Shown here: piece after piece, positions 1-64,000 of the stretch
How the letters are laid out: every line of letters begins with the position of its first letter
Numbering within the stretch: position 1 is the first letter of the stretch
Source: Pelomonas sp. Root1237
Lineage (GTDB): Bacteria; Pseudomonadota; Gammaproteobacteria; Burkholderiales; Burkholderiaceae_C
DNA: 64,000 bases
Direction: 5' to 3'
Assembly: GCF_001425055.1 (NCBI RefSeq)
Contig: NZ_LMDK01000001.1
Coordinates: 145,763 to 209,762, forward strand
Notes under the pieces: generated by a model
Told to the model about the DNA's origin: nothing
Seen by the model: the letters and a program-made list of their open reading frames with translations, nothing else
The model's database searches: none
Translations under genes and position numbers: made by a program

Positions 1-650
1 TAAGGCCCGCCGCGTTCCAGGGCCTTCTTGTAGGCCGGCCGCGCGTGGATGCGGGCCAGGAAGTCCTTCAGCTTGGGGTAGCTGTCCATCGTGCCCCGTG
101 CTGCCGCGGCTTCGACAGGAAAGCTCATCTGCACGTCGGCCGCGCTGAACTCGGCGCCGGCAAACCAGGGCCGCGACGCCAGCTCGCCCTCCAGGAACTT
201 CAGCTGCGCGTCGATATTGGGCTGCACAAAGCTGTTCAGCACCTTGTCGGCAATGCCCTTGGCGATGGGCTTGACGAAAAAGGGCATGGGCGCGCGCTTG
301 ACCTTGTTGAACACCAGCTTCATGACCAGAGGCGGCATGGCCGAGCCCTCGGCGAAGTGCATGAAATAGCGGTAGTGCAGCAGGTCCTGCTCGCCCGTGG
401 GCTTGAGCCGGCCCTGGCCGTAGCGGTCCACCAGGTACTCCAGGATGGCGCCGCTCTCGGCCACCGTCAGCCCACCGTCGGTGATGACGGGGCTTTTGCC
501 CAGCGGGTGCACCTGGCGCAGCTCGGGCGGCGCCAGCCCGGTCTTGGCGTCGCGCTGGTAGTGCTTGATCTCGTAGGGCAGGCCCAGCTCTTCGAGCAGC
601 CACAGCACGCGCTGGGAACGGGAGTTGTTGAGGTGGTGGACGGTGATCAT
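1..650 (-). CDS. Glutathione S-transferase, 3' end at the window edge
   Basis: Reads leftward from an ATG at 650 (MITVHHLNNSRSQRVLWLLE). The N-terminal thioredoxin-like domain has the Ser-Arg-Ser start of a GST active site near residues 9-11 and the cis-Pro region LGKSPVI. An all-alpha C-terminal domain ends in RPAYKKALERGGP. The window stops after the first two bases (TA) of the next codon, which would be a stop if the next base is A or G. At about 216 residues the protein is full length for the family, so probably one base is missing. GSTs conjugate or transfer glutathione in the cytosol; the substrate cannot be told. Confidence 0.85.
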   Translation of the reverse strand, partial: MITVHHLNNSRSQRVLWLLEELGLPYEIKHYQRDAKTGLAPPELRQVHPLGKSPVITDGGLTVAESGAILEYLVDRYGQGRLKPTGEQDLLHYRYFMHFAEGSAMPPLVMKLVFNKVKRAPMPFFVKPIAKGIADKVLNSFVQPNIDAQLKFLEGELASRPWFAGAEFSAADVQMSFPVEAAAARGTMDSYPKLKDFLARIHARPAYKKALERGGP

Positions 651-682
651 GTGCAGCAGTGTAGGCAGGCACCCAGCCGACG

Positions 683-1141
683 CTACATCGGCATTTCAGC
701 GGCAAGGCGGCGCAGCTCCTCCAGCTGCCAGTCGAACTCGGGCTGGAAGGACTCGCGCTGCTGTACGGCGCCATAGCCGCCCTCGGCGTAGACGCTGGCG
801 TAGGCGGCGTACTCGGCGGCTTGCAACGCCCGGCCGGCGAGGGCATTGGCGACGGCATAGGAGGCCGACACGGCCGCATGGCCCACGCCGTCCAATGACC
901 GCGAACCAGGGTGGTGGTTGGCCAGCCGCGCAGCTTCGGCAGCCGCCGCGTCCAGGTCTTCCCGCGTCGCACCCGCAGCCACAAAACGGGCCAGTACATC
1001 GAGGCAGGCGACCACCGCTGCGTCCTCCAGCAGGTGCCGCACACGCTGTACGCAGGCCAGGCCAAAGCGCAGCCGCAGCGCCTGCTGCGCCGGTGCGTCC
1101 AGCGCAAGCTCACGGGCCAGGCGGTCAAGGGCGTCGTTCAT
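683..1141 (-). CDS. Imm5-like hypothetical protein
   Basis: A 152-residue helical, alanine-rich protein. I chose the ATG at 1141 (MNDALDRLARELALD) over one 12 codons upstream because the upstream extension looks non-coding. The central stretch of alternating Ala/His/Tyr helices (GHAAVSASYAVANALAG, AAEYAAYASVYAE) resembles the putative immunity protein family Imm5. No toxin gene sits next to it, so an immunity role is not supported by context. It has no signal peptide or membrane segment and could equally be an unrelated helical protein. Confidence 0.5.
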   Translation of the reverse strand: MNDALDRLARELALDAPAQQALRLRFGLACVQRVRHLLEDAAVVACLDVLARFVAAGATREDLDAAAAEAARLANHHPGSRSLDGVGHAAVSASYAVANALAGRALQAAEYAAYASVYAEGGYGAVQQRESFQPEFDWQLEELRRLAAEMPM

Positions 1142-1229
1142 GGCCACCCAGTTTAGGCAGACGGGATTGCACCGCAAGGCCGCGGCCGGCTACGCTGCGG
1201 CGCGGCACGCCGTGCCGAAGGAGGGTCGC

Positions 1230-1865
1230 ATGGCTCAATGGCCGACATTGGAGATCGCCAAGCTCATCGTCGGCGTGTTGACGCCGCTGTCGGTGGCCCT
1301 GCTGGGCTGGCTGTTCAGCCGCCAGCTCAAGCGCCTGGACCTCAGCAACTGGACCAATCAGAAGCTCATCGAGAAGCGCCTGGCCATCTACGACGACATC
1401 GCGCCCAAGCTCAACCAGCTGCTGTGCTTCTTCACCTGGGTGGGTTACTGGAAGACCATCTCGCCTGCCGACGCCATCCACGCCAAGCGCGACCTGGACA
1501 GGACGCTCAACATCTACCGCCATGTGTTCGAGGCCGAGGTCTACAAGACCTACCAGGCCTACATCCACGTGCTGTTCGAGACCTACACCGGCGCCGGCCA
1601 CGACGCCAGGTTGCGGGCCCTGGTCCAGGGGCCCGACGGCGACCGGCGAACCGACAGCGCCTATGCCTGGAGCGAGGCCTGGAACCCCTGCTTCTCGGAG
1701 CCCCGCAACGCCGCAGGCAAGGACCAGGTGCTGGCCACCTACAAGGACTTGATGGCGGCCCTGACGCGCTCGCTGGGCGTGTCGACGCCCGAGCGCGCCA
1801 AAGCTCCCGTTACGCCTGAGCCGGCGCCTCGTCCGGCGCCAGCAAGCGGCCAAACACCAGCTTGA
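1230..1865 (+). CDS. Membrane-anchored hypothetical protein
   Basis: A 211-residue protein beginning MAQWPTLEIAKLIVGVLTPL, with an AGGAGGGT ribosome site just upstream. Residues 8-30 form one transmembrane segment (LIVGVLTPLSVALLGWLF). A basic juxtamembrane stretch and a soluble, aromatic-rich domain follow (KRLAIYDDIAPKLNQLLCFFTWVGYW), then a Pro/Ala tail. The hydrophobic N-terminus without a cleavage site suggests a signal anchor. I do not recognise the family. The 3' end overlaps the convergent POT transporter by 56 bp, so the Pro/Ala tail is encoded opposite that gene's C-terminus. Confidence 0.7.
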   Translation: MAQWPTLEIAKLIVGVLTPLSVALLGWLFSRQLKRLDLSNWTNQKLIEKRLAIYDDIAPKLNQLLCFFTWVGYWKTISPADAIHAKRDLDRTLNIYRHVFEAEVYKTYQAYIHVLFETYTGAGHDARLRALVQGPDGDRRTDSAYAWSEAWNPCFSEPRNAAGKDQVLATYKDLMAALTRSLGVSTPERAKAPVTPEPAPRPAPASGQTPA

Positions 1866-3225
1866 CGATGAGCAACCCCACGCCCGCCGCGGCCACCAGC
1901 ACCGCATGCAGGCCCCAGAACTGCGAGCCCGGCATGGTCTCAAGCAGCCCGGCCAGCCAGCCGACGAAGGTGTTGCCGAAGAACAGGTGCAGGTAGTAGA
2001 TGCCGATCATGACCCCCTGCAGGCCGCGCGGCGCGGCGCGTGAATACAAGGCCAGGCCCACTGGCATGATGTTGGCGAAGCCGATGTCGTTGACCAGGGT
2101 GTAGGCGAAGGTCCACAGGATGCTGATCTTGCCGCCGCCGGCTTCGATGGCGAAAGCCGGGATCAGCAGCAGCAGCGGCGCGCCAGCCGCGACAAAGGAG
2201 CCCAGCGCCATCTTGGTGACCTCGTCGGGTTCGCGTCGCCGCGTGGCCCACCAGCGCCAGAAGGCGATCGAACCCAGCATGGTGATGAAGCTCACCGTGG
2301 CGTCCACGGCCTGCAGCCAGGTCACTGGCACCTGGAAACTGCCGACCATCATGTCCATGTGCTGCTGCGACCACAGTGGGTAGGCGTTGTTGAACTGCTG
2401 ATTGCCGACGATGGACAGCATCAGCAGCGGCAGGATGCCGACGAGCAGGGCGACCTGCACGACGCCACGGCGGCCCAATGGCGGACGCACCTCAGCCTTG
2501 GCTGCGCTGCGCTGCGGTTCGGGCGGCAGCCAGCGGCGGCCCGCCAGATAGACGAACAGACCGATCAACATGCCCACGCCGGCCGAGCCGAACCCCCAGT
2601 GCCAGCCCACCTTCTCGCCGAGGGTGCCACAGACGATGGGGGCGGCGATGACGGCGATCTGAATCGCCAGCATGAAGATCTGGAAGGCGCTGGCGCGGCG
2701 CTTGTCGCCCGGCGCATAGAGGTCGCCCACCTGGGCCGCGATATTGCCCTTGAAGCAGCCCACGCCCAGCAGCAGGCAGCCCAGGGCCGGCAGCAGCGCG
2801 GCCTCGATGGCCATCAGGAAGTGGCCGGTGGCCATCAGCAGCGCGCCGATGACGACGGTCTTGGTGCGGCCCAGCAGCCGGTCGGCGATCAGCCCGCCGA
2901 AGATGGGCAGCAGGTAGACCAGGCCCACATAGAGGCCGAACACGGCAGACGCCAGCTGCTGCGGCGAGCGCGGACCGGTGACGTTCTCTATTGCCGAGCG
3001 CAGCGCATCCATGCCGGCCACATGGCCGATGTGGGCCGGCAGGAAGAGGTAGTTGCTCAGATAGAGCACCAGCAGCGCCTGCATGCCGTAGTAGCTGAAA
3101 CGCTCCCACAGCTCGCAGAAGGACAGCCAGCCCAGGCCGGCGGGGTGGCCCAGGAAGGATCGGTCATGGCGGGCGCGTGCGTCGCTTGTGGCGTCGGCGG
3201 CCGCGGTCAGGGTGGCGGAGGTCAA
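1810..3225 (-). CDS. POT-family proton-coupled peptide transporter
   Basis: A 471-residue inner-membrane protein of the PTR2/POT branch of the major facilitator superfamily, which imports di- and tripeptides with protons. The first helix carries the family signature ELWERFSYYGMQALLVLYL around residues 39-57. GLYVGLVYLLPIFGGLIADR and a GCFKGNIAAQVGDLY stretch match the two POT signature regions, and about 12 hydrophobic segments follow. The only start that includes the whole N-terminal tail is a TTG at 3225 with a poor ribosome site; no nearby ATG precedes helix 1. A second POT gene lies at 62462-63739. Confidence 0.88.
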   Translation of the reverse strand: MTSATLTAAADATSDARARHDRSFLGHPAGLGWLSFCELWERFSYYGMQALLVLYLSNYLFLPAHIGHVAGMDALRSAIENVTGPRSPQQLASAVFGLYVGLVYLLPIFGGLIADRLLGRTKTVVIGALLMATGHFLMAIEAALLPALGCLLLGVGCFKGNIAAQVGDLYAPGDKRRASAFQIFMLAIQIAVIAAPIVCGTLGEKVGWHWGFGSAGVGMLIGLFVYLAGRRWLPPEPQRSAAKAEVRPPLGRRGVVQVALLVGILPLLMLSIVGNQQFNNAYPLWSQQHMDMMVGSFQVPVTWLQAVDATVSFITMLGSIAFWRWWATRRREPDEVTKMALGSFVAAGAPLLLLIPAFAIEAGGGKISILWTFAYTLVNDIGFANIMPVGLALYSRAAPRGLQGVMIGIYYLHLFFGNTFVGWLAGLLETMPGSQFWGLHAVLVAAAGVGLLIVKLVFGRLLAPDEAPAQA

Positions 3226-3379
3226 GGGGGTGTCCCGGAAACTTGCGGAAAGCCGAGACTGTCCATGCCGGGTGACCGTCTGGCAATGGGAATGGCCCGG
3301 GCATGACGGGCGTCATGGGGGCGGCCCGTCGTTTTCGTTGCTTACGATGGGGCGCATTCATCCAGGGAGAGGCGTCGGC

Positions 3380-4762
3380 ATGGAAAGCTTTGTCACCGAG
3401 GAGCGCTTCGAGCGCAGCGTGGCTCGGGCGGCTTGGAAGACGCCCCAGCAACTGGCCTCGCTGCGGGCCTGGCGGGTCCGGCCGACCGATGCGAAGCCGC
3501 TGAAGTTCTTCTTCCACACCAACACGCAGACCAAGGCCGACTCGCTGGCGGCGGTGCTGAAGGCGCGCGGCTATGAGCCGCAGGCGCGCAAGACGGGCGC
3601 TTTCGTGGACTGGACCGCCGCTTCGCTGGAGGTGGCGTCGTGGGTGGTCACCGGCCACACCCCGCCGCTGCTGATGACGGAAGACGCCCTGCTCGCATGG
3701 ACGAAGGAGATGTGCCAGCTCGGCCCACAGCATGACTGCGAGTTCGAGGGATGGTTCGGCGAGACGCCGGACTTTCTCGAAAAGAGCGATGACCACTGGC
3801 TGCAAGGGCGCCCTGATGGCACGCTGGATCTGGACATCTACCGCTGGAGCGCCGCCTCGGAGGCCGCACTGGCGGAGAACGACGTCTACTGGGTCAGCCC
3901 TGGTGCCGGCGTGGGTTCGCTGGGGGCGCTGCAACCCTACGCCCACAAGATCCGCGGCCTCAGGAGCCCGTCTGAAGAGCTGAGCCTGGAGGACATCGAT
4001 CTGCTGCCGGCACTGGAGCAGATCTACCTGCACAAGGCGCCGCAGGCCCATGGCGACTACCGCAAGCTCCCTCGGTTGCGCGCCTTTCGCTGCCTGGACG
4101 CCGAGAAGCTCAACCCCCAATGGCTGAACAACCCCAGCCTGCGCCGCGTGGAGCTGAGGCGGCCCCGCAAGCTCAAGTCCTTGAATGCACTCAACGGCTG
4201 GAGCGGCCTGGAATCGCTCATCCTTGCCGGCGCGCCGCTGACCTCGCTGGAAGGCCTGGCGCGGTTCTCGGCGCTGCGTGAACTGCGCCTGGCGCATTGC
4301 CTGAGCCTCACGGACATCAGCGAGCTGGCTCAGACCCCGGGCATCGAAATGCTGGAGATCTACAAGACCCCCAAGGTGCAGAGCTTCGAGCCCATCGCGG
4401 GGGTGAACCGGCTGCGCTGGGTCTTCGTCTGCAGCCGCGGCGGGACGCTGGCCAGCTACGAGACCTTGAGTCACTGGCCGGAGCTGCAGAACGCCGGCGT
4501 GTTGCTGCACATGGGCCAGGTCGACTTCGCATCGCTCGCCCGGCATCCTTCGGCAGCGGAGCTGCTGCTGTACACCCAGCCAGGATTCCAGCTGCCCAGC
4601 GAGGATGAGCTGCGCCGCGCACTGCAGGCCCAGGGCAGGCAGGTTCGCAGCGTGTTCCTGCGGCCGAAGGACGAGTGCCCGTCCATCCACGTCACCTTTG
4701 AATCGCCCTACTGGCGCTCGCCCGCGGCGCACGAGGGGCACGCGCGCGTGTTCGTGGAGTGA
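3380..4762 (+). CDS. RraB-like domain fused to leucine-rich repeats
   Basis: A 460-residue soluble protein. Residues about 40-128 form an RraB-type domain: LKFFFHTNTQTKADSLAAVL followed by GYEP, a LLAWTKEMCQL helix and the EFEGWFGE end that matches the YDGWG end of RraB, the RNase E inhibitor. From about residue 190 to 390 come leucine-rich repeats with regular LxxLxL spacing (NPSLRRVELRRP, SGLESLILAGAPLTSLEGLA, SALRELRLAHC). The ATG at 3380 follows GGGAGAGG. It has no signal peptide. RraB domains bind RNase E or act as stand-alone modules in immunity-like proteins; what this fusion binds is unknown. The next gene starts 5 bp after its stop. Confidence 0.75.
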   Translation: MESFVTEERFERSVARAAWKTPQQLASLRAWRVRPTDAKPLKFFFHTNTQTKADSLAAVLKARGYEPQARKTGAFVDWTAASLEVASWVVTGHTPPLLMTEDALLAWTKEMCQLGPQHDCEFEGWFGETPDFLEKSDDHWLQGRPDGTLDLDIYRWSAASEAALAENDVYWVSPGAGVGSLGALQPYAHKIRGLRSPSEELSLEDIDLLPALEQIYLHKAPQAHGDYRKLPRLRAFRCLDAEKLNPQWLNNPSLRRVELRRPRKLKSLNALNGWSGLESLILAGAPLTSLEGLARFSALRELRLAHCLSLTDISELAQTPGIEMLEIYKTPKVQSFEPIAGVNRLRWVFVCSRGGTLASYETLSHWPELQNAGVLLHMGQVDFASLARHPSAAELLLYTQPGFQLPSEDELRRALQAQGRQVRSVFLRPKDECPSIHVTFESPYWRSPAAHEGHARVFVE

Positions 4763-4767
4763 AGCGT

Positions 4768-5793
4768 ATGAACACCCCTCCTCGCGTCCTCGTCACCGGC
4801 GGCAGCGGCTACATCGCCGGCGTGCTGATCCGCCAGCTGTTGGCCAACGGTTGGCAGGTGCACACCACCGTGCGCGACCTCAGGCGCGAGCCGGCGCTGC
4901 GCCAGTTGCTGGGCGCAGATGACGGAGACGCGAGCGAACAGCTGCGCTGCTTTGCCGCCGACCTGATGGCCGACGCCGGTTGGGCCGAGGCGGCCGCTGG
5001 TTGCAGCCACATGGCCCACCTCGCGTCGCCGCTGCCGGTGGGCGTGCCGCGCGACGCCAACGAGCTGATCGTGCCCGCCCGCGACGGCGCCCTGCGCGCG
5101 CTGAAGGCCGCGCGCGATGCCGGCGTGCAGCGCGTCGTCATGACCTCATCCGTCGCGGCCATCTCCTATGGGCATGGCCCGGGCGAGCACCATTTCACCG
5201 AGGACGACTGGACGCGGCTGGAGACGCCCGGCATCCCGCCCTACATCCAGTCCAAGACCATCGCCGAGCGCGCCGCGCGCGACTGGGTGGCGCGCGAGGG
5301 CGGCGGGCTGGAGTTCTGCACGGTCAATCCGTCAGTCGTGCTCGGCCCGGTGGCGAGTGCCGACTACTCGGCCAGCGTCGTCATCGTCAAGAGCCTGCTG
5401 CAGGGCAAGGTGCCGGCCCTGCCCAACATCGGCTTCGGCATCGTCGACGTGCGTGACGTGGCCGAGCTGCACTGGCGCGCGCTGACCGCGCTGGGCATGG
5501 CCGACGAGCGCTTCATCGCCTGCGGCGGTTTTCTCTGGCTGCGCGAGATTGCGGCCATCCTGCGTGCGGAGCTGGGAGAACAGGCCCAGCGCGTGCCGAC
5601 GCTGCAGATGCCCGACTGGGCGGTGCGCCTGCTGGCCAAGGTCAGCCCGGCGGTGCGGGCGGCGGCGAGCGAGCTGGGCACGGCGCGGCACCAGGATTCA
5701 AGCCATGCGCGGGAGCGGCTGGGCTGGGTGCCACGGCCGCCGCGGGAGGCGATCGTGGCGACCGCTCGCGATCTGATCGCACTGTGCATGTGA
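4768..5793 (+). CDS. NAD(P)-dependent extended SDR, dihydroflavonol-reductase-like
   Basis: A 341-residue Rossmann-fold enzyme. It has VLVTGGSGYIAGVLIRQLL at the N-terminus for cofactor binding and a VVMTSSVAAISYG segment carrying the catalytic Ser. The catalytic YxxxK (YIQSK) lies near residue 158 and NPSVVLGP follows. The overall pattern matches the aldehyde/dihydroflavonol-4-reductase branch of extended SDRs, which reduce aldehydes or ketones. I chose ATG 4768 over a GTG at 4759 because GGAG at 4756-4759 is well spaced for the ATG. It lies 5 bp after the RraB/LRR gene and is probably cotranscribed with it; no functional link is evident. Confidence 0.85.
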   Translation: MNTPPRVLVTGGSGYIAGVLIRQLLANGWQVHTTVRDLRREPALRQLLGADDGDASEQLRCFAADLMADAGWAEAAAGCSHMAHLASPLPVGVPRDANELIVPARDGALRALKAARDAGVQRVVMTSSVAAISYGHGPGEHHFTEDDWTRLETPGIPPYIQSKTIAERAARDWVAREGGGLEFCTVNPSVVLGPVASADYSASVVIVKSLLQGKVPALPNIGFGIVDVRDVAELHWRALTALGMADERFIACGGFLWLREIAAILRAELGEQAQRVPTLQMPDWAVRLLAKVSPAVRAAASELGTARHQDSSHARERLGWVPRPPREAIVATARDLIALCM

Positions 5794-5831
5794 CGCGGCG
5801 TTGAGCCGATTTGGCTGACCTGCCAGCGAAC

Positions 5832-6134
5832 TCAGAGAGACGGCGACTGCCTGCTGGCGTGCCAGAACGCGAGGATCACCACCTTGTCCGGCAGCGCCTG
5901 GTAGTAGACGTGATAGCGGATGCGGGCGAGGAAGAGCCGTCGCAGGTCCGGGTAGTGTGGCGACGCAGAGCGCGCACCCAATTCGGGTTGAAAGGCCAGC
6001 AGACGCAGTGCGTCCTCGAAATCGTTCGCCACGGCGTCAGGCGCAGCCGGCCGGTTCTCGCGCCACCACGATGCTGCCCGCTCCAACTGGGTGGCGGCCC
6101 TGCGGGTCACCACCACGGCGACGCGGCCACTCAC
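5832..6134 (-). CDS. RelE/ParE-family toxin
   Basis: A 100-residue basic protein with the RelE/ParE fold signature. An N-terminal helix pair (RAATQLERAASWWRENRP) is followed by LAFQPELGA, then strands LRRLFLARIRYHVYYQALPD and VVILAFWHASR. The Arg-rich strand and the C-terminal HASRQ are usual for ParE-like toxins. The start overlaps the antitoxin stop by four bases (ATGA), so the pair is translationally coupled. ParE toxins poison gyrase and RelE toxins cut ribosome-bound mRNA; the sequence does not settle which. The order antitoxin first, then toxin, is typical of type II modules. Confidence 0.82.
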   Translation of the reverse strand: MSGRVAVVVTRRAATQLERAASWWRENRPAAPDAVANDFEDALRLLAFQPELGARSASPHYPDLRRLFLARIRYHVYYQALPDKVVILAFWHASRQSPSL

Positions 6135-6352
6135 GATGCCATGCGAAGTCGTTGCAGCAGCACGTCGGCCGGCATCGTTTCGTCGCGCTCCAACTCGCCG
6201 AGCGATGCTTGCAGCTCGGCTTCGAGTTCAGGAGACACAAGGAAGGTCTCGTTCCTATCGCGTGTCAGGATTGTGACGACCGTGCCCTCGGGCAGCGGAT
6301 CTCCTTCGACGACGATCTTGCCGCCAACGACGGTGCCAGTGGTGAGCTGCAT
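6131..6352 (-). CDS. Antitoxin of the RelE/ParE-type pair
   Basis: A 73-residue protein starting MQLTTGTVVGGKIVVEGDPL. The N-terminal half is predicted to be beta-rich, with a short PLPEGTVVTIL segment of the kind seen in AbrB-like or unassigned small antitoxins. The C-terminal half is a helical Glu-rich arm (SPELEAELQASLGELERDE) that likely wraps the toxin. It overlaps the toxin start by 4 bp. ATG 6352 is the start that excludes a non-coding extension into the downstream tail of the helicase gene. By analogy the complex represses its own promoter. Confidence 0.75.
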   Translation of the reverse strand: MQLTTGTVVGGKIVVEGDPLPEGTVVTILTRDRNETFLVSPELEAELQASLGELERDETMPADVLLQRLRMAS

Positions 6353-6369
6353 GGCTGCAATGGTACGCC

Positions 6370-8601
6370 TCACCTTCCCCGTCTCTGCCACAACGGCTTC
6401 TTCCCTTTCAGGTGCCTCTCGATGCCGTCGTTGAGCCGGCCGCGCAGGTCGATGACCGCCTCCACGTGCCCGAACACCTCGGGGAAGCGCAGGTCCAGCC
6501 ACAGCCACAGCGTGCACTGGCGCAGCGCCTGCTCCATGCGGTCCAGGCGGCTGTGCTCGTCGACGTCGTCCAGGAACCAGGGCGTGCCGGCCTTGCCGGT
6601 GCGCGCGTGGCTGGCGGCCCAGGCCTGGAACTGCTCGACGACCTGGGGCAGGCGGTCGTCCACCGGCGCCTGCGCGTAGCGGAAGCGCTCCTGCAGCGAC
6701 AACGCGCCCGCGTTGCGGTCCAGCATCTCGGCCAGGCCCAGCATCTGCTCCAGCTCGGCCACTTCGAAGTGGGCGTCGTCCAGGCGCAGCTGCTGCATGA
6801 AGACGGTCAGCACCTGGTGCAGGCTGTTCACGCCCAGGCGCGCCGAGATCGTCTGCACATGGCGCCAGTTGGGCGCCACCGGGCACTTGAAGTCGCGCGG
6901 CGCGCGGGGCTCCTTGGGCAGCAGCTCGCGCAGCGTCTTCATCGCGTCGGCCTCGGCCTCCTTGAGCACGCTGACGAAGCCTTCGTCATGCATGCCGTAG
7001 CGGCCCGCGCGGCCGGCGATCTGGTGCACCTCGCCGACGGTCAGCGCGCGGTCGCCGACGCCGTCGTACTTCTCCAGCGTCGAGAACAGCACGCGGCGGA
7101 TGGGCAGGTTCAGGCCCATGCCGATGGCGTCCGTCGCGACCAGCACCTGGCTGGCGCCGACGGCAAAGCGCTCGGCCTCGCGGCGGCGCACCTCGGGTGG
7201 CAGCGCACCGTAGATGACGCTGACAACGTGGCCGTTCTGCGCGATCTGGTCGCGCAGCATCAGCACGTCGCGGCGGCTGAAGGCCACCACCGCATCGCCC
7301 GCGTGCAGATGCGTCATCGGCACGGGTGCGGGCATCAGCTGCACATGCTGCTTGCGCTCGAACACGCGGCGCTCGGGCTTCTCGCCGCACAGCAGCAGCA
7401 GCCGCTCGATGGCCGGCGCTGCATAGGCCGACGCAATGATGATGAGCTCGCGCGCCGGCACGCCGACGATGGCCTGCGTCCAGGCCCAGCCGCGCGAGTC
7501 GTCGAAGATCATCTGCGCTTCGTCGATGACGGCCACGTCGATGGTGTCGCGCGTGTTGACCATCTCGATGGTGCTGCTCACGACGCGGGCGTCGTTGGCA
7601 GGCACGTTCTCTTCGCCGGTCAGCAGCGAGCAGGGCACGCCGCGGCCCACCAGCCGGTCGCGGCCCTCCAACGCCAGCAGGCGCAGCGGTGCCAGGTAGG
7701 CGCCGTCCAGTGCCTGCGCCAGCCGCTCGAAGGCGGCATAGGTCTTGCCGCTGTTCGGCGGGCCCAGGTAGAGCGTGACCTTGCGGCCCAGCTTGCGCGC
7801 CGCGTCGAAGCTGTCCGGGTAGCCCTGGAAGGCCAGTTCGCGGCCGAGGCTGGCCAGCGTGTCCTGCTCCTCGACCGTCTGCTCCCAGCGGTCCTGGGCG
7901 CGGTTCAGTGCGGCCTTCAGGTCCTCGTAGGGCATGGGCACGCCGCACTCGGCCTGCAGCCGCGGCAACAACGACGCGAGCTGGCTGGCATGGCCCATGG
8001 CCTCGCTGCGGGCGATGAGGTGGTTCAGGTGCAGGATCAGCTCGGCCGTGTAGGAGTACTCGGGCGCCTGGCCCAGGTTGTGGCGCAGCGCGGCCGTGTC
8101 GCCATCACGGAAAAAGGCCCAGACGGGCTCCTCGGGCACCGGCACGCGGTGCGACAGGTCGATGCGCCAACCCTCGTGCGCGAGCGTGATCGGGTGCACG
8201 CAAAGCCGCGTGAACACCAGGCCTTCGCGGCGCAGGCCCAGGCTTTCGAGCTGGTGCAGGCGCTGCTGCAGCTGTGGGCGCAGCGTGTTGGTCTGCGGCG
8301 TGGCTTCGAGCTGGGCCAGCGCGACGGCAATGTGCGCGGGCAGTATCCAGCGGCTCGGCCGGCCACCGCCAGCGGCCCGGGAGATCTGGATGCAACCCAG
8401 GCGATCCAGGGTCTCGTCACTGCCATCGTCGAAATCGGCGGGCACCAGCACCTGGGGCAGCGCGTGCGCGGCCTGGCGGATGCGGGCCCAGTCCTCAGGC
8501 GCGAGGCCCGCGGGGAAGCGGGCGGCGTGGCTGGGTTGCGGGAGGGGAAAGGCGGGTGCAGGCGGCTTGGCCGGCTTGGGCGAGGAGACTTCGGAATTCA
8601 C
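6370..8601 (-). CDS. SUV3-like superfamily 2 RNA helicase
   Basis: About 743 residues. The helicase core has Walker A GPPNSGKT (residues 280-287), DEAQ as motif II (360-363) and QIAGRAGR as motif VI (527-534). After it come the SUV3-type C-terminal helical domain and a basic end (KGKKPLWQRRGR). A 270-residue N-terminal region precedes the core. Mitochondrial SUV3 unwinds structured RNA for the degradosome, and bacterial homologues are assumed to act in RNA turnover. I place the start at GTG 8601, since the open frame further upstream runs into the promoter of the divergent SRPBCC gene. The start is uncertain because no clear ribosome site is visible. Confidence 0.85.
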   Translation of the reverse strand: MNSEVSSPKPAKPPAPAFPLPQPSHAARFPAGLAPEDWARIRQAAHALPQVLVPADFDDGSDETLDRLGCIQISRAAGGGRPSRWILPAHIAVALAQLEATPQTNTLRPQLQQRLHQLESLGLRREGLVFTRLCVHPITLAHEGWRIDLSHRVPVPEEPVWAFFRDGDTAALRHNLGQAPEYSYTAELILHLNHLIARSEAMGHASQLASLLPRLQAECGVPMPYEDLKAALNRAQDRWEQTVEEQDTLASLGRELAFQGYPDSFDAARKLGRKVTLYLGPPNSGKTYAAFERLAQALDGAYLAPLRLLALEGRDRLVGRGVPCSLLTGEENVPANDARVVSSTIEMVNTRDTIDVAVIDEAQMIFDDSRGWAWTQAIVGVPARELIIIASAYAAPAIERLLLLCGEKPERRVFERKQHVQLMPAPVPMTHLHAGDAVVAFSRRDVLMLRDQIAQNGHVVSVIYGALPPEVRRREAERFAVGASQVLVATDAIGMGLNLPIRRVLFSTLEKYDGVGDRALTVGEVHQIAGRAGRYGMHDEGFVSVLKEAEADAMKTLRELLPKEPRAPRDFKCPVAPNWRHVQTISARLGVNSLHQVLTVFMQQLRLDDAHFEVAELEQMLGLAEMLDRNAGALSLQERFRYAQAPVDDRLPQVVEQFQAWAASHARTGKAGTPWFLDDVDEHSRLDRMEQALRQCTLWLWLDLRFPEVFGHVEAVIDLRGRLNDGIERHLKGKKPLWQRRGR

Positions 8602-8717
8602 GGCGGAAGTGGAACACAGGCGAGCTGATTGCGTCCTCGCCACGAGGGCCGACGGGCGCGCGGTTTGCCGGTGCCCATTCCTTCGTGACAAGCTCTGCAA
8701 CTGCTTTGGAGGCCCGC

Positions 8718-9119
8718 ATGCCACGCGAAATCAAGGTCGTCAGCGAAACCGTCGCCGCGCCGGCGCACGAGGTCTACGAGTTCGCCAGCCGGCGCGAGAA
8801 CCTGCATCGCTGGGCTTCGGGCCTGGCGTCGGCCGACATCGAGCAGGAAGGCGACCACTGGGTGGTCACCGACTCACCCATGGGCCGCATCCAGATCAGG
8901 ATGGCGTCGCGCAACGAGTTTGGGGTGCTGGACCACGATGTGACGACGCCGGACGGCGTGATCACGCACAACGCCTTCCGGGTCACGCCGGTGGATGAGG
9001 GCTGTGCGCTGACGTTCGTGGTGCTGAGGATGGCCGGGGCGAGCGATGAGGACTTTGAGCGGGATGCGGTGCATGTGCTCAAGGATTTGCGGGCGTTGAA
9101 GGAGTTGATGGAGAAGTAG
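8718..9119 (+). CDS. SRPBCC-family (polyketide cyclase-like) protein
   Basis: A 133-residue START/SRPBCC-fold protein: a first strand KVVSETVAAPAHEVYEF, a helix with SRRENLHRWASG, the strand-rich middle, and the C-terminal helix EDFERDAVHVLKDLRALKEL. These proteins bind hydrophobic ligands in a deep cavity; the ligand is unknown. A strong ribosome site (TTTGGAGG at 8705-8712) precedes ATG 8718. It is transcribed divergently from the helicase, and two further SRPBCC genes occur at 39338 and 39951. Confidence 0.8.
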   Translation: MPREIKVVSETVAAPAHEVYEFASRRENLHRWASGLASADIEQEGDHWVVTDSPMGRIQIRMASRNEFGVLDHDVTTPDGVITHNAFRVTPVDEGCALTFVVLRMAGASDEDFERDAVHVLKDLRALKELMEK

Positions 9120-9138
9120 GCCGACAGGCGGCGCAGAC

Positions 9139-9717
9139 TCAGTGCTTACTCGACAAAAGCGCGACGCAGCGTTCGCTGTTGTGTCGAATCGCCATGTCAA
9201 GCGCGGTCCCGTCATAGCTGTTTTGAAGGTTGGGATCAGCGCCGTGCTCAAGAAGCAGTTGCGCAATCTCCAGGAGGTCATCTTCAGCGGCAAGATGCAA
9301 CGGGGTATCGGCAAAGTCCGCTTGCTGATTCACATCCGCGCCGGCTTCCAGGATCAGGCGGGCGGCCTCAACATGGCCTCCGCGAACTGTCTGGTGCAAC
9401 GTTGGTTCGAGTTGGCCATCCAGCCAAATTGAAGCGCCTGAATCGAGCAGCAGGCGAACCAGTTCAACGCGTCCGATTGAGGCCGCATCCGACAAAGGGG
9501 TCGACCCACAGTCGCTGAGGGTGTCGACCTCGGCGCCGCGCCTGATCAGTTCATGGATTGCGGTTATCGGGCTATCAAAGCAAGCCAAATGCAGAGCCGT
9601 TTCGCCGAGGCTTGTCCTCAAATGAACAGCTGTTGGATCTGTCGCCAGTACCGCTAGGCCCTCCTCCAAAGAGGAATCGAATGCCTGCACCAGCCGGACA
9701 ACGCGCTCGTCGCTCAT
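9139..9717 (-). CDS. Ankyrin-repeat protein
   Basis: A 192-residue soluble protein made mostly of four to five ankyrin repeats: GETALHLACFDSPITAIHEL, GSTPLSDAASIGRVELVRLL, a degenerate third copy, DTPLHLAAEDDLLEIAQLLL, and GTALDMAIRHNSERC. Ankyrin repeats bind partner proteins. No signal peptide is present, so it is probably cytosolic. The base composition looks somewhat less GC-rich than the neighbours, which may point to separate acquisition. It lies 25 bp downstream of the caspase-like gene on the same strand and could be cotranscribed with it. Confidence 0.85.
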   Translation of the reverse strand: MSDERVVRLVQAFDSSLEEGLAVLATDPTAVHLRTSLGETALHLACFDSPITAIHELIRRGAEVDTLSDCGSTPLSDAASIGRVELVRLLLDSGASIWLDGQLEPTLHQTVRGGHVEAARLILEAGADVNQQADFADTPLHLAAEDDLLEIAQLLLEHGADPNLQNSYDGTALDMAIRHNSERCVALLSSKH

Positions 9718-9742
9718 AAGGTCATACGGTCAGCTTCGATCA

Positions 9743-12487
9743 TCACACCGGCTTCGGCCGCGTCCCCTCAGACGGATTCGCAATCCACCCCTGCAGCTCC
9801 GCCGCCCTTGCATGTTTGGGCGCCAGCTCCAGGAAAGTCTTGTAGGCCGCCATCGCCTTGCCCTCGTCGCCTGCCAGCAGCCGCGCGTCGCCGAGGTTGA
9901 GCCAGGCCAGGGACCGGCTGCCGTCCATTTCGACGGCCTTCTCGAACCACACTGCAGCATCGGCAGGCTTGCCGCGCCGGTACAACACGAAGCCCAGGTT
10001 GTTGGCCGCCAGCGCGAACTTCGGCTGCAGCTGTAAAGCCTCCTTGAATGCGGCTTCGGCCTCGTCGTAGCGGCGCTCGCGGTAGAGCTGCAGGCCGCGG
10101 TCGTTGGCGCGCTGGGCGGCGACGCGGGCGCCGGGGTCGACGCGGGCGGTCGTGGCGGCCAGGGCCTGGTCCTTGCCGTCCAGGCCCTTGATCGTGACCT
10201 GCACGCCGCTGGCTGCACCACTCGCGGCCGCGGACACCTGGCGGCCGGCGGTGCTGGCCTCGTCGAGCTTGGCGGCGAACTGGCTGGCCTTGTCGTCGAG
10301 CTGGGCCACGGCGCCGCTCAGCGCCGGCTCCTGCGCCGTCGGCAGCTCGAAGATGAATTCGCCGCCCTCCGAGCCGGGCAGGCTGCCGAAGGCCGGTGTC
10401 TGGTGGGCGATGGAGGACACGGCGGGCGCGACATAGGCGGCCAGTTCGGTGGCCGTGATGAGGCCGTCGCCATTCAGGTCGGCCTTGCCGTTCAGTGCCT
10501 GCAGCAGCGTCCACGTGAACACCGAATGGCCGCCGGGGCCGTCGTCGGCCACCTGTTGGTCGGCGCCGCCGGCGGTCATCATCTGGCGGCCGATGCGGCG
10601 CGCGTTGGTGCGAGCGAAGTTGCTGTCGGCTGCCGCCGAGCCGCCGCGCGTCAGGCCCAGGCCCGAATAGCAGGCGTCGATGACGAAGAGAGCGTGCTTG
10701 GCCGTGATGGCCTCGGCCACCTCCTGCAGCTGCGGCATGGCGATGGCGTCGGCCTGCAGGTCGTTCAGGCCGGCGTCCACCGGCACGATATAGCCGACCT
10801 CGCGGCCGCTGGGCAGCTTGCGCGTGCTGCCGTGGCCGGCGAAGAAGACGAAGACGCGGTCGTCGCGCTTCACGCGCTTGGCGTCGCCAAAGCGCTCATT
10901 CAGCGCCTTCAGGATGTTGGCGCGCGTGGCCTCGGCGTCGGTCAGCAGCGTGACGTTGTCGGCGCGAAAACCGAACCGCGTAACCAGGGACTCACGCACG
11001 GCCTGCGCGTCGCGCACCGCGTGCGAGAGTTTGGGCCAGGCCGCGTATTGGTTGATGCCGATGACCAGCGCATGGCTGTCGCGATACAGCTCGCCGGGGG
11101 CGGGTGGCGGTGCGGCGGCGGTCTTGTCGGTGGACACGACGAATTGCCCGTCCTTCCAGCTCGCAAAGCGCCAGCCCTCGGCGGCGAGCTGGTCCAGCAC
11201 CAGCGGCAGGGCCTGCACCGTGCGGGCGTGGATGTCGTGGAAGAGCACGATGCCGCGCTGCTGCTTGTCCAGCTCGGCCATCACCCGCGCGGCAATGCTC
11301 TTGGGGATGGGGTCGCTCCAGTCCAGCGAGTCGACGTTCCACATCATCGAGCGCAGCTTCAGCGCCTCAATGGTGGTCAACGCCCCATCGTTGCGCGCGC
11401 CATAAGGAAAGCGAAACAACGCGTCGCCGTTGCGACCCGCCGCGTCCAGCAGCGCCTCCGTGTTGGCGGCTTCTTCCTTGACCTTGACGAGCTCGAACTT
11501 GGACATCAGCTCATGCGTGAAGCTGTGGTTGGCCAGCTGGTGGCCAGCGGCGAGAACCCGCTTGGCCACGGCGCTGCCATTGCCCGGCTGGATCTTGCCG
11601 TCGGCATCGACCTTGCCGAGGTTCTGGCCGAGCTGGAAGAACACGGCCGGTGCGTTGTAGCGCTTCAGGATCTCCAGGATCTCGTCGGTGTAGCGCGCAT
11701 GCGGGCCGTCGTCGAAGGTCAGCAGCACGGTCTTGGGCGGCAGCTTGTCGCCAAAGACCTCGCGCTCCTTGGCGGCGACACCGCGCATCGCACCTGACGC
11801 GGCGGGTTCCGGCGCCAGGTCAGCCGCGGCCGGCAACTGTGCGCCGTGCTGCTTCATGACGGCGTCGCGCGTGTGCAGCGCCTTCAGCTTGGCGACGTAG
11901 TCGCTCCAGCGCTCGCGCTCGCGCTTGAGCTCGATGCCGCGCTTTGCAAAGCCGCCGAAGACTTCCTTCAGCTCCTGCTCATAAGCCTTCTCGACTTCGG
12001 CCAGCGTGTCCAGGTCCTCCTGGGCGCGGCGCGCAAGCTTGATGCCGTCCAGCGTCTGCGCGCTCTTCAGTCCGGTGGCGAGCTGGCTCAGCACTTCCTT
12101 GAAGGCGAGGCGGTCGGCGTCGAACCAGCTCGGCTCGCTCTCGATGCGCGTCAGCAGCGCGGCGGTGGCGTCCAGCGATTCGGGCTTGAGCGCCAGATCG
12201 GCCAGGCGCTGCTGGCGCTGCAGCAGCTCGTGGAAGAGCTGCTGGCCCAGGGCCTGGACCTCGCGGCGCTGGGCGGCCGGCAGGGTGGCCTCGCCGTCCA
12301 TCAGCACGACGATCTGGCGGTGCAGGGCCAGCAGGCCGTCGCCTTCCTCACGCAGCTTGGCCGTCGCACTGCTGTCCTGCGCGGCCGAGGCGGCTGGCAG
12401 CGCGGCGGGCACTTCACTGAGGCGTTTGTTGCAGCCGGTCAGGGCGAAGGCGATGGTCAGCAGCAGGGCGAGTGAGATGAGGCGCAT
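9743..12487 (-). CDS. Lipoprotein with NodB deacetylase, caspase-like, EF-hand and TPR domains
   Basis: A 914-residue protein. It has a lipoprotein signal (LTGC, Cys19) and a helical, coiled-coil-like region to about 215. A NodB polysaccharide deacetylase domain spans about 250-445, with TFDDGP (Asp259/Asp260) and HSFTH (His321, His325) as the metal site, RFPYG at 359 and LFHD at 415. A caspase-like (peptidase C14/orthocaspase) domain spans about 470-715, with AGHG (His552) and DACYSG (Cys606), so the dyad is intact. An EF-hand-like loop lies at 670-681 (DLNGDGLITATE), and about three TPRs at 790-900. This predicts an envelope-anchored enzyme combining glycan deacetylation with an Arg/Lys-specific-type protease. 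The order of domains in one chain is unusual. It is divergent from the DUF885 gene. Confidence 0.88.
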   Translation of the reverse strand: MRLISLALLLTIAFALTGCNKRLSEVPAALPAASAAQDSSATAKLREEGDGLLALHRQIVVLMDGEATLPAAQRREVQALGQQLFHELLQRQQRLADLALKPESLDATAALLTRIESEPSWFDADRLAFKEVLSQLATGLKSAQTLDGIKLARRAQEDLDTLAEVEKAYEQELKEVFGGFAKRGIELKRERERWSDYVAKLKALHTRDAVMKQHGAQLPAAADLAPEPAASGAMRGVAAKEREVFGDKLPPKTVLLTFDDGPHARYTDEILEILKRYNAPAVFFQLGQNLGKVDADGKIQPGNGSAVAKRVLAAGHQLANHSFTHELMSKFELVKVKEEAANTEALLDAAGRNGDALFRFPYGARNDGALTTIEALKLRSMMWNVDSLDWSDPIPKSIAARVMAELDKQQRGIVLFHDIHARTVQALPLVLDQLAAEGWRFASWKDGQFVVSTDKTAAAPPPAPGELYRDSHALVIGINQYAAWPKLSHAVRDAQAVRESLVTRFGFRADNVTLLTDAEATRANILKALNERFGDAKRVKRDDRVFVFFAGHGSTRKLPSGREVGYIVPVDAGLNDLQADAIAMPQLQEVAEAITAKHALFVIDACYSGLGLTRGGSAAADSNFARTNARRIGRQMMTAGGADQQVADDGPGGHSVFTWTLLQALNGKADLNGDGLITATELAAYVAPAVSSIAHQTPAFGSLPGSEGGEFIFELPTAQEPALSGAVAQLDDKASQFAAKLDEASTAGRQVSAAASGAASGVQVTIKGLDGKDQALAATTARVDPGARVAAQRANDRGLQLYRERRYDEAEAAFKEALQLQPKFALAANNLGFVLYRRGKPADAAVWFEKAVEMDGSRSLAWLNLGDARLLAGDEGKAMAAYKTFLELAPKHARAAELQGWIANPSEGTRPKPV

Positions 12488-12594
12488 TGCGGGGTGAAAA
12501 AGTCAGCCGCGAGATTGTGGGGCTGCCCGCGCTGCTGACAGCGCGAGACTGCGGACGCCGACAGAATGCCGTCCTCCCAACAAGGACGATAACG

Positions 12595-14379
12595 ATGAGA
12601 CTGCTCGCCCTGACCCTGGCTCTTGCCTGCTTCATCGCCCCCAGCCAGGCCGCCACCCCCGCCGAGCGCCTGGCCGATGTGGCGACGCGCTACTACGACA
12701 CCCGCGCCCGCTTCGACCCGCTCAACGCCACCCAGGCCGGCGACAACCGCTTTGACGACCAGCTGGGCCTGGACATCGCGCCGGCCGAGCGGGCCAAGCG
12801 CTTCGCCGCCTGGCGCGGCTTCCTGAAGGAGCTGGCCGCCCTGCCCGCCGCCCGCCTGCCACCGGCCGAGCGCCTAAACCGCGAGCTGCTGGAGCAGCAG
12901 CTGCGCGCCCAGCTCGCCTTCGAGCGCTACCCCGACCACCTGCTGCCCTTGCACCAGATGGGCGCCACGCCCTTCCAGCTGGCCTTCTTCTCCAGCGGCC
13001 AGGCCGGCCAGCCGCTGAAGACGGCCGCCCAGCTCGACGCCTACCTGAAGCGCGTCGCCGGCCTGCCGGCCTGGTGCGACCAGGCCATCGCCAATATGCG
13101 CGAAGGCATCAAGCGCGGCGTCGTGCAGTCACGGCCCGTCGTCGAGGCGGCACTGCCGCAGCTGCGGAACCTGGCCGAGGTCGACGCCGAGCACAGCCCC
13201 TACACGGCGCCGGTGCGCGCCCTGCCCGCCGACCTCACCGCCGAGGACCGCACGCGCCTGATCGAGGCCTACCGCCGCGAGCTGACCGAGCGCGCCCAGC
13301 CCGCGCTGCGTCGCCTGCTCGCCTTCGTCGAGACCGACTACCTGCCCGCCGCGAAGCAGCGCGGCAGCATCGGCTGGACCTCCCTGCCCAACGGCCAGGC
13401 CTGGTACCGCCAATGGGTGCGCGAGCAGACGACGACCGACCTGACGCCTGAACGGATTCACGAGCTGGGCCTCAAGGAGGTGGCACGCATCCAGGGCGAG
13501 ATCACGCGCATCGCACCCCAGCTCGGCTTCACGGGCGACCCGCTGAAGAACGGCGGCCTGCTGGCCTGGGCGCGTACCGACGAGCGCTTCCGGCCCTTCA
13601 AGACCGAGGCCGAGATCCTGGATGCCTATCGCGCCATCAACGCCCGTGTCGCGCCGCAGCTGCCCAGGCTCTTCGGCCAGCTGCCGCGCATGGCGCTGGA
13701 GATCCGCGCCGAGCCCGAGCTGACGCGCGAGACGGCTTCCGATCACTACACCGCCGGCCAGGCCGACGGCAGCGCGCCCGGCGTGTTCTGGGCCGTCATC
13801 AACGACCCCAAGGACTACTCCGTGGCGACGATGACTGCCCTCTTCCTGCATGAGGGCCAGCCCGGGCACCATTTCCACTTTGGCCAGCAGGTGGTGATGC
13901 CCATGCCCGAGTTCCGCCGTCGCATGTGGATCAATGCCTATGGCGAGGGCTGGGCGCTGTATGCCGAGACCCTGGGCCATGAACTGGGCCTGTATGCCAA
14001 CGACCCCGTGGCCTACGCCGGCATGCTGCGCATGGAGATCAGCCGCGCGGCGCGCCTTGTCGTGGACACCGGCATGCACGCCAAGGGCTGGAGCCGCGAG
14101 CAGGCGCTGAAGTACTGGATGGACACGACCGGCGCTGGCGAGCAGCAGGCCGTCGCTCAGATCGACCGCTACCTCGCCTGGCCCGGCCAGGCCCTGGGCT
14201 ACAAGATCGGGGCGCTGAAGATCCAGGAGCTGCGCCGTCGCGCCGAGCAGAAACTGGGTGCGAAGTTCAGCCTCGCCGCCTTCCACGACCAGGTGCTGGG
14301 CGAGGGCTCGCTGCCGCTGTCGGTGCTGGAGAAGCGCATCGACGCGTGGATCGCCACACAGGCTAAGGTGGCGCGATGA
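12595..14379 (+). CDS. Secreted DUF885 putative zinc peptidase
   Basis: A 594-residue protein with a cleavable signal peptide (MRLLALTLALACFIAPSQA). The DUF885 family is thought to be metallopeptidase-like, and the metal-binding-type motif HEGQPGHHFHF begins at about residue 419. A NAYGEGWALYAE segment downstream supplies a Glu typical of the second zinc ligand. ATG 12595 follows AAGGACG. It overlaps arsC by 4 bp (ATGA), so the two are translationally coupled. Predicted to act in the periplasm; the substrate is unknown. Confidence 0.88.
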   Translation: MRLLALTLALACFIAPSQAATPAERLADVATRYYDTRARFDPLNATQAGDNRFDDQLGLDIAPAERAKRFAAWRGFLKELAALPAARLPPAERLNRELLEQQLRAQLAFERYPDHLLPLHQMGATPFQLAFFSSGQAGQPLKTAAQLDAYLKRVAGLPAWCDQAIANMREGIKRGVVQSRPVVEAALPQLRNLAEVDAEHSPYTAPVRALPADLTAEDRTRLIEAYRRELTERAQPALRRLLAFVETDYLPAAKQRGSIGWTSLPNGQAWYRQWVREQTTTDLTPERIHELGLKEVARIQGEITRIAPQLGFTGDPLKNGGLLAWARTDERFRPFKTEAEILDAYRAINARVAPQLPRLFGQLPRMALEIRAEPELTRETASDHYTAGQADGSAPGVFWAVINDPKDYSVATMTALFLHEGQPGHHFHFGQQVVMPMPEFRRRMWINAYGEGWALYAETLGHELGLYANDPVAYAGMLRMEISRAARLVVDTGMHAKGWSREQALKYWMDTTGAGEQQAVAQIDRYLAWPGQALGYKIGALKIQELRRRAEQKLGAKFSLAAFHDQVLGEGSLPLSVLEKRIDAWIATQAKVAR

Positions 14380-14798
14380 GCGACATCACGATCTTCCACA
14401 ACGCGAAGTGCGGCACCTCGCGCAATGTGCTGGCGCTGATCCGCCATGCCGGCCTGGAGCCGCGCGTCGTCGAGTACATGAACGCGCTGCCGAGCCGCGA
14501 CGAGATCCGCGCCATCGCCGCGGCGACGGGCCAGCCGCTGCGCGCGCTGCTGCGCGAGAAGGAAGCCGTCTTCGCCGAGCTGGGCCTGGACGACCCCGCC
14601 TTGAGCGACGACGCGTTGCTGGATGCGATCCAGCAGCATCCGGTGCTGCTGAACCGCCCCATCGTCGTGACGTCCCTGGGCACTGCGTTGTGCCGGCCGT
14701 CGGAAGCGGTGCTGGAGCTGCTGCCCGTCGGCCCGCTGCCGCCCTTCACCAAGTCCGACGGCGAGGTGGTGCACGACCACGGCCGTCGGCGCGGCTGA
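14376..14798 (+). CDS. arsC: Glutaredoxin-linked arsenate reductase ArsC
   Basis: A 140-residue ArsC-family thioredoxin-fold protein beginning SDITIFHNAKCGTSRN. The catalytic Cys12 sits in the CGTSRN loop, and the NRPIVVT segment plus the conserved C-terminal RPSE match glutaredoxin-dependent arsenate reductases. These reduce arsenate to arsenite using glutathione. No arsR, arsB or acr3 is nearby, so it is a stand-alone copy coupled to a peptidase gene by a 4 bp overlap; a Spx/YffB-like role is a possible alternative. Confidence 0.85.
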   Translation: MSDITIFHNAKCGTSRNVLALIRHAGLEPRVVEYMNALPSRDEIRAIAAATGQPLRALLREKEAVFAELGLDDPALSDDALLDAIQQHPVLLNRPIVVTSLGTALCRPSEAVLELLPVGPLPPFTKSDGEVVHDHGRRRG

Positions 14799-14801
14799 GG
14801 T

Positions 14802-15653
14802 TCAGGCCGGAAAGTCCGTCGATGCCGCGAGACCGCGCCATTCGGCCGTCTCGCGCTCCACAAAGGCATGCTTGTCGGCAATGGCCTGCAGCGTGTCCGT
14901 GCCCAGCGGCAGGCGCAGCGGCGGGGTCTTGGCATCGACCAGCGTCAGCACGGCCTGGGCCAGGCGCTCGGGGTCGCCCGGCTGGTTGAGGCTGATGCGC
15001 CTGGCGGCTTCGCGCACCTGGCCGGCGCTGGCGGCGTAGTCGGCCAGTTCGCGCGGCGAGGTGACGAGGGACTGGCCTTCCAGGAACTCGGTGCGGAAAT
15101 AGCCGGGCTCGACGACGGTGGCGTGGATGCCCAGCGGCGCGAGCTCGGCATGCAGGGCCTCGGTGATGCCCTCGACGGCGAACTTGGTCGAGCAGTAGAC
15201 GCCGAAGCCCGCGGCCGAACGGACGCCGCCGAGCGACGAGATGTTGATGACATGGCCGCTGCGGCGCTCGCGCATCTGCGGCAGCACGGCGCGGGTCACG
15301 TTCAGCAGGCCGAAGACATTGGTCTCGTACAGCCGGCGCACTTCATCGGCACTGGCCTCCTCGACGGCGCCGAGCAGGCCGTAGCCGGCGTTGTTGACGA
15401 GGATGTCGATGCGGCCGAAGCGGGCCAGCGCGGCGGCCGTGGCCTGGACGGCCTGGGCTTCGTCGGTGACGTCCAGGGCCACGGCCAGAAGACCCGGTTG
15501 GGCGCCAAAGCGCTTTTCGATGGCGGCTGCGTCACGGGCCGTCGCGACGACGGCGTCGCCATGGGCCAGGGCGGCTTCGGTGATGCGTGCGCCGATGCCG
15601 CGCGAGGCGCCGGTGATCATCCAGACGCGCTTGAAGGTGGGGGTGGTGGTCAT
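14802..15653 (-). CDS. Classical SDR oxidoreductase
   Basis: A 283-residue Rossmann enzyme starting MTTTPTFKRVWMITGASRGI. It has the cofactor loop TGASRGIG, the NNAG motif, a catalytic Ser in VINISSLGG, and YCSTK as the YxxxK site. The C-terminal half (EPGYFRTEFL) is typical of SDRs acting on ketones or sterol-like substrates. The start at ATG 15653 removes a 24-codon extension into the promoter. It lies divergent from the LysR gene at 15769 with a 115 bp spacer, so it is probably that regulator's target. Confidence 0.85.
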   Translation of the reverse strand: MTTTPTFKRVWMITGASRGIGARITEAALAHGDAVVATARDAAAIEKRFGAQPGLLAVALDVTDEAQAVQATAAALARFGRIDILVNNAGYGLLGAVEEASADEVRRLYETNVFGLLNVTRAVLPQMRERRSGHVINISSLGGVRSAAGFGVYCSTKFAVEGITEALHAELAPLGIHATVVEPGYFRTEFLEGQSLVTSPRELADYAASAGQVREAARRISLNQPGDPERLAQAVLTLVDAKTPPLRLPLGTDTLQAIADKHAFVERETAEWRGLAASTDFPA

Positions 15654-15768
15654 GTTGGGCTCCGGTGTGGGGTGAAGGGTGGATCGGCCGATGGAGCGAA
15701 ATTTAGGATCGGGATTGATCTTCAACTAGCCCAGAATCGCTTCATTGATTGGCAAGTAAATCCTGACA

Positions 15769-16722
15769 ATGGCCTTCAACGAACTGCGCGCCATCACCAC
15801 CTTCACCAAGGCCGCCGAGCTGGGCAGCCTGCGCCAGGCCGCGGTGGCCCAGGGCATCACGCCGCAGGCGGCGAGCCAGGCGCTGACGCAGCTGGAGGCC
15901 CACCTTGGCGTGCGCCTCTTCCACCGCACGACGCGTCGGCTCAGCCTGACCGAGGAGGGCGAGCGCTTCCTCGGCGCCGCAGCGCCCGGGCTGCAAGCAC
16001 TGCAGCGCGCATTGCATGGCGCGCGCCTGGGTCGTGACGTCATTGCCGGGCCGCTGCGCGTCACGGCCTCGCGCTCGCTGATGCTGCCGGTGCTGTGGCC
16101 GGTGCTGGAGGAGTTCTGCGCCCGCCACCCCGACGTCGAGCCCGATGTGCAGTTGGACGACCGCATCGGCGACTGGGTGGCGGACCGCGTCGACGTGGGC
16201 TTTCGCGCCGGCACGCCGCCGGGCGAAGGCCTGATTGCCCGCCACCTGCTGCCACTGCAGCTGATCGTCTGCGCCGCGCCCGCCTACATCGCCCGCCATG
16301 GCGCACCGCAAAGCATCGACGAGCTGGCCCGGCACCGCTGCAGCGGCTTTCGCCACCCGAGCACGGGCAAGCCCATGCCCTGGGAGTTCCTGGTGGGCGA
16401 CGAGATCGTCGGGCGCGACGTCGCCTCGGTCTTCATGACCAACGACGTCGAGCTGGAGGCCAATGCCGTCGTGGCCGGCCAGTGCATCGGCCAGCTCGTC
16501 GGCGCCACTGCCGCCCCGCTGATCCGCAGCGGCCAGCTCGTGCCGCTGCTGACCGAGCATGTCTGCGCCCACCTTGGCCTGTACCTGTACTACGGCAGCC
16601 GCGTGGCCCAGCCGGCGCGGGTGCGGGCCTTCATCGACCTCGTCGTTGAGCGCGTGGTGGGCAACCCGGCCTGGGTGGTCAGCGCTCAGGAGCTGGCTGC
16701 GGCCGCCCGCAAGCGCCGCTGA
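15769..16722 (+). CDS. LysR-family transcriptional regulator
   Basis: A 317-residue regulator. The winged helix-turn-helix occupies residues 1-65 (ELGSLRQAAVAQGITPQAAS, QLEAHLGVRLFHRTTRRLSL), followed by a type 2 periplasmic-binding effector domain. It is divergent from the SDR at 14802-15653. The spacer holds a 10 bp palindrome ATCGGCCGAT at 15683-15692, but no convincing T-N11-A repeat, so operator assignment is left open. Confidence 0.9.
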   Translation: MAFNELRAITTFTKAAELGSLRQAAVAQGITPQAASQALTQLEAHLGVRLFHRTTRRLSLTEEGERFLGAAAPGLQALQRALHGARLGRDVIAGPLRVTASRSLMLPVLWPVLEEFCARHPDVEPDVQLDDRIGDWVADRVDVGFRAGTPPGEGLIARHLLPLQLIVCAAPAYIARHGAPQSIDELARHRCSGFRHPSTGKPMPWEFLVGDEIVGRDVASVFMTNDVELEANAVVAGQCIGQLVGATAAPLIRSGQLVPLLTEHVCAHLGLYLYYGSRVAQPARVRAFIDLVVERVVGNPAWVVSAQELAAAARKRR

Positions 16723-16813
16723 GCGGGTAACAAGCCGACGCGATTGGTAAAGCCTGGGCACACGGCGAAAGCCAACACTGCAGACGGGGAGGGCATCTGA
16801 ATTGGAGGCTCTC

Positions 16814-18001
16814 ATGAGCTACAGAACTCTGGGCGTATGTGCGGCGGCCGTCGCCCTGGCGGCTTGCGGCGGTGGTGGCGGCGATGCCGGCACTCCTGTC
16901 ACGACGCCCTCGAACAGCACCTCGGGCACGCTGGCTCTGAGCCTGACCGATTCGCCGGCCTGCGGCTTCGATCATGTCTATGTGACGGTGCAGAAGGTCC
17001 GCGTCAACGCCAGCGCCGACGCCGTCGAAGATGGCGCCGGCTGGACGGACCTGGTGGTGGGCCCGACACAGCGCTTTGACCTGCTGGCGCTGCAAAACGG
17101 CGTGCTCGCCAGCCTGGGCCAGACGCCGCTGGCGGTGGGCCATTACGCCCAGTTGCGCCTGGTGCTGGCCGAGAACGGCGGCGCCACGCCGCTGGCCAAC
17201 TCGGTCGTTCCCACGGGCGGCAGCGAGGTCGCGCTGAAGACGCCCAGCGGCCAGCAGAGTGGCCTCAAGCTCAATGCCAGCATCGACATCGCAGCCAACC
17301 AGATGGCCGACTTCGTGCTGGATTTCGACGCCTGCAAGTCCGTCGTCACGGCCGGCAACTCGGGCCAATACCTGCTCAAGCCCGTCGTCGCCGTCGTGCC
17401 CAACTTGCTGTCGGGCGTCAGCGGCTATGTGGATGCGAGCGTCGCCTATGGCGGCACCCAGGTCAGCCTGCAACAGGGCGGCGTCGTGCTCAAGGCCACC
17501 GCGCCGGACAGCAGCGGCAAGTTCGTGCTCACGCCGGTGGCACCGGGCAGCTACGACCTCGTCATCAAGTCCGCGGCCCGAGCCACCATGGTCGTGACCG
17601 GCGTGCCGGTGACGGCGAATACCGTGACAGCCGTCAGCACCAGCGTCGCGCCGCTGTCGCCCGCCCCGGCCATCGATGGCCAGGCCACGGGCACGGTGAT
17701 GGTGGATGGGGTGGTCAACACGGCGGCCGTCGCGGCGACGCAGAAGCTGGCCAGCGGTGGCATCATCACCATCGCCGAGACCATGTCGGACTCGACGACC
17801 GGCGCCTTCAAGCTGACCCTGCCCGCCGCGCCGCCCTGGGTGGCGCCCTATGCCGCGCCGCCGGCCAGCCTGGTCTTTGCGGCGGACGTGACGGCCGGCC
17901 TGTCCTACTCCTTCAACGCAAGCCTCAACGGCACGGTCAAGGTCGTCGGCCCGTTGGCTGTCACGGCGGGTGGCACGCTGACGGTCAACTTCGGCTTCTA
18001 G
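16814..18001 (+). CDS. DUF4382 lipoprotein
   Basis: A 395-residue envelope protein with a lipobox at ALAAC (Cys18) followed by GGGGG. A DUF4382 beta-domain (GTLALSLTDSPACGFDHVYV) follows, then a carboxypeptidase-regulatory-like beta-sandwich (VSGYVDASVAYGGTQVSLQQ), then a further beta-rich end. These domains occur in surface lipoproteins of unknown role. GGAGG at 16804-16808 fixes ATG 16814. The stop is shared with the convergent SDR in a CTAG palindrome. Confidence 0.82.
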   Translation: MSYRTLGVCAAAVALAACGGGGGDAGTPVTTPSNSTSGTLALSLTDSPACGFDHVYVTVQKVRVNASADAVEDGAGWTDLVVGPTQRFDLLALQNGVLASLGQTPLAVGHYAQLRLVLAENGGATPLANSVVPTGGSEVALKTPSGQQSGLKLNASIDIAANQMADFVLDFDACKSVVTAGNSGQYLLKPVVAVVPNLLSGVSGYVDASVAYGGTQVSLQQGGVVLKATAPDSSGKFVLTPVAPGSYDLVIKSAARATMVVTGVPVTANTVTAVSTSVAPLSPAPAIDGQATGTVMVDGVVNTAAVAATQKLASGGIITIAETMSDSTTGAFKLTLPAAPPWVAPYAAPPASLVFAADVTAGLSYSFNASLNGTVKVVGPLAVTAGGTLTVNFGF

Positions 18002-18897
18002 GCGATAGTGGGTCTGAGCAGGTCGGCGATGCCGATGCGCGCGGCAAAGTCCTCGCGCACCCGCTCGGCCACATCGGTCACCGCCGCCGCGCCGTCGTCC
18101 ATGAAGTCGACGACCGAGCGGAAGGGCCGCTCGCCATGCGCCAGGCCCACGACGCGCACGACCTCGTCGGCGACGGCCTGCGGGTCGGCTTCGGGCGGCA
18201 TCAGCGCGGTCAGACGCGTGCCGATCTGGTCCATCAGGCCGGCATAGCGGGCGTAGGCCGCGGCCTTGGCCTCGTCGGCCGGCTTGCCGGCGTTGGCGAA
18301 ATGGTCGGTGCCGCTGGTGAAGGCGCCGGGCACGACGATGCTGGTCTCGATGCCGAAGCGGGCCAGCTCGAAGCTCATGGTCACGGCCAGCGAGTCCATG
18401 GCCGCCTTGGCTGCCGCATAGGGGCCCAGGAAGGGAGGGAAGCCGCCGCGTGTCGTCGTGCTGCCAATCCACAGCAGCAGGCCGCGCTGCTGCTCCCGCA
18501 GCACCGGCAGGGCCGCGCGGTTGACGCGCTGGGCGCCCAGCACATTGGTGTTGAAGACGGCGGTGATCTCTTCCGGCGTGTAGGCCTCGGTAGGCCCGAC
18601 GACGAGATGGCCGGCGTTGTGCATGACGACGTCCAGGCGGCCCTGCTCGGCCACGATGGTGGCGACGGCCGCGTCGGCACTGTGCTGCGACAGCACGTCC
18701 AGCTCCACGACGCGCAGGTCCAGCCCGCGGGCAAAGCTCCAGTCGCGCAGCTCGCGGGCCTTGGCCGAGTTCTTGCCAGCAACGCCGCGCATGCTGGCGT
18801 AGACGGTGTGGCCGGCGGTGGCCAGGGCCAGGGCGCTCAGCTTGCCGATGCCGCTGGAGGCGCCGGTGACGAGGATGACTTGTTGTTGGTTGCTCAT
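17998..18897 (-). CDS. Classical SDR oxidoreductase
   Basis: A 299-residue SDR with TGASSGIG at residues 11-18, a HNAG variant of the usual NNAG motif, and the catalytic Tyr-Lys in GPYAAAKAAMDSL. The Asn-to-His change in the NAG motif is seen in other members. It follows the SDR at 18912 by 14 bp and is probably cotranscribed with it. Substrate unknown. Confidence 0.85.
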   Translation of the reverse strand: MSNQQQVILVTGASSGIGKLSALALATAGHTVYASMRGVAGKNSAKARELRDWSFARGLDLRVVELDVLSQHSADAAVATIVAEQGRLDVVMHNAGHLVVGPTEAYTPEEITAVFNTNVLGAQRVNRAALPVLREQQRGLLLWIGSTTTRGGFPPFLGPYAAAKAAMDSLAVTMSFELARFGIETSIVVPGAFTSGTDHFANAGKPADEAKAAAYARYAGLMDQIGTRLTALMPPEADPQAVADEVVRVVGLAHGERPFRSVVDFMDDGAAAVTDVAERVREDFAARIGIADLLRPTIA

Positions 18898-18911
18898 GAT
18901 GCTGTCCTCCT

Positions 18912-19670
18912 TCAGACAATGCCGCCGTTGACGCGCACCGTCTGGCCGTTGACCCAGCCGCCCTGCGGCCCGGCCAGCACGCCGACCATCGCCGCGATGT
19001 CTTCGGGCTGGCCCAGGCGCTCGAGCGGCGCCATCTTGGCGAGGCGCTCGACCTGCTCGGGCGTCTTGCCGTTCAGGAACAAGTTCGTTGCCGTCGGGCC
19101 GGGGGCCACGGCGTTGACGGTGATGGCCTTGCCGCGCAGCTCCTTGGCGAGGATGTTGGTCATGGTCTCGATGGCGCTCTTGGTGGCGGCGTAGACGGCG
19201 TAGCCCGGCAGGCCCAGGCCGATAACGCTGGTCGAGAAATTGATGATGCGCCCGCCCTGGCGCAGGCGCCTGGCCGCCTCGCGCATGGCCAGGAAGCTGC
19301 CCTTCACATTGATGTCGAAGAGGCGGTCGAAGGTCTCGTCACTGGTGTCGGCGAGGTGGGGCAGCTCGTTGGCCATGGCGCCGGCGTTGTTGACGAGCAC
19401 GTCCACGCCGCCGAAGGCTTCGGTGGCAGCGTCGAACAGCAGCCTGGCGGCGCCCGCGTCGGCCACGTCGGCCTGCACGGCGATGGCACGGCCGCCACGG
19501 TCCACGATCGCATCGACAACCTTTTGCGCTTCGACGGCATTGCCGGCGTAGTTGACGACGACGGCATGGCCGTCGGCCGCCAGTCGCTGCGCAATGGCCG
19601 CGCCGATGCCGCGCGAGGCGCCGGTGACGATGGCGACGGGGGAAGAGGAAGAAGAAGTGGTGTTGCTCAC
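18912..19670 (-). CDS. FabG-like SDR oxidoreductase
   Basis: A 252-residue enzyme: TGASRGIG, NNAGAMANELP, catalytic Ser in NFSTS, YAATKSAIE, and the C-terminal GGWVNGQTVRVNGGIV of FabG-like SDRs. It is the first gene of a two-SDR operon, divergent from LysR at 19813. The 142 bp spacer contains an inverted repeat listed separately. Likely a 3-ketoacyl- or carbonyl-reductase-type activity; the true substrate is unknown. Confidence 0.88.
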   Translation of the reverse strand: MSNTTSSSSSPVAIVTGASRGIGAAIAQRLAADGHAVVVNYAGNAVEAQKVVDAIVDRGGRAIAVQADVADAGAARLLFDAATEAFGGVDVLVNNAGAMANELPHLADTSDETFDRLFDINVKGSFLAMREAARRLRQGGRIINFSTSVIGLGLPGYAVYAATKSAIETMTNILAKELRGKAITVNAVAPGPTATNLFLNGKTPEQVERLAKMAPLERLGQPEDIAAMVGVLAGPQGGWVNGQTVRVNGGIV

Positions 19671-19733
19671 GGGGTGCTCCAGGTCGTTGGGTTGGAAGGC
19701 AGGACCGAGGAGCGGCCCTGTGAGTTCAATGTA

Positions 19734-19768
19734 TTGTTCGATCGCTTTCGGATAAATCAGACGAACAA
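19734..19768. promoter_or_regulatory. Inverted repeat between SDR operon and LysR gene
   Basis: A perfect 7 bp inverted repeat, TTGTTCG at 19734-19740 and CGAACAA at 19762-19768, separated by 21 nt. It sits 45 nt upstream of the LysR start and 64 nt upstream of the first SDR start. That is where a LysR protein would control both divergent transcripts. The assignment to this regulator is inference. Confidence 0.55.
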
Positions 19769-19812
19769 GACATCACAATCCAACCCAAATAAACAATCGG
19801 AGCCAAACGGCC

Positions 19813-20706
19813 ATGGACCGACTCGATGCGATGCGCCTCTTCGTGCGCATCGTCGACCTGGCCAGCTTCACCAAGGCGGCCGACGAGCTGCAGCTGCCGC
19901 GCGCCTCGGTCAGCCTGGCCCTGCAGCAGCTGGAGGTGCGCCTGGGTGTGCGCCTGCTCAACCGCACGACGCGCCATGTCAGCCCGACGCTGGACGGCCA
20001 GGCTTACTACCTGCGCTGCCAGCAGATCCTGCAGGACGTGGGCGAGGCCGAGGACCTGTTCCGCAGCGCCCAGCTCAAGCCGCGCGGCAAGCTGCGCGTG
20101 GACATGCAGGGCAACCAGGCCCAGCGCTTCGTGCTGCCCTACCTCGGCGACTTCCATGCCCGCTACCCCGACGTCGAGCTGGAGATCGGCCTTGGCGACC
20201 GCTTTGTTGACCTCGTGCGCGAGGGCGTGGACTGCGTGCTGCGCTCGGGCGAACCCAAGGACTCGTCCATGGTGGGCCGGCGTGTGGCCCAGCTGCGCCA
20301 GGTGACGTGTGCGAGCCGCGACTATCTCGCCCGCCGCGGCACGCCGCGCACGCTGGAGGAATTCAGCACCCACCAGGCTGTCAACTACATCGGCAGCAGC
20401 GGCCGAGTTTTGCCCTTCGACTTCATCGTCGACGGTGAAGCGCACAGCCTGACCCTGCCCGGCCCCGTCACCGTCAGCAGCGCTTCGGCCTATGGCGCCT
20501 GCTGCCTGGCCGGCCTGGGCTTCATGCAGGCGCCGCGCTACAACTTTGAGAAAGAACTGGCGAGCGGCGAACTGGTCGAGGTGTTTGCCGACTGGCAGCC
20601 GGCGCCGATGCCGGTCTATGTGCTGTATCCCCATGCCCGCCAGCTGTCGTCGCGGGTGAGGGTGTTTGTGGATTGGTTGGCGGAGCGGATGGCGGCGGCG
20701 GGCTGA
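19813..20706 (+). CDS. LysR-family transcriptional regulator
   Basis: A 297-residue LysR protein of the DsdC/CrgA-like subgroup. The winged helix starts MDRLDAMRLFVRIVDLASFT with VRLLNRTTRHVSPT at its end, and an effector-binding domain follows. It is divergent from the two-SDR operon and is the likely regulator of it. The inverted repeat at 19734-19768 is a candidate site. Confidence 0.9.
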   Translation: MDRLDAMRLFVRIVDLASFTKAADELQLPRASVSLALQQLEVRLGVRLLNRTTRHVSPTLDGQAYYLRCQQILQDVGEAEDLFRSAQLKPRGKLRVDMQGNQAQRFVLPYLGDFHARYPDVELEIGLGDRFVDLVREGVDCVLRSGEPKDSSMVGRRVAQLRQVTCASRDYLARRGTPRTLEEFSTHQAVNYIGSSGRVLPFDFIVDGEAHSLTLPGPVTVSSASAYGACCLAGLGFMQAPRYNFEKELASGELVEVFADWQPAPMPVYVLYPHARQLSSRVRVFVDWLAERMAAAG

Positions 20707-20834
20707 GCGACGTTGACCGGTGAGCGCTTATGAATCGCTGCACTCGGTGGACCTAGGGGCCGACGTGGTTGCCTATCTGCATCGAGGCGCTGTCGTGAGC
20801 ATCTGGACGCGGTTCGGCGCTGCGGGCCTCCTCG

Positions 20835-21737
20835 TCACCCACCCGACCCCGCCACCGCCCTGAACAGCCGGATCGCCGTCTCCGCCGCCGGCGCCAGCGT
20901 GCGGCCGCGCAGCCAGACGGCTTGGGCGTCCACATAGAGATCGCTCATGGTCTTGAGCCCGCGCACGGGCTGCAGGCCCAGGGTCTGGATGATGGGGAGG
21001 GCGCGCGGCAACGCGGCCAGCAGGTCGCCGTCGGCCGCCAGCCGGGCCAGCGTGACGAGGTCGTCGCATTCGACGACGACGGGCAGCTCGGCCGGCGTTG
21101 CAAAGCCCAGGCCCTGGGCCACATAGGCCTGCAGCTGCGGCGACACCGACACCATGGCCAGGCCGTAGTGCACCAGGTCGGCCGCTGTCACGGTCGTGGC
21201 GTCCAACAACGGATGGCCCGCGCGGGCATAGACGGCGCCGCGGATGCGCGTTACCGGCGCCATCTCCAGCCGGCTGGCGTCGGTCAGCATGCGCGGGTCG
21301 GCGACGAAGAACTCGATGGCCTCGTCGGTGAGCAAGGTCAGCAGGCTGTCGACATTGCCGTAGCGCACGCGGGCGACGACGCCGGGCGCCTGGCGGCGCA
21401 GCTCGGCCAGCAGCGGCGGCACCAGCACGGCGGCCGGCACCGGGCCAGCGCCAAAGGCCAGGTCGCCCAGCAGGCCGCCGCGCAGCAGGTCGGCGTCGCG
21501 CTCCAGGCAGTCGGCGTCGAAGACGAGGCGGCGGGCGCGCTCCACCAGCGTGCGGCCGGCCGGCGTCAGCACCGCGCCCAGCGGCCCGCGCTCGAACAGG
21601 CGCAGCCCCCAATGGGCTTCGAGGGCCTGGATGCTGCGGCTGAAGGCGGCCTGGCTCAGGTGCACGCGCTCCGCCGCGGCGACGAAGCGGCCCTCGTCGG
21701 CCAGAGCGATCAAGTGGGAGAGCTGGCGCAAATTCAC
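20835..21737 (-). CDS. LysR-family transcriptional regulator
   Basis: A 300-residue LysR protein. I chose the GTG at 21737, giving (M)NLRQLSHLIALADEGRF, over a GTG four codons upstream. It matches the usual LysR N-terminus and has GGAG at 21743-21746 six bases away, whereas the upstream codon has no ribosome site. The DNA-binding domain is followed by the effector domain, including AFGAGPVPAAVLVPPLLAEL. It is divergent from the GMC oxidoreductase gene, whose expression it probably controls. Confidence 0.9.
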   Translation of the reverse strand: MNLRQLSHLIALADEGRFVAAAERVHLSQAAFSRSIQALEAHWGLRLFERGPLGAVLTPAGRTLVERARRLVFDADCLERDADLLRGGLLGDLAFGAGPVPAAVLVPPLLAELRRQAPGVVARVRYGNVDSLLTLLTDEAIEFFVADPRMLTDASRLEMAPVTRIRGAVYARAGHPLLDATTVTAADLVHYGLAMVSVSPQLQAYVAQGLGFATPAELPVVVECDDLVTLARLAADGDLLAALPRALPIIQTLGLQPVRGLKTMSDLYVDAQAVWLRGRTLAPAAETAIRLFRAVAGSGG

Positions 21738-21785
21738 TATGCGCTCCACGCAATGAATGCCGACTAATTATGCGTTGGACGTAAT
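21737..21785. promoter_or_regulatory. Two copies of a 19 bp LysR-type dyad
   Basis: ACTATGCGCTCCACGCAAT at 21737-21755 and ATTATGCGTTGGACGTAAT at 21767-21785 match at 14 of 19 positions. Both have T-N11-A type dyad symmetry, and they lie 30 bp apart, about three helical turns. The first copy covers the ribosome site of the LysR gene and the second lies 61 nt upstream of the GMC start. This predicts autorepression and activation by the divergent LysR protein. Confidence 0.6.
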
Positions 21786-21845
21786 GGCTGCCGGCTTTCA
21801 TCCTTCGCTCCCCGGCCCGCTCAGAGGTTGGAGGAGACAAGCGCC

Positions 21846-23447
21846 GTGGAGTTCGATTACGTGATCGTGGGTGCCGGTTCGGCGGGCTGCGTGCTGGCCG
21901 CGCGCCTGAGCGAAGACCCCGGCGTGACGGTGGCCCTGCTGGAGACCGGCGGGCCGGACAGCAGTGTGCTCATCCACGCGCCGGCCGGCGTCGTCGCCAT
22001 GGTGCCCACGCGCATCAACAACTACGCCTACCAGACCGTGCCCCAGCCCGGCCTGATGGGCCGCCGCGGCTACCAGCCGCGCGGCAAGACCCTGGGCGGC
22101 AGCAGCTCCATCAACGCCATGCTCTATGTGCGCGGCCACCGCCACGACTACGACCAATGGGCGAGCTTCGGCAACGCCGGCTGGTCGTATGACGAGGTGC
22201 TTCCCTATTTCCGCCGCGCCGAGCACAACGAGCAGTTCGGCGACTGCCCGCTGCACGGCCGTGGCGGGCCGTTGAACGTGACGCTGCCGCGCAGCGCGAG
22301 CCCCATCAACCAGACCTTCCTGGCCGCTGCGGCCTTGCAAGGCGTGCCCCATATCGGCGACTACAACGGCGCCGAGCAGTTCGGCTCTTTCGTCTACCAG
22401 GTCACGCAAGTCAACGGCGAGCGCTGCAGCGCCGCCAAGGCCTATCTGACGCCCAATTTGGGCCGCCCGAACCTCAAGGTCATCACCCACGCGCAGGCGA
22501 CGAAGCTGCGCCTGGCCAATGGCCGCGCGGTGGGCGTGGACTACCGCGTCCACGGCCAATCCCGCTTCGTGCGTGCGCGCCGCGAAGTCCTGCTCAGCGC
22601 CGGCGCCTTCGGTTCGCCGCAGCTGCTGATGCTCTCGGGCATCGGGCCTGGCGCACACCTGCGGCAGACGGGTGTCGAGGTGCAGCACGACCTGCCCGGC
22701 GTCGGCCAGAACCTGCAGGACCACATCGACTATGTGCAGACCTGGCGCTGCAGCTCGGACACGCCCACCTTCGGCGTCTCGCTGCGCGGCGGCGCGCGGC
22801 TGGCGCGGGCGGTGGGCGAATGGCGGCGCCATCGCACCGGCCTGCTGACGAGCAGCATTGCCGAGTCCGGCGCCTTCCTGCGCTCTTCGGCGGATGTCAG
22901 CGTGCCCGACCTGCAACTCGTCTTCGTGCTTGGCATCGTCGACGACCACGCCCGCAAGCTGCACTGGGGCCACGGCATTTCCTGCCATGTCGACGTGCTG
23001 CGGCCGCACAGCCGCGGCACGGTGGAGCTGGCCGGGCCCGACCCGCAGCTGGCACCGCGCATCGACCCACGCTTCCTCAGCGACGAGCGCGACATGCGGC
23101 TGCTGCTGAGGGGCGCCCGGTTGCAGCAGCGCCTCATCGAGTCCAAGCCTTTCGACGGCCTGCGCGGCGACATGCTCTACCCGGTGCGCGCCGACGACAC
23201 CGAGGCGCTGGCCGCCGACATCCGCGCCCGTGCCGACACGCAATACCACCCGGTGGGCACTTGCCGGATGGGCCCCTTGGGCCGCGACCCATTGGCCGTT
23301 GTCGACGACAGGCTGCGCGTGCACGGCATCGGCGGCCTGCGCGTCGTCGACGCCTCGGTGATGCCCACCATCGTCGGCGGCAACACCAACGCCCCCACCA
23401 TCATGATCGGCGAGAAGGCCGCCGACATGATCCGCAAAGATGTCTGA
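21846..23447 (+). CDS. GMC-family FAD oxidoreductase (choline dehydrogenase-like)
   Basis: A 533-residue flavoenzyme. It has the FAD-binding [16 protein letters not shown] at residues 8-23, GMC signature 1 ([15 protein letters not shown]), GMC signature 2 ([17 protein letters not shown]), and the C-terminal HPVGTCRMG containing the active-site His. It has no signal peptide. GMC enzymes oxidise alcohols to aldehydes. GGAGGAG at 21830-21836 supports GTG 21846. The dyads upstream suggest control by the divergent LysR regulator. Confidence 0.88.
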
Positions 23448-23588
23448 GCCCCTCGCCCAGCCGCGCCGCCCTGAACGCGGGCGCGCCCAGTCGGTCCCCC
23501 GAGGGGACGGCGATGCTTGCCGGATCGACCGGCAAGCACATCGCCACGGCGGGCCGGCTTGGGAGCGGCCCTGCACTCGGCCCGAAAA
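23448..23588 (+). repeat. Intergenic palindromic repeat, copy A
   Basis: About 140 bp starting directly after the GMC stop codon with GCCCCTCG. The core holds GAGGGGACGGCGATGCT, a stem TGCCGG/CCGGCA, AGCACATCGCCA, and GGGCCGGCT...GGGAGCGGCCC. The same blocks in the same order recur at 27897-28018, 48813-48933 and 59770-60058. Confidence 0.8.
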
Positions 23589-23615
23589 CCGTGCCCATAG
23601 CTCAATGGAGACGAA

Positions 23616-25559
23616 ATGAAGACGATGACCGTAATCGCCGCAGTCCTGGCCCTCGCCGGCTGCAGCCGTGAGACCGCAGCGCCCTCCGGCGACGCGAGTG
23701 CGACGACGGCGCAGGCGAACGCGCAGTTCGCGCAGGCCCTGCCGCTGGACGAGGCCCAGGGCTTCGAGGATGCCAAGCGCGGCCTCATCGCCCGCCCGGA
23801 GGGCAAGATCCTCGCGGTCGACGGCAGCGTGCTGATCGACTTCGACGCCTTCAAGTTCGTCGATGGCGCGGCGCCGCCCACCGTCAATCCGAGTCTCTGG
23901 CGCCACGCCAAGCTCAACGCGCAGATCGGCCTCTTCAAGGTCGTCGATGGCGTCTACCAGCTGCGCGGCTTCGACATGGGCAACATCACGCTGATCGAGG
24001 GCAAGACCGGCTGGATCGTCGTCGACGCGCTGACCTGCCGCGAGACCGCGAGCGCGGCCATGGCCTTCGCCCGCAAACACCTGGGTGACAAACCGGTCAC
24101 CGCGCTGCTGTTCTCGCACAGCCACATCGACCATTTCGGCGGCGCTCTGGGCGTGCTGACGGCCGAGCAGGCGCGCACCGTGCCGGTCATCGCTTCGGCT
24201 GGCTTCATGGAAGAGGCCACCAGCGAGAACGTCATGGTCGGCACCGCCATGGGCCGACGCTCCGCCTACCAGTTCGGCAAGAACCTGGAACGCTCGCCCA
24301 AGGGCCTGGTCGACACCGGCCTGGGCAAGGCCGTGGGCTACGGCAGCTTCGGCGTGTTGGCGCCGACCGACCTCATCACGCAACCCACCGAAGAGCGCGT
24401 GCTGGACGGTGTGCGCGTCGTCTTCCACAACGTGCCCGGCGCCGAGGCGCCGGCGGAGATGACCTTCTCGGTGCCGTCGCTCAAGGTCTACGGCGGTGCC
24501 GAGAACCTCGCGCAGACCATGCACAACCTGCTGCCCGTGCGCGGCGCCAAGGTGCGCGACGCGCTGCGCTGGGCCGCCTACATGCAGGGCGCGCTGGACC
24601 AGCTCGGCGATGCCGAGGTCTATGTCGGCCAGCACAACTGGCCCGTCTGGGGGCACGACCGCATCGCCGACTTCATCACCAAGCACCGCGATGTCTACAA
24701 ATACACCCACGACCAGACCGTGCGCCTCGTCAACGCGGGCCTGACGCCGGCCGAGATCGCCGACCAGATCCGCTTGCCCAAGTCGCTGCAGGGCCACTTC
24801 GGCGCACGCGGCTACTACGGCGACCTGCGCCACAACGTCAAGGCCGTCTACCAGTTCTACCTCGGCGCCTACGACGGCAACCCCGCCCACCTGGACCCAC
24901 TGCCGCCGGTGGACGTCGCCAAGCGCTATGTGGCCCTGGCCGGCGGCGCCGACAAGGCCGTGGCCGCCGCGCAGACGGCCTTCGACCAGGGCGACTACCG
25001 CTGGGCTGCCGAGCTGCTGAACCATGTCGTGTTCGCCGATGCCGGCAACAAGGCGGCGCGCGAGCTGCTGGCGCGTGCCTACGACCAGCTCGGCTATGTG
25101 GCCGAGGCCTCCACCTGGCGCAACAGCTACCTGACGGCCGCGGCCGAGTTGCGCGGTGGCGCGCCCAAGCAGGGCGTCAACCGCGCAGCCTTCCTTGACA
25201 TGCTGGCCCAGACGCCCATCGAGCGCTTCCTCGAGGCCATGGCCGCCGGCCTCAACGGCCCGGCCGCCGAGGGCAAGGACTTCAAGATCAACCTCGTGCT
25301 GACCGACACCAAGGAGAGCTATGTGCTGTGGATCGAGAACGCCGTGCTGCACCACCGCCGCGCCGAGCCGGCCGCGGATGCCAACGCCACGTTGACGCTG
25401 ACCCAGGCCTTTTTCGTCCGCATGATGGCCGGCACGGCGGGCGCCAAGGACCTGCTGCTGTCGGACGACGTCAAGGTGAGTGGCAGCAAGATTGACCTGG
25501 GCCGCTTCCTGAGCCTGATGGACAAGGCGACGGGCACCTTTCCCATCGTGTCGCGCTGA
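23616..25559 (+). CDS. SdsA-type alkyl sulfatase, MBL-fold lipoprotein
   Basis: A 647-residue protein with lipobox LAGC (Cys16). The metallo-beta-lactamase metal site HSHIDHFGG lies at 168-176, and a dimerisation region (DKAVAAAQTAFDQGDYRWAAELLNHV split over two helices) follows. A C-terminal SCP2-like domain is present. This is the architecture of alkyl/aryl sulfatases such as SdsA1, which cleave sulfate from alkyl sulfates outside the cytoplasm. It stands after repeat copy A, with AATGGAGAC as ribosome site. A VOC gene follows after 14 bp. Confidence 0.87.
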   Translation: MKTMTVIAAVLALAGCSRETAAPSGDASATTAQANAQFAQALPLDEAQGFEDAKRGLIARPEGKILAVDGSVLIDFDAFKFVDGAAPPTVNPSLWRHAKLNAQIGLFKVVDGVYQLRGFDMGNITLIEGKTGWIVVDALTCRETASAAMAFARKHLGDKPVTALLFSHSHIDHFGGALGVLTAEQARTVPVIASAGFMEEATSENVMVGTAMGRRSAYQFGKNLERSPKGLVDTGLGKAVGYGSFGVLAPTDLITQPTEERVLDGVRVVFHNVPGAEAPAEMTFSVPSLKVYGGAENLAQTMHNLLPVRGAKVRDALRWAAYMQGALDQLGDAEVYVGQHNWPVWGHDRIADFITKHRDVYKYTHDQTVRLVNAGLTPAEIADQIRLPKSLQGHFGARGYYGDLRHNVKAVYQFYLGAYDGNPAHLDPLPPVDVAKRYVALAGGADKAVAAAQTAFDQGDYRWAAELLNHVVFADAGNKAARELLARAYDQLGYVAEASTWRNSYLTAAAELRGGAPKQGVNRAAFLDMLAQTPIERFLEAMAAGLNGPAAEGKDFKINLVLTDTKESYVLWIENAVLHHRRAEPAADANATLTLTQAFFVRMMAGTAGAKDLLLSDDVKVSGSKIDLGRFLSLMDKATGTFPIVSR

Positions 25560-25573
25560 CGCAAACTGCGGGC

Positions 25574-26023
25574 ATGCAAGCCAATCGCTCCATTCCCGCT
25601 GCGACCGTCCTGCCCGAACTGGCCTATCCGGACGTCAACGCCGCGGCCGATTGGCTCTGTCGCGCCTTCGGCTTCGCGGTGCGGCTGCGCATTGCCGACC
25701 ATCGTGTGCAGATGAGCGTGCCGGGCGGTGGCGCCTTGGTGGTCAAGCAGGGAGAGGTGGCGCCTGACAGCTGTTCGTCGCACTCGGTCATGGTGCGAGT
25801 GGCCGATGTCGATGCCCACCACGCCCGTGCGGCAGCGGCTGGCGCCGCGGCGGCCGGCGCGCCGACAACCTACCCCTTCGGCGAGCGGCAATACGGCGTG
25901 CGCGACTTCGCCGGCCACCACTGGGTTTTCACGCAGAGCGTGGCCGATGTGGACCCGGCGAGCTGGGGCGGCGAGCTGCATGCAGAATCAGCCACTCCTC
26001 CCCACGGATTGGAAGACTCGTGA
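25574..26023 (+). CDS. VOC/glyoxalase-fold protein
   Basis: A 149-residue protein with two beta-alpha-beta-beta-beta modules: LPELAYPDVNAAADWLCRAF first and SHSVMVRVADVDAHHARAAA second, then YGVRDFAGHHWVF. It resembles bleomycin-resistance/PhnB-like VOC proteins, but the substrate is not predictable. It lies 14 bp after the sulfatase gene and overlaps the next gene by 4 bp (GTGA). Confidence 0.8.
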   Translation: MQANRSIPAATVLPELAYPDVNAAADWLCRAFGFAVRLRIADHRVQMSVPGGGALVVKQGEVAPDSCSSHSVMVRVADVDAHHARAAAAGAAAAGAPTTYPFGERQYGVRDFAGHHWVFTQSVADVDPASWGGELHAESATPPHGLEDS

Positions 26024-26382
26024 AGCGCATGTCCCCTGCCCTGGTACTTGCCGGCCTGTTGATCGGTGCGCCCGCGATGGCGGCCGATGAACCTCCGTCA
26101 ACGCTCGAAAAGATCGAAGGCGCCGTGACGCGCGGCGCCCAGGCTGCGGCCAGCGGGGTTGCCCGTGGCGTGCACGCGGCGGCGAGCGGCATCGAGCGCG
26201 GCGCCAAGGCGACGGTGCGCGGCGTGGAAAAGGGCGCCAGTGCGGCCGCCCGCGGTGTCGCACACGGTGTGGATGCGGCGGCCAGCGGCGTCAAGCGCGG
26301 TGCCGACGCCACCAGCAATGCCGTGCGCAAGACGGCGAACAAGGTCGAAGGCAGCGGCTCAGCCGCCAGCTCCTCGAATTAA
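26020..26382 (+). CDS. Secreted hendecad-repeat protein
   Basis: A 120-residue protein: signal peptide (to about AMA at residue 21), then seven tandem 11-residue units at residues 34-110 of the type SGVARGVHAAA, SGIERGAKATV, RGVEKGASAAA. The units place small residues and charges at fixed positions, as in amphipathic apolipoprotein- or LEA-like helices. I do not recognise a named family. GTG 26020 overlaps the VOC stop; an ATG three codons later is an alternative start. The stop is shared with the convergent MBL gene in a TTAA palindrome. Confidence 0.65.
   Translation: MKRMSPALVLAGLLIGAPAMAADEPPSTLEKIEGAVTRGAQAAASGVARGVHAAASGIERGAKATVRGVEKGASAAARGVAHGVDAAASGVKRGADATSNAVRKTANKVEGSGSAASSSN
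26119..26349 (+). repeat. Tandem 33 bp coding repeat
   Basis: Seven degenerate 33 bp units encode the seven 11-residue helical repeats of the secreted protein. The third-position GC bias and recurring GCGGCCAGCGGCGT-like blocks show the unit at DNA level. Confidence 0.65.
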
Positions 26383-27518
26383 TCCAAGGGCCAGGGCATG
26401 GCCTTGGGCATCTTGGCGGGGTCTTGGGGCTCCGCCGGCCTGGTGCTCTTGCGCGCCGGCGCATCGGCCTCGCGCCACCACGGCGTCGCGGGCTCGCCCT
26501 TGGCCGGCTCCACGGCCTCACCCAGACGAGGCATCAGCAGCTGGGCGCCCTGCTTCGGGCCAAGTTCCAGCAATGTCTCGGCCGGTGCATCCCAGTCATG
26601 CAGGGCTAATGAAAAGGTGCCCCAGTGCACCGGCAGGAAGGCGCCGCCGCCGAGCAGCTGGTAGGCCTTGAGCGCGTTCTCAGGCCCGAGGTGGATGTCG
26701 CCCCAGGACGGGTGGAAGGCGCCCACTTCGAGCATGACCAGATCGAAGGGCCCGAAGCGTTCGCGGATGGCCGCGTACTCGCTGGTGAGGCCCGTGTCGC
26801 CGCTGAAGAAGACGCGGTGTTTCGGCGTCTCGATGACGATGGACGACCACAGCGTGGCGTTGCGGTCGGTCAGCGAGCGGCCCGAGAAATGCTGCGACGG
26901 CGCCGCATGGATGCGCAGTTCGGAGTTCGGCGCCTGCCAGTGCTCCCACCAGTCCAGCTCGACGATGCGCTCCGCCGGGATGCCCCAGGCCTCCAGGTGG
27001 GCGCCGACGCCCAGCGAGGTGATGAAGGGCACCTCCTGCAGCTTCACCAGCTCCTTGACCGTGCCCATGTCCAGGTGGTCGTAGTGGTCGTGGGAGATGA
27101 CGACGGCGTCCAGCTTGGGCAGGGCCTTCAAGGCCAGCGGCACGGGCTGGAAGCGCTTCGGCCCGGCCAGTTGCGAAGGTGAGGCGCGCTTGCCCCAGAC
27201 GGGGTCGGTCAGCACACGCAGGCCGTCGATTTCGATCATCACCGTGGAGTGGCCGAGCCAGGTGGCGCGCAGGCCGGTGTCGGTGGGCTTGAGCCAGGCG
27301 TCCAGCGGATTGACCGAGGGCAGGGTGCCGGCGGGCGTGCGGCGGCCTTCGGAGCAGATGAAATCGCCCAGCGATGGCCGCTCGCTGCGGTCACGCAGCC
27401 CCGGCTGGATGGGATGGACGTTGCGAAAGCCCTCGCCTGCCTCCGTGGCCAGGTAGCGCGGCGACGCCCGCATGCGTTCAAGACGGAGGCCGGTGGCGCG
27501 TTTGCCGAGGGATTTCAT
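26379..27518 (-). CDS. MBL-fold hydrolase, NAPE-PLD/UlaG-like
   Basis: A 379-residue protein. ATWLGHSTVMIEIDGLRVLT opens the metallo-beta-lactamase fold, and ISHDHYDHLD is the metal site. SQHFSGR, FFSGDTGLTSEY and LPVHWGTF supply further ligands. This pattern matches the bacterial NAPE-PLD-like hydrolases that act on phospholipid or lactone bonds. No signal peptide is visible. It is coupled to the YkgJ gene by a 4 bp overlap, with that gene upstream. Confidence 0.85.
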   Translation of the reverse strand: MKSLGKRATGLRLERMRASPRYLATEAGEGFRNVHPIQPGLRDRSERPSLGDFICSEGRRTPAGTLPSVNPLDAWLKPTDTGLRATWLGHSTVMIEIDGLRVLTDPVWGKRASPSQLAGPKRFQPVPLALKALPKLDAVVISHDHYDHLDMGTVKELVKLQEVPFITSLGVGAHLEAWGIPAERIVELDWWEHWQAPNSELRIHAAPSQHFSGRSLTDRNATLWSSIVIETPKHRVFFSGDTGLTSEYAAIRERFGPFDLVMLEVGAFHPSWGDIHLGPENALKAYQLLGGGAFLPVHWGTFSLALHDWDAPAETLLELGPKQGAQLLMPRLGEAVEPAKGEPATPWWREADAPARKSTRPAEPQDPAKMPKAMPWPLD

Positions 27519-27874
27519 GGCAGCAGGTGTTGGGGCAGACCTGCCGAGATGGCGGCGTGGCGCGGGCTTTCAAGGCCGTGGGCCGCACGCGCCTTCAGGC
27601 ATTGGCTGTCGCCGGGCTGCACGCCGCGGCAGGTGCTGGAGCGCTGGGCGTAGATGCTGCAGCCCACTTCCTGGCCCACCTCGCCGCGCAATGCGATGCA
27701 GCGCACCGGCCGAGTCTCGGTGCCAGCCATGCAGCGGTGCAGGGAACCAACCGGCCGTGTCAGCGCCACCGGCACGGTGCCGCTCGGCGCGTCGTCGGCC
27801 TCGGCCCAGTAGAAGGACACGCGGAACACGGCGCAGCAGGCGCCGCAGCGCTGGCAGTCGAGTTCGTCATCCAT
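27515..27874 (-). CDS. YkgJ-type cysteine-cluster protein
   Basis: A 119-residue protein with CQRCGACC near the N-terminus and further Cys in RCIALRGEVGQEVGCSIYA and STCRGVQPGDSQC. This is the zinc or iron-sulfur cluster pattern of the YkgJ/UPF0153 family. The ATG at 27874 is used; the open frame beyond it only reads through intergenic repeat copy B. It is translationally coupled to the MBL gene downstream. Function in the family is not established. Confidence 0.85.
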   Translation of the reverse strand: MDDELDCQRCGACCAVFRVSFYWAEADDAPSGTVPVALTRPVGSLHRCMAGTETRPVRCIALRGEVGQEVGCSIYAQRSSTCRGVQPGDSQCLKARAAHGLESPRHAAISAGLPQHLLP

Positions 27875-27896
27875 CGTAGTTGCCCGTCCCGTGTTC

Positions 27897-28018
27897 TGCG
27901 GGCCGAGCGACGGGCCGCTCCCTAGCCGGCCCGCTCTGGCGATGTGCTTGCGGCTCAACGCCGCAAGCATCGCCGTCCCCTCGGGGGACCGACCAAGGTC
28001 TGCCTTGGACGAGGGGCG
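27897..28018 (-). repeat. Intergenic palindromic repeat, copy B
   Basis: About 120 bp; read on the minus strand it begins GCCCCTCGTCC six nt after the RidA stop. It then shows GAGGGGACGGCGATGCT, a stem TTGCGG/CCGCAA, AGCACATCGCCA and GGGCCGGCTAGGGAGCGGCC. It matches copies A, C and D block by block. Confidence 0.8.
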
Positions 28019-28023
28019 TCATT

Positions 28024-28404
28024 TCAGGCCTCGGCAATCACCGCGATCGAAACTTTCAGTCCCGGCACGCGGGCCGGCAGCTTGGCGCCCTGGCGGGCCG
28101 GCGGGTCGACCGGGAACCAGCGCAGATATTCCTCGTTCATGCCGGCGAAGTCGTCCTCGTCGGCCAGCACGATGGTGACGCTGACTATTCTGTCCATGGC
28201 GCTGCCTGCAGCGTCGAGGATGGCGGCGATGTTGGTCAGGCACTGGCGGGTCTGTTCCTGCACCGTCGTGCCGACGAACTGGCCGGTCTCGGGATCTGTC
28301 GGCGCCGTGCCGGACACGAAGACCAGCCCCGCCGCCTTGACGGCCTGGCTGTACATCGGGGGCGGCTTGGCGGCCTTGGGGGTGTAGACGATGTCGCGGG
28401 GCAT
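28024..28404 (-). CDS. RidA-family (YjgF/YER057c) deaminase
   Basis: A 126-residue protein with the RidA pattern: YSQAVKAAGLVFVSGTAPTD, EQTRQCLTNIAAILDAAGSA, and the C-terminal LPARVPGLKVSIAVIAE. RidA proteins hydrolyse reactive enamine/imine intermediates in the cytosol; related subgroups have other ligands. It starts 12 bp after the stop of the cupin gene and is probably cotranscribed with it, which hints at a shared catabolic step. Confidence 0.86.
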   Translation of the reverse strand: MPRDIVYTPKAAKPPPMYSQAVKAAGLVFVSGTAPTDPETGQFVGTTVQEQTRQCLTNIAAILDAAGSAMDRIVSVTIVLADEDDFAGMNEEYLRWFPVDPPARQGAKLPARVPGLKVSIAVIAEA

Positions 28405-28416
28405 GGGAGGTCCTCT

Positions 28417-28800
28417 TCACGCGGGTTGGTGCTGGGTGCCGGCGCCCATCGTGATGAAAAACATGCGGCTGGGCCGGAGCACCTTGGCCGTATGCCAGAC
28501 GCCGCGCGGCACGACGACGGCGCCGCGGTCGGTGATGCGCTGGGCGGTGGCAACGCCTTCGGCCGTCTCCATCAGGAATTCGATGTCGCCGTCCAGCAGG
28601 TAGACGAACTCCTCGCCGTGGGGATGCATCTCCCAGCTGCCCCAGTCGGCGTCGCAGAGGAACTCCGACACCAGCCAGTCCTTGCCCAGTGCGTCCAGGG
28701 CCTCTTGCGGCTGGTTCCAGAACTCGCGGCCGCCCACCTCCTGGCGGATGCCGCCGTTGGCGTCGAGCAGGGCATAGGTTTCATCGGGCAGGAACTTCAT
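28417..28800 (-). CDS. Cupin-domain protein
   Basis: A 127-residue single-domain cupin. The first metal motif is MHPHGEEFVYLLDGDIEF and the second is DRGAVVVPRGVWHTAKV; the His/Glu ligands are present. AGGAGG upstream fixes the ATG at 28800 and excludes 15 codons of open frame. Cupins of this size act as small dioxygenases, isomerases or binding proteins. It forms a pair with the RidA gene. Confidence 0.8.
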   Translation of the reverse strand: MKFLPDETYALLDANGGIRQEVGGREFWNQPQEALDALGKDWLVSEFLCDADWGSWEMHPHGEEFVYLLDGDIEFLMETAEGVATAQRITDRGAVVVPRGVWHTAKVLRPSRMFFITMGAGTQHQPA

Positions 28801-28895
28801 CGGGCGGCCTCCTGGCGCCGATTGTGCGGGGCCGGTGTGCAACATGCCGCAACCGGGCGGCTTGAAATGTGTGGGGGTGGCGGCATGTGGGATGC

Positions 28896-29219
28896 ATGCC
28901 TTCCGTCATCAAGCTCGCTGTCCCCGCCGAACTGCTGTCCCTCGTGCGCCTGGCCCAGTTGCTGCAGGCGCTCGAAGGCCAGGGTCATGCGGCCGATCCT
29001 CACCAATACCAGCTGCTGGTTCAGAAGCTCGGCGCCGAACTGCGCGAGCAGCAGGGCCACGAGATGTTGTCGGGCCTGCTGGACCACTTCCCCGCTGCGG
29101 CCGAGGTCTACGAGAACCTGCAGTACGGCCATGCCGGCCTGGTGCGGGCGCCGCTGGAGATGTCGCTGAGTTCCGAGCTGGCGGCGCGCGAGTTGCTGGG
29201 CCGCATCCGCAAGGACTGA
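28896..29219 (+). CDS. Hypothetical helical protein
   Basis: A 107-residue soluble protein, MPSVIKLAVPAELLSLVRLA at the start, predicted to be nearly all helix (LAQLLQALEGQG, QYQLLVQKLGAELREQQGHE). I recognise no family. It is divergent from the cupin gene, and its TGA directly abuts the stop codon of the histidine kinase gene (TGATCA). Confidence 0.6.
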   Translation: MPSVIKLAVPAELLSLVRLAQLLQALEGQGHAADPHQYQLLVQKLGAELREQQGHEMLSGLLDHFPAAAEVYENLQYGHAGLVRAPLEMSLSSELAARELLGRIRKD

Positions 29220-31283
29220 TCAGCTGCGCCGCAGCGCGATCTCGAACACGACGCCGTCGGCGACATTGCGCGCCGCGATGCTGCCCCCCATCTTGGCCAG
29301 ATAGGTCTTGGCAACGAACAGCCCCTGGCCGCGACGCTGGCCGTTCTCCGGCTCGGCATCGCTGACGCCGTAGTCGAAGATGCGCGTGAGCTGGTCGTCG
29401 GCGATCTGCGGGCCCTGGTTGTGGAGGTCGATGATGGACAGCTCGCCTTCGACGCGCAGCGACAGCGTGATGGGTGTGCCGGCCACGCGGTGGCGGTCGG
29501 CATTGGTCAGCACATGGGTGATGGCGTCTTCCAGCGGGTACTCGTCGGCCTGCACCCAGGCGGGTTCGCTCGGCGTGTAGGCCACGTCGGCGATGCCGGC
29601 ATAGGCCGCGTTCCCGGCCACCTGGCGCAGGAAGGCGTCCAGGTCCAGCCGGCCCACGGCCAGCGTCGCGGCGGCGAGGGCCTCGCTCGGTGAGGCCTGG
29701 CCGTAAAGCACCTTGACCGCCTGCTGCATGCGCTGCACATAGCGCCGGCTCGGGTCGGCTTCCGATCCGTGCAGCAGCATCAGCGACTGCAGCGGCGACA
29801 TGATCTCGTGACCGACGGCATGCCACTGGTCGTGCTCGCGCTCGGCACGCAGCTGCTCGCGGCGCAAGCTGTCACGGGCGTGCTGCAGCAGGTCCGACAG
29901 GCTGCCGGCCAGGATGCCCAGCTCGTCGCGGCCGCGCAGGTCGGCCACGTCCAGCGTGCCGAGCTCGAAGCGCTCGGGCGACTGCAGCTGGTGCGACAGC
30001 GCGGCGGCCCGTTTCGTCAGCATCGCGACGCGGCGGATCAGGCCCATCTCGATGATGAGCCAGGCCAGCGCTATTGATCCCAGCATCGCGCCCACGGGCC
30101 AGGCCAGGCGGGCAGCGCTGGCGCTCAAAGACCGGTCCAGTCCTTGCAGGTCACCGCTCAGCGTGATGTCGAAGCGGCCCGCCGGCGTCGTCACGCTGTC
30201 CCGGGCCTGCAGCGTGCGCGGCGTGGCCGGCGCGGGCAGGTGCTGGATCAGGGCCGTCAGCCAGGGCGACGGCGGTGTGCCGGTTTCGTCGGCGCCCTGC
30301 AGCAGCGCGACGACGTTGCTGCCGCGGGTGATCCTCAGCGTCTCGCCGGGCGCCAGCGTGCCGGACAGCCGCGCCAGCGACAGCGGCGCTTGAGCCGCGG
30401 CACTGCTGCTGTCGAACAGCACGGTGCCGCCAGGGCCGAGCAGGGCCAGGCGCAGGCCGGTGCGGGACAGGTCCGCGGGCGGCCATTGCGGCCCGCCGGG
30501 GCGGAACAGCGCCTCGCGAAAGGCCTCGACCGGCAGGCGGATCGAGACCGTCGTGCGGCGCGGGCAGGGCTCGGCCGTGCTCAGGCAGGGGCCTTCACGC
30601 CAGACCCAGCCACGGAAGTCGCGTTGCGGCCGGGCCTTGTGCGGCAGCGTCGCGGTGTTGCCGGCCTCGTTGACCGTGAAGCCGGGCAGCTGGCCGCGCT
30701 GGGCGTCCAGCATCTCGACGGGAGCCAGCCAGTACTGCTCGGCGCCGTCGCGCTTCAGGCTGATGCGCACGCGGTGCACGTCGGCCAGGTCCAGCGTGCC
30801 GCGCTCGCGCGACACCAGCGGCGGTGCGTCCAGCCCGGCCACGAGGTAGACGAAGCCGCCCGCATAGGCATTGCTGCCCACCGCCGTGCACAGGCTGGCG
30901 CCGCCCGGGTATTGCAGCGCGCAGCCCGCCATCTCGACGGCGCGCTGGGCCTTGGTGGCGTCGTCGAAGTCGATGGCCGCGAAAGGGAGCAGCAGCGGCG
31001 CCACCCAGCCGGCCTCCACCTGTGCCGGCTCGGGGTTCATCAGCGCCAGCTGGCCGGAGGGGTGGCGGAGCTGGGCGACGACTTCGGCCAGCGACTTGGC
31101 GAAGGTCTGCTCGTAGCGCTGCGCATTGCGCTGCCGCTCCTCGTTCAACAGCGCCAGCGCCAGGGCCAGCGTGGCCAGGGCCAGGGCGATGAAGACGAGG
31201 TGGAAGACGATGCGGTTGCGGAAGGCCGCGACGCCCAGGCGCGGCATGTCGGGCAGCGGGAAATCAACCCGGCCGAGCTTCAT
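29220..31283 (-). CDS. Sensor histidine kinase
   Basis: A 687-residue inner-membrane kinase. A first transmembrane helix lies at about 23-46, followed by a periplasmic sensor region of some 340 residues and a second helix near 395-415 (LAWPVGAMLGSIALAWLIIE). A HAMP-like linker precedes the H-box GHEIMSPLQSL with candidate His491, and an ATPase domain has LTNADRH (N box), IFDYGVS and RGQGLFVAK. It overlaps the response regulator by 4 bp. The large sensor domain has two CLST/CPR cysteines but is not one I can name. Confidence 0.88.
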   Translation of the reverse strand: MKLGRVDFPLPDMPRLGVAAFRNRIVFHLVFIALALATLALALALLNEERQRNAQRYEQTFAKSLAEVVAQLRHPSGQLALMNPEPAQVEAGWVAPLLLPFAAIDFDDATKAQRAVEMAGCALQYPGGASLCTAVGSNAYAGGFVYLVAGLDAPPLVSRERGTLDLADVHRVRISLKRDGAEQYWLAPVEMLDAQRGQLPGFTVNEAGNTATLPHKARPQRDFRGWVWREGPCLSTAEPCPRRTTVSIRLPVEAFREALFRPGGPQWPPADLSRTGLRLALLGPGGTVLFDSSSAAAQAPLSLARLSGTLAPGETLRITRGSNVVALLQGADETGTPPSPWLTALIQHLPAPATPRTLQARDSVTTPAGRFDITLSGDLQGLDRSLSASAARLAWPVGAMLGSIALAWLIIEMGLIRRVAMLTKRAAALSHQLQSPERFELGTLDVADLRGRDELGILAGSLSDLLQHARDSLRREQLRAEREHDQWHAVGHEIMSPLQSLMLLHGSEADPSRRYVQRMQQAVKVLYGQASPSEALAAATLAVGRLDLDAFLRQVAGNAAYAGIADVAYTPSEPAWVQADEYPLEDAITHVLTNADRHRVAGTPITLSLRVEGELSIIDLHNQGPQIADDQLTRIFDYGVSDAEPENGQRRGQGLFVAKTYLAKMGGSIAARNVADGVVFEIALRRS

Positions 31284-31981
31284 CCGCCAGGGGTCCAGCG
31301 AAAGCCGCGCATCGGGATGTTCTCGATGCCGTCAAACGTCGGGTCCACGTCCCTGAACGCATCGCGGATGGTGGCCACATGCTTGCGCACGTTGTCGCGG
31401 TTGCGGCCGCTCTTGACGACGTCGAACAGCTCCTCGTAGCTGACCACCTCGCCGGCGCGCGCATGCAGGGTCGCGAGGATGCGCTGGGCCGTCAGCGGCA
31501 GGTTGATGCGCTGGCCGCGCCACATCGGCGTGCGCTGCTTCAGCGGATCGAGCTGCAGGCTGCTGTCCTCTGCCTTGGCAGCGGCCTTGACGGGTTCCTT
31601 CAGCCGCGCGGTGCGCAGGATGTCGAGGAAGGTCTCGATGAACTCGGCCTCGTCGAAGGTCGTCTTCTGCAGATAGTCCCAGGCGTCCAGCGCCTTCATG
31701 ATGCTGCGGTAGATGGCCGCCGGCATGGCCGACACGACCAGCACCGGCGTGCCCAGGCCCTGCTTGTTGATCTCGTTGATCAGCGCCACGCCGGCATTGC
31801 GTTCGCGGCCCAGCTCGATGTCGAGCACGACGAGGTCATAACGCTCGCGCAGCAGGGCGGCCTCAGCGGCGTCGCGGTCGAACCATTGGTCGACGGTCAG
31901 CTCGGGGCGGGCGGTGCGAATCCAGCCGGCCAGCTGTTCGCTGGTGGTGGGGTCGTCTTCGATGACGGCGATGCGGGGCAT
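31280..31981 (-). CDS. OmpR-type response regulator
   Basis: A 233-residue protein starting MPRIAVIEDDPTTSEQLAGW. The receiver domain has acidic residues EDD at 8-10 and phosphoacceptor Asp54 in VVLDIELG. The C-terminal winged helix ends RDNVRKHVATIRDAF...GFRWTPGG, close to OmpR-type DNA-binding domains. It is the first gene of the two-component operon. A dyad at 32015-32032 lies 34 nt upstream and may be its own operator. Confidence 0.87.
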   Translation of the reverse strand: MPRIAVIEDDPTTSEQLAGWIRTARPELTVDQWFDRDAAEAALLRERYDLVVLDIELGRERNAGVALINEINKQGLGTPVLVVSAMPAAIYRSIMKALDAWDYLQKTTFDEAEFIETFLDILRTARLKEPVKAAAKAEDSSLQLDPLKQRTPMWRGQRINLPLTAQRILATLHARAGEVVSYEELFDVVKSGRNRDNVRKHVATIRDAFRDVDPTFDGIENIPMRGFRWTPGG

Positions 31982-32014
31982 GCGGTGATTATGTGGAGGC
32001 CTGCATAGCCGGTC

Positions 32015-32032
32015 GCGGAAGGATTCTTCCGC
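32015..32032. promoter_or_regulatory. Dyad upstream of response regulator
   Basis: Perfect 7 bp arms GCGGAAG and CTTCCGC around GATT. The inner part GGAAG-N4-CTTCC recurs at 33977-33990 upstream of the SPFH gene. It may be an operator; as a terminator for the DUF1801 gene it lacks a T tract. Confidence 0.4.
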
Positions 32033-32046
32033 TTGGCCGCCATGGC

Positions 32047-32433
32047 TTAGACGTGGCGGATCCAGCCCTTCAGCACTGCCTGCAGCGCAGGCAGCTTGGC
32101 CGTGAAGTCGACTGCAGAGGTGAATTCGACTTGTGCGCGGTCCTTGCCCAGCCACTTCAGCAGGCCGGCGGGATCCGTGATCTGCAGGCCGCCTTCGGGC
32201 AACTCGCGGGCCTTGGCGCCCAGGTGCAGGATCAGGCCCAGGCCGGTCTTGCTGCGCAGATGGGTGGTGGCGAAGTACTCGCTCGTGCGCCAGCTCGGCG
32301 CATTCCATTTGATGCCCTCAGCGATGGACGGATCCAGGGCGAGCAAGGCCTGGCGCAGTGCCTCGATCTCGGCCTTGAAGGGGTGGTCGAGGGTCGCCAT
32401 GAACTGGTCCACGGCGGCGGTCAGCTTGGGCAT
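32047..32433 (-). CDS. DUF1801 (YdhG-like) protein
   Basis: A 128-residue protein with the DUF1801 pattern: LRQALLALDPSIAEGIKWNA, WRTSEYFATTHLR, GLGLILHLGAK. The WNAPSW motif is characteristic of this family, whose function is unknown. Cytosolic, no signal peptide. Confidence 0.85.
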   Translation of the reverse strand: MPKLTAAVDQFMATLDHPFKAEIEALRQALLALDPSIAEGIKWNAPSWRTSEYFATTHLRSKTGLGLILHLGAKARELPEGGLQITDPAGLLKWLGKDRAQVEFTSAVDFTAKLPALQAVLKGWIRHV

Positions 32434-32531
32434 GGCGGGATTCTGGCGACAAGGCCGGCGCCCACTGCATGTCGCTTCGACCGGCGAATGCGCCGCAGAA
32501 TCTGCAGTTCACTGAACTGCGGCTCGCCTAC

Positions 32532-32846
32532 ATGATCACCTGCTATCTGCGCTACGTCATCGACCCCAACAAGCTGCAAGAGTTCGAGCACTACGGCAAG
32601 CTCTGGTTGCCCCTGGTCGCGAAGTTCGGCGGCACGCACCATGGCTACTTCCTGCCGTCGGAGGGCGCCAACAACATCGCGCTGGCCTTGTTCTCTTTTC
32701 CGTCTCTGGCGGCCTACGAGGACTACCGCAACCGCTCGCTTCAAGACCCGGAATGCCAGGCTGCCTTTGCATATGCGAAGGAAACGCAGTGCTTCCTGAG
32801 CTACGAGCGCAGCTTCTTCAGGCCCGTCCTGGCGGGCGATGCCTAG
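32532..32846 (+). CDS. NIPSNAP-family protein
   Basis: A 104-residue ferredoxin-like-fold protein: MITCYLRYVIDPNKLQEFEH, then GGTHHGYFLPSEGANNIALA and YEDYRNRSLQDPECQAAF, typical of NIPSNAP-type dimeric alpha/beta-barrel proteins. I use ATG 32532; an in-frame ATG 21 codons upstream is open but has no family match. Biochemical role unknown. Confidence 0.82.
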   Translation: MITCYLRYVIDPNKLQEFEHYGKLWLPLVAKFGGTHHGYFLPSEGANNIALALFSFPSLAAYEDYRNRSLQDPECQAAFAYAKETQCFLSYERSFFRPVLAGDA

Positions 32847-32948
32847 GAATCCCATCCACTGATCGGAGGTGGCGCCGGCTTGGCGCCCGTCCTATGCTCG
32901 ACGCCCGGCCAGCCTCCCGCGTGACCGGCACGAGCGAAAGGACTGCAT

Positions 32949-33329
32949 ATGCTGAACAGCGCTCCCGTCACGACGATGCTGCCCGTGGCCGACATGGCCC
33001 GGGCGCGGGCTTTCTATGAAGGCTGCCTGGGGCTGGTGCCCGGCGGCCTGAAGCCGGATGGCAAATTCGTCTACAGCGTGGCCGGCAGCACGCTGGCTCT
33101 CTTCCCCAAGCCGGGCGGCACCAAAGCCGACCACACGGCCATCAGCTTCAAGGTGGACGACATTGCCGCCAGCATCGCCGCGCTGAAGCGGGCGGGTGTC
33201 GTCTTCGAGGACTACGACTTCCCGGACTTCAAGACGGTCGACCACGTCTGCGTGCTGGGGTCCGAGAAGGCGGCGTGGTTCAAGGACACGGAGGGCAACT
33301 ACCTCTGCATCCACGAGGATCTGGCTTAG
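32949..33329 (+). CDS. VOC/glyoxalase-fold protein
   Basis: A 126-residue protein: [20 protein letters not shown], a middle [40 protein letters not shown], and [16 protein letters not shown] with a likely metal-ligand Glu. It resembles small bleomycin-resistance-like VOC proteins. Its stop codon is shared with sodC in TTAG. Confidence 0.85.
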
Positions 33330-33847
33330 CCGCCAATCACCCCGCAGGCCACACGTGCGCCGCCGCCACCCAGCGGCATGGGGTGGTCCGAATGGTTGTC
33401 GCCGCCGGCGTGCACCATCAGTGCGTGGTTCTTCACGTCGGCCAGCTTGAGACGCGGGCCCAGAACGGGCGAAGTGGCCGTGCCGTCGGCGGCCGCGTAG
33501 AGCGGCGGCAGGTCGCCCAGGTGGCCATCGCCCCAGGGCTCGCCATGCTTCTTCGTGCCCTGCGGGTCGAGGTGGCCGCCGGCGGCACCGGCCGGCACGA
33601 CGGCGCCGTTGCTCTCGGCGGGCGCGCAGGAGGGCTTCTCGTGGACATGGAAGCCATGCAGGCCGGGCGGCAGGCCCTTCAGCTGAGGATAGAAGGCCAG
33701 GCCATAAGGTGTCTCGACAATGCGGACGGTGCCGAGCGCGGCGCCATCGCCCTGCTTTTCGGCCAGGTTGAGGGTCACGGTGGCTTCGGCGGCCACGGCC
33801 AGCGAGCTGGCAAGCAGGCAGGCGCCGGCGATGAACAGGCTTTTCAT
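33326..33847 (-). CDS. sodC: Periplasmic Cu-Zn superoxide dismutase
   Basis: A 173-residue protein with a signal peptide ([20 protein letters not shown]). Copper and zinc ligands are visible in [31 protein letters not shown] and [11 protein letters not shown], and the disulfide Cys pair is present (PSCAP and VACGV). It converts periplasmic superoxide to peroxide and oxygen. An 11 bp inverted repeat lies 56 nt upstream, so stress-dependent control is possible. Confidence 0.92.
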
Positions 33848-33902
33848 GAGGTCTCCTTGGTAGGTTGCCAAGCGTAGGCACTGGCTCACGGCGTTCGAAT
33901 GT

Positions 33903-33990
33903 GACATGTACCGGCTTGACGGTACATGTCGTCTGCGTTGAGGGGATGGCCCACGAAGGTGGATGCTGACATGTCCGGAAGATTCCTTCC
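33903..33990. promoter_or_regulatory. Dyads between sodC and SPFH operon
   Basis: Perfect 11 bp arms GACATGTACCG (33903-33913) and CGGTACATGTC (33920-33930) with a 6 nt loop. A further GACATGTC palindrome lies at 33968-33975 and GGAAG-N4-CTTCC at 33977-33990. They lie in the 255 bp spacer between divergent sodC and the SPFH gene and may be operator sites for both. Confidence 0.55.
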
Positions 33991-34102
33991 ATGACGTCGG
34001 AAGACACTCACCGCGCGTCGCTCTCGTCCCTTCCCGCATGACTGGGAACCATGGCCGCCATGCATCGAACACCGATGCACATCGCCCAAGGAGCCCATCA
34101 TC

Positions 34103-35347
34103 ATGCTGCAACGCCTCAAGACCCTCGCCGCTTCCATCCGCCACGCCTTCAGCCGCGGAGCCAGCCGCGGCCTTGAAGCTGCCCCCACGGCCGCCCGTTC
34201 GCTGCGCCGCGCCCTGCCTCCGCTGCTGATCCTGACGGCCGTGACCGGCGTCGGCTATGCCGTCGTCACCCACCCGCCCCTGCAGGCCGTGCCCCACGGC
34301 CAGGCCGCGCTGCGCACCAACCAGTTCAGCGGCGGCACCAGTGAGTTCCGCGAAGGCAGCTTCATCCGCATCCCCGGCCTGCACGAGGTGCGCCTGTTCC
34401 CGCTGCGCGATCAGAGCTACCACCCTGAAGCCATCGCCAAGGCCCAGGGCTCGGCGCCGCTGCAGTCGGTGGAGGGCCTGTCCCTGGGCCTGGACATGAA
34501 TGTGCGCTGGGCCGTGGATGAGAAACGCCTGGCCGAGCTGTCGCGCAAACTGCCCGACAACATCGAGGCCGACGTCATCGCGCCGGCCGTGCAGGCCGTC
34601 GTCTACAAGCAGATCGCCAAGCGCACCGTGCGCGAGATCTTTTCCAGCCAGCGCGCCGAGATCGCCGCGGCGCTTGAAGCCGAGCTGCGCGCCAAGCTGG
34701 CCGCCGACGGCATCGTGCTCAAGGGCGTGCAGATCGGCTCGGTCGACCTGCCGCCCGACTATCGCCGCGGCATGGACAGCCTGTTGGCCGACAGCCTGGC
34801 CAGCGAGCGCATGCGCTACACGCTGGAGATCGCCGACAAGAAGGTCAAGGAGACCGAGCTGACCGCCGCCGCCGACAAGGTGCGCCGCGAGACCGCCGCC
34901 GAGGCTGCCGGGCGCGAGCAGATCATTGCTGCCAAGGCCCAGGAAGAGGCCATGAAGCATGTGCTGCCCTTCAAGCAAAAGCAGATCGAGCAGCGCGCCC
35001 TCGAGGCGCAAGCCGACAGCGCCGCGCGCATCCAGCAGGCCGAAGGCCAGGCCAAGGCGCGTCGCATCGAGGTCGACGCCGAGGCCTCTGCGCGCCAGAA
35101 GCTGGCCGATGCCGAGGCCTACCGCCTGGGCCAGGTGGGCAAGGCCAATGCCAGCCAGATGGCGGCGGAGGGCGCACTGCTGACCAAGCACCCGCTGCTG
35201 GTGCAGAAGGCCATGGTCGACAAGCTCTCGGACAAGGTGCAGGTCATCATTGCCCCGCCTGGTTCGGGCGGCTTCATCGGCAGCGCGCTGCTGGGCGGCA
35301 CCTCGGCTCAGCCGCGGGCTGCTGAAGCCACCACGGAGAAGGAGTAA
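34103..35347 (+). CDS. SPFH/band-7 (prohibitin-like) membrane protein
   Basis: A 414-residue protein with one transmembrane segment at about 38-56 ([20 protein letters not shown]). An SPFH domain follows ([36 protein letters not shown]), then a long Ala/Glu/Lys-rich coiled coil (about 235-360) and a Gly-rich tail. SPFH proteins oligomerise into membrane scaffolds that regulate proteases or envelope integrity. ATG 34103 follows AAGGAG. A secreted partner gene starts 6 bp after the stop, so the two form an operon. Confidence 0.85.
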
Positions 35348-35353
35348 GCCATC

Positions 35354-36853
35354 ATGCGTCGCATTGCGCTGATCGTCGTCGCCTCCGCCGTCGCCGCCGT
35401 CGTCATGACCAAAGCTGAAGCCGCGCCCTCCGCCGAGCTGCCCGCGTTCCCGCGCGCCGGCCTGGTGGTGCAGGACGCGCCACTGCGCGGTGCGCCGCGT
35501 GACACCGCCTCGCTGCAGGCCCAGATGGCGCGCGGCGAGGCGCTGGAGATCCGCGCCGAGCGCGGCGACCACTGGCAGGTCTGGGACTACCGCCGCGAGC
35601 GAGGGGGCTGGCTGCGCAAGGGCCAGGTGCTGGTGGTGCCGCGCGCAGATTCGAACGGGGGCGCCAGCGCCGAACTCCTCGCCCAGCTTCGACTTTCGCG
35701 CCAGCAATGGGGCACCGAGGGCCTGGGGCTGGGCCTGGCCGCGGCCTATGTGCAGCTGGCCACGCCGGCCGAGTTCGCCGGCCCCGGCGGCGCCGAGGCG
35801 TTGGAGGCGATGGGTACCTTTGCCGAGCGCATCGCCGACCGCGCATCGCAGCCGGCCGCCAAGCCGAACGAGGGCCAATTGGCCGCGCAGATGGAAGTGG
35901 CAGCGCGCTATGGCCTGAAGTTTGAGTCCTTCGACGTGGAAGAAGGTCGCGTGCAGGTCTGCTACGACGGCGAGGCCTTCCGCCGCCTGCTCGTCACGGC
36001 CGCCACGCCCGAGCAGCGCGTGCATGCCGTGCTCGCCCTCACGCGGCCCGACTGCCTGCACCCACGTGCCACGCCGCGCGAGGCCGAGGCGCGTGACCAA
36101 TGGCGCCAGCAGGTGCTGGCCCAGGTGGATGCGGCCGCGCTGCCCGTGCACTGGAAGAACCGCCTGCAGATGCGCCGTGCTAGCGTCGCCGCCAGCCTTG
36201 CCTTTGCCCAGGCCCGCCGAGGCGCAGGCGGTGAGGCCGTGCCGGCCCTGGCCGAGTTTGCCGGCATCACGCCGACCGAGCTGACCGAGGACGACCAGGC
36301 CGCCTATGCCGACGCCGCCATACGCGTCAACGCGGCGCGCTGGCTGGGCACGGCTACATCAGCACGTGACTTCGGCGCCGTGCAACTCGCGCTGCAGCCA
36401 GGTGCGGACGGCGAGCGGTGCGTGGAGTTGAAGGAGGGCGGCAAGCTGGCTGCGCGCCGCTGCAGCTATGGCCAGATCGCGCTGGCCTCGGCCTCGCTGA
36501 ACCGCGAGGGCCGCGCCTTGGCCGTGGCGGCCCAACCGCTGGATGGCTGGCGCGAGCTGTGGGTGTTCCTGAAGGAGCCGGGCAGGCACGGCGGCTGGCG
36601 CATCGAGGTCATGCCGCCGGCGCCGGCCCAGCCCGGCCTGGGCGTGGCCGAGTTCGCCGGCTGGGTGCCGGGTGGTGCGCAGATGCTGCTGGCCCGCGAG
36701 TTCCGCGCCGAGGGCAAGTACCGCCGCAGCTTCGAGGTCGTGTCGCTCAGCAACCTGGCGACCGAACGCCAGTCCAGCGAGCCGGCATTGATGGGCGCCT
36801 TCCAGCGCTGGGCCGACCCGGCCTGGCGGGGCAGCTCGCCGATGCGGCGTTGA
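35354..36853 (+). CDS. Secreted hypothetical protein with SH3-like N-terminus
   Basis: A 499-residue protein with a signal peptide (cleaved near AEA at 23). Residues about 36-95 look like a bacterial SH3 domain ([40 protein letters not shown]). A helical middle carries a disulfide-type Cys pair (VCYDGE, PDCLHP), and a C-terminal beta-rich region includes [20 protein letters not shown]. No known family is recognised. Cotranscription with the SPFH gene suggests that it works with the scaffold on the periplasmic side. Confidence 0.75.
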
Positions 36854-36971
36854 GCGATACCTCGCTGGCTCTTCGGCTGTGGCTCATGACGCCGTTCAAC
36901 CCAACTGCCAGGAATGAGATCCGACAGGCGCCAGAATGCCGGCCTGTTGCCACGGACTGCGGAACCCGACC

Positions 36972-37319
36972 ATGCCCCAGATGCTGCTCATCGTCGAACC
37001 CACGGGCCAGCGCGCCGAACGCGGCCGCGTTGCCGGCGAGGCTGTCTACCAGCGCATGCTGGACTTCACCGCCGAACTCAAGGAGACCGGGCTGCTGCTG
37101 GGCACCAACTCCCTGGGCACGGCGGCCAAGCGCTATGCCAAGCGCGGCGGCGACGCCCAGGTCTGGGACGGCCCGTTTGCCGAGGCCAAGGAAATGGTGG
37201 GCGGCTATTTCCTGCTCGACACCGAAGACCCCGCCGTCGCCATGGCCTGGGCCGAGCGCTGCCCGGCAGCGGAATGGGCCACCGTGGAGATCCGCGGCGT
37301 CGGGCCTTGCTACATGTAG
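36972..37319 (+). CDS. YCII-related DGPF-motif protein
   Basis: A 115-residue dimeric-ferredoxin-fold protein with the DGPF motif (VWDGPFAEAKEMVGGYFLL) and PAAEWATVEIRGVGP. YCII/DGPF proteins are often regulated by ECF42-type sigma factors. Here no TGTCGA promoter box is seen upstream, unlike the related gene at 38923. It stands alone before two convergent PEP-CTERM genes. Confidence 0.85.
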   Translation: MPQMLLIVEPTGQRAERGRVAGEAVYQRMLDFTAELKETGLLLGTNSLGTAAKRYAKRGGDAQVWDGPFAEAKEMVGGYFLLDTEDPAVAMAWAERCPAAEWATVEIRGVGPCYM

Positions 37320-37325
37320 GCCCGG

Positions 37326-37970
37326 TCAGCGCCGCCGCCGTGCCAGCCCCGCCAGGCCACCGAGCATCAAGGCCCAGGTTCCCGGCTCGGGCACGGCCGC
37401 GGTGATGGCATCGAGCTCCACCACGCGTGGGCCGGAAGCGCCGAAGAAGCTGGTGGCCTGTGTGAACTCGGCGCGGAAGTGGCTGGCCGTGACCGGCGCG
37501 AAGCTGTCGCCAAGCAGCAGATGCTGGTCCACGTACAGCGCCAGCGTGTCGACGCTGGACACGGCCACCCAGGCGCCGCCGATCTCGACCGACAACGTGA
37601 AATGCGCGAAGGACCGCGCGCCGTTGCCCCCGTCGGCCGCGGCCTGCAGCTGCCAGCCGAGCAGCGTGATGGGCGCGGGCGTCGCCCATTCGATGACGTG
37701 CACGGTGCCGGTGGGCAGCAGGTCGGGAAAGATGGTGTTGAAACGCTCGCCCGGAAACGGGCTGTTCTCGCCCGCGTCGCCGCCGAACATGCCCGGCCCG
37801 TTGCCCGGCAGCGCCGGGTTGGCGATGAACTGCGTGACAGTGCTGCCCTGGCTGACGTCCCAGGCATCGGTGGCGGAGGCCGCGCTCGCGGTCTGCGTCA
37901 GGCCCGCGCCGAGCAGGCTGGCGATCAACGTGCCCCAGGCGAGACTGCGACGGGGAAGATATGGGCTCAT
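37326..37970 (-). CDS. PEP-CTERM sorting-domain protein
   Basis: A 214-residue exported protein: signal peptide (to about ASA at 30), a beta-rich body (TFPDLL, FTLSVEIGGAWVAVSS) and the C-terminal sorting signal AVPEPGTWALMLGGLAGL followed by RRRR. Exosortase recognises this signal and attaches or releases the protein at the cell surface. The enzyme itself is not in this window. The body resembles no enzyme I know and may be a matrix or surface protein. Confidence 0.87.
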   Translation of the reverse strand: MSPYLPRRSLAWGTLIASLLGAGLTQTASAASATDAWDVSQGSTVTQFIANPALPGNGPGMFGGDAGENSPFPGERFNTIFPDLLPTGTVHVIEWATPAPITLLGWQLQAAADGGNGARSFAHFTLSVEIGGAWVAVSSVDTLALYVDQHLLLGDSFAPVTASHFRAEFTQATSFFGASGPRVVELDAITAAVPEPGTWALMLGGLAGLARRRR

Positions 37971-38028
37971 GGGATGCTCCGATTGGAAAAGGCAAAGTGA
38001 GTGTCGAAGTGCCGCGGCATCGGCCCGG

Positions 38029-38748
38029 CTACACCCGGGCGGTTGCGCGGCGTCGGGGCAAGGCGAGCAGCATGCCGAGCCCGGCGAGCATGGCCGCCCA
38101 GGCCGCCGGCTCGGGCACGGCGGCGATGCGCAGGCTCAAGTCCACCGTGTCGCCGTTGAAGACCCCGTCGGCGCCGAAGCCGACGGCGAAGTCCAGGTGG
38201 TCGCCGGCGGCGAGCACGAGGGTCTGCGAGAACGACGACCCGGGGTGGGACGCGTCGAGCGCGACGGCATGCAGCGCCAGCTGGTTCCTCAACACGTGGA
38301 CGTCGGTCATGCCGACGTCGTCGCGCGTGAAGGTGGCCTCGACGCGGAAGCTGCCCGCCTGCGGTGCCGTCCATCGCACGATGCTGAGCCGGCCGTCGTT
38401 GCCCGGGTGCAGGCCCAGCTCTCCGGGCAGGACAGCGCCGCTGCCATAGTCGATTGCGGCCGCGGTGCCGTTGTGGAACACCACCGGGTACATGCCGGGA
38501 AAGGTGAGCCCGCCGGCATTCCAGCTGCTGGCGCCGTAGAACACCGTGCCGGGCGTGCCATAGGACTCGAAACTGCCGCCCAACGTCGCCGTCGAGCCAT
38601 AGGCCCACGGCCCCGCGGGGTTGGCGGCGCTGGAGAAGTCGGCCGCGGCATCGAACACCTGGGCCGAGGCCAGCAGCGGCGCCACTGCCAGTGCGGCGAG
38701 GGCCACGGCGCGAGGAAGACGGGTGCAGCACAGGGAGAAGGGGTTCAT
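38029..38748 (-). CDS. PEP-CTERM sorting-domain protein
   Basis: A 239-residue exported protein: signal peptide, beta-sandwich-like body (GSFRVEATFTRDDVGMTDVH, HLDFAVGFGADGVFNGDTVD) and AVPEPAAWAAMLAGLGMLLA ending in PRRR. The ATG at 38748 removes 15 codons of open frame. It is divergent from the ECF42 operon, with a palindrome at 38826-38842 in the spacer. Confidence 0.87.
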   Translation of the reverse strand: MNPFSLCCTRLPRAVALAALAVAPLLASAQVFDAAADFSSAANPAGPWAYGSTATLGGSFESYGTPGTVFYGASSWNAGGLTFPGMYPVVFHNGTAAAIDYGSGAVLPGELGLHPGNDGRLSIVRWTAPQAGSFRVEATFTRDDVGMTDVHVLRNQLALHAVALDASHPGSSFSQTLVLAAGDHLDFAVGFGADGVFNGDTVDLSLRIAAVPEPAAWAAMLAGLGMLLALPRRRATARV

Positions 38749-38825
38749 CGCAGGGGCCTGGATCGTGGAGATGCCACCAATGTGCCGGGTCACCGTCTCC
38801 GCTCCGTCTCCAAGGTGCTGGCGAA

Positions 38826-38842
38826 CTAGGTAATTTCCCTAG
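38826..38842. promoter_or_regulatory. CTAGG...CCTAG palindrome
   Basis: CTAGGTAATTTCCCTAG, with 5 bp perfect arms and an AT-rich centre. It sits 78 nt upstream of the PEP-CTERM start and 4 bp upstream of the -35 box of the divergent ECF-type promoter. The arrangement suggests an operator for a dimeric regulator touching both genes. Confidence 0.5.
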
Positions 38843-38845
38843 GCG

Positions 38846-38872
38846 TGTCGATTCGGGCCCATCTGCATCGTC
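38846..38872 (+). promoter_or_regulatory. ECF42-type promoter
   Basis: TGTCGA at 38846-38851 and CGTC at 38869-38872, separated by 17 nt. As I recall, ECF42 promoters have TGTCGA at -35 and CGA/TC at -10, which is what is seen. The start of transcription would fall near 38879, about 44 nt before the YCII ATG. The sigma factor gene is in the operon it would control. Confidence 0.65.
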
Positions 38873-38922
38873 GTGCAAGTGAAGGCCGCGAAAGCCGCCG
38901 CCTCGTCACCAGGAGACCCGCC

Positions 38923-39327
38923 ATGCGATTCATGATCCAAGTCCGCGCCCGAGCCACCAGCGAGCGCGGCGACCCGCCCGGCCCCGAGTACGCCAAGCTG
39001 TTCGAGGAGATGGGCGCCTTTCACGAGGAGATGGCGCGCGCAGGCGTGCTGCTGGACGGTGCCGGCCTGCGACCCAGCCGCGACGGCTGGCGCCAGCACT
39101 ACGGCAAGGACGGCAGCCGCACCATCATCGATGGCCCCTTCGCCGAGACCAAGGAGCTGATCGCCGGCTACACGCTGATCCAGGTGCGTTCCGAGGAAGA
39201 GGCGCGGGCCTGGGCCAGCCGCTTCCCGCAGCCCTTCCTGAGCGAGGACTGCGAGATCGAGGTGCGGCGGCTCTACGAAGACGCCGATTTCGCCCCCGGC
39301 GGCGACATGGCCATCCGTGCCGAATGA
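38923..39327 (+). CDS. YCII-related DGPF-motif protein
   Basis: A 134-residue protein with MRFMIQVRARATSERGDPPG, TIIDGPFAETKELIAGYTLI and the C-terminal CEIEVRRLYEDADFAPG. The ferredoxin-like YCII fold with the DGPF motif is the hallmark partner of ECF42 sigma factors. ATG 38923 follows AGGAGA. It is the first gene of the ECF42 operon; the molecular role of DGPF proteins is not settled. Confidence 0.88.
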   Translation: MRFMIQVRARATSERGDPPGPEYAKLFEEMGAFHEEMARAGVLLDGAGLRPSRDGWRQHYGKDGSRTIIDGPFAETKELIAGYTLIQVRSEEEARAWASRFPQPFLSEDCEIEVRRLYEDADFAPGGDMAIRAE

Positions 39328-39337
39328 GGAGCGCACC

Positions 39338-39880
39338 ATGAGCAACCTCTCCATCATCTTCATCTGCCTGGGTGTTGCCCTGGTGCTGCTGCTGGCCTAT
39401 GCCGCCACCCGGCCCGACGTTTTCCGGGTCGAGCGCCACGTGCGCATCGCCGCACCGGCCGACAAGGTCTGGCCCCTGGTCAGCGAGTTGCGCGCCTTCA
39501 ACCGCTGGAACCCCTATGAGCGCAAGGACCCGCTGATCAAGAGCGCCTATAGCGGCGCCTCCAGCGGCATCGGCTCCCGCTACGACTGGGACAGCAAGGA
39601 GGTTGGCAGCGGCAGCCTGGAGATCGTCAGCCAGCAGCCCGGCCGCGCCGTGCAGATGAAGCTGGATTTCGTGAAGCCCTTCGAGGCCCACAACCAGGCC
39701 GAGTTCGTTCTGCAGCCCACGCCCGACGGCGCCACCGAGGTGCGCTGGGCCATGCACGGCCCTGCCAACTTCATCAGCAAACTGATGGGCGTCTTCATCG
39801 ACATGGACAAGATGGTGGGCCGCGACTTCGAGGCCGGCCTGCAGAACCTGCGGCAGCTCTCGGAGGCCCAGACGTCATGA
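39338..39880 (+). CDS. Membrane-anchored SRPBCC protein
   Basis: A 180-residue protein: an N-terminal membrane helix (LSIIFICLGVALVLLLAYAA, residues 3-22) and then the SRPBCC fold (VERHVRIAAPADKVWPLVSE, ATEVRWAMHGPANFISK). The fold binds hydrophobic ligands. It is the second gene of the ECF42 operon, 10 bp after the YCII gene. Confidence 0.85.
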   Translation: MSNLSIIFICLGVALVLLLAYAATRPDVFRVERHVRIAAPADKVWPLVSELRAFNRWNPYERKDPLIKSAYSGASSGIGSRYDWDSKEVGSGSLEIVSQQPGRAVQMKLDFVKPFEAHNQAEFVLQPTPDGATEVRWAMHGPANFISKLMGVFIDMDKMVGRDFEAGLQNLRQLSEAQTS

Positions 39881-39950
39881 GCGCCGCCCGGCCGTCCGAA
39901 GGCGCTCAACTCCCGCTTGGCGGGACAGCGCGCAGCGCGAAGGGTGCCCA

Positions 39951-40394
39951 ATGACCGACCTCGACTTCAGCATCGACATTGCCGCCCCGGTCGCGCGGGT
40001 CTGGGACTGCATGTTCGACCCCACCGCCTACCGCGACTGGACCCGCGCCTTCGCCGAGGGCTCCTATTTCGAAGGCAGTTGGGCGGCCGGCCGCCGGCTG
40101 CGCTTCCTGGACCCGCGCGGCTTTGGCATGGAGGCTGTCGTCGACGAGAACCTGCCGTACGAACGACTGTCACTGCGGCTGGTGGGCGAGATCAAGGACG
40201 GCCGGCCCGTGGCCGACAGCCGCCTGCATGCCGAACCGGCCCACGAGCGCTATGTCTTCAGCGCCACGCCCGAAGGCGGCACCCGCCTCGTCGTGCACCT
40301 GCAGAGCTGGGACGACGGCTTCACCGATTTCCTGAACGACACCTGGCCCAAGGCGCTGGTGCGCCTCAAGGACCTGTCCGAATCCACGCACTGA
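39951..40394 (+). CDS. SRPBCC/AHSA1-like protein
   Basis: A 147-residue protein, LDFSIDIAAPVARVWDCMFD at the start and a C-terminal helix FTDFLNDTWPKALVRLKDL, typical of AHSA1-like SRPBCC proteins. Ligand unknown. The 70 bp spacer before it carries a small hairpin (TCCCGC-TTG-GCGGGA). Third gene of the ECF42 operon. Confidence 0.85.
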   Translation: MTDLDFSIDIAAPVARVWDCMFDPTAYRDWTRAFAEGSYFEGSWAAGRRLRFLDPRGFGMEAVVDENLPYERLSLRLVGEIKDGRPVADSRLHAEPAHERYVFSATPEGGTRLVVHLQSWDDGFTDFLNDTWPKALVRLKDLSESTH

Positions 40395-40405
40395 AAGGAA
40401 CCACC

Positions 40406-40807
40406 ATGCAGATCAAGATTGCGAGCGTCATGGTCGATGACCAGGACAAGGCCCTGGCCTTCTACACGGCCAAGCTGGGCTTCACCAAGATGGCCGACAT
40501 CCCGATGGGCCCGACCTACCGCTGGCTGACGGTGGTGTCGCCCGACGGCATCGCCGGCGTCGAGCTGGCCTTGGAGCCCATGGGCTTCGCGCCGGCCAAG
40601 GTCTACCAGAAGGCCTTGTACGACGCCAACATCCCGGCCACCGCCTTTGTCACCGAGGACGTCGAGGCCGAGGCCCGAAAGCTGCGCGAGCGCGGCGTCG
40701 TCGTGCGCGGCGAGCCCGAGAACATGGGGCCGATCAAGGCGGTCATGTTCGAGGACGGCTGCGGCAACCTCATCCATCTCGTCCAACCCCTCGTCAAACC
40801 CGAGTGA
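40406..40807 (+). CDS. VOC/glyoxalase-fold protein
   Basis: A 133-residue VOC protein: KIASVMVDDQDKALAFYTAK, GFTKMADIPMGPTYRWLTVV, AFVTEDVEAEARKLRERGVV, and GCGNLIHLVQP with candidate metal ligands. AAAGGAACC is the ribosome site. Such proteins include lactoylglutathione-lyase-like and antibiotic-resistance-like members. It belongs to the ECF42 operon. Confidence 0.88.
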   Translation: MQIKIASVMVDDQDKALAFYTAKLGFTKMADIPMGPTYRWLTVVSPDGIAGVELALEPMGFAPAKVYQKALYDANIPATAFVTEDVEAEARKLRERGVVVRGEPENMGPIKAVMFEDGCGNLIHLVQPLVKPE

Positions 40808-40815
40808 GACCCATC

Positions 40816-41220
40816 ATGCACAAGCAGATCTACGTCAACATGCCTGTCAAGGACCTGGCCAAGAGCAAGGCCTTCTTCGAGGCCGTGGGCTACAAGTTCA
40901 ATCCGCAATTCACCAACGACAAGGGCGCCGCCATGGAGCTGGGCGAGAACCTCTACGCCATGCTGCTGGCCGAGGACTTCGCCAGGACCTTCACCCCCAA
41001 GGCGTTTCCGGACGCCAAGACCGCCACCACGGGCTGGGTGTGCCTGAGCTGCGAGAGCCGCGAGGAGGTCGATGCCTTGGTCGCGAAGGCGACGGCTGCC
41101 GGCGGCAACATCCCGAGCGAGCCGCAGGACCATGGCTTCATGTACGGCCATGGCTTCGAGGACCTGGACGGGCACCACTGGGAACTCGTCCACATGAGCG
41201 GCATGCCGCCGCAAGCCTGA
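40816..41220 (+). CDS. VOC/glyoxalase-fold protein
   Basis: A 134-residue VOC protein: KQIYVNMPVKDLAKSKAFFE, GLELGENLYAMLL-like middle, CLSCESREEVDALVAKATAA and the C-terminal GFEDLDGHHWELVHMS, which carries the metal-ligand His/Glu. Closest in look to lactoylglutathione-lyase-like VOC proteins of ECF42 clusters. It starts 8 bp after the previous VOC stop. Second of three VOC genes in the operon. Confidence 0.87.
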   Translation: MHKQIYVNMPVKDLAKSKAFFEAVGYKFNPQFTNDKGAAMELGENLYAMLLAEDFARTFTPKAFPDAKTATTGWVCLSCESREEVDALVAKATAAGGNIPSEPQDHGFMYGHGFEDLDGHHWELVHMSGMPPQA

Positions 41221-41231
41221 CCCACCCCCTA

Positions 41232-41330
41232 CCGGCTTCGCCGGCCCCCTCGAGGGGGCGCTCCCAGCCGCCTGGCAAAGCCAGATCGGCGGGAGCCGCT
41301 GGATGGGGTCCGAGCGCGGGCGTGCCGGAC
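41232..41330. repeat. Palindrome-rich intergenic spacer
   Basis: The spacer between two VOC genes holds a hairpin CCGGC-TTC-GCCGG (41232-41244), the 14 bp palindrome CCCCCTCGAGGGGG (41245-41258) and CTGGC-AAA-GCCAG (41252 onward). It differs in sequence from copies A-D. It may attenuate the downstream sigma factor gene. Confidence 0.5.
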
Positions 41331-41354
41331 CACTTTTTTGAACAGGAGATTGAG

Positions 41355-41846
41355 ATGCAGATTCAACAGAAGATCCAACCCTTCATCTGGTTCGAGAAGG
41401 GCGCCGAAGACGCGGTGGCCCACTACCAGAAGGTTTTCGGCGCCGACCAGGTCCGCGTCATCGACACCCAGCGCTGGGGCGAGAACTCGCCCGGGGCGGC
41501 GGGCACGGTCATGATCGTCAACTTCGAGTTGTTCGGTGTGCGGATGACGGTCTTCAACGGCGGCTCCTATTTCAAGCTCAACGAGTCCTTCTCGCTGACC
41601 GTCGTCTGCGAGGATCAGGCCGAGATCGACAAGCTCTGGGAGCAGTTGCCCGCCAACGGCGGCGCGCCCTCGCAATGCGGCTGGGTCAAGGACGCCTGGG
41701 GCCTGTCCTGGCAGATCATCCCCGCGGCCTGGTTCGACATGGTCCGCGACCCCGACCCGGCCCGCGTGCAGCGCGTCTTCCAGGCGGTCTGGAAGATGCA
41801 GAAGATCGACCTCGCTGCGCTGAAGCGCGCTTACGACGGCATTTGA
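41355..41846 (+). CDS. PhnB-like VOC protein
   Basis: A 163-residue protein of the PhnB/3-demethylubiquinone-methyltransferase-like VOC branch: IQPFIWFEKGAEDAVAHYQK, GENSPGAAGTVMIVNFELFG, FNGGSYFKLNESFSLTVVCE, and a CGWVKDAWGLSWQIIP segment. CAGGAG precedes the ATG. The name does not imply methyltransferase activity. It precedes the sigma factor gene by 3 bp and is translationally close to it. Confidence 0.88.
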   Translation: MQIQQKIQPFIWFEKGAEDAVAHYQKVFGADQVRVIDTQRWGENSPGAAGTVMIVNFELFGVRMTVFNGGSYFKLNESFSLTVVCEDQAEIDKLWEQLPANGGAPSQCGWVKDAWGLSWQIIPAAWFDMVRDPDPARVQRVFQAVWKMQKIDLAALKRAYDGI

Positions 41847-41849
41847 GCC

Positions 41850-43109
41850 GTGAGCCATGCTGAACTTGCCGCCGGCGTCTGGCGCATCGAGCGCAGCCGC
41901 CTCGTGGGTGCGGCGGCCAAGATGCTGCGCGACCTCGACGAGGCCGAGGACTGTGCCCAGGACGCCCTCATCGCCGCCATGGAGAACTGGCCGCGCGACG
42001 GCCAGCCCAACAACCCCGCTGCCTGGCTGATGACTGCAACCCGCAACAAGGCCCTGGACCGGCTGCGCCGCCGCGCGATGCTGGAGCGCGAGCATGAGCA
42101 CCTCGCGGCCGACGACGAGGCCGCTGGCACCCATGTCGTGCCCGACTTCGTCGACCACCTCGACGCCGCCCGTGACCAGGCCGAAATCGGCGACGAGCAG
42201 CTGCGCCTGATCTTCATCGCCTGCCACCCGGTGCTGCCGCGCGAGGCCCAGGTCGCGCTGACGCTGCGCCTGCTCGGCGGCCTGGAGACGCCCGAGATCG
42301 CACGTGCCTTCCTGCAGCCCGAGGCCACCGTGGCCCAGCGCATCGTGCGCGCCAAGAAGGCGCTCAACGGCCAGGCCTACGAGCTGCCGAGCGCCGACGA
42401 GCGCGAGCAGCGCCTGGGCGCCGTGCTGGCGGTCGTCTACCTGATCTTCAACGAGGGCCACAGCGCCGGCAGCGGCGCCAGCCTGCTGCGGCCGGCGCTG
42501 TGCGACGAAGCCCTGCGCCTGGTGCGCCAGCTGCAGCACCTGCTGCCTCAAGACGCCGAAGTGCATGGCCTGGCCGCCCTGCTGGAGATCCAGGCCTCGC
42601 GCCTGCCCGCGCGGCTGGACGCGCAAGGCCGCCCCGTGCTGCTGCCCGACCAGGACCGCCGCCGCTGGGACCCGCTGCTGATCCGCCGTGGGCTGGCGGC
42701 GCTGGAGCGCGCGCTGAGCCTGGGCGAGCCAGGGCCTTACACCTTGCAGGCAGCAATTGCGGCTTGCCATGCGCGCGCGGCGCGTGCCGAGGACACCGAC
42801 TGGCACGCCATCGTCGGCGGCTACGACCGCCTGCTCGCGCTCAACCCCTCGCCCGTGATCGCGCTGAATCGCGCCGTGGCCGTCAGCTTCGCCGACGGGC
42901 CGGCCGCCGCCTGGCCGCTGCTCGAGCAACTGGCCGCCGAGCCGCAGCTCAAGCGCTACCCCTTCCTCGCCGGCGCCCAGGCCGACGTGCTGGAGCGCCT
43001 GGGCCGCGTCGGCGAGGCGCGCGAGGCCTATCTGCGGGCCGCGGAGCTGACGGACAACGAGGTGCAGCGCGAGCTGCTGACGGAACGGGCCAGGCGACTG
43101 GCCAACTGA
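41850..43109 (+). CDS. ECF42-type RNA polymerase sigma factor
   Basis: A 419-residue sigma factor, far longer than ordinary ECF factors. Region 2 is near the N-terminus (EDCAQDALIAAMENWPRDGQ, NNPAAWLMTATRNKALDRLR), and region 4 follows (LRLLGGLETPEIARAFLQPE, RIVRAKKAL). A helical C-terminal extension of about 230 residues with TPR-like repeats carries conserved LIFNEGHS and ALNRAVAV. ECF42 factors have this extension and sit beside YCII/DGPF genes, as here. No anti-sigma factor is present; control may come from the extension. The start is GTG 41850, 4 bp after the PhnB-like gene. Confidence 0.88.
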   Translation: MSHAELAAGVWRIERSRLVGAAAKMLRDLDEAEDCAQDALIAAMENWPRDGQPNNPAAWLMTATRNKALDRLRRRAMLEREHEHLAADDEAAGTHVVPDFVDHLDAARDQAEIGDEQLRLIFIACHPVLPREAQVALTLRLLGGLETPEIARAFLQPEATVAQRIVRAKKALNGQAYELPSADEREQRLGAVLAVVYLIFNEGHSAGSGASLLRPALCDEALRLVRQLQHLLPQDAEVHGLAALLEIQASRLPARLDAQGRPVLLPDQDRRRWDPLLIRRGLAALERALSLGEPGPYTLQAAIAACHARAARAEDTDWHAIVGGYDRLLALNPSPVIALNRAVAVSFADGPAAAWPLLEQLAAEPQLKRYPFLAGAQADVLERLGRVGEAREAYLRAAELTDNEVQRELLTERARRLAN

Positions 43110-43127
43110 ACCGGAAGGATTGCCACC

Positions 43128-43772
43128 ATGACCATCACCATCACCGCCTTTGACCGTTCGCCCGACGGCGGCAAGGGGCTGGCGCGCGACACGCGCGTGC
43201 GCTGGGCCCTCGAGGAAACCGGCCTGCCCTACGAGGTTCGCCTGGTGCCCATGCCGGCGATGAAGGAGGCCGCTCACCTGGCGCTGCATCCCTTCGGCCA
43301 GATCCCCACCTACGAGGAAGGCGACCTCACGCTGTTCGAGACCGGGTCCATCGTGCTGCACATCGCCGAGCGCCGGCCGGGCCTGTTCCCCGCCGATGCC
43401 AACGCCAGGGCACGGGCCATCACGTGGATGTTCGCCGCGCTCAACTCGGTCGAGCCGCCCATCCTCGAACTCGTCATCGTCAAGTTCGCGGAAGGCGACA
43501 AACCCTGGAAGGACGAGCGCCAGCCTCTGGTCGAGAACCGGGTGCGGGCGCGGCTGACCCAACTGGCCGCCCGCCTGGGTGATGCCCAATGGCTGGACGG
43601 CGATTTCAGCGCGGGTGACCTGCTGATGGTGTCGGTGCTGCTGCGCGTCAGGCCGTCCGGCCTGCTGAACGAGTTCCCCAGCCTGGCTGCTTACGTCGCC
43701 CGCGGCGAAGCCCGCCCTGCCTACCAGCGGGCCTTTGCCGCCCAGCTGGCCGTCAACACGCGCGCAGCCTAG
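43128..43772 (+). CDS. Glutathione S-transferase
   Basis: A 214-residue GST: thioredoxin-like domain with RDTRVRWALEETGLPYEVRL and HPFGQIPTYEEGD, and a helical C-terminal domain with WLDGDFSAGDLLMVSVL. It follows the sigma factor by 18 bp and ends the operon. Cytosolic; substrate unknown. Its presence with VOC proteins suggests the regulon handles reactive electrophiles, which is inference. Confidence 0.87.
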   Translation: MTITITAFDRSPDGGKGLARDTRVRWALEETGLPYEVRLVPMPAMKEAAHLALHPFGQIPTYEEGDLTLFETGSIVLHIAERRPGLFPADANARARAITWMFAALNSVEPPILELVIVKFAEGDKPWKDERQPLVENRVRARLTQLAARLGDAQWLDGDFSAGDLLMVSVLLRVRPSGLLNEFPSLAAYVARGEARPAYQRAFAAQLAVNTRAA

Positions 43773-43808
43773 GCATGGGCCGGTCTCTGGCGAGCCCGGC
43801 GGGCGGGG

Positions 43809-44003
43809 TTACTTGCGCCGAATGAACTTGACGGCGACCAGTACGCCCAGGGCCAGCGCCACCAGGGGCCAGCTGCCGGGCTCCGGCGTCGGGCACGGCG
43901 GCGTGCCTGGTTGGCCGCAATTGGCCTGGGCCTGAGCCAGGGCGGGCAGCAAAGCCATGCCGGCCACGGCCGCGCGGCTCATCAGGGTGGACAGGGTTCT
44001 CAT
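43809..44003 (-). CDS. 64-residue minimal PEP-CTERM protein
   Basis: A signal peptide (to about AQA at 26), a mature stretch of only about a dozen residues containing two Cys (NCGQPGTPPCPTPEP), and a PEP-CTERM-like tail PEPGSWPLVALALGVLV ending KFIRRK. Almost nothing remains once both sorting signals are removed. A good ribosome site (AAGGAGACA) precedes ATG 44003, so it is probably a real gene. It may be a tiny surface peptide or a decayed substrate. Confidence 0.7.
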   Translation of the reverse strand: MRTLSTLMSRAAVAGMALLPALAQAQANCGQPGTPPCPTPEPGSWPLVALALGVLVAVKFIRRK

Positions 44004-44189
44004 GCTTGTCTCCTTGCCCGGAATCCCTCCGGTGTGAAGAGCTTGGGCGGCGCTTCACCCGCTTTCAACCGGGCTTGTCCTGCAAACGAGTGGCAGACCC
44101 CGCAGATCCGGGGGAGGTTCGCCTTCGCCTGAGGACGGCCGCGCGACGGTACGGACCCCTGAAAGCCGTCAGGCCGCCGACTTGGCCGC

Positions 44190-46703
44190 TCAGAATTCGC
44201 CGCCGCTGAAGCGCGTGTCTGGCAGCTGCAGCAGGCTGCGCAGCTGCAGCCGTGTCGACGGCCAGACCGTCAGCGGCGGATTGACGGAGTCGAGGTGGGC
44301 CTCGCGCGCGGCGCCCAGGCCCTGGCGGTGGGCCAGCTCGACGAAGGCCTGGGTGGCATCGCGCGGCAGGGCCTGGGCGAACAGAAAGCCCTGGCCCAGG
44401 CTGCAGCCCAGCTCGGTCAGCACCTGGTGCTGCTCGGCAGTCTCGATGCCCTCGGCCACCGTGTGCAGGCCCAGGGCCTGGGCGAGGTCATGGATGGCCG
44501 CGACGATGGCGCGTGCCGTCGCGCCGGCCTGCGGGTGGTCGAGATCGGCGATGAAGGCGCGGTCGATCTTGAGCTGGTCCAGCGGCAGGCGGCGCAGATA
44601 GGCCAGCGACGAGAAGCCGGTGCCGAAGTCGTCCAGCGCAGTGCGCACACCCAGGGCGCGCAGCCGCGTCAGCAGGTCGATGGCGTGTTGGCTGTCCTTC
44701 AGCAGGGCCGATTCGGTCAGTTCGATCTCCAGGCGGTCGGCAGGCAGGCCGGTGCGCTCCAGCGCCTCCAGCACATGCAGCTCGATGGGGCTGCGCTCGA
44801 ACTGCAGGGCCGACACGTTGACGGCGACGCGCAGCTCGCCCGGCCAGCGCGCTGCGTCGCGGCAGGCGATGAGCAGGGCCCAGGCGCCGATGGTGATGAT
44901 GAGGCCGCTGTCTTCGGCCAACGGGATAAAGACGGCCGGTGGCACCAGGCCGCGCACGGGATGGCGCCAGCGCATCAGCGCCTCGAAGCCCCGCAGCTTG
45001 CCCGTGGCCAGCTCGATCTGTGGCTGGTAGTGCATCTCCAGTTGATCCGCGTCCAGCGCCAGCCGCAGGTCGGCCAGCAGGGCGAGGCGGTCCTGGGCGG
45101 CCTGCTGCAGGGCCGGCTCGTAGAGCACGAGGCGGTCGCGCCCGGCGGCCTTGGCGGCGAACAGGGCCAGGTCGGCAGCGCGCAGCAGCGGGTCGGCCGC
45201 CTGGGCATGGCGTGGCGCGCAGGCCGCGCCGATGCTGACGCGCACGTCGATCTCGTTGCCGTCGATGGAAACCGGCACGCGCAGGGCCGAGCGCAATTGC
45301 TTGCCCAGGCGCTGCATGGCTTCGGGGCTGAGCTCGCCGCGGAGCAGCACGGCGAATTCGTCGGCGCCCAGCCGCGCGACCAGGTCGCCGTTGCCGCGCC
45401 GCGCTGCCAGGCTGTCGTGCAGCCGCTCGCCCACGGCGGCCAGCAGGTGGTCGCCGGCGGCATGGCCCAGGCTGTCGTTGACCTGCTTGAAGCAGTCCAG
45501 GTCCAGCAGCAGCACGGTGCACGGCGAGATGGGCCCGCCGCCGCCGAGATAAAGGGCCAGGCGGCGGTGGAACTGGTGGCGGTTGGCCAGGCCGGTGACG
45601 GTGTCCTGGTCGGTCAGGCGCAGCAGCTCGCGTTCGCGCTCGCGCACCTCGCTGATATCGCTGCCCACGCCGCGCCAGCCGCCGTCGCCTTCCAGGCGCC
45701 GCCCGCTGAGCGTCCACCAGACATCCTCGCCGCCAACCCGCAGATGCAGGGCGTGATCGCTCAGCGGTTCGGTCGCCAGCAGCGCGTCGCCCAGTCGGTC
45801 CAGGCGCTGCTGGGCGTCGGCGTTGTTGGCGGGCAGCTGGTGGGCCAGTACGGCCAGCAGCGGCTCGCCGATCAGGTCCTGCGCCCGCTGGCCCAGGCTT
45901 TCGGCCATGCGCTGCGAGACATGGCGCAGCCGGCCGTCGCGGCCCAATTCCCACAGCCAGTCGCTGGCGTGATGTTCGAAGTCGCGCAGCAGCAGCGACA
46001 CCGTGAGCCGGTCACGTGCGGCCTCGTGCTGGGCGTGGCGGCCCAGCAGGAAGAGGCGGGCATTCAGCAGTGCCGCCATGCACAGCGCGATGGCGTACAA
46101 CGGCAGCAACGGCAGCAGCCCGTCCATCCAGGGAAGCGGCAGCAGCGCGATGCCCACGGCCAGCGTGCCGCAGGCGCCCAGCACCCAGCCGATGGCCACG
46201 GCGGGCAGCAGCGCGAACATCCAGGCTGCGGCGGCAATGGCGCCGGCCGCGGTGGCCACCAGCGGCGCGTGCAGGCCGGGCTCGGCCTGCTGGGCAACCT
46301 GCAGCAGCAGCACCGCGTCCAGCACGCCGCCGGCAAAAAGGTCCAGCGCCAGCAGCAGGCCGGCACGGATGCCGCGCGGCGGCGCGTCGGGTGGGCGGCG
46401 GTGGCGTTCATGCCGCCACAGCGCGAAGTTGAAGCCGTTGAGCGCCACCAGTGCCATCAGCGTGGGCGCGACGGGCAGCAGGTCGATGCGCCCTTTCAGT
46501 GCCACCAGCAGCAGCGCGATGGCGATGGCCGTGGCCACGACCGAGGCAGGCAACTGGCCGACGACGGCGCGCCACTGGTCGTCCCGCAGCTTGACCGCCT
46601 CTGCCGGATCGCCCGGCACCTCCCAGGCGGCGTGGATCAGCCGCTTGAACCCCGCCAGCGGCCACCGGGCAGGCAGTGCAAAAGGGGGCAGTGGCTCGGC
46701 CAT
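44190..46703 (-). CDS. Membrane PAS-GGDEF-EAL cyclic-di-GMP protein
   Basis: An 837-residue protein: six or so membrane helices within residues 50-220, a PAS-like segment at about 240-355, a GGDEF domain with the variant motif GADEF at 446-450, and an EAL domain with FEALMRW (EAL at 574-576) and ELTES, DDFGTGFSSL and KIDRAFI, all of which support phosphodiesterase activity. The Gly-to-Ala change in GGDEF may weaken cyclase activity. It likely lowers cyclic di-GMP in response to a ligand of the membrane or PAS part. Confidence 0.9.
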   Translation of the reverse strand: MAEPLPPFALPARWPLAGFKRLIHAAWEVPGDPAEAVKLRDDQWRAVVGQLPASVVATAIAIALLLVALKGRIDLLPVAPTLMALVALNGFNFALWRHERHRRPPDAPPRGIRAGLLLALDLFAGGVLDAVLLLQVAQQAEPGLHAPLVATAAGAIAAAAWMFALLPAVAIGWVLGACGTLAVGIALLPLPWMDGLLPLLPLYAIALCMAALLNARLFLLGRHAQHEAARDRLTVSLLLRDFEHHASDWLWELGRDGRLRHVSQRMAESLGQRAQDLIGEPLLAVLAHQLPANNADAQQRLDRLGDALLATEPLSDHALHLRVGGEDVWWTLSGRRLEGDGGWRGVGSDISEVRERERELLRLTDQDTVTGLANRHQFHRRLALYLGGGGPISPCTVLLLDLDCFKQVNDSLGHAAGDHLLAAVGERLHDSLAARRGNGDLVARLGADEFAVLLRGELSPEAMQRLGKQLRSALRVPVSIDGNEIDVRVSIGAACAPRHAQAADPLLRAADLALFAAKAAGRDRLVLYEPALQQAAQDRLALLADLRLALDADQLEMHYQPQIELATGKLRGFEALMRWRHPVRGLVPPAVFIPLAEDSGLIITIGAWALLIACRDAARWPGELRVAVNVSALQFERSPIELHVLEALERTGLPADRLEIELTESALLKDSQHAIDLLTRLRALGVRTALDDFGTGFSSLAYLRRLPLDQLKIDRAFIADLDHPQAGATARAIVAAIHDLAQALGLHTVAEGIETAEQHQVLTELGCSLGQGFLFAQALPRDATQAFVELAHRQGLGAAREAHLDSVNPPLTVWPSTRLQLRSLLQLPDTRFSGGEF

Positions 46704-46798
46704 GGCGAGCCCATCCTAGGCGGGCCCTGGCCGGCGTGGGTGTGACGCAATGCCGATTCGTCCGCAATCAGCGCGGCGCAAGCTTCACGGGCCCAGGG

Positions 46799-47359
46799 TC
46801 AGCGCTGTGCCGTGTTCTCGCGCACCATGCGCTGCATCAGCGTGAAGAAGCGGTCGTAGAACTCGCCCGCGGGAATGGTCTCGGAGGCCACCTTGACGAG
46901 GGAGTCATCGCTCGATGACAGCGGCACCGAGATCGAGCCCAGCGCGCTGACGCCGAGGCTGGCGGCCTGGTTGCTTTTCTTCAGCGCGTAGCGGTCCTGC
47001 TGGGCGCTGACATAGGCCGTCGCGATCTGCTGCTTGGGGCCATCGCCGACGCAGACAACATTGAATGCGATCTCCACATGCACCTCGCCCGCGGGCTGGA
47101 AGTGCTTGGCACCGCGCACGACGCCGCTTTCCGCCTTGCTGATCACATAGCCCTGGCTGAGCAGGGCGCGCCGGGCGGCCTCGCAGGTGTCGTCGACATT
47201 GGCGTCGAACAGCCGCGAGAAAGTCTCCTCGGCAGCAAAGCTCTCACCCTGGTAGACCGACTTCTGGGACTTGTCCGACCTCGAGGGCAGGCCGCCGCAG
47301 CCCGCCAGCAGCGTGAGGAGCAGGAAGGCGGACAGGGTCAGGGAGCAGAGGCGATGCAT
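46799..47359 (-). CDS. DUF2242 lipoprotein
   Basis: A 186-residue protein with lipobox LLAGC (Cys20). The body matches DUF2242 (FAAEETFSRLFDANVDDTCE, ARRALLSQGYVI) and includes CVGDGPKQQIATAYVSAQQD. The ATG at 47359 excludes a 33-codon open extension. DUF2242 lipoproteins are envelope proteins of unknown function. It lies 95 bp upstream of the GGDEF-EAL gene on the same strand. Confidence 0.85.
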   Translation of the reverse strand: MHRLCSLTLSAFLLLTLLAGCGGLPSRSDKSQKSVYQGESFAAEETFSRLFDANVDDTCEAARRALLSQGYVISKAESGVVRGAKHFQPAGEVHVEIAFNVVCVGDGPKQQIATAYVSAQQDRYALKKSNQAASLGVSALGSISVPLSSSDDSLVKVASETIPAGEFYDRFFTLMQRMVRENTAQR

Positions 47360-47660
47360 GGGGCGATTATTCCGTCCGCGAAAGGGCGCTTTGTTTCCGG
47401 GCGGGTGCCTGGGCCCCGCGCGCAACGCCGCCGGGCCTGGATCCGATGACAGGGACATTCAGGGGAAGGTGCGGCATTCAGCGTGCCCATCAGCCGGGCA
47501 GACGGAACGCGAAGCGGCAAGGCTGCCACGGTCGGCGCAGGCAGGCGGCAATGTAAGCGCGGGCTCACAACGCTGAGCTCTGCGATGCCCATCCGGACCG
47601 GCATCGACCGTTGATCGGGTTTTGCTTCACATGCGGCCATTGAGGGCGAAGATGCGCCGC

Positions 47661-48323
47661 ATGAAGCGCCGTACCTTCGCATTCGCCGCACTGCTGCCGG
47701 CTCTGGCCTGGGCCGAAGAGACTGCTGAGTCCGCGTTCGGCGGCCATGGCATGGCCGTGTTCGGCGGCCGTGAGGGCCTGTATGCCTCGCACTTGCCGAT
47801 GTTCCACACGCCGCATGACAGCCAGGTGCTGCTGCGCTTTCACCTCGCCGATGCGGCGGCCGACAAGGCACTGCGCGAGACCTTGGCCCGCCAGCCCAGC
47901 TTGTGGACCTTCGACCCCGAGGCCTTTGACCTGCTGCGCTTCACACCAGGCCACGCCAAGCCGCTGCGCGAATTCAAGGCGCGCTTCTTCGCGGGCCACT
48001 TCGAGCGTGGCGGCAAGCCACAGTCGGCCGAGCAGCGCGTCGTCGTCGATGAGGTGATGCTGTTTCGGCGGCTGAGCCCCGTTCAACGCGAGGCATCGAC
48101 CGGGCGCTATCGGCTGATCGGCAAGGGCAGCGAGTGGTTCGCGGTCAAGACCATCGACCGCCGCCCGGACTTCGACCACATCGTGCGCCTGAAGGCACCC
48201 CAGGTCCGCGGCGAGGTCGATGTGCCGCTGCAGGGCGTCGCCAGGCCTGGCGCCACTGTCCAACGTGCCTTCAAGGCCAAGGGGCTGACCGAGATCTACT
48301 TCGAGACCGACGACCTGCGTTGA
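47661..48323 (+). CDS. Secreted hypothetical protein
   Basis: A 220-residue protein with a signal peptide (MKRRTFAFAALLPALAWA). The mature part shows SAFGGHGMAVFGGREGLYAS, HTPHDSQVLLRFHLA and a beta-rich C-terminal half. I do not recognise the family. Four in-frame ATGs are present; I use 47661 because it gives the best signal peptide. It lies 26 bp before the OsmC gene on the same strand. Confidence 0.7.
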   Translation: MKRRTFAFAALLPALAWAEETAESAFGGHGMAVFGGREGLYASHLPMFHTPHDSQVLLRFHLADAAADKALRETLARQPSLWTFDPEAFDLLRFTPGHAKPLREFKARFFAGHFERGGKPQSAEQRVVVDEVMLFRRLSPVQREASTGRYRLIGKGSEWFAVKTIDRRPDFDHIVRLKAPQVRGEVDVPLQGVARPGATVQRAFKAKGLTEIYFETDDLR

Positions 48324-48349
48324 GAATCGCTTCCAACCCAGGAGGCTTT

Positions 48350-48805
48350 ATGGACAACCCCAGCGTCACCCTGATCCAGCGTCAGGGCTACCAGTTCGAA
48401 CACCATTACGTGCCGGAGCTGCCGGTGCTGCTATCGGACGAGCCCGTGCCCTTCGGCACCGGGCTGGGGCCCGATCCGGTCGAACTGCTGGCCTCGGCCA
48501 TCGGCAATTGCCTCTCCGCGTCGCTGTGGTTTGCCTGCCAGAAGTACAAGGACGACCCCTCGCCGCTGCGCACCGAGGTCAAGGCGACCGTCGGCAGGAA
48601 CGAGCGCGGACGCAACCGCGTGCAGGGCCTGGCGGTGGACCTGCACCTGGGCAAGCCAGCCGACCAGCTCGGCCACATTCAGCGTGTGCTGGACACCTTC
48701 GAGGACTTCTGCACCGTCACGCAGAGCGTGGCGCCGGCCATTCCCGTGACGCTGCGCGTGCTGGACAGCACTGGTGCGGTTCTGAAGCCCGCCGCGGCCG
48801 TGTGA
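48350..48805 (+). CDS. OsmC-family peroxidase
   Basis: A 151-residue protein with the OsmC fold. The two redox Cys are visible, Cys54 in IGNCLSASLW and Cys121 in EDFCTVTQSV, as in OsmC/Ohr peroxidases that reduce organic hydroperoxides. GGAGG just upstream of ATG 48350. Cytosolic. It is followed by repeat copy C. Confidence 0.85.
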   Translation: MDNPSVTLIQRQGYQFEHHYVPELPVLLSDEPVPFGTGLGPDPVELLASAIGNCLSASLWFACQKYKDDPSPLRTEVKATVGRNERGRNRVQGLAVDLHLGKPADQLGHIQRVLDTFEDFCTVTQSVAPAIPVTLRVLDSTGAVLKPAAAV

Positions 48806-48812
48806 ATTCTTT

Positions 48813-48933
48813 GCGGGTCGAGCGCCGGGCCGCTCCCTAGCCGGTCCGCGCTGGCGATGTGCTTGCGGTTCGATACCGCGAGCATCGCCGTCCCCTCGGG
48901 GGACCGGCCAAGGTACTCCTTGGCCGAGGGGCT
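48813..48933 (-). repeat. Intergenic palindromic repeat, copy C
   Basis: Read on the minus strand it starts GCCCCTCGGCC nine nt after the ABC ATPase stop. It continues with GAGGGGACGGCGATGCTC, a stem CGCGGT/ACCGCA, AGCACATCGCCAGCGC and CGGCTAGGGAGCGGCCC. It lies between the convergent OsmC and ATPase genes. Confidence 0.8.
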
Positions 48934-48941
48934 TCATTTTT

Positions 48942-49718
48942 CTAAGCGGGCATTTCCAGGCCGAGTTCCTTCAGGATCGCCTCGCGCAGCGCATCCATCT
49001 CCGGGCTGATCAATCGCCGCGGGTGCGGCATGTCCAGCTCGAAGCGGGCCTGGATGCGCGTGGGCCGGGGCGACAGCACGAGGATGCGGTCGGCCATGTA
49101 GAGGGCCTCGTCGACGTCGTGGGTGATGAGCAGCACCGTGTGCTTTTCTTCGGCCAGGATGCGCAGCAGCTCGTTGCGCATGCGCAGGTTCATCAGCGCG
49201 TCCAGCGCCGAGAAGGGCTCGTCCAGATACAGGATCTCGGGCTTGACGATGAAGGCCCGCGCCAGCTCGACGCGCTTGAGCATGCCGCCCGACAGCTCGT
49301 GCGGGTAGGCGCCTTCGAAGCCCTTGAGCCCGACCATGGCGGCGTAGTGGTCGGCCAGCTTGACGCGCTCGGCATCGACGCCATGCTCCTGGCCGGTCAG
49401 GCCGAACATCAGGTTCTGCTGCACGGTCAGCCAGGGGAAGACCGAGCCATATTGCGAGATGACGATGCCCTGGGGGCTGGGGCCGGGATGGGGCTGGCCG
49501 TCGATCAGCAGCGAGCCGCCGTCGGTCTTTTCGAAGCCCGCGAGGATGTTCATCAACGTCGACTTGCCGCAGCCGGAGGGGCCGACGATGGCGACGAACT
49601 CGCCTTCGGCGACGTCGAAGTCCACGCCCTGGATGACGGGCAGCTGGCCGCCCTTGGCGGACTTGAAGCTCTTGGTCAAGCCGCTGACGGCGATCTTGGG
49701 CATCTTGTTATCTGACAT
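48942..49718 (-). CDS. Nitrate/taurine-type ABC transporter ATPase
   Basis: A 258-residue ATPase: Walker A GPSGCGKST, Q-loop in ISQYGSVFPWLTV, signature LSGGMLKRVELARAF, Walker B ILYLDEPFSALDAL and ITHDVDEALYMADR. These features match the SsuB/TauB/NrtD family. It is the last gene of the five-gene copper-linked operon and overlaps the permease gene by 11 bp. It energises import in the cytoplasm. Confidence 0.9.
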   Translation of the reverse strand: MSDNKMPKIAVSGLTKSFKSAKGGQLPVIQGVDFDVAEGEFVAIVGPSGCGKSTLMNILAGFEKTDGGSLLIDGQPHPGPSPQGIVISQYGSVFPWLTVQQNLMFGLTGQEHGVDAERVKLADHYAAMVGLKGFEGAYPHELSGGMLKRVELARAFIVKPEILYLDEPFSALDALMNLRMRNELLRILAEEKHTVLLITHDVDEALYMADRILVLSPRPTRIQARFELDMPHPRRLISPEMDALREAILKELGLEMPA

Positions 49719-50469
49719 AGCGCCACCGCACGGTCTTGAGTTTTTCGAGCAGGCGGGTCACGCCGTCCAGCAGCAGGCCGATGACGCCGATGAGGATCAT
49801 GCTGGCGATGACGAGGTCATAGCGGTTGCCGGCATTGCGCGAATCCATGATGAGATAGCCCAGGCCCGAGCGCAGCGCGATCATCTCGGCCGCCACGACG
49901 ACCAGCCACGCCACGCCGATGCCGATGCGCATGCCGATGATGATTTCCGGCAGCACGGCCGGGATGACGACGCGGCGGAACATCACCGCGCGCGACACGC
50001 CGAAGTTGGTGGCCGCGCGCAGGTAGCGCCGGTCGATGGTGTGCACGCCCGAGGTCGTCTGAACGATCAGCGGGAACACGGAGGAGATGAAGATCAGGAA
50101 GATGGGCGAGGTGTCGCCGACGCCGAACCACAGGATGGCCAGCGGGATCCAGGCGATCGGCGAGATCGGCCGCAGCATCTGGAAGATCGGGTTGAAGGTG
50201 CGGTAGGCGCCGGCCACCCAGCCCATCCACAGGCCCAGCGGGATGCCGATCAGCATGGCCAGGCCGAAGCCGATGCCCACGCGCATCAGCGACGCGGTGA
50301 TGTGCTCCCACAGCGTGCCGTCCTGGGCCAGCTCCAGCGTGCCGGTGACGACGGCCCAGGGTGTCGGGAAGATGGGGCTCTCGGTGTAGACGACGATGCC
50401 CCACCAGGCCGCGATGACCAGGGCAATGACCGCCAGCGGCGGCAGGATTCGATTCAGGCGCAGGTTCAC
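49708..50469 (-). CDS. ABC transporter permease, nitrate/taurine type
   Basis: A 253-residue inner-membrane protein with about six helices (LPPLAVIALVIAAWWGIVVY, IGFGLAMLIGIPLGLWMGWV) and the coupling-loop region ATNFGVSRAVMFRRVVIPAV. GTG 50469 is used, with AGGAGG well placed upstream; it overlaps the previous stop as GTGA. The longer open frame runs back through the cupredoxin-like gene and is spurious. Confidence 0.9.
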   Translation of the reverse strand: MNLRLNRILPPLAVIALVIAAWWGIVVYTESPIFPTPWAVVTGTLELAQDGTLWEHITASLMRVGIGFGLAMLIGIPLGLWMGWVAGAYRTFNPIFQMLRPISPIAWIPLAILWFGVGDTSPIFLIFISSVFPLIVQTTSGVHTIDRRYLRAATNFGVSRAVMFRRVVIPAVLPEIIIGMRIGIGVAWLVVVAAEMIALRSGLGYLIMDSRNAGNRYDLVIASMILIGVIGLLLDGVTRLLEKLKTVRWRYVR

Positions 50470-50900
50470 CGCCCCTCCTTCCAGTGGTTCTTCATGAGGC
50501 GTTGCCAGCGCCATTGCAATGCTGGCCAGCCGCGCGCTGGCGTTGGCGCGACGACGACGGCCATCTGGCCGCTGGCATGTGCGCTGCACGCGAAGCTATA
50601 GGTCGATGCGACCTCGAAGGGCAGGCGAAAACTCTGCCCCGGCATGATGAGCACGGGGCCGAACTGCTGCGGCACCTCGTCGCGGTTGCGCAGCAGCAGC
50701 ACGTCGTTCAGGCCCAGCGTCAGATCGATGCGGTCCGGGAGGATCTCGACCTTGTCACCGGCCATGCGGCGGGCATAGGTGCCTTGCGGGATCTCGAACA
50801 GCTCGTCGCGCGTGGGCAGTTCGATGGGCGCCAGCGCCGCCCAGGCCACCAGGGCCAGCGGCAACGTGACCGGCAGGAGCCAGACCCAACGCTTTCTCAC
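50466..50900 (-). CDS. Membrane-anchored cupredoxin-like protein
   Basis: A 144-residue protein with one N-terminal membrane helix (VWLLPVTLPLALVAWAALAP) and a beta-rich body. Cys105-x2-His108-x4-Met113 (ACSAHASGQM) has the exact spacing of a type 1 copper site as in plastocyanin. The N-terminal His ligand is not seen: the position of NRDEVPQQFGPV carries Gln. It would sit in the periplasm. It is sandwiched, with 4 bp overlaps, between SCO and the permease, so it is likely part of the importer's work. Confidence 0.75.
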   Translation of the reverse strand: MRKRWVWLLPVTLPLALVAWAALAPIELPTRDELFEIPQGTYARRMAGDKVEILPDRIDLTLGLNDVLLLRNRDEVPQQFGPVLIMPGQSFRLPFEVASTYSFACSAHASGQMAVVVAPTPARGWPALQWRWQRLMKNHWKEGR

Positions 50901-51469
50901 TTCGAAGCCAAGAGCAGCTTGAGGTCGTGCACGAAGTCCTTGGCCTCGTGGCCGTAGGGCATCATGGCCCGCAGCGTGCCGGCGCGGTCGATCAGCCAGA
51001 CCGACGTGGAGTGGTTCATGCCGTAGGCGTTGCCTTGCTTGGGCGCGATCTTCTCGGCGACGACGCCATAGCGCTTGCGCATCGCGGCCAGCTTGTCCGG
51101 TGCCTCGGTGCCGCCGATGAAGGTCGGGTCAAACGCGGTCAGGTATTGGCGGATGCGCGGGATGTCATCGCGCTCGGGGTCCACCGTTACGTAGACGACC
51201 TGCACGTCCGCCGCGTCGGTGCCCAGCTGCTTGCGCGCCTGGGCGAGCGTGGCCAGCGTCGTCGGGCAGACCTCGGGGCAGTGGGTGAAGCCGAACACCA
51301 ACAGCACCAGCCTGCCCTTGAAGCGGGCGAGATTGAGGGCGGCACCGTCGCTGCCCTGGAGAGCGAATTCGGGCGCTGCCTGGGCGGGCTCGAAGACGCC
51401 GGCCTTCAGCGTCGGCGCAGCCTGCGCCGTCAAAGGCAGCGCGGCCCACAACAGGGCGCGGCGTTTCAT
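50897..51469 (-). CDS. SCO1/SenC-family copper chaperone
   Basis: A 190-residue thioredoxin-fold protein with a signal peptide (to about AQA at 17). Copper-binding CPEVC gives Cys64 and Cys68, and His153 lies in MNHSTSVWLI; all three SCO ligands are present. SCO proteins deliver copper to the CuA centre of terminal oxidases or act in periplasmic thiol chemistry. Here no oxidase gene is near; the gene overlaps the substrate-binding and cupredoxin-like genes by 4 bp each. Confidence 0.88.
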   Translation of the reverse strand: MKRRALLWAALPLTAQAAPTLKAGVFEPAQAAPEFALQGSDGAALNLARFKGRLVLLVFGFTHCPEVCPTTLATLAQARKQLGTDAADVQVVYVTVDPERDDIPRIRQYLTAFDPTFIGGTEAPDKLAAMRKRYGVVAEKIAPKQGNAYGMNHSTSVWLIDRAGTLRAMMPYGHEAKDFVHDLKLLLASK

Positions 51470-52506
51470 ATCGGGATGGGCGCGGCCTTGGCCGCCTTGA
51501 CGAAACTGTCGTCCACGTATTTCTCGTAGGCCACCGGGGCCTTGAGCGTGCCGGCCTCGATGGACAGCTGCATCAGGTCGTCGAACTCGGCGCGGATCAT
51601 GCGCAGGTCGCCATAGGTGACGCGGTCCGTCGGGTTCTCCATCACGAAGCGCAGGATGTTGGGGTCCTGGTTGAAGAACTTGCGGCCGGCGGCGATCTGG
51701 ATGGCCTTCTCGCGGTTGGCGGCCTGCAGGTCCAGCCAGTTGCCGGCACCCTGCACGTGGTTCACCAGGTCCTGCACCAGCGGCCGGTTCTCCTTGATGA
51801 GTTCCTCGCGCACCGTCAGCACGCAGCAGATGTAGTTGCGCCACTCGTCGCGCGTCATGCGCAACGGTCGCGCATAGCCGGCGCGCTGGGCCGAGGCGCC
51901 GAAGGGCTCGCCGGTGCAATAGGCGTCCACGGCCTTGGCAAAGAGGGCGGCCGGCATGTCGGGCGGCGGCATCTCGACGATCTGGATGTCCTTGGGCGTC
52001 ATGCCCTCCTGGGCCAGCATCTTGCGCAGGAACAGAAAGTCCACCGCGAAGCGGCTGGGGATGGCGATGCGCTTGCCCGTCAGGTCCTTGAACTTCTTGT
52101 AGGGCGAGTCGGTGCGCACCATGATGACGGCGCCCGAGCGATGGCCCAGCGAGACGATCTTGACCGGGATCTTCTTGTCCGCCAGGTCCATGACCAGCGG
52201 CGCAAGCATGTAGGCGGCCTGGATGCCGCCGGTCATCAGCGACTCCTTGATCTCGGGCCAGCCGTTGTACTTGCTGTACTCGAACTGGAAGGCCGAGCTG
52301 CCGGAGGCCTTGTTGGACGCCAGGCGTGCCGAGCAGGCCACCGGCAGCGTCAAGTTGCAGGTGACCGGCAGGCCGCCGACGATCAGCGGGCCGGAAGCGG
52401 CCGCCGCGGGCAGGCTCAGGACCGGCAGCGCCGACGCCAGCGCGCCGCGCAGCAATTGCCGGCGATCAAGGCCGGCGGGTGGGGATTCAGGCAGTTCGTG
52501 AGTCAT
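51466..52506 (-). CDS. ABC transporter substrate-binding protein, NMT1/SsuA type
   Basis: A 346-residue protein with a twin-arginine-type signal (LDRRQLLRGALASALPVLSL). The body has the type 2 periplasmic-binding fold: TGGIQAAYMLAPLVMDLADK, FKDLTGKRIAIPSRFAVDF and EMPPPDMPAALFAKAVDAYC with TGEPF. It belongs to the nitrate/sulfonate/taurine group, but unusually holds several Cys (Cys50 and Cys58 in VTCNLTLPVACSA, and an ICCV pair). The Tat signal suggests folding with a cofactor or metal before export. It is the first gene of the operon. Confidence 0.85.
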   Translation of the reverse strand: MTHELPESPPAGLDRRQLLRGALASALPVLSLPAAAASGPLIVGGLPVTCNLTLPVACSARLASNKASGSSAFQFEYSKYNGWPEIKESLMTGGIQAAYMLAPLVMDLADKKIPVKIVSLGHRSGAVIMVRTDSPYKKFKDLTGKRIAIPSRFAVDFLFLRKMLAQEGMTPKDIQIVEMPPPDMPAALFAKAVDAYCTGEPFGASAQRAGYARPLRMTRDEWRNYICCVLTVREELIKENRPLVQDLVNHVQGAGNWLDLQAANREKAIQIAAGRKFFNQDPNILRFVMENPTDRVTYGDLRMIRAEFDDLMQLSIEAGTLKAPVAYEKYVDDSFVKAAKAAPIPI

Positions 52507-52591
52507 GACCAGGGCGCATGACTGTGCCAACTCCTGACAGGCTGTCCATGCGGGTTGACCGAATTGTGCCTACTTACCTACCTTGAAACTG

Positions 52592-52617
52592 AGCCGCCGC
52601 CAGGCTTTGCGGCGGCT
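52592..52617 (-). terminator. Putative terminator of glutamate dehydrogenase gene
   Basis: Perfect 9 bp stem AGCCGCCGC/GCGGCGGCT with an 8 nt loop, 33 nt past the gdhA stop on the minus strand. The following T tract is weak (CAGTTTC). Likely an intrinsic or partly Rho-independent terminator. Confidence 0.5.
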
Positions 52618-52649
52618 GACGGCGGTGCATGGGCGGGGCCCAGCGCGGA

Positions 52650-53921
52650 TTACGGGTACAGGCCGCGCTCCTCGCGCGCCTGCAGCACCCGCGTGCAGGC
52701 CACCGTGAAGGCGGCCGTGCGCAGCGTGACCTTGTGCAGCTCACTGGTTTCCCAGATGTGCTTGAACGCGCCGATCATGATCTTGTCCAGGCGGACATTG
52801 ATCTCGTCCTCGGTCCAGAAGAAGGACGAGAAGTCCTGCACCCATTCGAAGTAGGACACCGTCACGCCACCGGCGTTGGCGATCACGTCGGGCACGACGA
52901 CGATGCCACGGTCGGCCAACACGGCCTCGCCGTCCGGCGTGGTCGGGCCGTTGGCGCCTTCCAGCACCAGGCGGGTGCGGATGCGCTGGGCGCGCTCTGC
53001 GGTGATCTGGCCTTCCAGCGCGGCCGGGATCAGCACGTCGCTCTGCACGTCCCAGAAGTTCTCGTCGGCGATCTTGTCGGCACCGGCAAAGCCCGCCACA
53101 CCCTTGTAGGCGGCCACGTGATCGAGCAGGCTTTGCATGTCGAAGCCGTTCTCGTTCAGGATGGTGCCGGTGTGGTCCTGCACGCAGACGACCTTGGCGC
53201 CGTTGGAGGCAAACAGCTTGGCGGCAATGGAACCGACGTTGCCGAAGCCCTGCACGGCGATGCGGGCGCCTTCCAGCGGCTGGCCCAGGCGACGCATCGC
53301 TTCGCGGCCAACGACGAACACACCGCGGCCGGTGGCGGCCACGCGGCCCAGAGAGCCGCCCAGCTCGATGGGCTTGCCGGTGACGACGCCGGTCGCCGTG
53401 GCGCCGGTGTTCATCGAGTAGGTGTCCATCATCCAGGCCATGATCTGGCCGTTGGTGTTGACGTCTGGCGCCGGGATGTCCTGCTGCGGGCCGATGATGA
53501 TGCCGATCTCGCTGGTGTAGCGGCGCGTCATCTTCTCCAGCTCCTTGAGGCTCAGCAGCTTGGGGTCGACGCGGATGCCGCCCTTGGCGCCGCCATAGGG
53601 CAGGTTCACCGCGGCGTTCTTGATCGTCATCCACGCCGACAGGGCCATCACTTCTTCAAGCGTCACGTCGGGGTGGTAGCGCACGCCGCCCTTGCCCGGG
53701 CCGCGCGTGAGGCTGTGCTGCACACGGTAGCCCTCGAAGTGGGCGATGCTGCCGTTGTCCATCTCGATGGGGATGTCGACGATCAGCGCGCGCTTGGGGC
53801 GGCGCAGCGTCTCGACCCAGCGGGCCAGGCCGCCGAGATAGGGCTCGACCGCATCAATCTGCGACAGATAGGTTCCCCACGGGCTGTTTCGCGTCGGCGA
53901 AACAAAGGACAAATTGGGCAT
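52650..53921 (-). CDS. gdhA: Glutamate dehydrogenase (Glu/Leu/Phe/Val family)
   Basis: A 423-residue enzyme. The substrate domain has [20 protein letters not shown] and the catalytic Lys region [16 protein letters not shown], followed by [20 protein letters not shown]. The Rossmann domain has [11 protein letters not shown]-type VQGFGNVGS and CVQDHTG. This is the NAD(P)-dependent oxidative deamination of glutamate or its reverse. ATG 53921 has GGAG at suitable spacing. The preference for NAD or NADP cannot be read safely. Confidence 0.9.
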
Positions 53922-54037
53922 GAAACGCTCCGTAACTTTGAGTGGGGCGAACGGTAGCGCGAAGGTCCGCTCCCTCGGCAGCGCTTGTCTAGCCAAGTCC
54001 GTATGCGCCCATGCACGCAATGCATACCGGGCCGAAC

Positions 54038-54865
54038 CTAGCGTCGGCGACGTGGCATTCCACATAATCCCAAGATCAGAAGCAGGGCGGTCGGAGGCTC
54101 GGGCACGGCGGTGGTCATCCAGCCCAGCATCTGCATGTCGGCCGGGTCGCCGGCCAGCGTCGCATCCAGCCAGGAGCGGTAGCTGGACAGCTGGACATAG
54201 GCCGAACGAGGGTGGATGTCGTGGCCATTGGCGTCCTGGTCGGCGACATAGCCCGAAGCAATACCCCACAGCGAGGCACCGCTCGCCAGGCTGCTGACCT
54301 GGCCCAGGAAAAGCCCGCCGCCACTGTCTCCGCCTTGCACATAGGGCTGGGTGTAGCCGTCGGTGTAGGCGATCAGCCAATGGACCGGCACCGCTGCGAG
54401 CGGCCCGGCGCCGTCCGGGTCTACCGTCGGCCAATACTCTCGAACCTGGCTGAAGCCATAGCCGCGTGGCAGCTGGTTGTGCCCGGTCGTCAGCGTCGCG
54501 TCGATGGCGTAGCTGGCGTTGGCGGACAGGGTGTCGGTAACCAGGCTCAGCGACGGTGCCGCGATCGGTGTCTCCAGCCGCAGCAATGCGATATCGTCCA
54601 TCGGAAAGCCGCCTGACGCCGCGTCATAGCGCGCCGCGACGGTGGCGCTGCCGAAGCCGTTGCTGAAGGTGTCGCCGACCTCATAGCCCAGATGCCGGGC
54701 CGTGATGACCCAGTTGGGCAGCACCTGCACGCCGCTGGCCACCTGGCCGAACTCGGTCGTCGCGATGCCGCCGACAAGGGCCATGGCCGGGGCGGCCGCC
54801 GTCACGCCTGCGACAGCCACGGCGACAAGGCGGCTGACCGCCGCGGATCGGGTCATGTGAATCAT
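54038..54865 (-). CDS. PEP-CTERM-anchored trypsin-like serine protease
   Basis: A 275-residue exported protein: signal peptide to about AMA at 29. The trypsin fold has His58 in ITARHLGY, Asp91 in MDDIALLRL and Ser181 in GGDSGGGLF, so the triad is complete. The C-terminal sorting signal [17 protein letters not shown] ends in RRRR. Unlike most S1 proteases it lacks the canonical AAHC. AGGAG upstream supports ATG 54865. Predicted to be sorted by exosortase to the cell surface. Confidence 0.85.
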
Positions 54866-54951
54866 CGGCATCTCCTGAGCCAGAGCGCTGCAGCATGTCT
54901 CGTCGACGCGATGCTGTCCACTGCCACTCTCGGCCCGCTTCAGGAAGAGGA

Positions 54952-54971
54952 AAACCGGCCGCAGCCGGTTT
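54952..54971 (-). terminator. Intrinsic terminator of the lipoprotein gene pair
   Basis: Perfect 8 bp stem AAACCGGC/GCCGGTTT with a CGCA loop; on the minus strand TTTTCCTCTTCC follows. It lies 21 nt after the stop of the gene ending at 54993. Confidence 0.6.
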
Positions 54972-54992
54972 GGGGGCAGCAATCTCAGGCGC

Positions 54993-55589
54993 CTACTGCG
55001 AGGCCAGTGCGCGCTTGAAGTCGGCGTCGTCGAACAGTTTGCCGACCAGGGTCTTGTAGAGCGCGCCGTATTGGTTGATGGCTGCCGGCAGGGCGATCGC
55101 GCCAACGAAGGACGATTCCCAGGTGGACTCGGCAATCACTTCCTTGTCGAACACCGTCTTGCCTTCGCGCTTGATCTGGATCTTGGCGGCCAGCCGTCCC
55201 TTGCCGGTGCTCATGCCGGCATCGACCATGCTGTCGGTCAACTGGCCTTCGATGACGATCTTGGACTTCGAGTCCAGCAGGCCTGCGGCCGTCAGCTCAG
55301 CGGCGATCTCATCGCGCAACTGGCCCGCGAAGCTGCCGCCTGCCGGGCTGAGCGACGAGCCACGCAGGCCGCCCAGTGTGGTGTCCATCTCGGCCGGTTT
55401 GCCGGCGGCGAGCTTGAAGCTGCCGACCTGGGCGGGCACGAGCTTGGTGGCGCGCAGCTTTTCGGCGTTAGCGGCGCTGGGCGCCGGGGCGGGCATTTTC
55501 ACGGACGCGCAGCCCGTCAGCGCGGCCAGCAAGACGACCAGGGCCAGGCGCTGCGCGGTGGCCCGGGAGGAGAGCAAGGCATGGATCAT
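54993..55589 (-). CDS. Hypothetical lipoprotein
   Basis: A 198-residue protein with lipobox LTGC (Cys26). The body has GQLRDEIAAELTAAGLLDSK, KIQIKREGKTVFDKEVIAES and the end WESSFVGAIALPAAINQYGA, an AB-domain-like pattern shared by outer-membrane lipoproteins. Family unnamed to me. ATG 55589 follows AAGGACG. It is the second gene of a two-gene operon after the lipoprotein at 55604. Confidence 0.75.
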   Translation of the reverse strand: MIHALLSSRATAQRLALVVLLAALTGCASVKMPAPAPSAANAEKLRATKLVPAQVGSFKLAAGKPAEMDTTLGGLRGSSLSPAGGSFAGQLRDEIAAELTAAGLLDSKSKIVIEGQLTDSMVDAGMSTGKGRLAAKIQIKREGKTVFDKEVIAESTWESSFVGAIALPAAINQYGALYKTLVGKLFDDADFKRALASQ

Positions 55590-55603
55590 GGTTCGGTCGT
55601 CCT

Positions 55604-56215
55604 TCACTTGAAGCTGGGGTCTTGGGAAATGTCGTTCAGCACGTTGCTGACAACCTGGTTGGTCATCTGGAACGCTGCTTCCTGAAGGTTGGGCATCTTG
55701 GTGGCATTGCCCGGTGTCGCAGCTGCGCCCATGGTCGTGTGGATGGCGTGACGTGCCTGCTTGACGACGGGTGCGGCGTCGCCCGACGCCCGGTAGGTGG
55801 CCGTGCAGATGTAGCCGTCCGACACTTGCGAGCCGGCGAGGCCGAAGGTCAGTCCGGTCACGAATCCCTTGGAGAAGGCGTTGTCGGTCAGCGGCACGTT
55901 GTTCAGCGTGATGCTGAGGACGGCTCCATTGGGCACGGCGGCACTGCCCACTTCACTGAACATGCCGCTGGCCTTCACCTGAGCAGAGACGCGATCACGC
56001 AGCATGGCCGTGGCCTGCGCGTTGGCCACCCCCTTGGTTTGGAAGTCGAACAGCACCTGCACCGGCGCTGGAGCCGGCGGCTTCTTGAACTGCGCCGCTG
56101 CAATTTCCTTGGTGCTGCCGTCCAGATAGGCGCTGGCGCAGCCTCCCAACAAGGCCGTGGCGGCCAGCAGCGTGCCGAGCGCAGCTCGCCGCGCCCATTC
56201 CTTCAACGTAAACAT
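55604..56215 (-). CDS. Hypothetical lipoprotein
   Basis: A 203-residue protein with lipobox LLGGC (Cys25). The body (ATAMLRDRVSAQVKASGMFS, GAVLSITLNNVPLTDNAF, GFVTGLTFGLAG) looks like a beta-alpha outer-membrane lipoprotein domain. ATG 56215 follows GGGAGAT. Cotranscribed with the lipoprotein gene after it, and divergent from the KefB-type antiporter; both products probably act in the same envelope process. Confidence 0.75.
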   Translation of the reverse strand: MFTLKEWARRAALGTLLAATALLGGCASAYLDGSTKEIAAAQFKKPPAPAPVQVLFDFQTKGVANAQATAMLRDRVSAQVKASGMFSEVGSAAVPNGAVLSITLNNVPLTDNAFSKGFVTGLTFGLAGSQVSDGYICTATYRASGDAAPVVKQARHAIHTTMGAAATPGNATKMPNLQEAAFQMTNQVVSNVLNDISQDPSFK

Positions 56216-56398
56216 GAGATCTCCCTGTTGCATCACACGCGCCGCTCTTCGACGGCGCGAACCGGTGTCGCCGGGTCGTCTTTGCCGGGGTGTGAGCCCG
56301 CGGCGACCTGGGCGGCGCGAACTATAGGGACGTACCGCGCCGTTGCCGGTCCGAACTATCCCCAGTCAGCGAGCGAAGGTGACGAATACCATCCGCGG

Positions 56399-58387
56399 GT
56401 GACCTCCCTCGACCTCGCCCTGCTCTATCTCGTGGCCGCCGTGCTGGGGGTGGTCGTCTGCCGCCTGCTGAAACTGCCGCCCATGCTGGGCTATCTGGCC
56501 GTCGGCGTATTGATCGGGCCGAACGCCCTGGCTTTTGCCCACGATTCCGCCAGCATCCAGTACCTGGCCGAGTTCGGCGTCGTCTTCCTGATGTTCGCCA
56601 TCGGGCTGGAATTCAACCTGCCCAAGCTGCGCGCGCTGAGGACGGCCGTCTTCGGCATCGGCATGGCGCAGGTGGCGCTGACCATTGCCGGCGCCATGCT
56701 CGGCAATGCGCTGCTGATCGCCGGCTTCGCGATGCTGGGCAGCGCCTGGCAGATGGGTTGGCAGGGGGCCCTGGTGCTCGGCTCGGCGATGGCCATGAGC
56801 TCGACGGCCATCATCGTCAAGCTGATGGCCGAGCGGCTGGAGCTGGAGAGTCCGCACGGCAAGCTCGTCATGGGCGTACTGCTGTTCCAGGATCTGGCCG
56901 TCGTGCCGCTGCTGGTGCTGATCCCGGCGCTGAACAGCACCGGCAGCGAGATGATGAGCGCGCTGGCCTGGGCCGGGCTGAAGGCCGCGGCCCTGCTGAC
57001 CCTGCTGCTCTACGGCGGCCAGAAGGTGATGCGCTGGTGGCTGACGCTGGTGGCGCGGCGCAAGAGCGACGAGCTCTTCATGCTCAACCTGCTGCTGGTC
57101 ACGCTCGGCCTGGCCTGGCTGACCGAGCATTTCGGACTCAGCCTGGCCCTGGGCGCATTTGTGGCCGGCATGCTGATCTCGGAGACCGAGTACCGCCACC
57201 AGGTGGAGACCGACATCCGGCCCTTCCACGACGTGCTGCTGGGCCTGTTCTTCATCACCATCGGCATGAAGCTGGACTGGCGGCCGCTGGTGGACACCTG
57301 GTGGCTGGTCATCCTGCTCACCCTGGCGCCGGTGGCGGCCAAGTTCGCGCTGATCGCCGGCCTGGCCCGCCTGTTCAAGTCACCGCCGGGCGTTGCGCTG
57401 CGCACGGGCCTGTACCTCGCCCAGGCCGGCGAATTCGGCTTCGTGCTGCTGACGCTTGGAACGCAGCACGGCCTGGTGGCGCAGCAATGGGTCAGCCCGG
57501 TGCTGGCCAGCATGGTGCTGTCCATGCTGGGTACGCCCATCCTCGTCATGTACAGCAACCGCATCGTCATGAAGCTGTCCAGCAGCGACTGGCTGATGCA
57601 GTCGGTGCAGCTGACGATGATCGCCAAGAAGTCCATCCAGTCCGAGGCGCACGTCATCATTTGCGGCTACGGCCGCTCGGGCCAGAACCTGGCGCGGCTG
57701 CTGGAGGGAGAACACATTCCCTATATGGCCCTGGACCTCGACCCGGACCGCGTGCGCCAGGCCGCAGCGGCGGGCCAGAGCGTTGTCTTCGGTGACGCGG
57801 CCAAGGTGCAGAGCCTGATGGCCGCGGGCCTGGCGCGGGCCAGCGCCGTCGTCGTCAGCTACCACGACACGCCGTCGGCACTGAAGATCCTCGACCTCGT
57901 GCGAGCCCATGCGCCCAGGGTGCCGGTCGTCGTGCGCACCATCGATGACACCGACCTCGAGCGGCTCAAGACCGCCGGCGCCACCGAGGTCGTGCCCGAG
58001 GCCATCGAGGGCTCGCTGATGCTGGCCTCGCATGCGCTGGCATTGGTGGGGGTGCCGATGCGCCGCGTCATCCGCATCACGCGCGATGCGCGCGACAAGC
58101 GCTATGGCCTGTTGCGCGGCTATTTCCACGGCGCCGACGACGACACCGCCGACGAGCTCGACCAGGCCCGCCTGGCGTCGGTGACGCTGCCCACCGCCAG
58201 CCTGCATGCCGGCAAGTTGCTGGACGACCTGGCCCTGCACGCCCTGGGTGTCGCCGTGGTGTCACTTCGACGCGCCAACGGCAAAGGCCTGCTTGCTGAC
58301 GGCGCGACGCTGGCCAGTGGTGACACCCTGGTCATCAGCGGCAAGCCGGAGGCCTTGGCGCTGGCCGAAGAGAAGCTGCTGGGCTAG
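56399..58387 (+). CDS. KefB-type CPA2 cation/proton antiporter with RCK domain
   Basis: A 662-residue inner-membrane protein: about 12 helices (LLKLPPMLGYLAVGVLIGPN, GLALGAFVAGMLISETEYRH-like), then a TrkA-N/RCK Rossmann domain (VIICGYGRSGQNLARLLEGE) and a TrkA-C end. It matches KefB/KefC glutathione-gated potassium efflux systems or related proton/monovalent-cation antiporters. The KefC-type quinone oxidoreductase partner is not adjacent. GTG 56399 starts the protein right at the first membrane segment. Confidence 0.87.
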   Translation: MTSLDLALLYLVAAVLGVVVCRLLKLPPMLGYLAVGVLIGPNALAFAHDSASIQYLAEFGVVFLMFAIGLEFNLPKLRALRTAVFGIGMAQVALTIAGAMLGNALLIAGFAMLGSAWQMGWQGALVLGSAMAMSSTAIIVKLMAERLELESPHGKLVMGVLLFQDLAVVPLLVLIPALNSTGSEMMSALAWAGLKAAALLTLLLYGGQKVMRWWLTLVARRKSDELFMLNLLLVTLGLAWLTEHFGLSLALGAFVAGMLISETEYRHQVETDIRPFHDVLLGLFFITIGMKLDWRPLVDTWWLVILLTLAPVAAKFALIAGLARLFKSPPGVALRTGLYLAQAGEFGFVLLTLGTQHGLVAQQWVSPVLASMVLSMLGTPILVMYSNRIVMKLSSSDWLMQSVQLTMIAKKSIQSEAHVIICGYGRSGQNLARLLEGEHIPYMALDLDPDRVRQAAAAGQSVVFGDAAKVQSLMAAGLARASAVVVSYHDTPSALKILDLVRAHAPRVPVVVRTIDDTDLERLKTAGATEVVPEAIEGSLMLASHALALVGVPMRRVIRITRDARDKRYGLLRGYFHGADDDTADELDQARLASVTLPTASLHAGKLLDDLALHALGVAVVSLRRANGKGLLADGATLASGDTLVISGKPEALALAEEKLLG

Positions 58388-58388
58388 G

Positions 58389-58426
58389 GCCTGGCAACGC
58401 GACCCATTGCCGCGCCATTGCCAGGC
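58389..58426 (+). other. Inverted repeat after antiporter gene
   Basis: Perfect 9 bp arms GCCTGGCAA and TTGCCAGGC with a 20 nt spacer, directly after the antiporter stop. No T tract follows, so it may be a Rho-dependent or mRNA-end structure rather than a simple terminator. Confidence 0.45.
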
Positions 58427-58502
58427 TCTGCCACCTGAGTGACAAGCGCCCGCGGGTCGCTGGGCCACACTGGCGCACCCCGCACTCGAAAGAAGCCGCG
58501 CC

Positions 58503-59765
58503 ATGAACTTCGACTACAGCCCCAAGGTCGCGCAGATGCGTGAGCGCCTGCTTGCCTTCTTCGACGAGCACATCTATCCGAACGAGAAGCGCTATCTCGA
58601 CGAGGTGGCTGCCAACCGTCGCGCCGGCAATCCCTGGGTGCCCACGAAGGTCATCGAGGAGCTCAAGCCCAAGGCCCGCGCGGCCGGTTTGTGGAACCTC
58701 TTCCTGCCCAAGTCCGCTCGCGCGCCCGAGGGCCTGTCCAACCTCGAATATGCACCGATGTGCGAGATCATGGGTCGCGTGTTCTGGGCGCCCGAGGTCT
58801 TCAACTGCTCGGCACCCGACACCGGCAACATGGAGACGCTGGAGCGCTATGCGTCCGAGGGGCTGAAGGACAAATGGCTGGAGCCGCTGCTGCGCGGCGA
58901 GATCCGCTCGGCCTTCCTGATGACCGAGCCGGCCGTGGCTTCGAGCGATGCCACCAACATCGAATGCCGCATCGAGCGCGATGGTGACGACTACGTCATC
59001 AACGGCCGCAAGTGGTGGAGCTCCGGTGCTGGCGACCCGCGCTGCGCCGTCTACATCGTCATGGGCAAGACCAACGCCGAGGCCGGCCGCCACGAGCAGC
59101 AGTCCATGATCGTCGTGCCGGCGAACGCGCCGGGCATCACGGTGGTCCGTCCACTGTCCGTGTTCGGCTATGACGACGCGCCCCACGGCCACATGGAAGT
59201 CGAGCTGAAGAATGTGCGCGTGCCCGCCAGCAACATCCTGCTCGGCGAGGGCCGTGGCTTCGAGATCGCGCAGGGGCGCCTGGGCCCGGGCCGCATCCAC
59301 CACTGCATGCGCAGCATCGGCGCCGCCGAGCGCGCCCTGCAGTTGCTGTGCGAACGCGCCATCGCCCGCACCGCCTTCGGCAAGACGATTGCCCAGCAGA
59401 CCGTCACGCAGGAGCGCATCGCCGAGTCGCGCTGCATGATCGAACAGGCGCGCCTGTTGACGCTGAAAGCCGCCTACATGATGGACACGGTGGGCAACAA
59501 GGTCGCCAAGGCCGAGATCGCGATGATCAAGATCGTCGCGCCCAACATGGCCTTGCAGGTCATCGACTGGGCCATCCAGGTGTTCGGCGGCATGGGCGTC
59601 AGCGACGACACGCCGCTGGCCATGATGTGGGCGCACCAGCGCACGCTGCGCCTGGCCGATGGCCCGGACGAGGTGCACCGCAATTCGCTCGCCAAGCTGG
59701 AGCTGGCCAGCCACATGAAGCTGCCGGCCGACAGGGTCTCGATGCCGGTGACGCGCGGCGGCTGA
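58503..59765 (+). CDS. Acyl-CoA dehydrogenase
   Basis: A 420-residue flavoenzyme with [17 protein letters not shown] (FAD/substrate region), [30 protein letters not shown] and the C-terminal [20 protein letters not shown] and [16 protein letters not shown]. The long N-terminal helix region and overall length fit the ACAD10/11-like branch. It oxidises acyl-CoA to enoyl-CoA; chain length is unknown. No other beta-oxidation gene is near. Confidence 0.87.
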
Positions 59766-59769
59766 CCGT

Positions 59770-60058
59770 TAGCCCCTCGTCCAAGTCCGCCTCGCTGAAC
59801 GCGGGCGCCCTGGTCGGTCTTGCAGACCGCGCCGCGGCAGGTGCCGCAGCTCTTCGGCAGGCACATCCCGCCCACTGGGCGCGATGTGTCCGGCCTCAGC
59901 CCCGAGGGCACGGCGATGCTCGCGGCATCGAGCCGCGAGCACATCGCCAGCGCGGGCCGGCTAGGTGAACTGGAGTCGGACACAAGCAGTCCCTGCGGAC
60001 TGCTTGTGCCTACGGAAGGCCATGGGCCTCTGGCCCATGGCAGGCCCGGCGCTCGGCC
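59770..60058 (+). repeat. Intergenic palindromic repeat, copy D with two insertions
   Basis: It begins GCCCCTCGTCC six nt after the acyl-CoA dehydrogenase stop and carries GAGGGCACGGCGATGCTC, stem CGCGGC/GCCGCG, AGCACATCGCCAGCGC and GGGCCGGCTAGG. Two extra stretches interrupt the element: about 75 bp after TCGGTC, and about 80 bp after CGGCTAGG. The second carries hairpins ACAAGCAGTCC/GGACTGCTTGT and GCCATGGGCC/GGCCCATGGC. It fills the whole convergent spacer. Confidence 0.75.
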
Positions 60059-60065
60059 CGCAAAC

Positions 60066-60821
60066 TCAGGTGGTCTGGCGGCGGCAGCCCAGCACGCCCG
60101 TCACGTGGTTCAGCACCTCGGGCGCCCAGCCCATGCCCATATGGCTGGCCTGCACCTCGATGTCTCGCGCCAGCGGCCAGCGGCGCGCGTGCGTGCAGGC
60201 TTCCCACGAGACGACACCGTCGCGGCGGCTGTACAGCGAGATCGTCGGCACCGGCGGCGGCTCCGCCAGGCGCTCGCGCAGCGCCGCCTCGGCGGGGGCC
60301 TCGCGCCCGTTCAGCAGGCGGAACAGCCAGCCCACGTTGGTGTCGTCGACGCTGCCATTGAAGGGCGTGCCGATGGTGACGACGTGGTGCACGCGGTCGT
60401 GCCAGCGCTTGGCCAGCTCGCGCGCATAGAAGCCGCCCAGGCTCCAGCCCACGAAGCTGACCTCGCGTGCCGGCGCCACGCGCTCGTGCAGCTTGTCGGC
60501 CAACGTCTCCAGCCAGGCATCGACGTCGCCCTTGGGCCCGGTGTTCATGCCCTGCCCCCAGTCCAGCGCCCGAAAGCCGGCGCGCTCCAGATGCCGGCGC
60601 AGCGGCCACAGCGTCAGGCCGTCCGTTCCCAGGCCCGGGAACAGCACCACGGTATGGCCGGCGCCGACCTGGCTGGGCGTCTTGCCCCACTGCATCAACG
60701 CGGCCCAGGCTTCCAGCGTGGCGCGCGCCGGCTCGGAGGCCAGCAGTGACAGGGCGGGCCGCCGGTTGGGTGCGGCGACGGGCTTGGGTGTCAGGGTCAC
60801 GACGGGAGTGGAAGAGGTCAT
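60066..60821 (-). CDS. Alpha/beta-fold hydrolase (lipase-like)
   Basis: A 251-residue protein: TVVLFPGLGTDGLTLWPLRR gives the oxyanion region, and GWSLGG holds the nucleophile Ser in a GxSxG elbow. An Asp in YSRRDGVVSWEAC and a His in QASHMGMGWAPEVL fit the triad. It has no signal peptide. ATG 60821 excludes a long open extension into the spacer. Substrate unknown; probably an esterase or lipase. Confidence 0.82.
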   Translation of the reverse strand: MTSSTPVVTLTPKPVAAPNRRPALSLLASEPARATLEAWAALMQWGKTPSQVGAGHTVVLFPGLGTDGLTLWPLRRHLERAGFRALDWGQGMNTGPKGDVDAWLETLADKLHERVAPAREVSFVGWSLGGFYARELAKRWHDRVHHVVTIGTPFNGSVDDTNVGWLFRLLNGREAPAEAALRERLAEPPPVPTISLYSRRDGVVSWEACTHARRWPLARDIEVQASHMGMGWAPEVLNHVTGVLGCRRQTT

Positions 60822-60999
60822 GGCTGTAGCGGCGTGAGCCGATGGGTCAGTCAATGGCCCCGATGCTGGCGTGCCGCACCGAGGCGTGGTGCCAGCGCGA
60901 CGGCACAGGCGCTGTAGGACGGCACTGGCCGCTTGGGCGAAGGGCCCCACCCCCGCATTGGCGGGGTGAGCCCGGTGCTTCGGCTGACAGAATGCGGGC

Positions 61000-61233
61000 A
61001 TGGCCAAGCCCGCACCCAAGCTCAATCCAGAAGAAGTCAAGCGTGTCATCGCCACCGCGTTCGAGGACACACCGCCCTACACCAAGGTGTTGCTGATGCA
61101 TGGCATCGGGCATGGCGAGCTGGTGGCCCTGCTCAAGCGCGAGCTGACGCCGGCGGCCTACAAGCTCTGGACCGCGCGCGGCAGGTCGAGCAAGGGACCG
61201 ACCAAGCGGGCCACCTGGCCCCATGGTCGTTGA
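61000..61233 (+). CDS. DUF2805-like small protein
   Basis: A 77-residue protein, EEVKRVIATAFEDTPPYTKV, LLKRELTPAAYKLWTARGRS, ending in a basic tail KGPTKRATWPHGR. This resembles DUF2805 proteins, which end in a Trp-Arg-rich segment. Role unknown; the pattern suggests nucleic acid contact. It overlaps the AGE-family gene by 11 bp. Confidence 0.7.
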   Translation: MAKPAPKLNPEEVKRVIATAFEDTPPYTKVLLMHGIGHGELVALLKRELTPAAYKLWTARGRSSKGPTKRATWPHGR

Positions 61234-62458
61234 CGTGAAGCTCGACCGCCGGTCTGTCCTCGCGCTGCTCGCCGCCCTGGCCGCCTGCAGCGACCCGGAT
61301 GCGCGCATCCGCAACCGCATCGATACCGGCTGGCACCGGGACGATCTTGAGGCCCTGCTGCTGCACTGGCATGGTCATGCGCTGCGGCCCGACGGCAGCT
61401 TCCAGCTGGCCTTCAACCGCGCCTGGCAGCCCCAGCCCCAGCCGGAACTCGAGCTGATCGGCCAGGCCCGCCTCGTCTACGCCTTCGCCGCTGGCCATGA
61501 GTTCATCCCAGATGCGGGTTATCTCAAGGTGGCCCGGCGGGGCGCCGACTATCTGTTGCAGCGCTTCCGCGACCCGGTGCATGGCGGCTTCTTCCACACC
61601 GTGGGAGCGGACGGCATCCCGCGCGCCTCGATCAAGCGCGCCTACGGCCATGCCTTTGCGTTGCTGGCGCTGGCCGAGATCTACCGCATTGGAGGCGATG
61701 TGCGCTATCGCGATGCGGCCCTGCAGGCCTGGCGCGAGATCGAACTCAACTTCTTCGAGCCGGCCGGTGGCCTCTACAACGAATGCGAGCGTGACTTCAA
61801 GCCCATTCCGGGCGCGCGCACGCAGAACCCGATCATGCACATGTTCGAGGCGCTGCTGGCTCTGCGCGATGCCACCGGCGACAAGACCGTCGAGGCCGGC
61901 GCCCGGCGCCTGGGCGACTTCGTCGCCTACAAGCTGCTGCAAGGACAGGCCGAGGGCAGCGCTCACATCCCCGAGTGGTACGACGAGGGCTGGAAGCCCT
62001 TGCCGACGCGGGAAGCCGGCGGCTATATCGACATCGGCCACCAGTTCGAATGGAGCCATCTGCTGATGAAGGGCGCGCTGGTGTCGCCCATCTATGCCCA
62101 GGTGGCCGAGCGGGTGCTCGCCTATGCGCTGGCCACCGGCTATGACGACATCGACGGCGGCTGCGGCCTGAAAGCCTTCCCGGACGGGGGCAAGGCCGAC
62201 GCGCACAAGGGCTGGTGGCAGCAGGCCGAATGCCTGCATGCCCTGCTCGTCGCGGGCCAAGCCACGGGCCGCAACGACCTGTGGCGGCGCTACGAGCAGA
62301 CGCAGGGGCTGATCAAGACCCAGCTCATCGACGCCGAGCATGGCGGCTGGCGCGCGGCCGATGCCCTGCCCTGCAAGAGCGGCGGCTGCCGTGATGCGCA
62401 GCCCGATCCCTATCACATGGTGCGCCTGCACCAGGCGGCGCTCAAGGTCGCCAGCTGA
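61223..62458 (+). CDS. AGE-family epimerase/isomerase-like lipoprotein
   Basis: A 411-residue protein with an (alpha/alpha)6 barrel pattern: RLVYAFAAGHEF, KRAYGHAFALLALAEIYRIG, IDIGHQFEWSHLLMKGALV and GWWQQAECLHALLVAGQATG, with His residues typical of N-acylglucosamine 2-epimerase and aldose-ketose isomerases. The N-terminus (LDRRSVLALLAALAAC) has a twin-Arg motif and a lipobox, so unlike most of the family it should be exported. A GTG at 61235 is an alternative start. Confidence 0.82.
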   Translation: MVVDVKLDRRSVLALLAALAACSDPDARIRNRIDTGWHRDDLEALLLHWHGHALRPDGSFQLAFNRAWQPQPQPELELIGQARLVYAFAAGHEFIPDAGYLKVARRGADYLLQRFRDPVHGGFFHTVGADGIPRASIKRAYGHAFALLALAEIYRIGGDVRYRDAALQAWREIELNFFEPAGGLYNECERDFKPIPGARTQNPIMHMFEALLALRDATGDKTVEAGARRLGDFVAYKLLQGQAEGSAHIPEWYDEGWKPLPTREAGGYIDIGHQFEWSHLLMKGALVSPIYAQVAERVLAYALATGYDDIDGGCGLKAFPDGGKADAHKGWWQQAECLHALLVAGQATGRNDLWRRYEQTQGLIKTQLIDAEHGGWRAADALPCKSGGCRDAQPDPYHMVRLHQAALKVAS

Positions 62459-62461
62459 CGC

Positions 62462-63739
62462 TCAGCCCGGGCGCAGGTCGCCCATGCCGGCGTATCGCCG
62501 CAGTGCGCCGGACGCCGAGATCAGCAGCAGGCCCCCGGCGATGCCGATGGCGGTCACCACCCCGTAGAGCGACAGCCCCGTCGGCAGCAGCCAGCCATAG
62601 AGCTGGCCGGCCAGCAGGCCGGCCGTGGCCTTGGCCAGCATCCAGGCGCCCATCAACGTGGCCGCCCAGCCGGCTGGCGCATACCGCGACACCACGGCCA
62701 GCCCGATGGGCACGACCAGCAGCTCGGCCAGCGTCTGCACGCCGATGACGCCGACCATCATCCAGGCCGGAATGACCTCGCCCTGCGCGGCGCGGCCCTG
62801 CAACGCCTGCAGCAGCACGAAGCTCAGGCCCAGCACCATCATGCCCAGGCCCTGCACGCGAAATTCCGGCCAGCCCAGCCGCGAAAGCAGGCGCGCTGAC
62901 AGCGGCGCCAGCAGGATGACGAGCAGGGGGTTCACGGCCAGGAACTGCGCGGCGGTCAGCTCGATGCCGAGGAATTGCGGCGAGACGTGGTCGCGCACGA
63001 ACAGCGTCATCGCGCCAGCCGCCTGTTCGTAGCCGATGTAAAAGCAGATGGCCACCAGCGACATCAGCAAGATGACCTGGATGCGGCGCCGCGCCTGCGC
63101 ATCAGTCCAGGCCGCGCGTGCCGGCTCGGGCGCTGGCGCAGCCACAGGCGGCAACCAGCGCCAACCGGCCATGAAAACCACGACGCCGACGGCCATGCCC
63201 GCCGCGGCAGACATGAATCCATAACCCCAGCCGTGGCGCTGCGCCAGATACCCACCGATCAGCGCAGACAGGGCCGCGCCGATATTGATGCCCATATAGA
63301 ACACCGTATACCCACCCTGGCGCCGCGCGTCGTCTGGCAGATATAGCGCACCGACCATGGCCGTCGTGGTGGGTTTGAAAAGGCCGGTGCCCACCGCCAG
63401 CAAACCCAGGCCCAGGGTGACGGGCTGGCCCGCGCCGAGTGCGACATGGCCGGCCATCATCAGCAGCATGCCCAGCAGCACCGCGGGACGCTGGCCCAGG
63501 AGGCGGTCCGCCAGCCAGCCGCCGAAGATGGCGCAGAAGAACGCCGAGCCGGTATACATGCCGACGACCGAAACCGCGTCGGCCCGCGAATATTGCAAAG
63601 CCTCCACCAGATACAGCACCAGCAGCGAGCGAACGCCGTAGAAACTGAATCGCTCCCACATTTCTGCACCGGCGAGCACAAACAGGCCGAACGGTTGGCG
63701 GAGGTTTGCAGTGGTTGGCGAAATACCCGCGGCGGACAT
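62462..63739 (-). CDS. POT-family proton-coupled peptide transporter
   Basis: A 425-residue POT/PTR2 transporter: AEMWERFSFYGVRSLLVLYL near the N-terminus, GSAFFCAIFGGWLADRLLGQ, GTGLFKPTTTAMVGALYLPD, and about 12 helices. It lacks the longer loops of the first POT (1810-3225) and looks only distantly related to it. Imports di- and tripeptides. Ends 3 bp after the AGE gene on the opposite strand. Confidence 0.88.
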   Translation of the reverse strand: MSAAGISPTTANLRQPFGLFVLAGAEMWERFSFYGVRSLLVLYLVEALQYSRADAVSVVGMYTGSAFFCAIFGGWLADRLLGQRPAVLLGMLLMMAGHVALGAGQPVTLGLGLLAVGTGLFKPTTTAMVGALYLPDDARRQGGYTVFYMGINIGAALSALIGGYLAQRHGWGYGFMSAAAGMAVGVVVFMAGWRWLPPVAAPAPEPARAAWTDAQARRRIQVILLMSLVAICFYIGYEQAAGAMTLFVRDHVSPQFLGIELTAAQFLAVNPLLVILLAPLSARLLSRLGWPEFRVQGLGMMVLGLSFVLLQALQGRAAQGEVIPAWMMVGVIGVQTLAELLVVPIGLAVVSRYAPAGWAATLMGAWMLAKATAGLLAGQLYGWLLPTGLSLYGVVTAIGIAGGLLLISASGALRRYAGMGDLRPG

Positions 63740-63833
63740 GGATCAAGGCTTTGGAGCGGCGGTTTTAGATAATAGGGGCGCGCCTTCACCTGGCCGTCAG
63801 GGCCATTGCAACCTTGCTGGTAAATACCCGCGG
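63721..63833. repeat. Pair of AAATACCCGCGG direct repeats
   Basis: AAATACCCGCGG occurs at 63721-63732 and 63822-63833. The first lies in the first codons of the POT gene, the second in the spacer towards the right-edge gene, where it extends to TACC-CGC-GGTA. Possible regulator sites; the evidence is the repetition alone. Confidence 0.35.
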
Positions 63834-63987
63834 TAACGATGCGAAAACCGACATCGATAAATCCAAAAATGTGATTAGTCGCGAATCGGTCGGGCCCCTA
63901 GCATGATTTCAGACCCGAGCCACCGGCCCCCGAGAGGCCGACGCTGCCAGGGTTGGATCTGCACCCATAACGATTTCCGGAGACAAG

Positions 63988-64000
63988 ATGAAGCAACAAG
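63988..64000 (+). CDS. Start of a gene cut by the right edge
   Basis: ATG 63988 follows CCGGAGACA, a good ribosome site, and opens MKQQ. Only four full codons are present, so no product can be named. The 154 bp in front are the promoter region, with no box I can assign with certainty. Confidence 0.6.

Follow-up and report, generated by a model that had tools for sequence, protein, structure and literature searches.

A five-gene operon joining an NMT1-type ABC importer to SCO and cupredoxin-like proteins, and its possible role in copper import

Introduction

What does an ABC importer of the nitrate/taurine type transport when its operon also encodes a SCO protein and a cupredoxin-like protein? 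The question is raised by a locus of Pelomonas sp. Root1237, where the genes for these two proteins lie between the gene for the binding protein and that for the permease. The accessible part of a 2020 review names the MFS protein CcoA as the prototype inner-membrane copper importer, lists ABC transporters among the exporters, and states that further uncharacterised importers exist (PMC7558416). For the beta-proteobacteria, MFS importers and TonB-dependent receptors are named in the accessible part of a 2019 survey (PMC6769254). A literature search by title and the beginning of the abstract, with subscription papers mostly outside its range, found no report of such a five-gene operon.

Results

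Organization of the operon

The window, which is the whole 64,000-nucleotide stretch of DNA that was analysed, contains the following five genes.

51466..52506, minus strand: SBP, NMT1-type periplasmic binding protein of 346 aa with a twin-arginine signal (Pfam NMT1_2, 1e-31)
50897..51469, minus strand: SCO, SCO1/SenC-type copper protein of 190 aa (Pfam SCO1-SenC, 1.3e-38)
50466..50900, minus strand: CUP, N-terminally anchored cupredoxin-like protein of 144 aa with a conserved C105/H108/M113 loop
49708..50469, minus strand: PERM, ABC importer permease of 253 aa (Pfam BPD_transp_1, 1.6e-20)
48942..49718, minus strand: ATP, ABC importer ATPase of 258 aa (Pfam ABC_tran, 3.3e-29)

The operon, its coordinates and the overlaps of 4, 4, 4 and 11 bp between successive genes, as calculated from those coordinates, are as an earlier sequence-only reading had described them. 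The permease starts at a GTG at 50469, and the mechanical open reading frame extends to 50589. The NMT1-type binding protein, the BPD_transp_1 permease and the ABC_tran ATPase, encoded in this one operon, all exceeded the Pfam gathering scores, whereas CUP matched nothing in Pfam or NCBIfam at 0.001. The operon has its superfamily and gene types in common with the NrtA, CmpA, SsuA and TauA importers; however, it misses the listed curated cut-offs, and the aligned stretches of NrtA and CmpA lack the Cys-Cys pair of SBP. Against the curated nitrate, taurine, sulfonate and Sao models, all listed scores of SBP and the permease were under the cut-off, as were those of the ATPase in the best 25 of 187 families. 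The absence of a nearby oxidase, NosZ or efflux gene held for the 18 ORF products that were Pfam-scanned between 32.5 and 63.7 kb of the window.

Linkage and distribution

One scan of a genome collection yielded 43 loci, and the order SBP-SCO-CUP-PERM-ATP was complete in 37 of them, which is more than would be expected by chance. The other 6 run into a contig end, so that every locus with room for five genes was complete (37/37), and the five genes are a strictly linked unit. Among these loci, which were found via SBP, no conserved neighbourhood placed the importer genes apart from the SCO and cupredoxin genes. Named carriers include Roseateles/Pelomonas, Massilia, Rhizobacter, Steroidobacter and Cellvibrio. 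CUP and SBP (E up to 1e-80) were present in the identical 8 of 20 congeners. CUP matches occurred in 10 of 60 relatives, nine of them strong and one, in G058, weak (9.5e-4). The order sample gave 6 matches in 300, namely the genome itself, two true members (G698 and G725), a paralog (G350) and two plastocyanin-like proteins (G640 and G696), while the phylum sample gave 4 in 398, namely the genome itself, the same G350 paralog, which is degenerate, and short weak matches in G409 and G093. No match to CUP was found on plasmids.

When flanking ORFs of 44 loci were clustered, having been chosen mechanically so that some genes will have been missed, no flank family extended beyond 7 loci, and the larger families were mostly confined to Roseateles-type or Massilia loci. 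An OsmC gene adjoins the operon, but in Roseateles-type loci only, and its product has weak similarity (best E 0.001) to the OsmC proteins encoded beside the importers of SBP relatives; it is probably a coincidental neighbour and not a component of the system. Ten hand-written motifs were sought in 260-bp upstream stretches, 45 in all, and none formed a shared regulatory box; a wider CueR-like palindrome pattern was not enriched upstream, with 4 matches where shuffled sequences averaged 2.84. The commonest upstream motif, ACCTTCC, was seen in 7 of the 45 stretches and in Massilia falls in apparent upstream coding sequence.

Conserved residues of SCO and CUP

The three copper ligands of SCO (Cys64, Cys68 and His153) are intact in the window, and these residues and an invariant H181 were found in 44/44 homologs. 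The CxxxC motif and distal His are also those of the SCO1/SenC chaperones, from which the operon SCO differs in its location within an importer operon and in the extra invariant His181. SCO is predicted to bind and deliver copper.

The C-x2-H-x4-M motif of CUP is likewise present, as C105, H108 and M113. C105 and H108 were conserved in 44/44 homologs and M113 in 41/44, with Leu in its place in the other 3, and the membrane anchor was evident in all 44 as a strong N-terminal hydrophobic stretch. In this loop CUP resembles the plastocyanin/amicyanin-type cupredoxins, and its MPGQSF motif also occurs in the plastocyanin-like proteins L094 and L095. It differs from the plastocyanin/amicyanin type in that the first His ligand is absent, with Gln78 in its place in 34/34 homologs, and in its score, which for the window protein was 16.9 bits against the PF00127 gathering score of 21.2 and thus under the Pfam cut-off; weak PF00127 matches were obtained for 28 of 34 homologs. 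None of the three CUP paralogs outside the operon retains the loop His and Met, unlike the operon family.

The binding protein and its relatives

The closest PDB relative of SBP was 3un6, an NMT1-type protein of Staphylococcus aureus (E 5.9e-38 over profile positions 30-339; next match 1.3e-10), which is reported in its PDB title to carry zinc. The two proteins are similar over the whole length and have H122, E200-P201-F202-G203 and C227-C228 in common. Where SBP has Cys50, Cys58 and Asp156, 3un6 has His, Lys and His, so that the His156 of the 3un6 type is replaced in SBP. In the accessible text of one article, 3UN6 is called metal-binding, and NitT/TauT-type importers that are linked to clade B Ni-CODH and have an SBP homologous to 3UN6 are hypothesised to import metal, such as nickel (PMC6344411). 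The premise that NMT1-type importers are unrelated to metals was therefore too strong. The Ni-CODH-linked importers resemble the present operon, by description, in the three-part importer, the 3UN6-like SBP and the proposed metal import; they differ in that nickel is the metal, the hosts are anaerobes, and the accessible description mentions no SCO or cupredoxin (PMC6344411).

The candidate ligands of SBP are C50, C58, H122, D156, C227 and C228. Among 45 homologs, C50, H122, C227 and C228 were found in all, C58 in 44 and C197 in 43. In one alignment, all 10 rows of the operon family had C50, C58, H122, D156, Y225 and C227-C228, while all 11 relatives had D50, H58, H122, H156, H225 and C227-C228. 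The extra Cys residues first noted in SBP thus fall into two groups, as C50 and C58 are specific to the family and C227-C228 is general in the wider branch. Since C227-C228 and H122 are common to relatives, some of which are encoded beside acyl-CoA dehydrogenase or OsmC genes, these residues are not specific to copper. The twin-arginine signal is also present in SBP, but it occurs in several relatives without neighbouring SCO or CUP genes. In the permease, no conserved Cys that could form a metal path was found.

Discussion

The observed features of this operon are its five strictly linked genes and the conservation of the candidate ligands. The link to copper that had been proposed for it is now better supported, because all 37 loci with room for the operon have it complete and because the family has its own Cys at two positions where relatives have Asp or His; copper import itself we infer. 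In the best reading, which we give about an even chance, SCO and CUP load Cu(I) onto SBP for import. SCO and the membrane-anchored CUP would bind periplasmic copper, reduce it or keep it in the Cu(I) state, and pass it to the exported SBP. SBP would hold the copper in a Cys/His-lined cleft, to which C50, C58 and H122 may contribute and which in relatives carries Asp/His, and the permease and ATPase would then bring it, as an ion or a small complex, into the cytoplasm. Copper as the ligand and the loading steps are proposed, and transport is probably inward, judging from the importer families represented.

A different ligand is the alternative that survives best, although we consider it unlikely. 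An organic or sulfur compound could be imported, with SCO as a thiol-disulfide reductase and CUP as an electron carrier that keep the Cys residues of SBP reduced or alter the ligand. Thiol oxidoreductase activity is known for SCO proteins, and the five conserved Cys of SBP would suit such a role. Genes for acyl-CoA dehydrogenase, OsmC or sulfurtransferase adjoin several of the relatives with the Asp/His-type pocket, an arrangement that hints at an organic or sulfur-containing substrate. However, these relatives retain C227-C228, and at 12 of their loci neither SCO nor CUP was matched at E values up to 0.1; nor was any catabolic gene family recurrent beside the operon in 44 loci.

There is a small chance that another metal or complex is moved (nickel, zinc or a copper-binding metallophore), with the role of the copper proteins confined to sensing, oxidising or stripping it. 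Sets of Cys, His and Asp suit several metals, and the nickel import hypothesised for relatives points the same way (PMC6344411, accessible part). On the other hand, no TonB-receptor or metallophore family was recurrent in the 44 loci, and the sites of SCO and of the C-x2-H-x4-M loop are of the copper type.

It is quite improbable that the ABC part supports periplasmic delivery of copper by SCO and CUP to an oxidase or reductase, with no import, in the manner of NosDFY for NosZ. SCO proteins usually serve in the assembly of the oxidase CuA site, but the ABC genes here are of the importer type and come with a binding protein. Of three possible clients, NosZ, NirK and cbb3 oxidase, none tracked the presence of the operon. 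With PF18764, NosZ was detected in 5 of the 24 genomes that bear the operon; PF18793 gave the identical 5, and the window's own genome had none. NirK exceeded the cut-off in 6/22 operon-bearing and 2/12 operon-free genomes; cbb3 (CcoN) did so in 32 of 34 genomes, 21/22 with the operon and 11/12 without it, the operon-bearing exception being G725. For the NirK and cbb3 counts, G469-G472 of the NosZ set were omitted, and G698, G725 and 12 operon-free congeners were added. A cupredoxin-assisted iron importer like FtrABCD, in which FtrB is likewise the cupredoxin of an importer operon, is very improbable, as FtrB uses D118 and H121 according to the accessible text (PMC11966278) where CUP has a Cys-His-Met loop, and the sole Pfam match of the permease at 0.001 is BPD_transp_1 and not the FTR1 type.

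Copper import by SCO, CUP and the ABC importer would have partial counterparts among known systems. YbtPQ is an ABC-type transporter that takes in copper-yersiniabactin, but it consists of exporter-fold ABC proteins and is not known to have the periplasmic binding protein, SCO and cupredoxin of the present operon. CcoA/CalT carry copper across the inner membrane, which is the task proposed here, but are described in the accessible text as MFS transporters (PMC7558416). It is possible, if somewhat doubtful, that the operon encodes the first copper ABC importer to depend on a binding protein, one in which Asp/His of a NitT/TauT-type pocket has given way to Cys and Cu(I) is loaded by a dedicated SCO and CUP.

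The entry of copper into the bacterial cytoplasm is poorly known. If the operon imports copper, it would represent a new class of importer with its loading partners visible, in bacteria that can be cultivated, and some of the genes annotated as nitrate/taurine transporters would be metal importers.

Organization and conservation of the operon

The window carries five minus-strand genes at 48942..52506 in the order SBP-SCO-CUP-PERM-ATP (binding protein, SCO1/SenC-type protein, cupredoxin-like protein, permease and ATPase), and the overlaps of 4, 4, 4 and 11 bp described in the sequence-only reading were confirmed from the coordinates. Clear Pfam matches were obtained for four of the five proteins, and CUP had no Pfam match at 0.001. 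The host genome is ~6.4 Mb, and the following genes lie around the operon:

52650-54434, minus strand: gene for glutamate dehydrogenase, immediately upstream of the operon
48317-48805, plus strand: OsmC-like gene, adjoining the operon in Roseateles-type loci
47622-48323, plus strand: ~233-aa protein with a signal-like N-terminus and the His-rich motif SHLPMFHTPHD, found next to the operon in a subset of Roseateles-type loci; neither a Pfam nor an NCBIfam match
44190-46703, minus strand: PAS-GGDEF-EAL signalling protein

When genome_contigs (84,980 species per its description) was scanned with SBP as the query, 43 loci were recovered, seven of them from congeners; the nearest named locus among those found was that of Pelomonas sp. 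Root1217 (SBP 97% identical). In six loci (L030, L032, L034, L039, L040 and L049) a contig edge cuts the operon, with the order kept up to the edge; a 33% 'ATP' match far upstream in L032 was excluded from the operon. All five genes were also present in three loci fetched by other routes (L018, L100 and L101), and no flanking gene family was common to more than 7 of 44 loci. The earlier proposal of a copper link was tested by seeking, from SBP outward, neighbourhoods in which the importer genes stand apart from the SCO/cupredoxin genes. The link withstood this test: the five-gene linkage held, complete and in order in 37 of the 43 loci, with no such neighbourhood found. CUP and SBP occurred in the identical set of 8 of the 20 available congeners. 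Over 37 sequences, the pairwise distances within each of the five protein families agree with one another (correlations of 0.77 to 0.85), an agreement that shared descent of the hosts could also produce.

Residues of SCO and CUP

All four SCO residues C64, C68, H153 and H181 are kept in 44 of 44 proteins. In CUP, C105 and H108 are likewise invariant (44/44), M113 is kept in 41 of the 44 proteins and replaced by Leu in the remaining three, and the first cupredoxin His position is Gln78 (34/34). With the threshold relaxed, PF00127 Copper-bind was matched by 28 of 34 CUP homologues (best E 0.0018), and the CUP profile matched the amicyanin ligand loop (best E 0.015). The plastocyanin-like proteins of L094 and L095 share the MPGQSF and C-x2-H-x4-M motifs with CUP and differ in having a His ahead of the loop. 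Three paralogs of CUP lie outside any importer operon (L064, L096 and L097), in order-mates of the host. All have lost the loop His and Met, and therefore the full C-x2-H-x4-M loop goes with the operon; the loop Cys is retained in L064 and L096, and L064 has His at position 78. CUP is predicted to bind Cu(I) through a site that combines Cys, His and Met with Gln. In L091 and L097 the CUP-like gene has a divergently oriented neighbour that codes for a large sensor-like protein, which from its sequence reads as CHASE-type.

The binding protein and its relatives

The SBP profile matched the Staphylococcus aureus NMT1-type structure 3un6 at 5.9e-38; its matches to NrtA/CmpA/SsuA-type proteins were no better than 1.3e-10. 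From its title, 3UN6 presumably holds zinc. PMC6344411 describes 3UN6 as a metal-binding protein and puts forward the hypothesis that NitT/TauT-type importers homologous to it, encoded next to clade B Ni-CODH, take up metal ions such as nickel.

SBP relatives from plasmids and other Pseudomonadota were aligned with the operon family (11 relatives and 10 operon-family rows). All 11 relatives have D50, H58, H122, H156, H225 and C227-C228, and all 10 operon-family rows have C50, C58, H122, D156, Y225 and C227-C228; C197 of the family is Ala in two rows. Searches of 12 relatives' loci (6 to 14 kb each) turned up neither an SCO nor a CUP match at E up to 0.1, so that the residue swap coincides with the presence of the copper proteins. 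Across these 11 relatives and one family, rather than tree-wide, this coincidence is the strongest sequence argument that copper may be the SBP ligand.

A simple pattern detected twin-arginine signals in 35 of 44 operon SBPs; several relatives also carry them, and Tat export is therefore not particular to the operon family. L067-L070, L086 and L087 encode NMT1-type importers whose binding protein has a Cys-Cys pair, variously neighboured by acyl-CoA dehydrogenase-like, OsmC, carboxymuconolactone decarboxylase and sulfurtransferase genes; the OsmC genes adjoining the importers of L069 and L086, which are D/H-type relatives, have weak similarity to the OsmC-like gene of the window. In L083, L084 and L085 the relatives are tightly grouped with membrane sensor-like and QueF-like proteins (by reading of the sequences), and no permease or ATPase gene was seen in these stretches.

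Cuproenzymes and regulation

Operon presence follows none of the cuproenzymes tested (NosZ, NirK and cbb3 CcoN). By either of two propeller models NosZ was found in 5 of 24 operon-bearing genomes and was absent from the window's own genome. Among operon-bearing genomes, 6 of 22 had NirK above the cut-off, the window's own included, versus 2 of 12 operon-free genomes. A supply line for the cbb3 oxidase alone is unlikely, because the operon does not track CcoN, which was above the cut-off in 32 of 34 genomes; the exceptions were G725, which carries the operon, and G011, an operon-free, fragmented genome with split CcoN matches. No common copper-regulator box was found in the operon upstream regions, so that any copper control of the operon is hypothetical.

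Proposed function

Beside the observed gene content, linkage and residues stands a model of copper import, in which SCO and CUP would put Cu(I) onto SBP and the ABC transporter would carry it from SBP inward. We infer the ligand, the hand-over and the direction of transport, and the model, which we favour, has about an even chance of being correct. Its main rival, about half as probable, is the import of an organic or sulfur ligand with SCO and CUP serving as redox helpers.

YbtPQ mediates the uptake of copper-yersiniabactin. The available portions of two reviews, PMC7558416 and PMC6769254, name no binding-protein-dependent ABC copper importer. No paper on such a five-gene operon was found in a literature search that covered largely open-access journals. 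The operon is real and conserved, a variation on a known class of transporter that the literature searched does not describe, and a copper function for it is a well-founded prediction.
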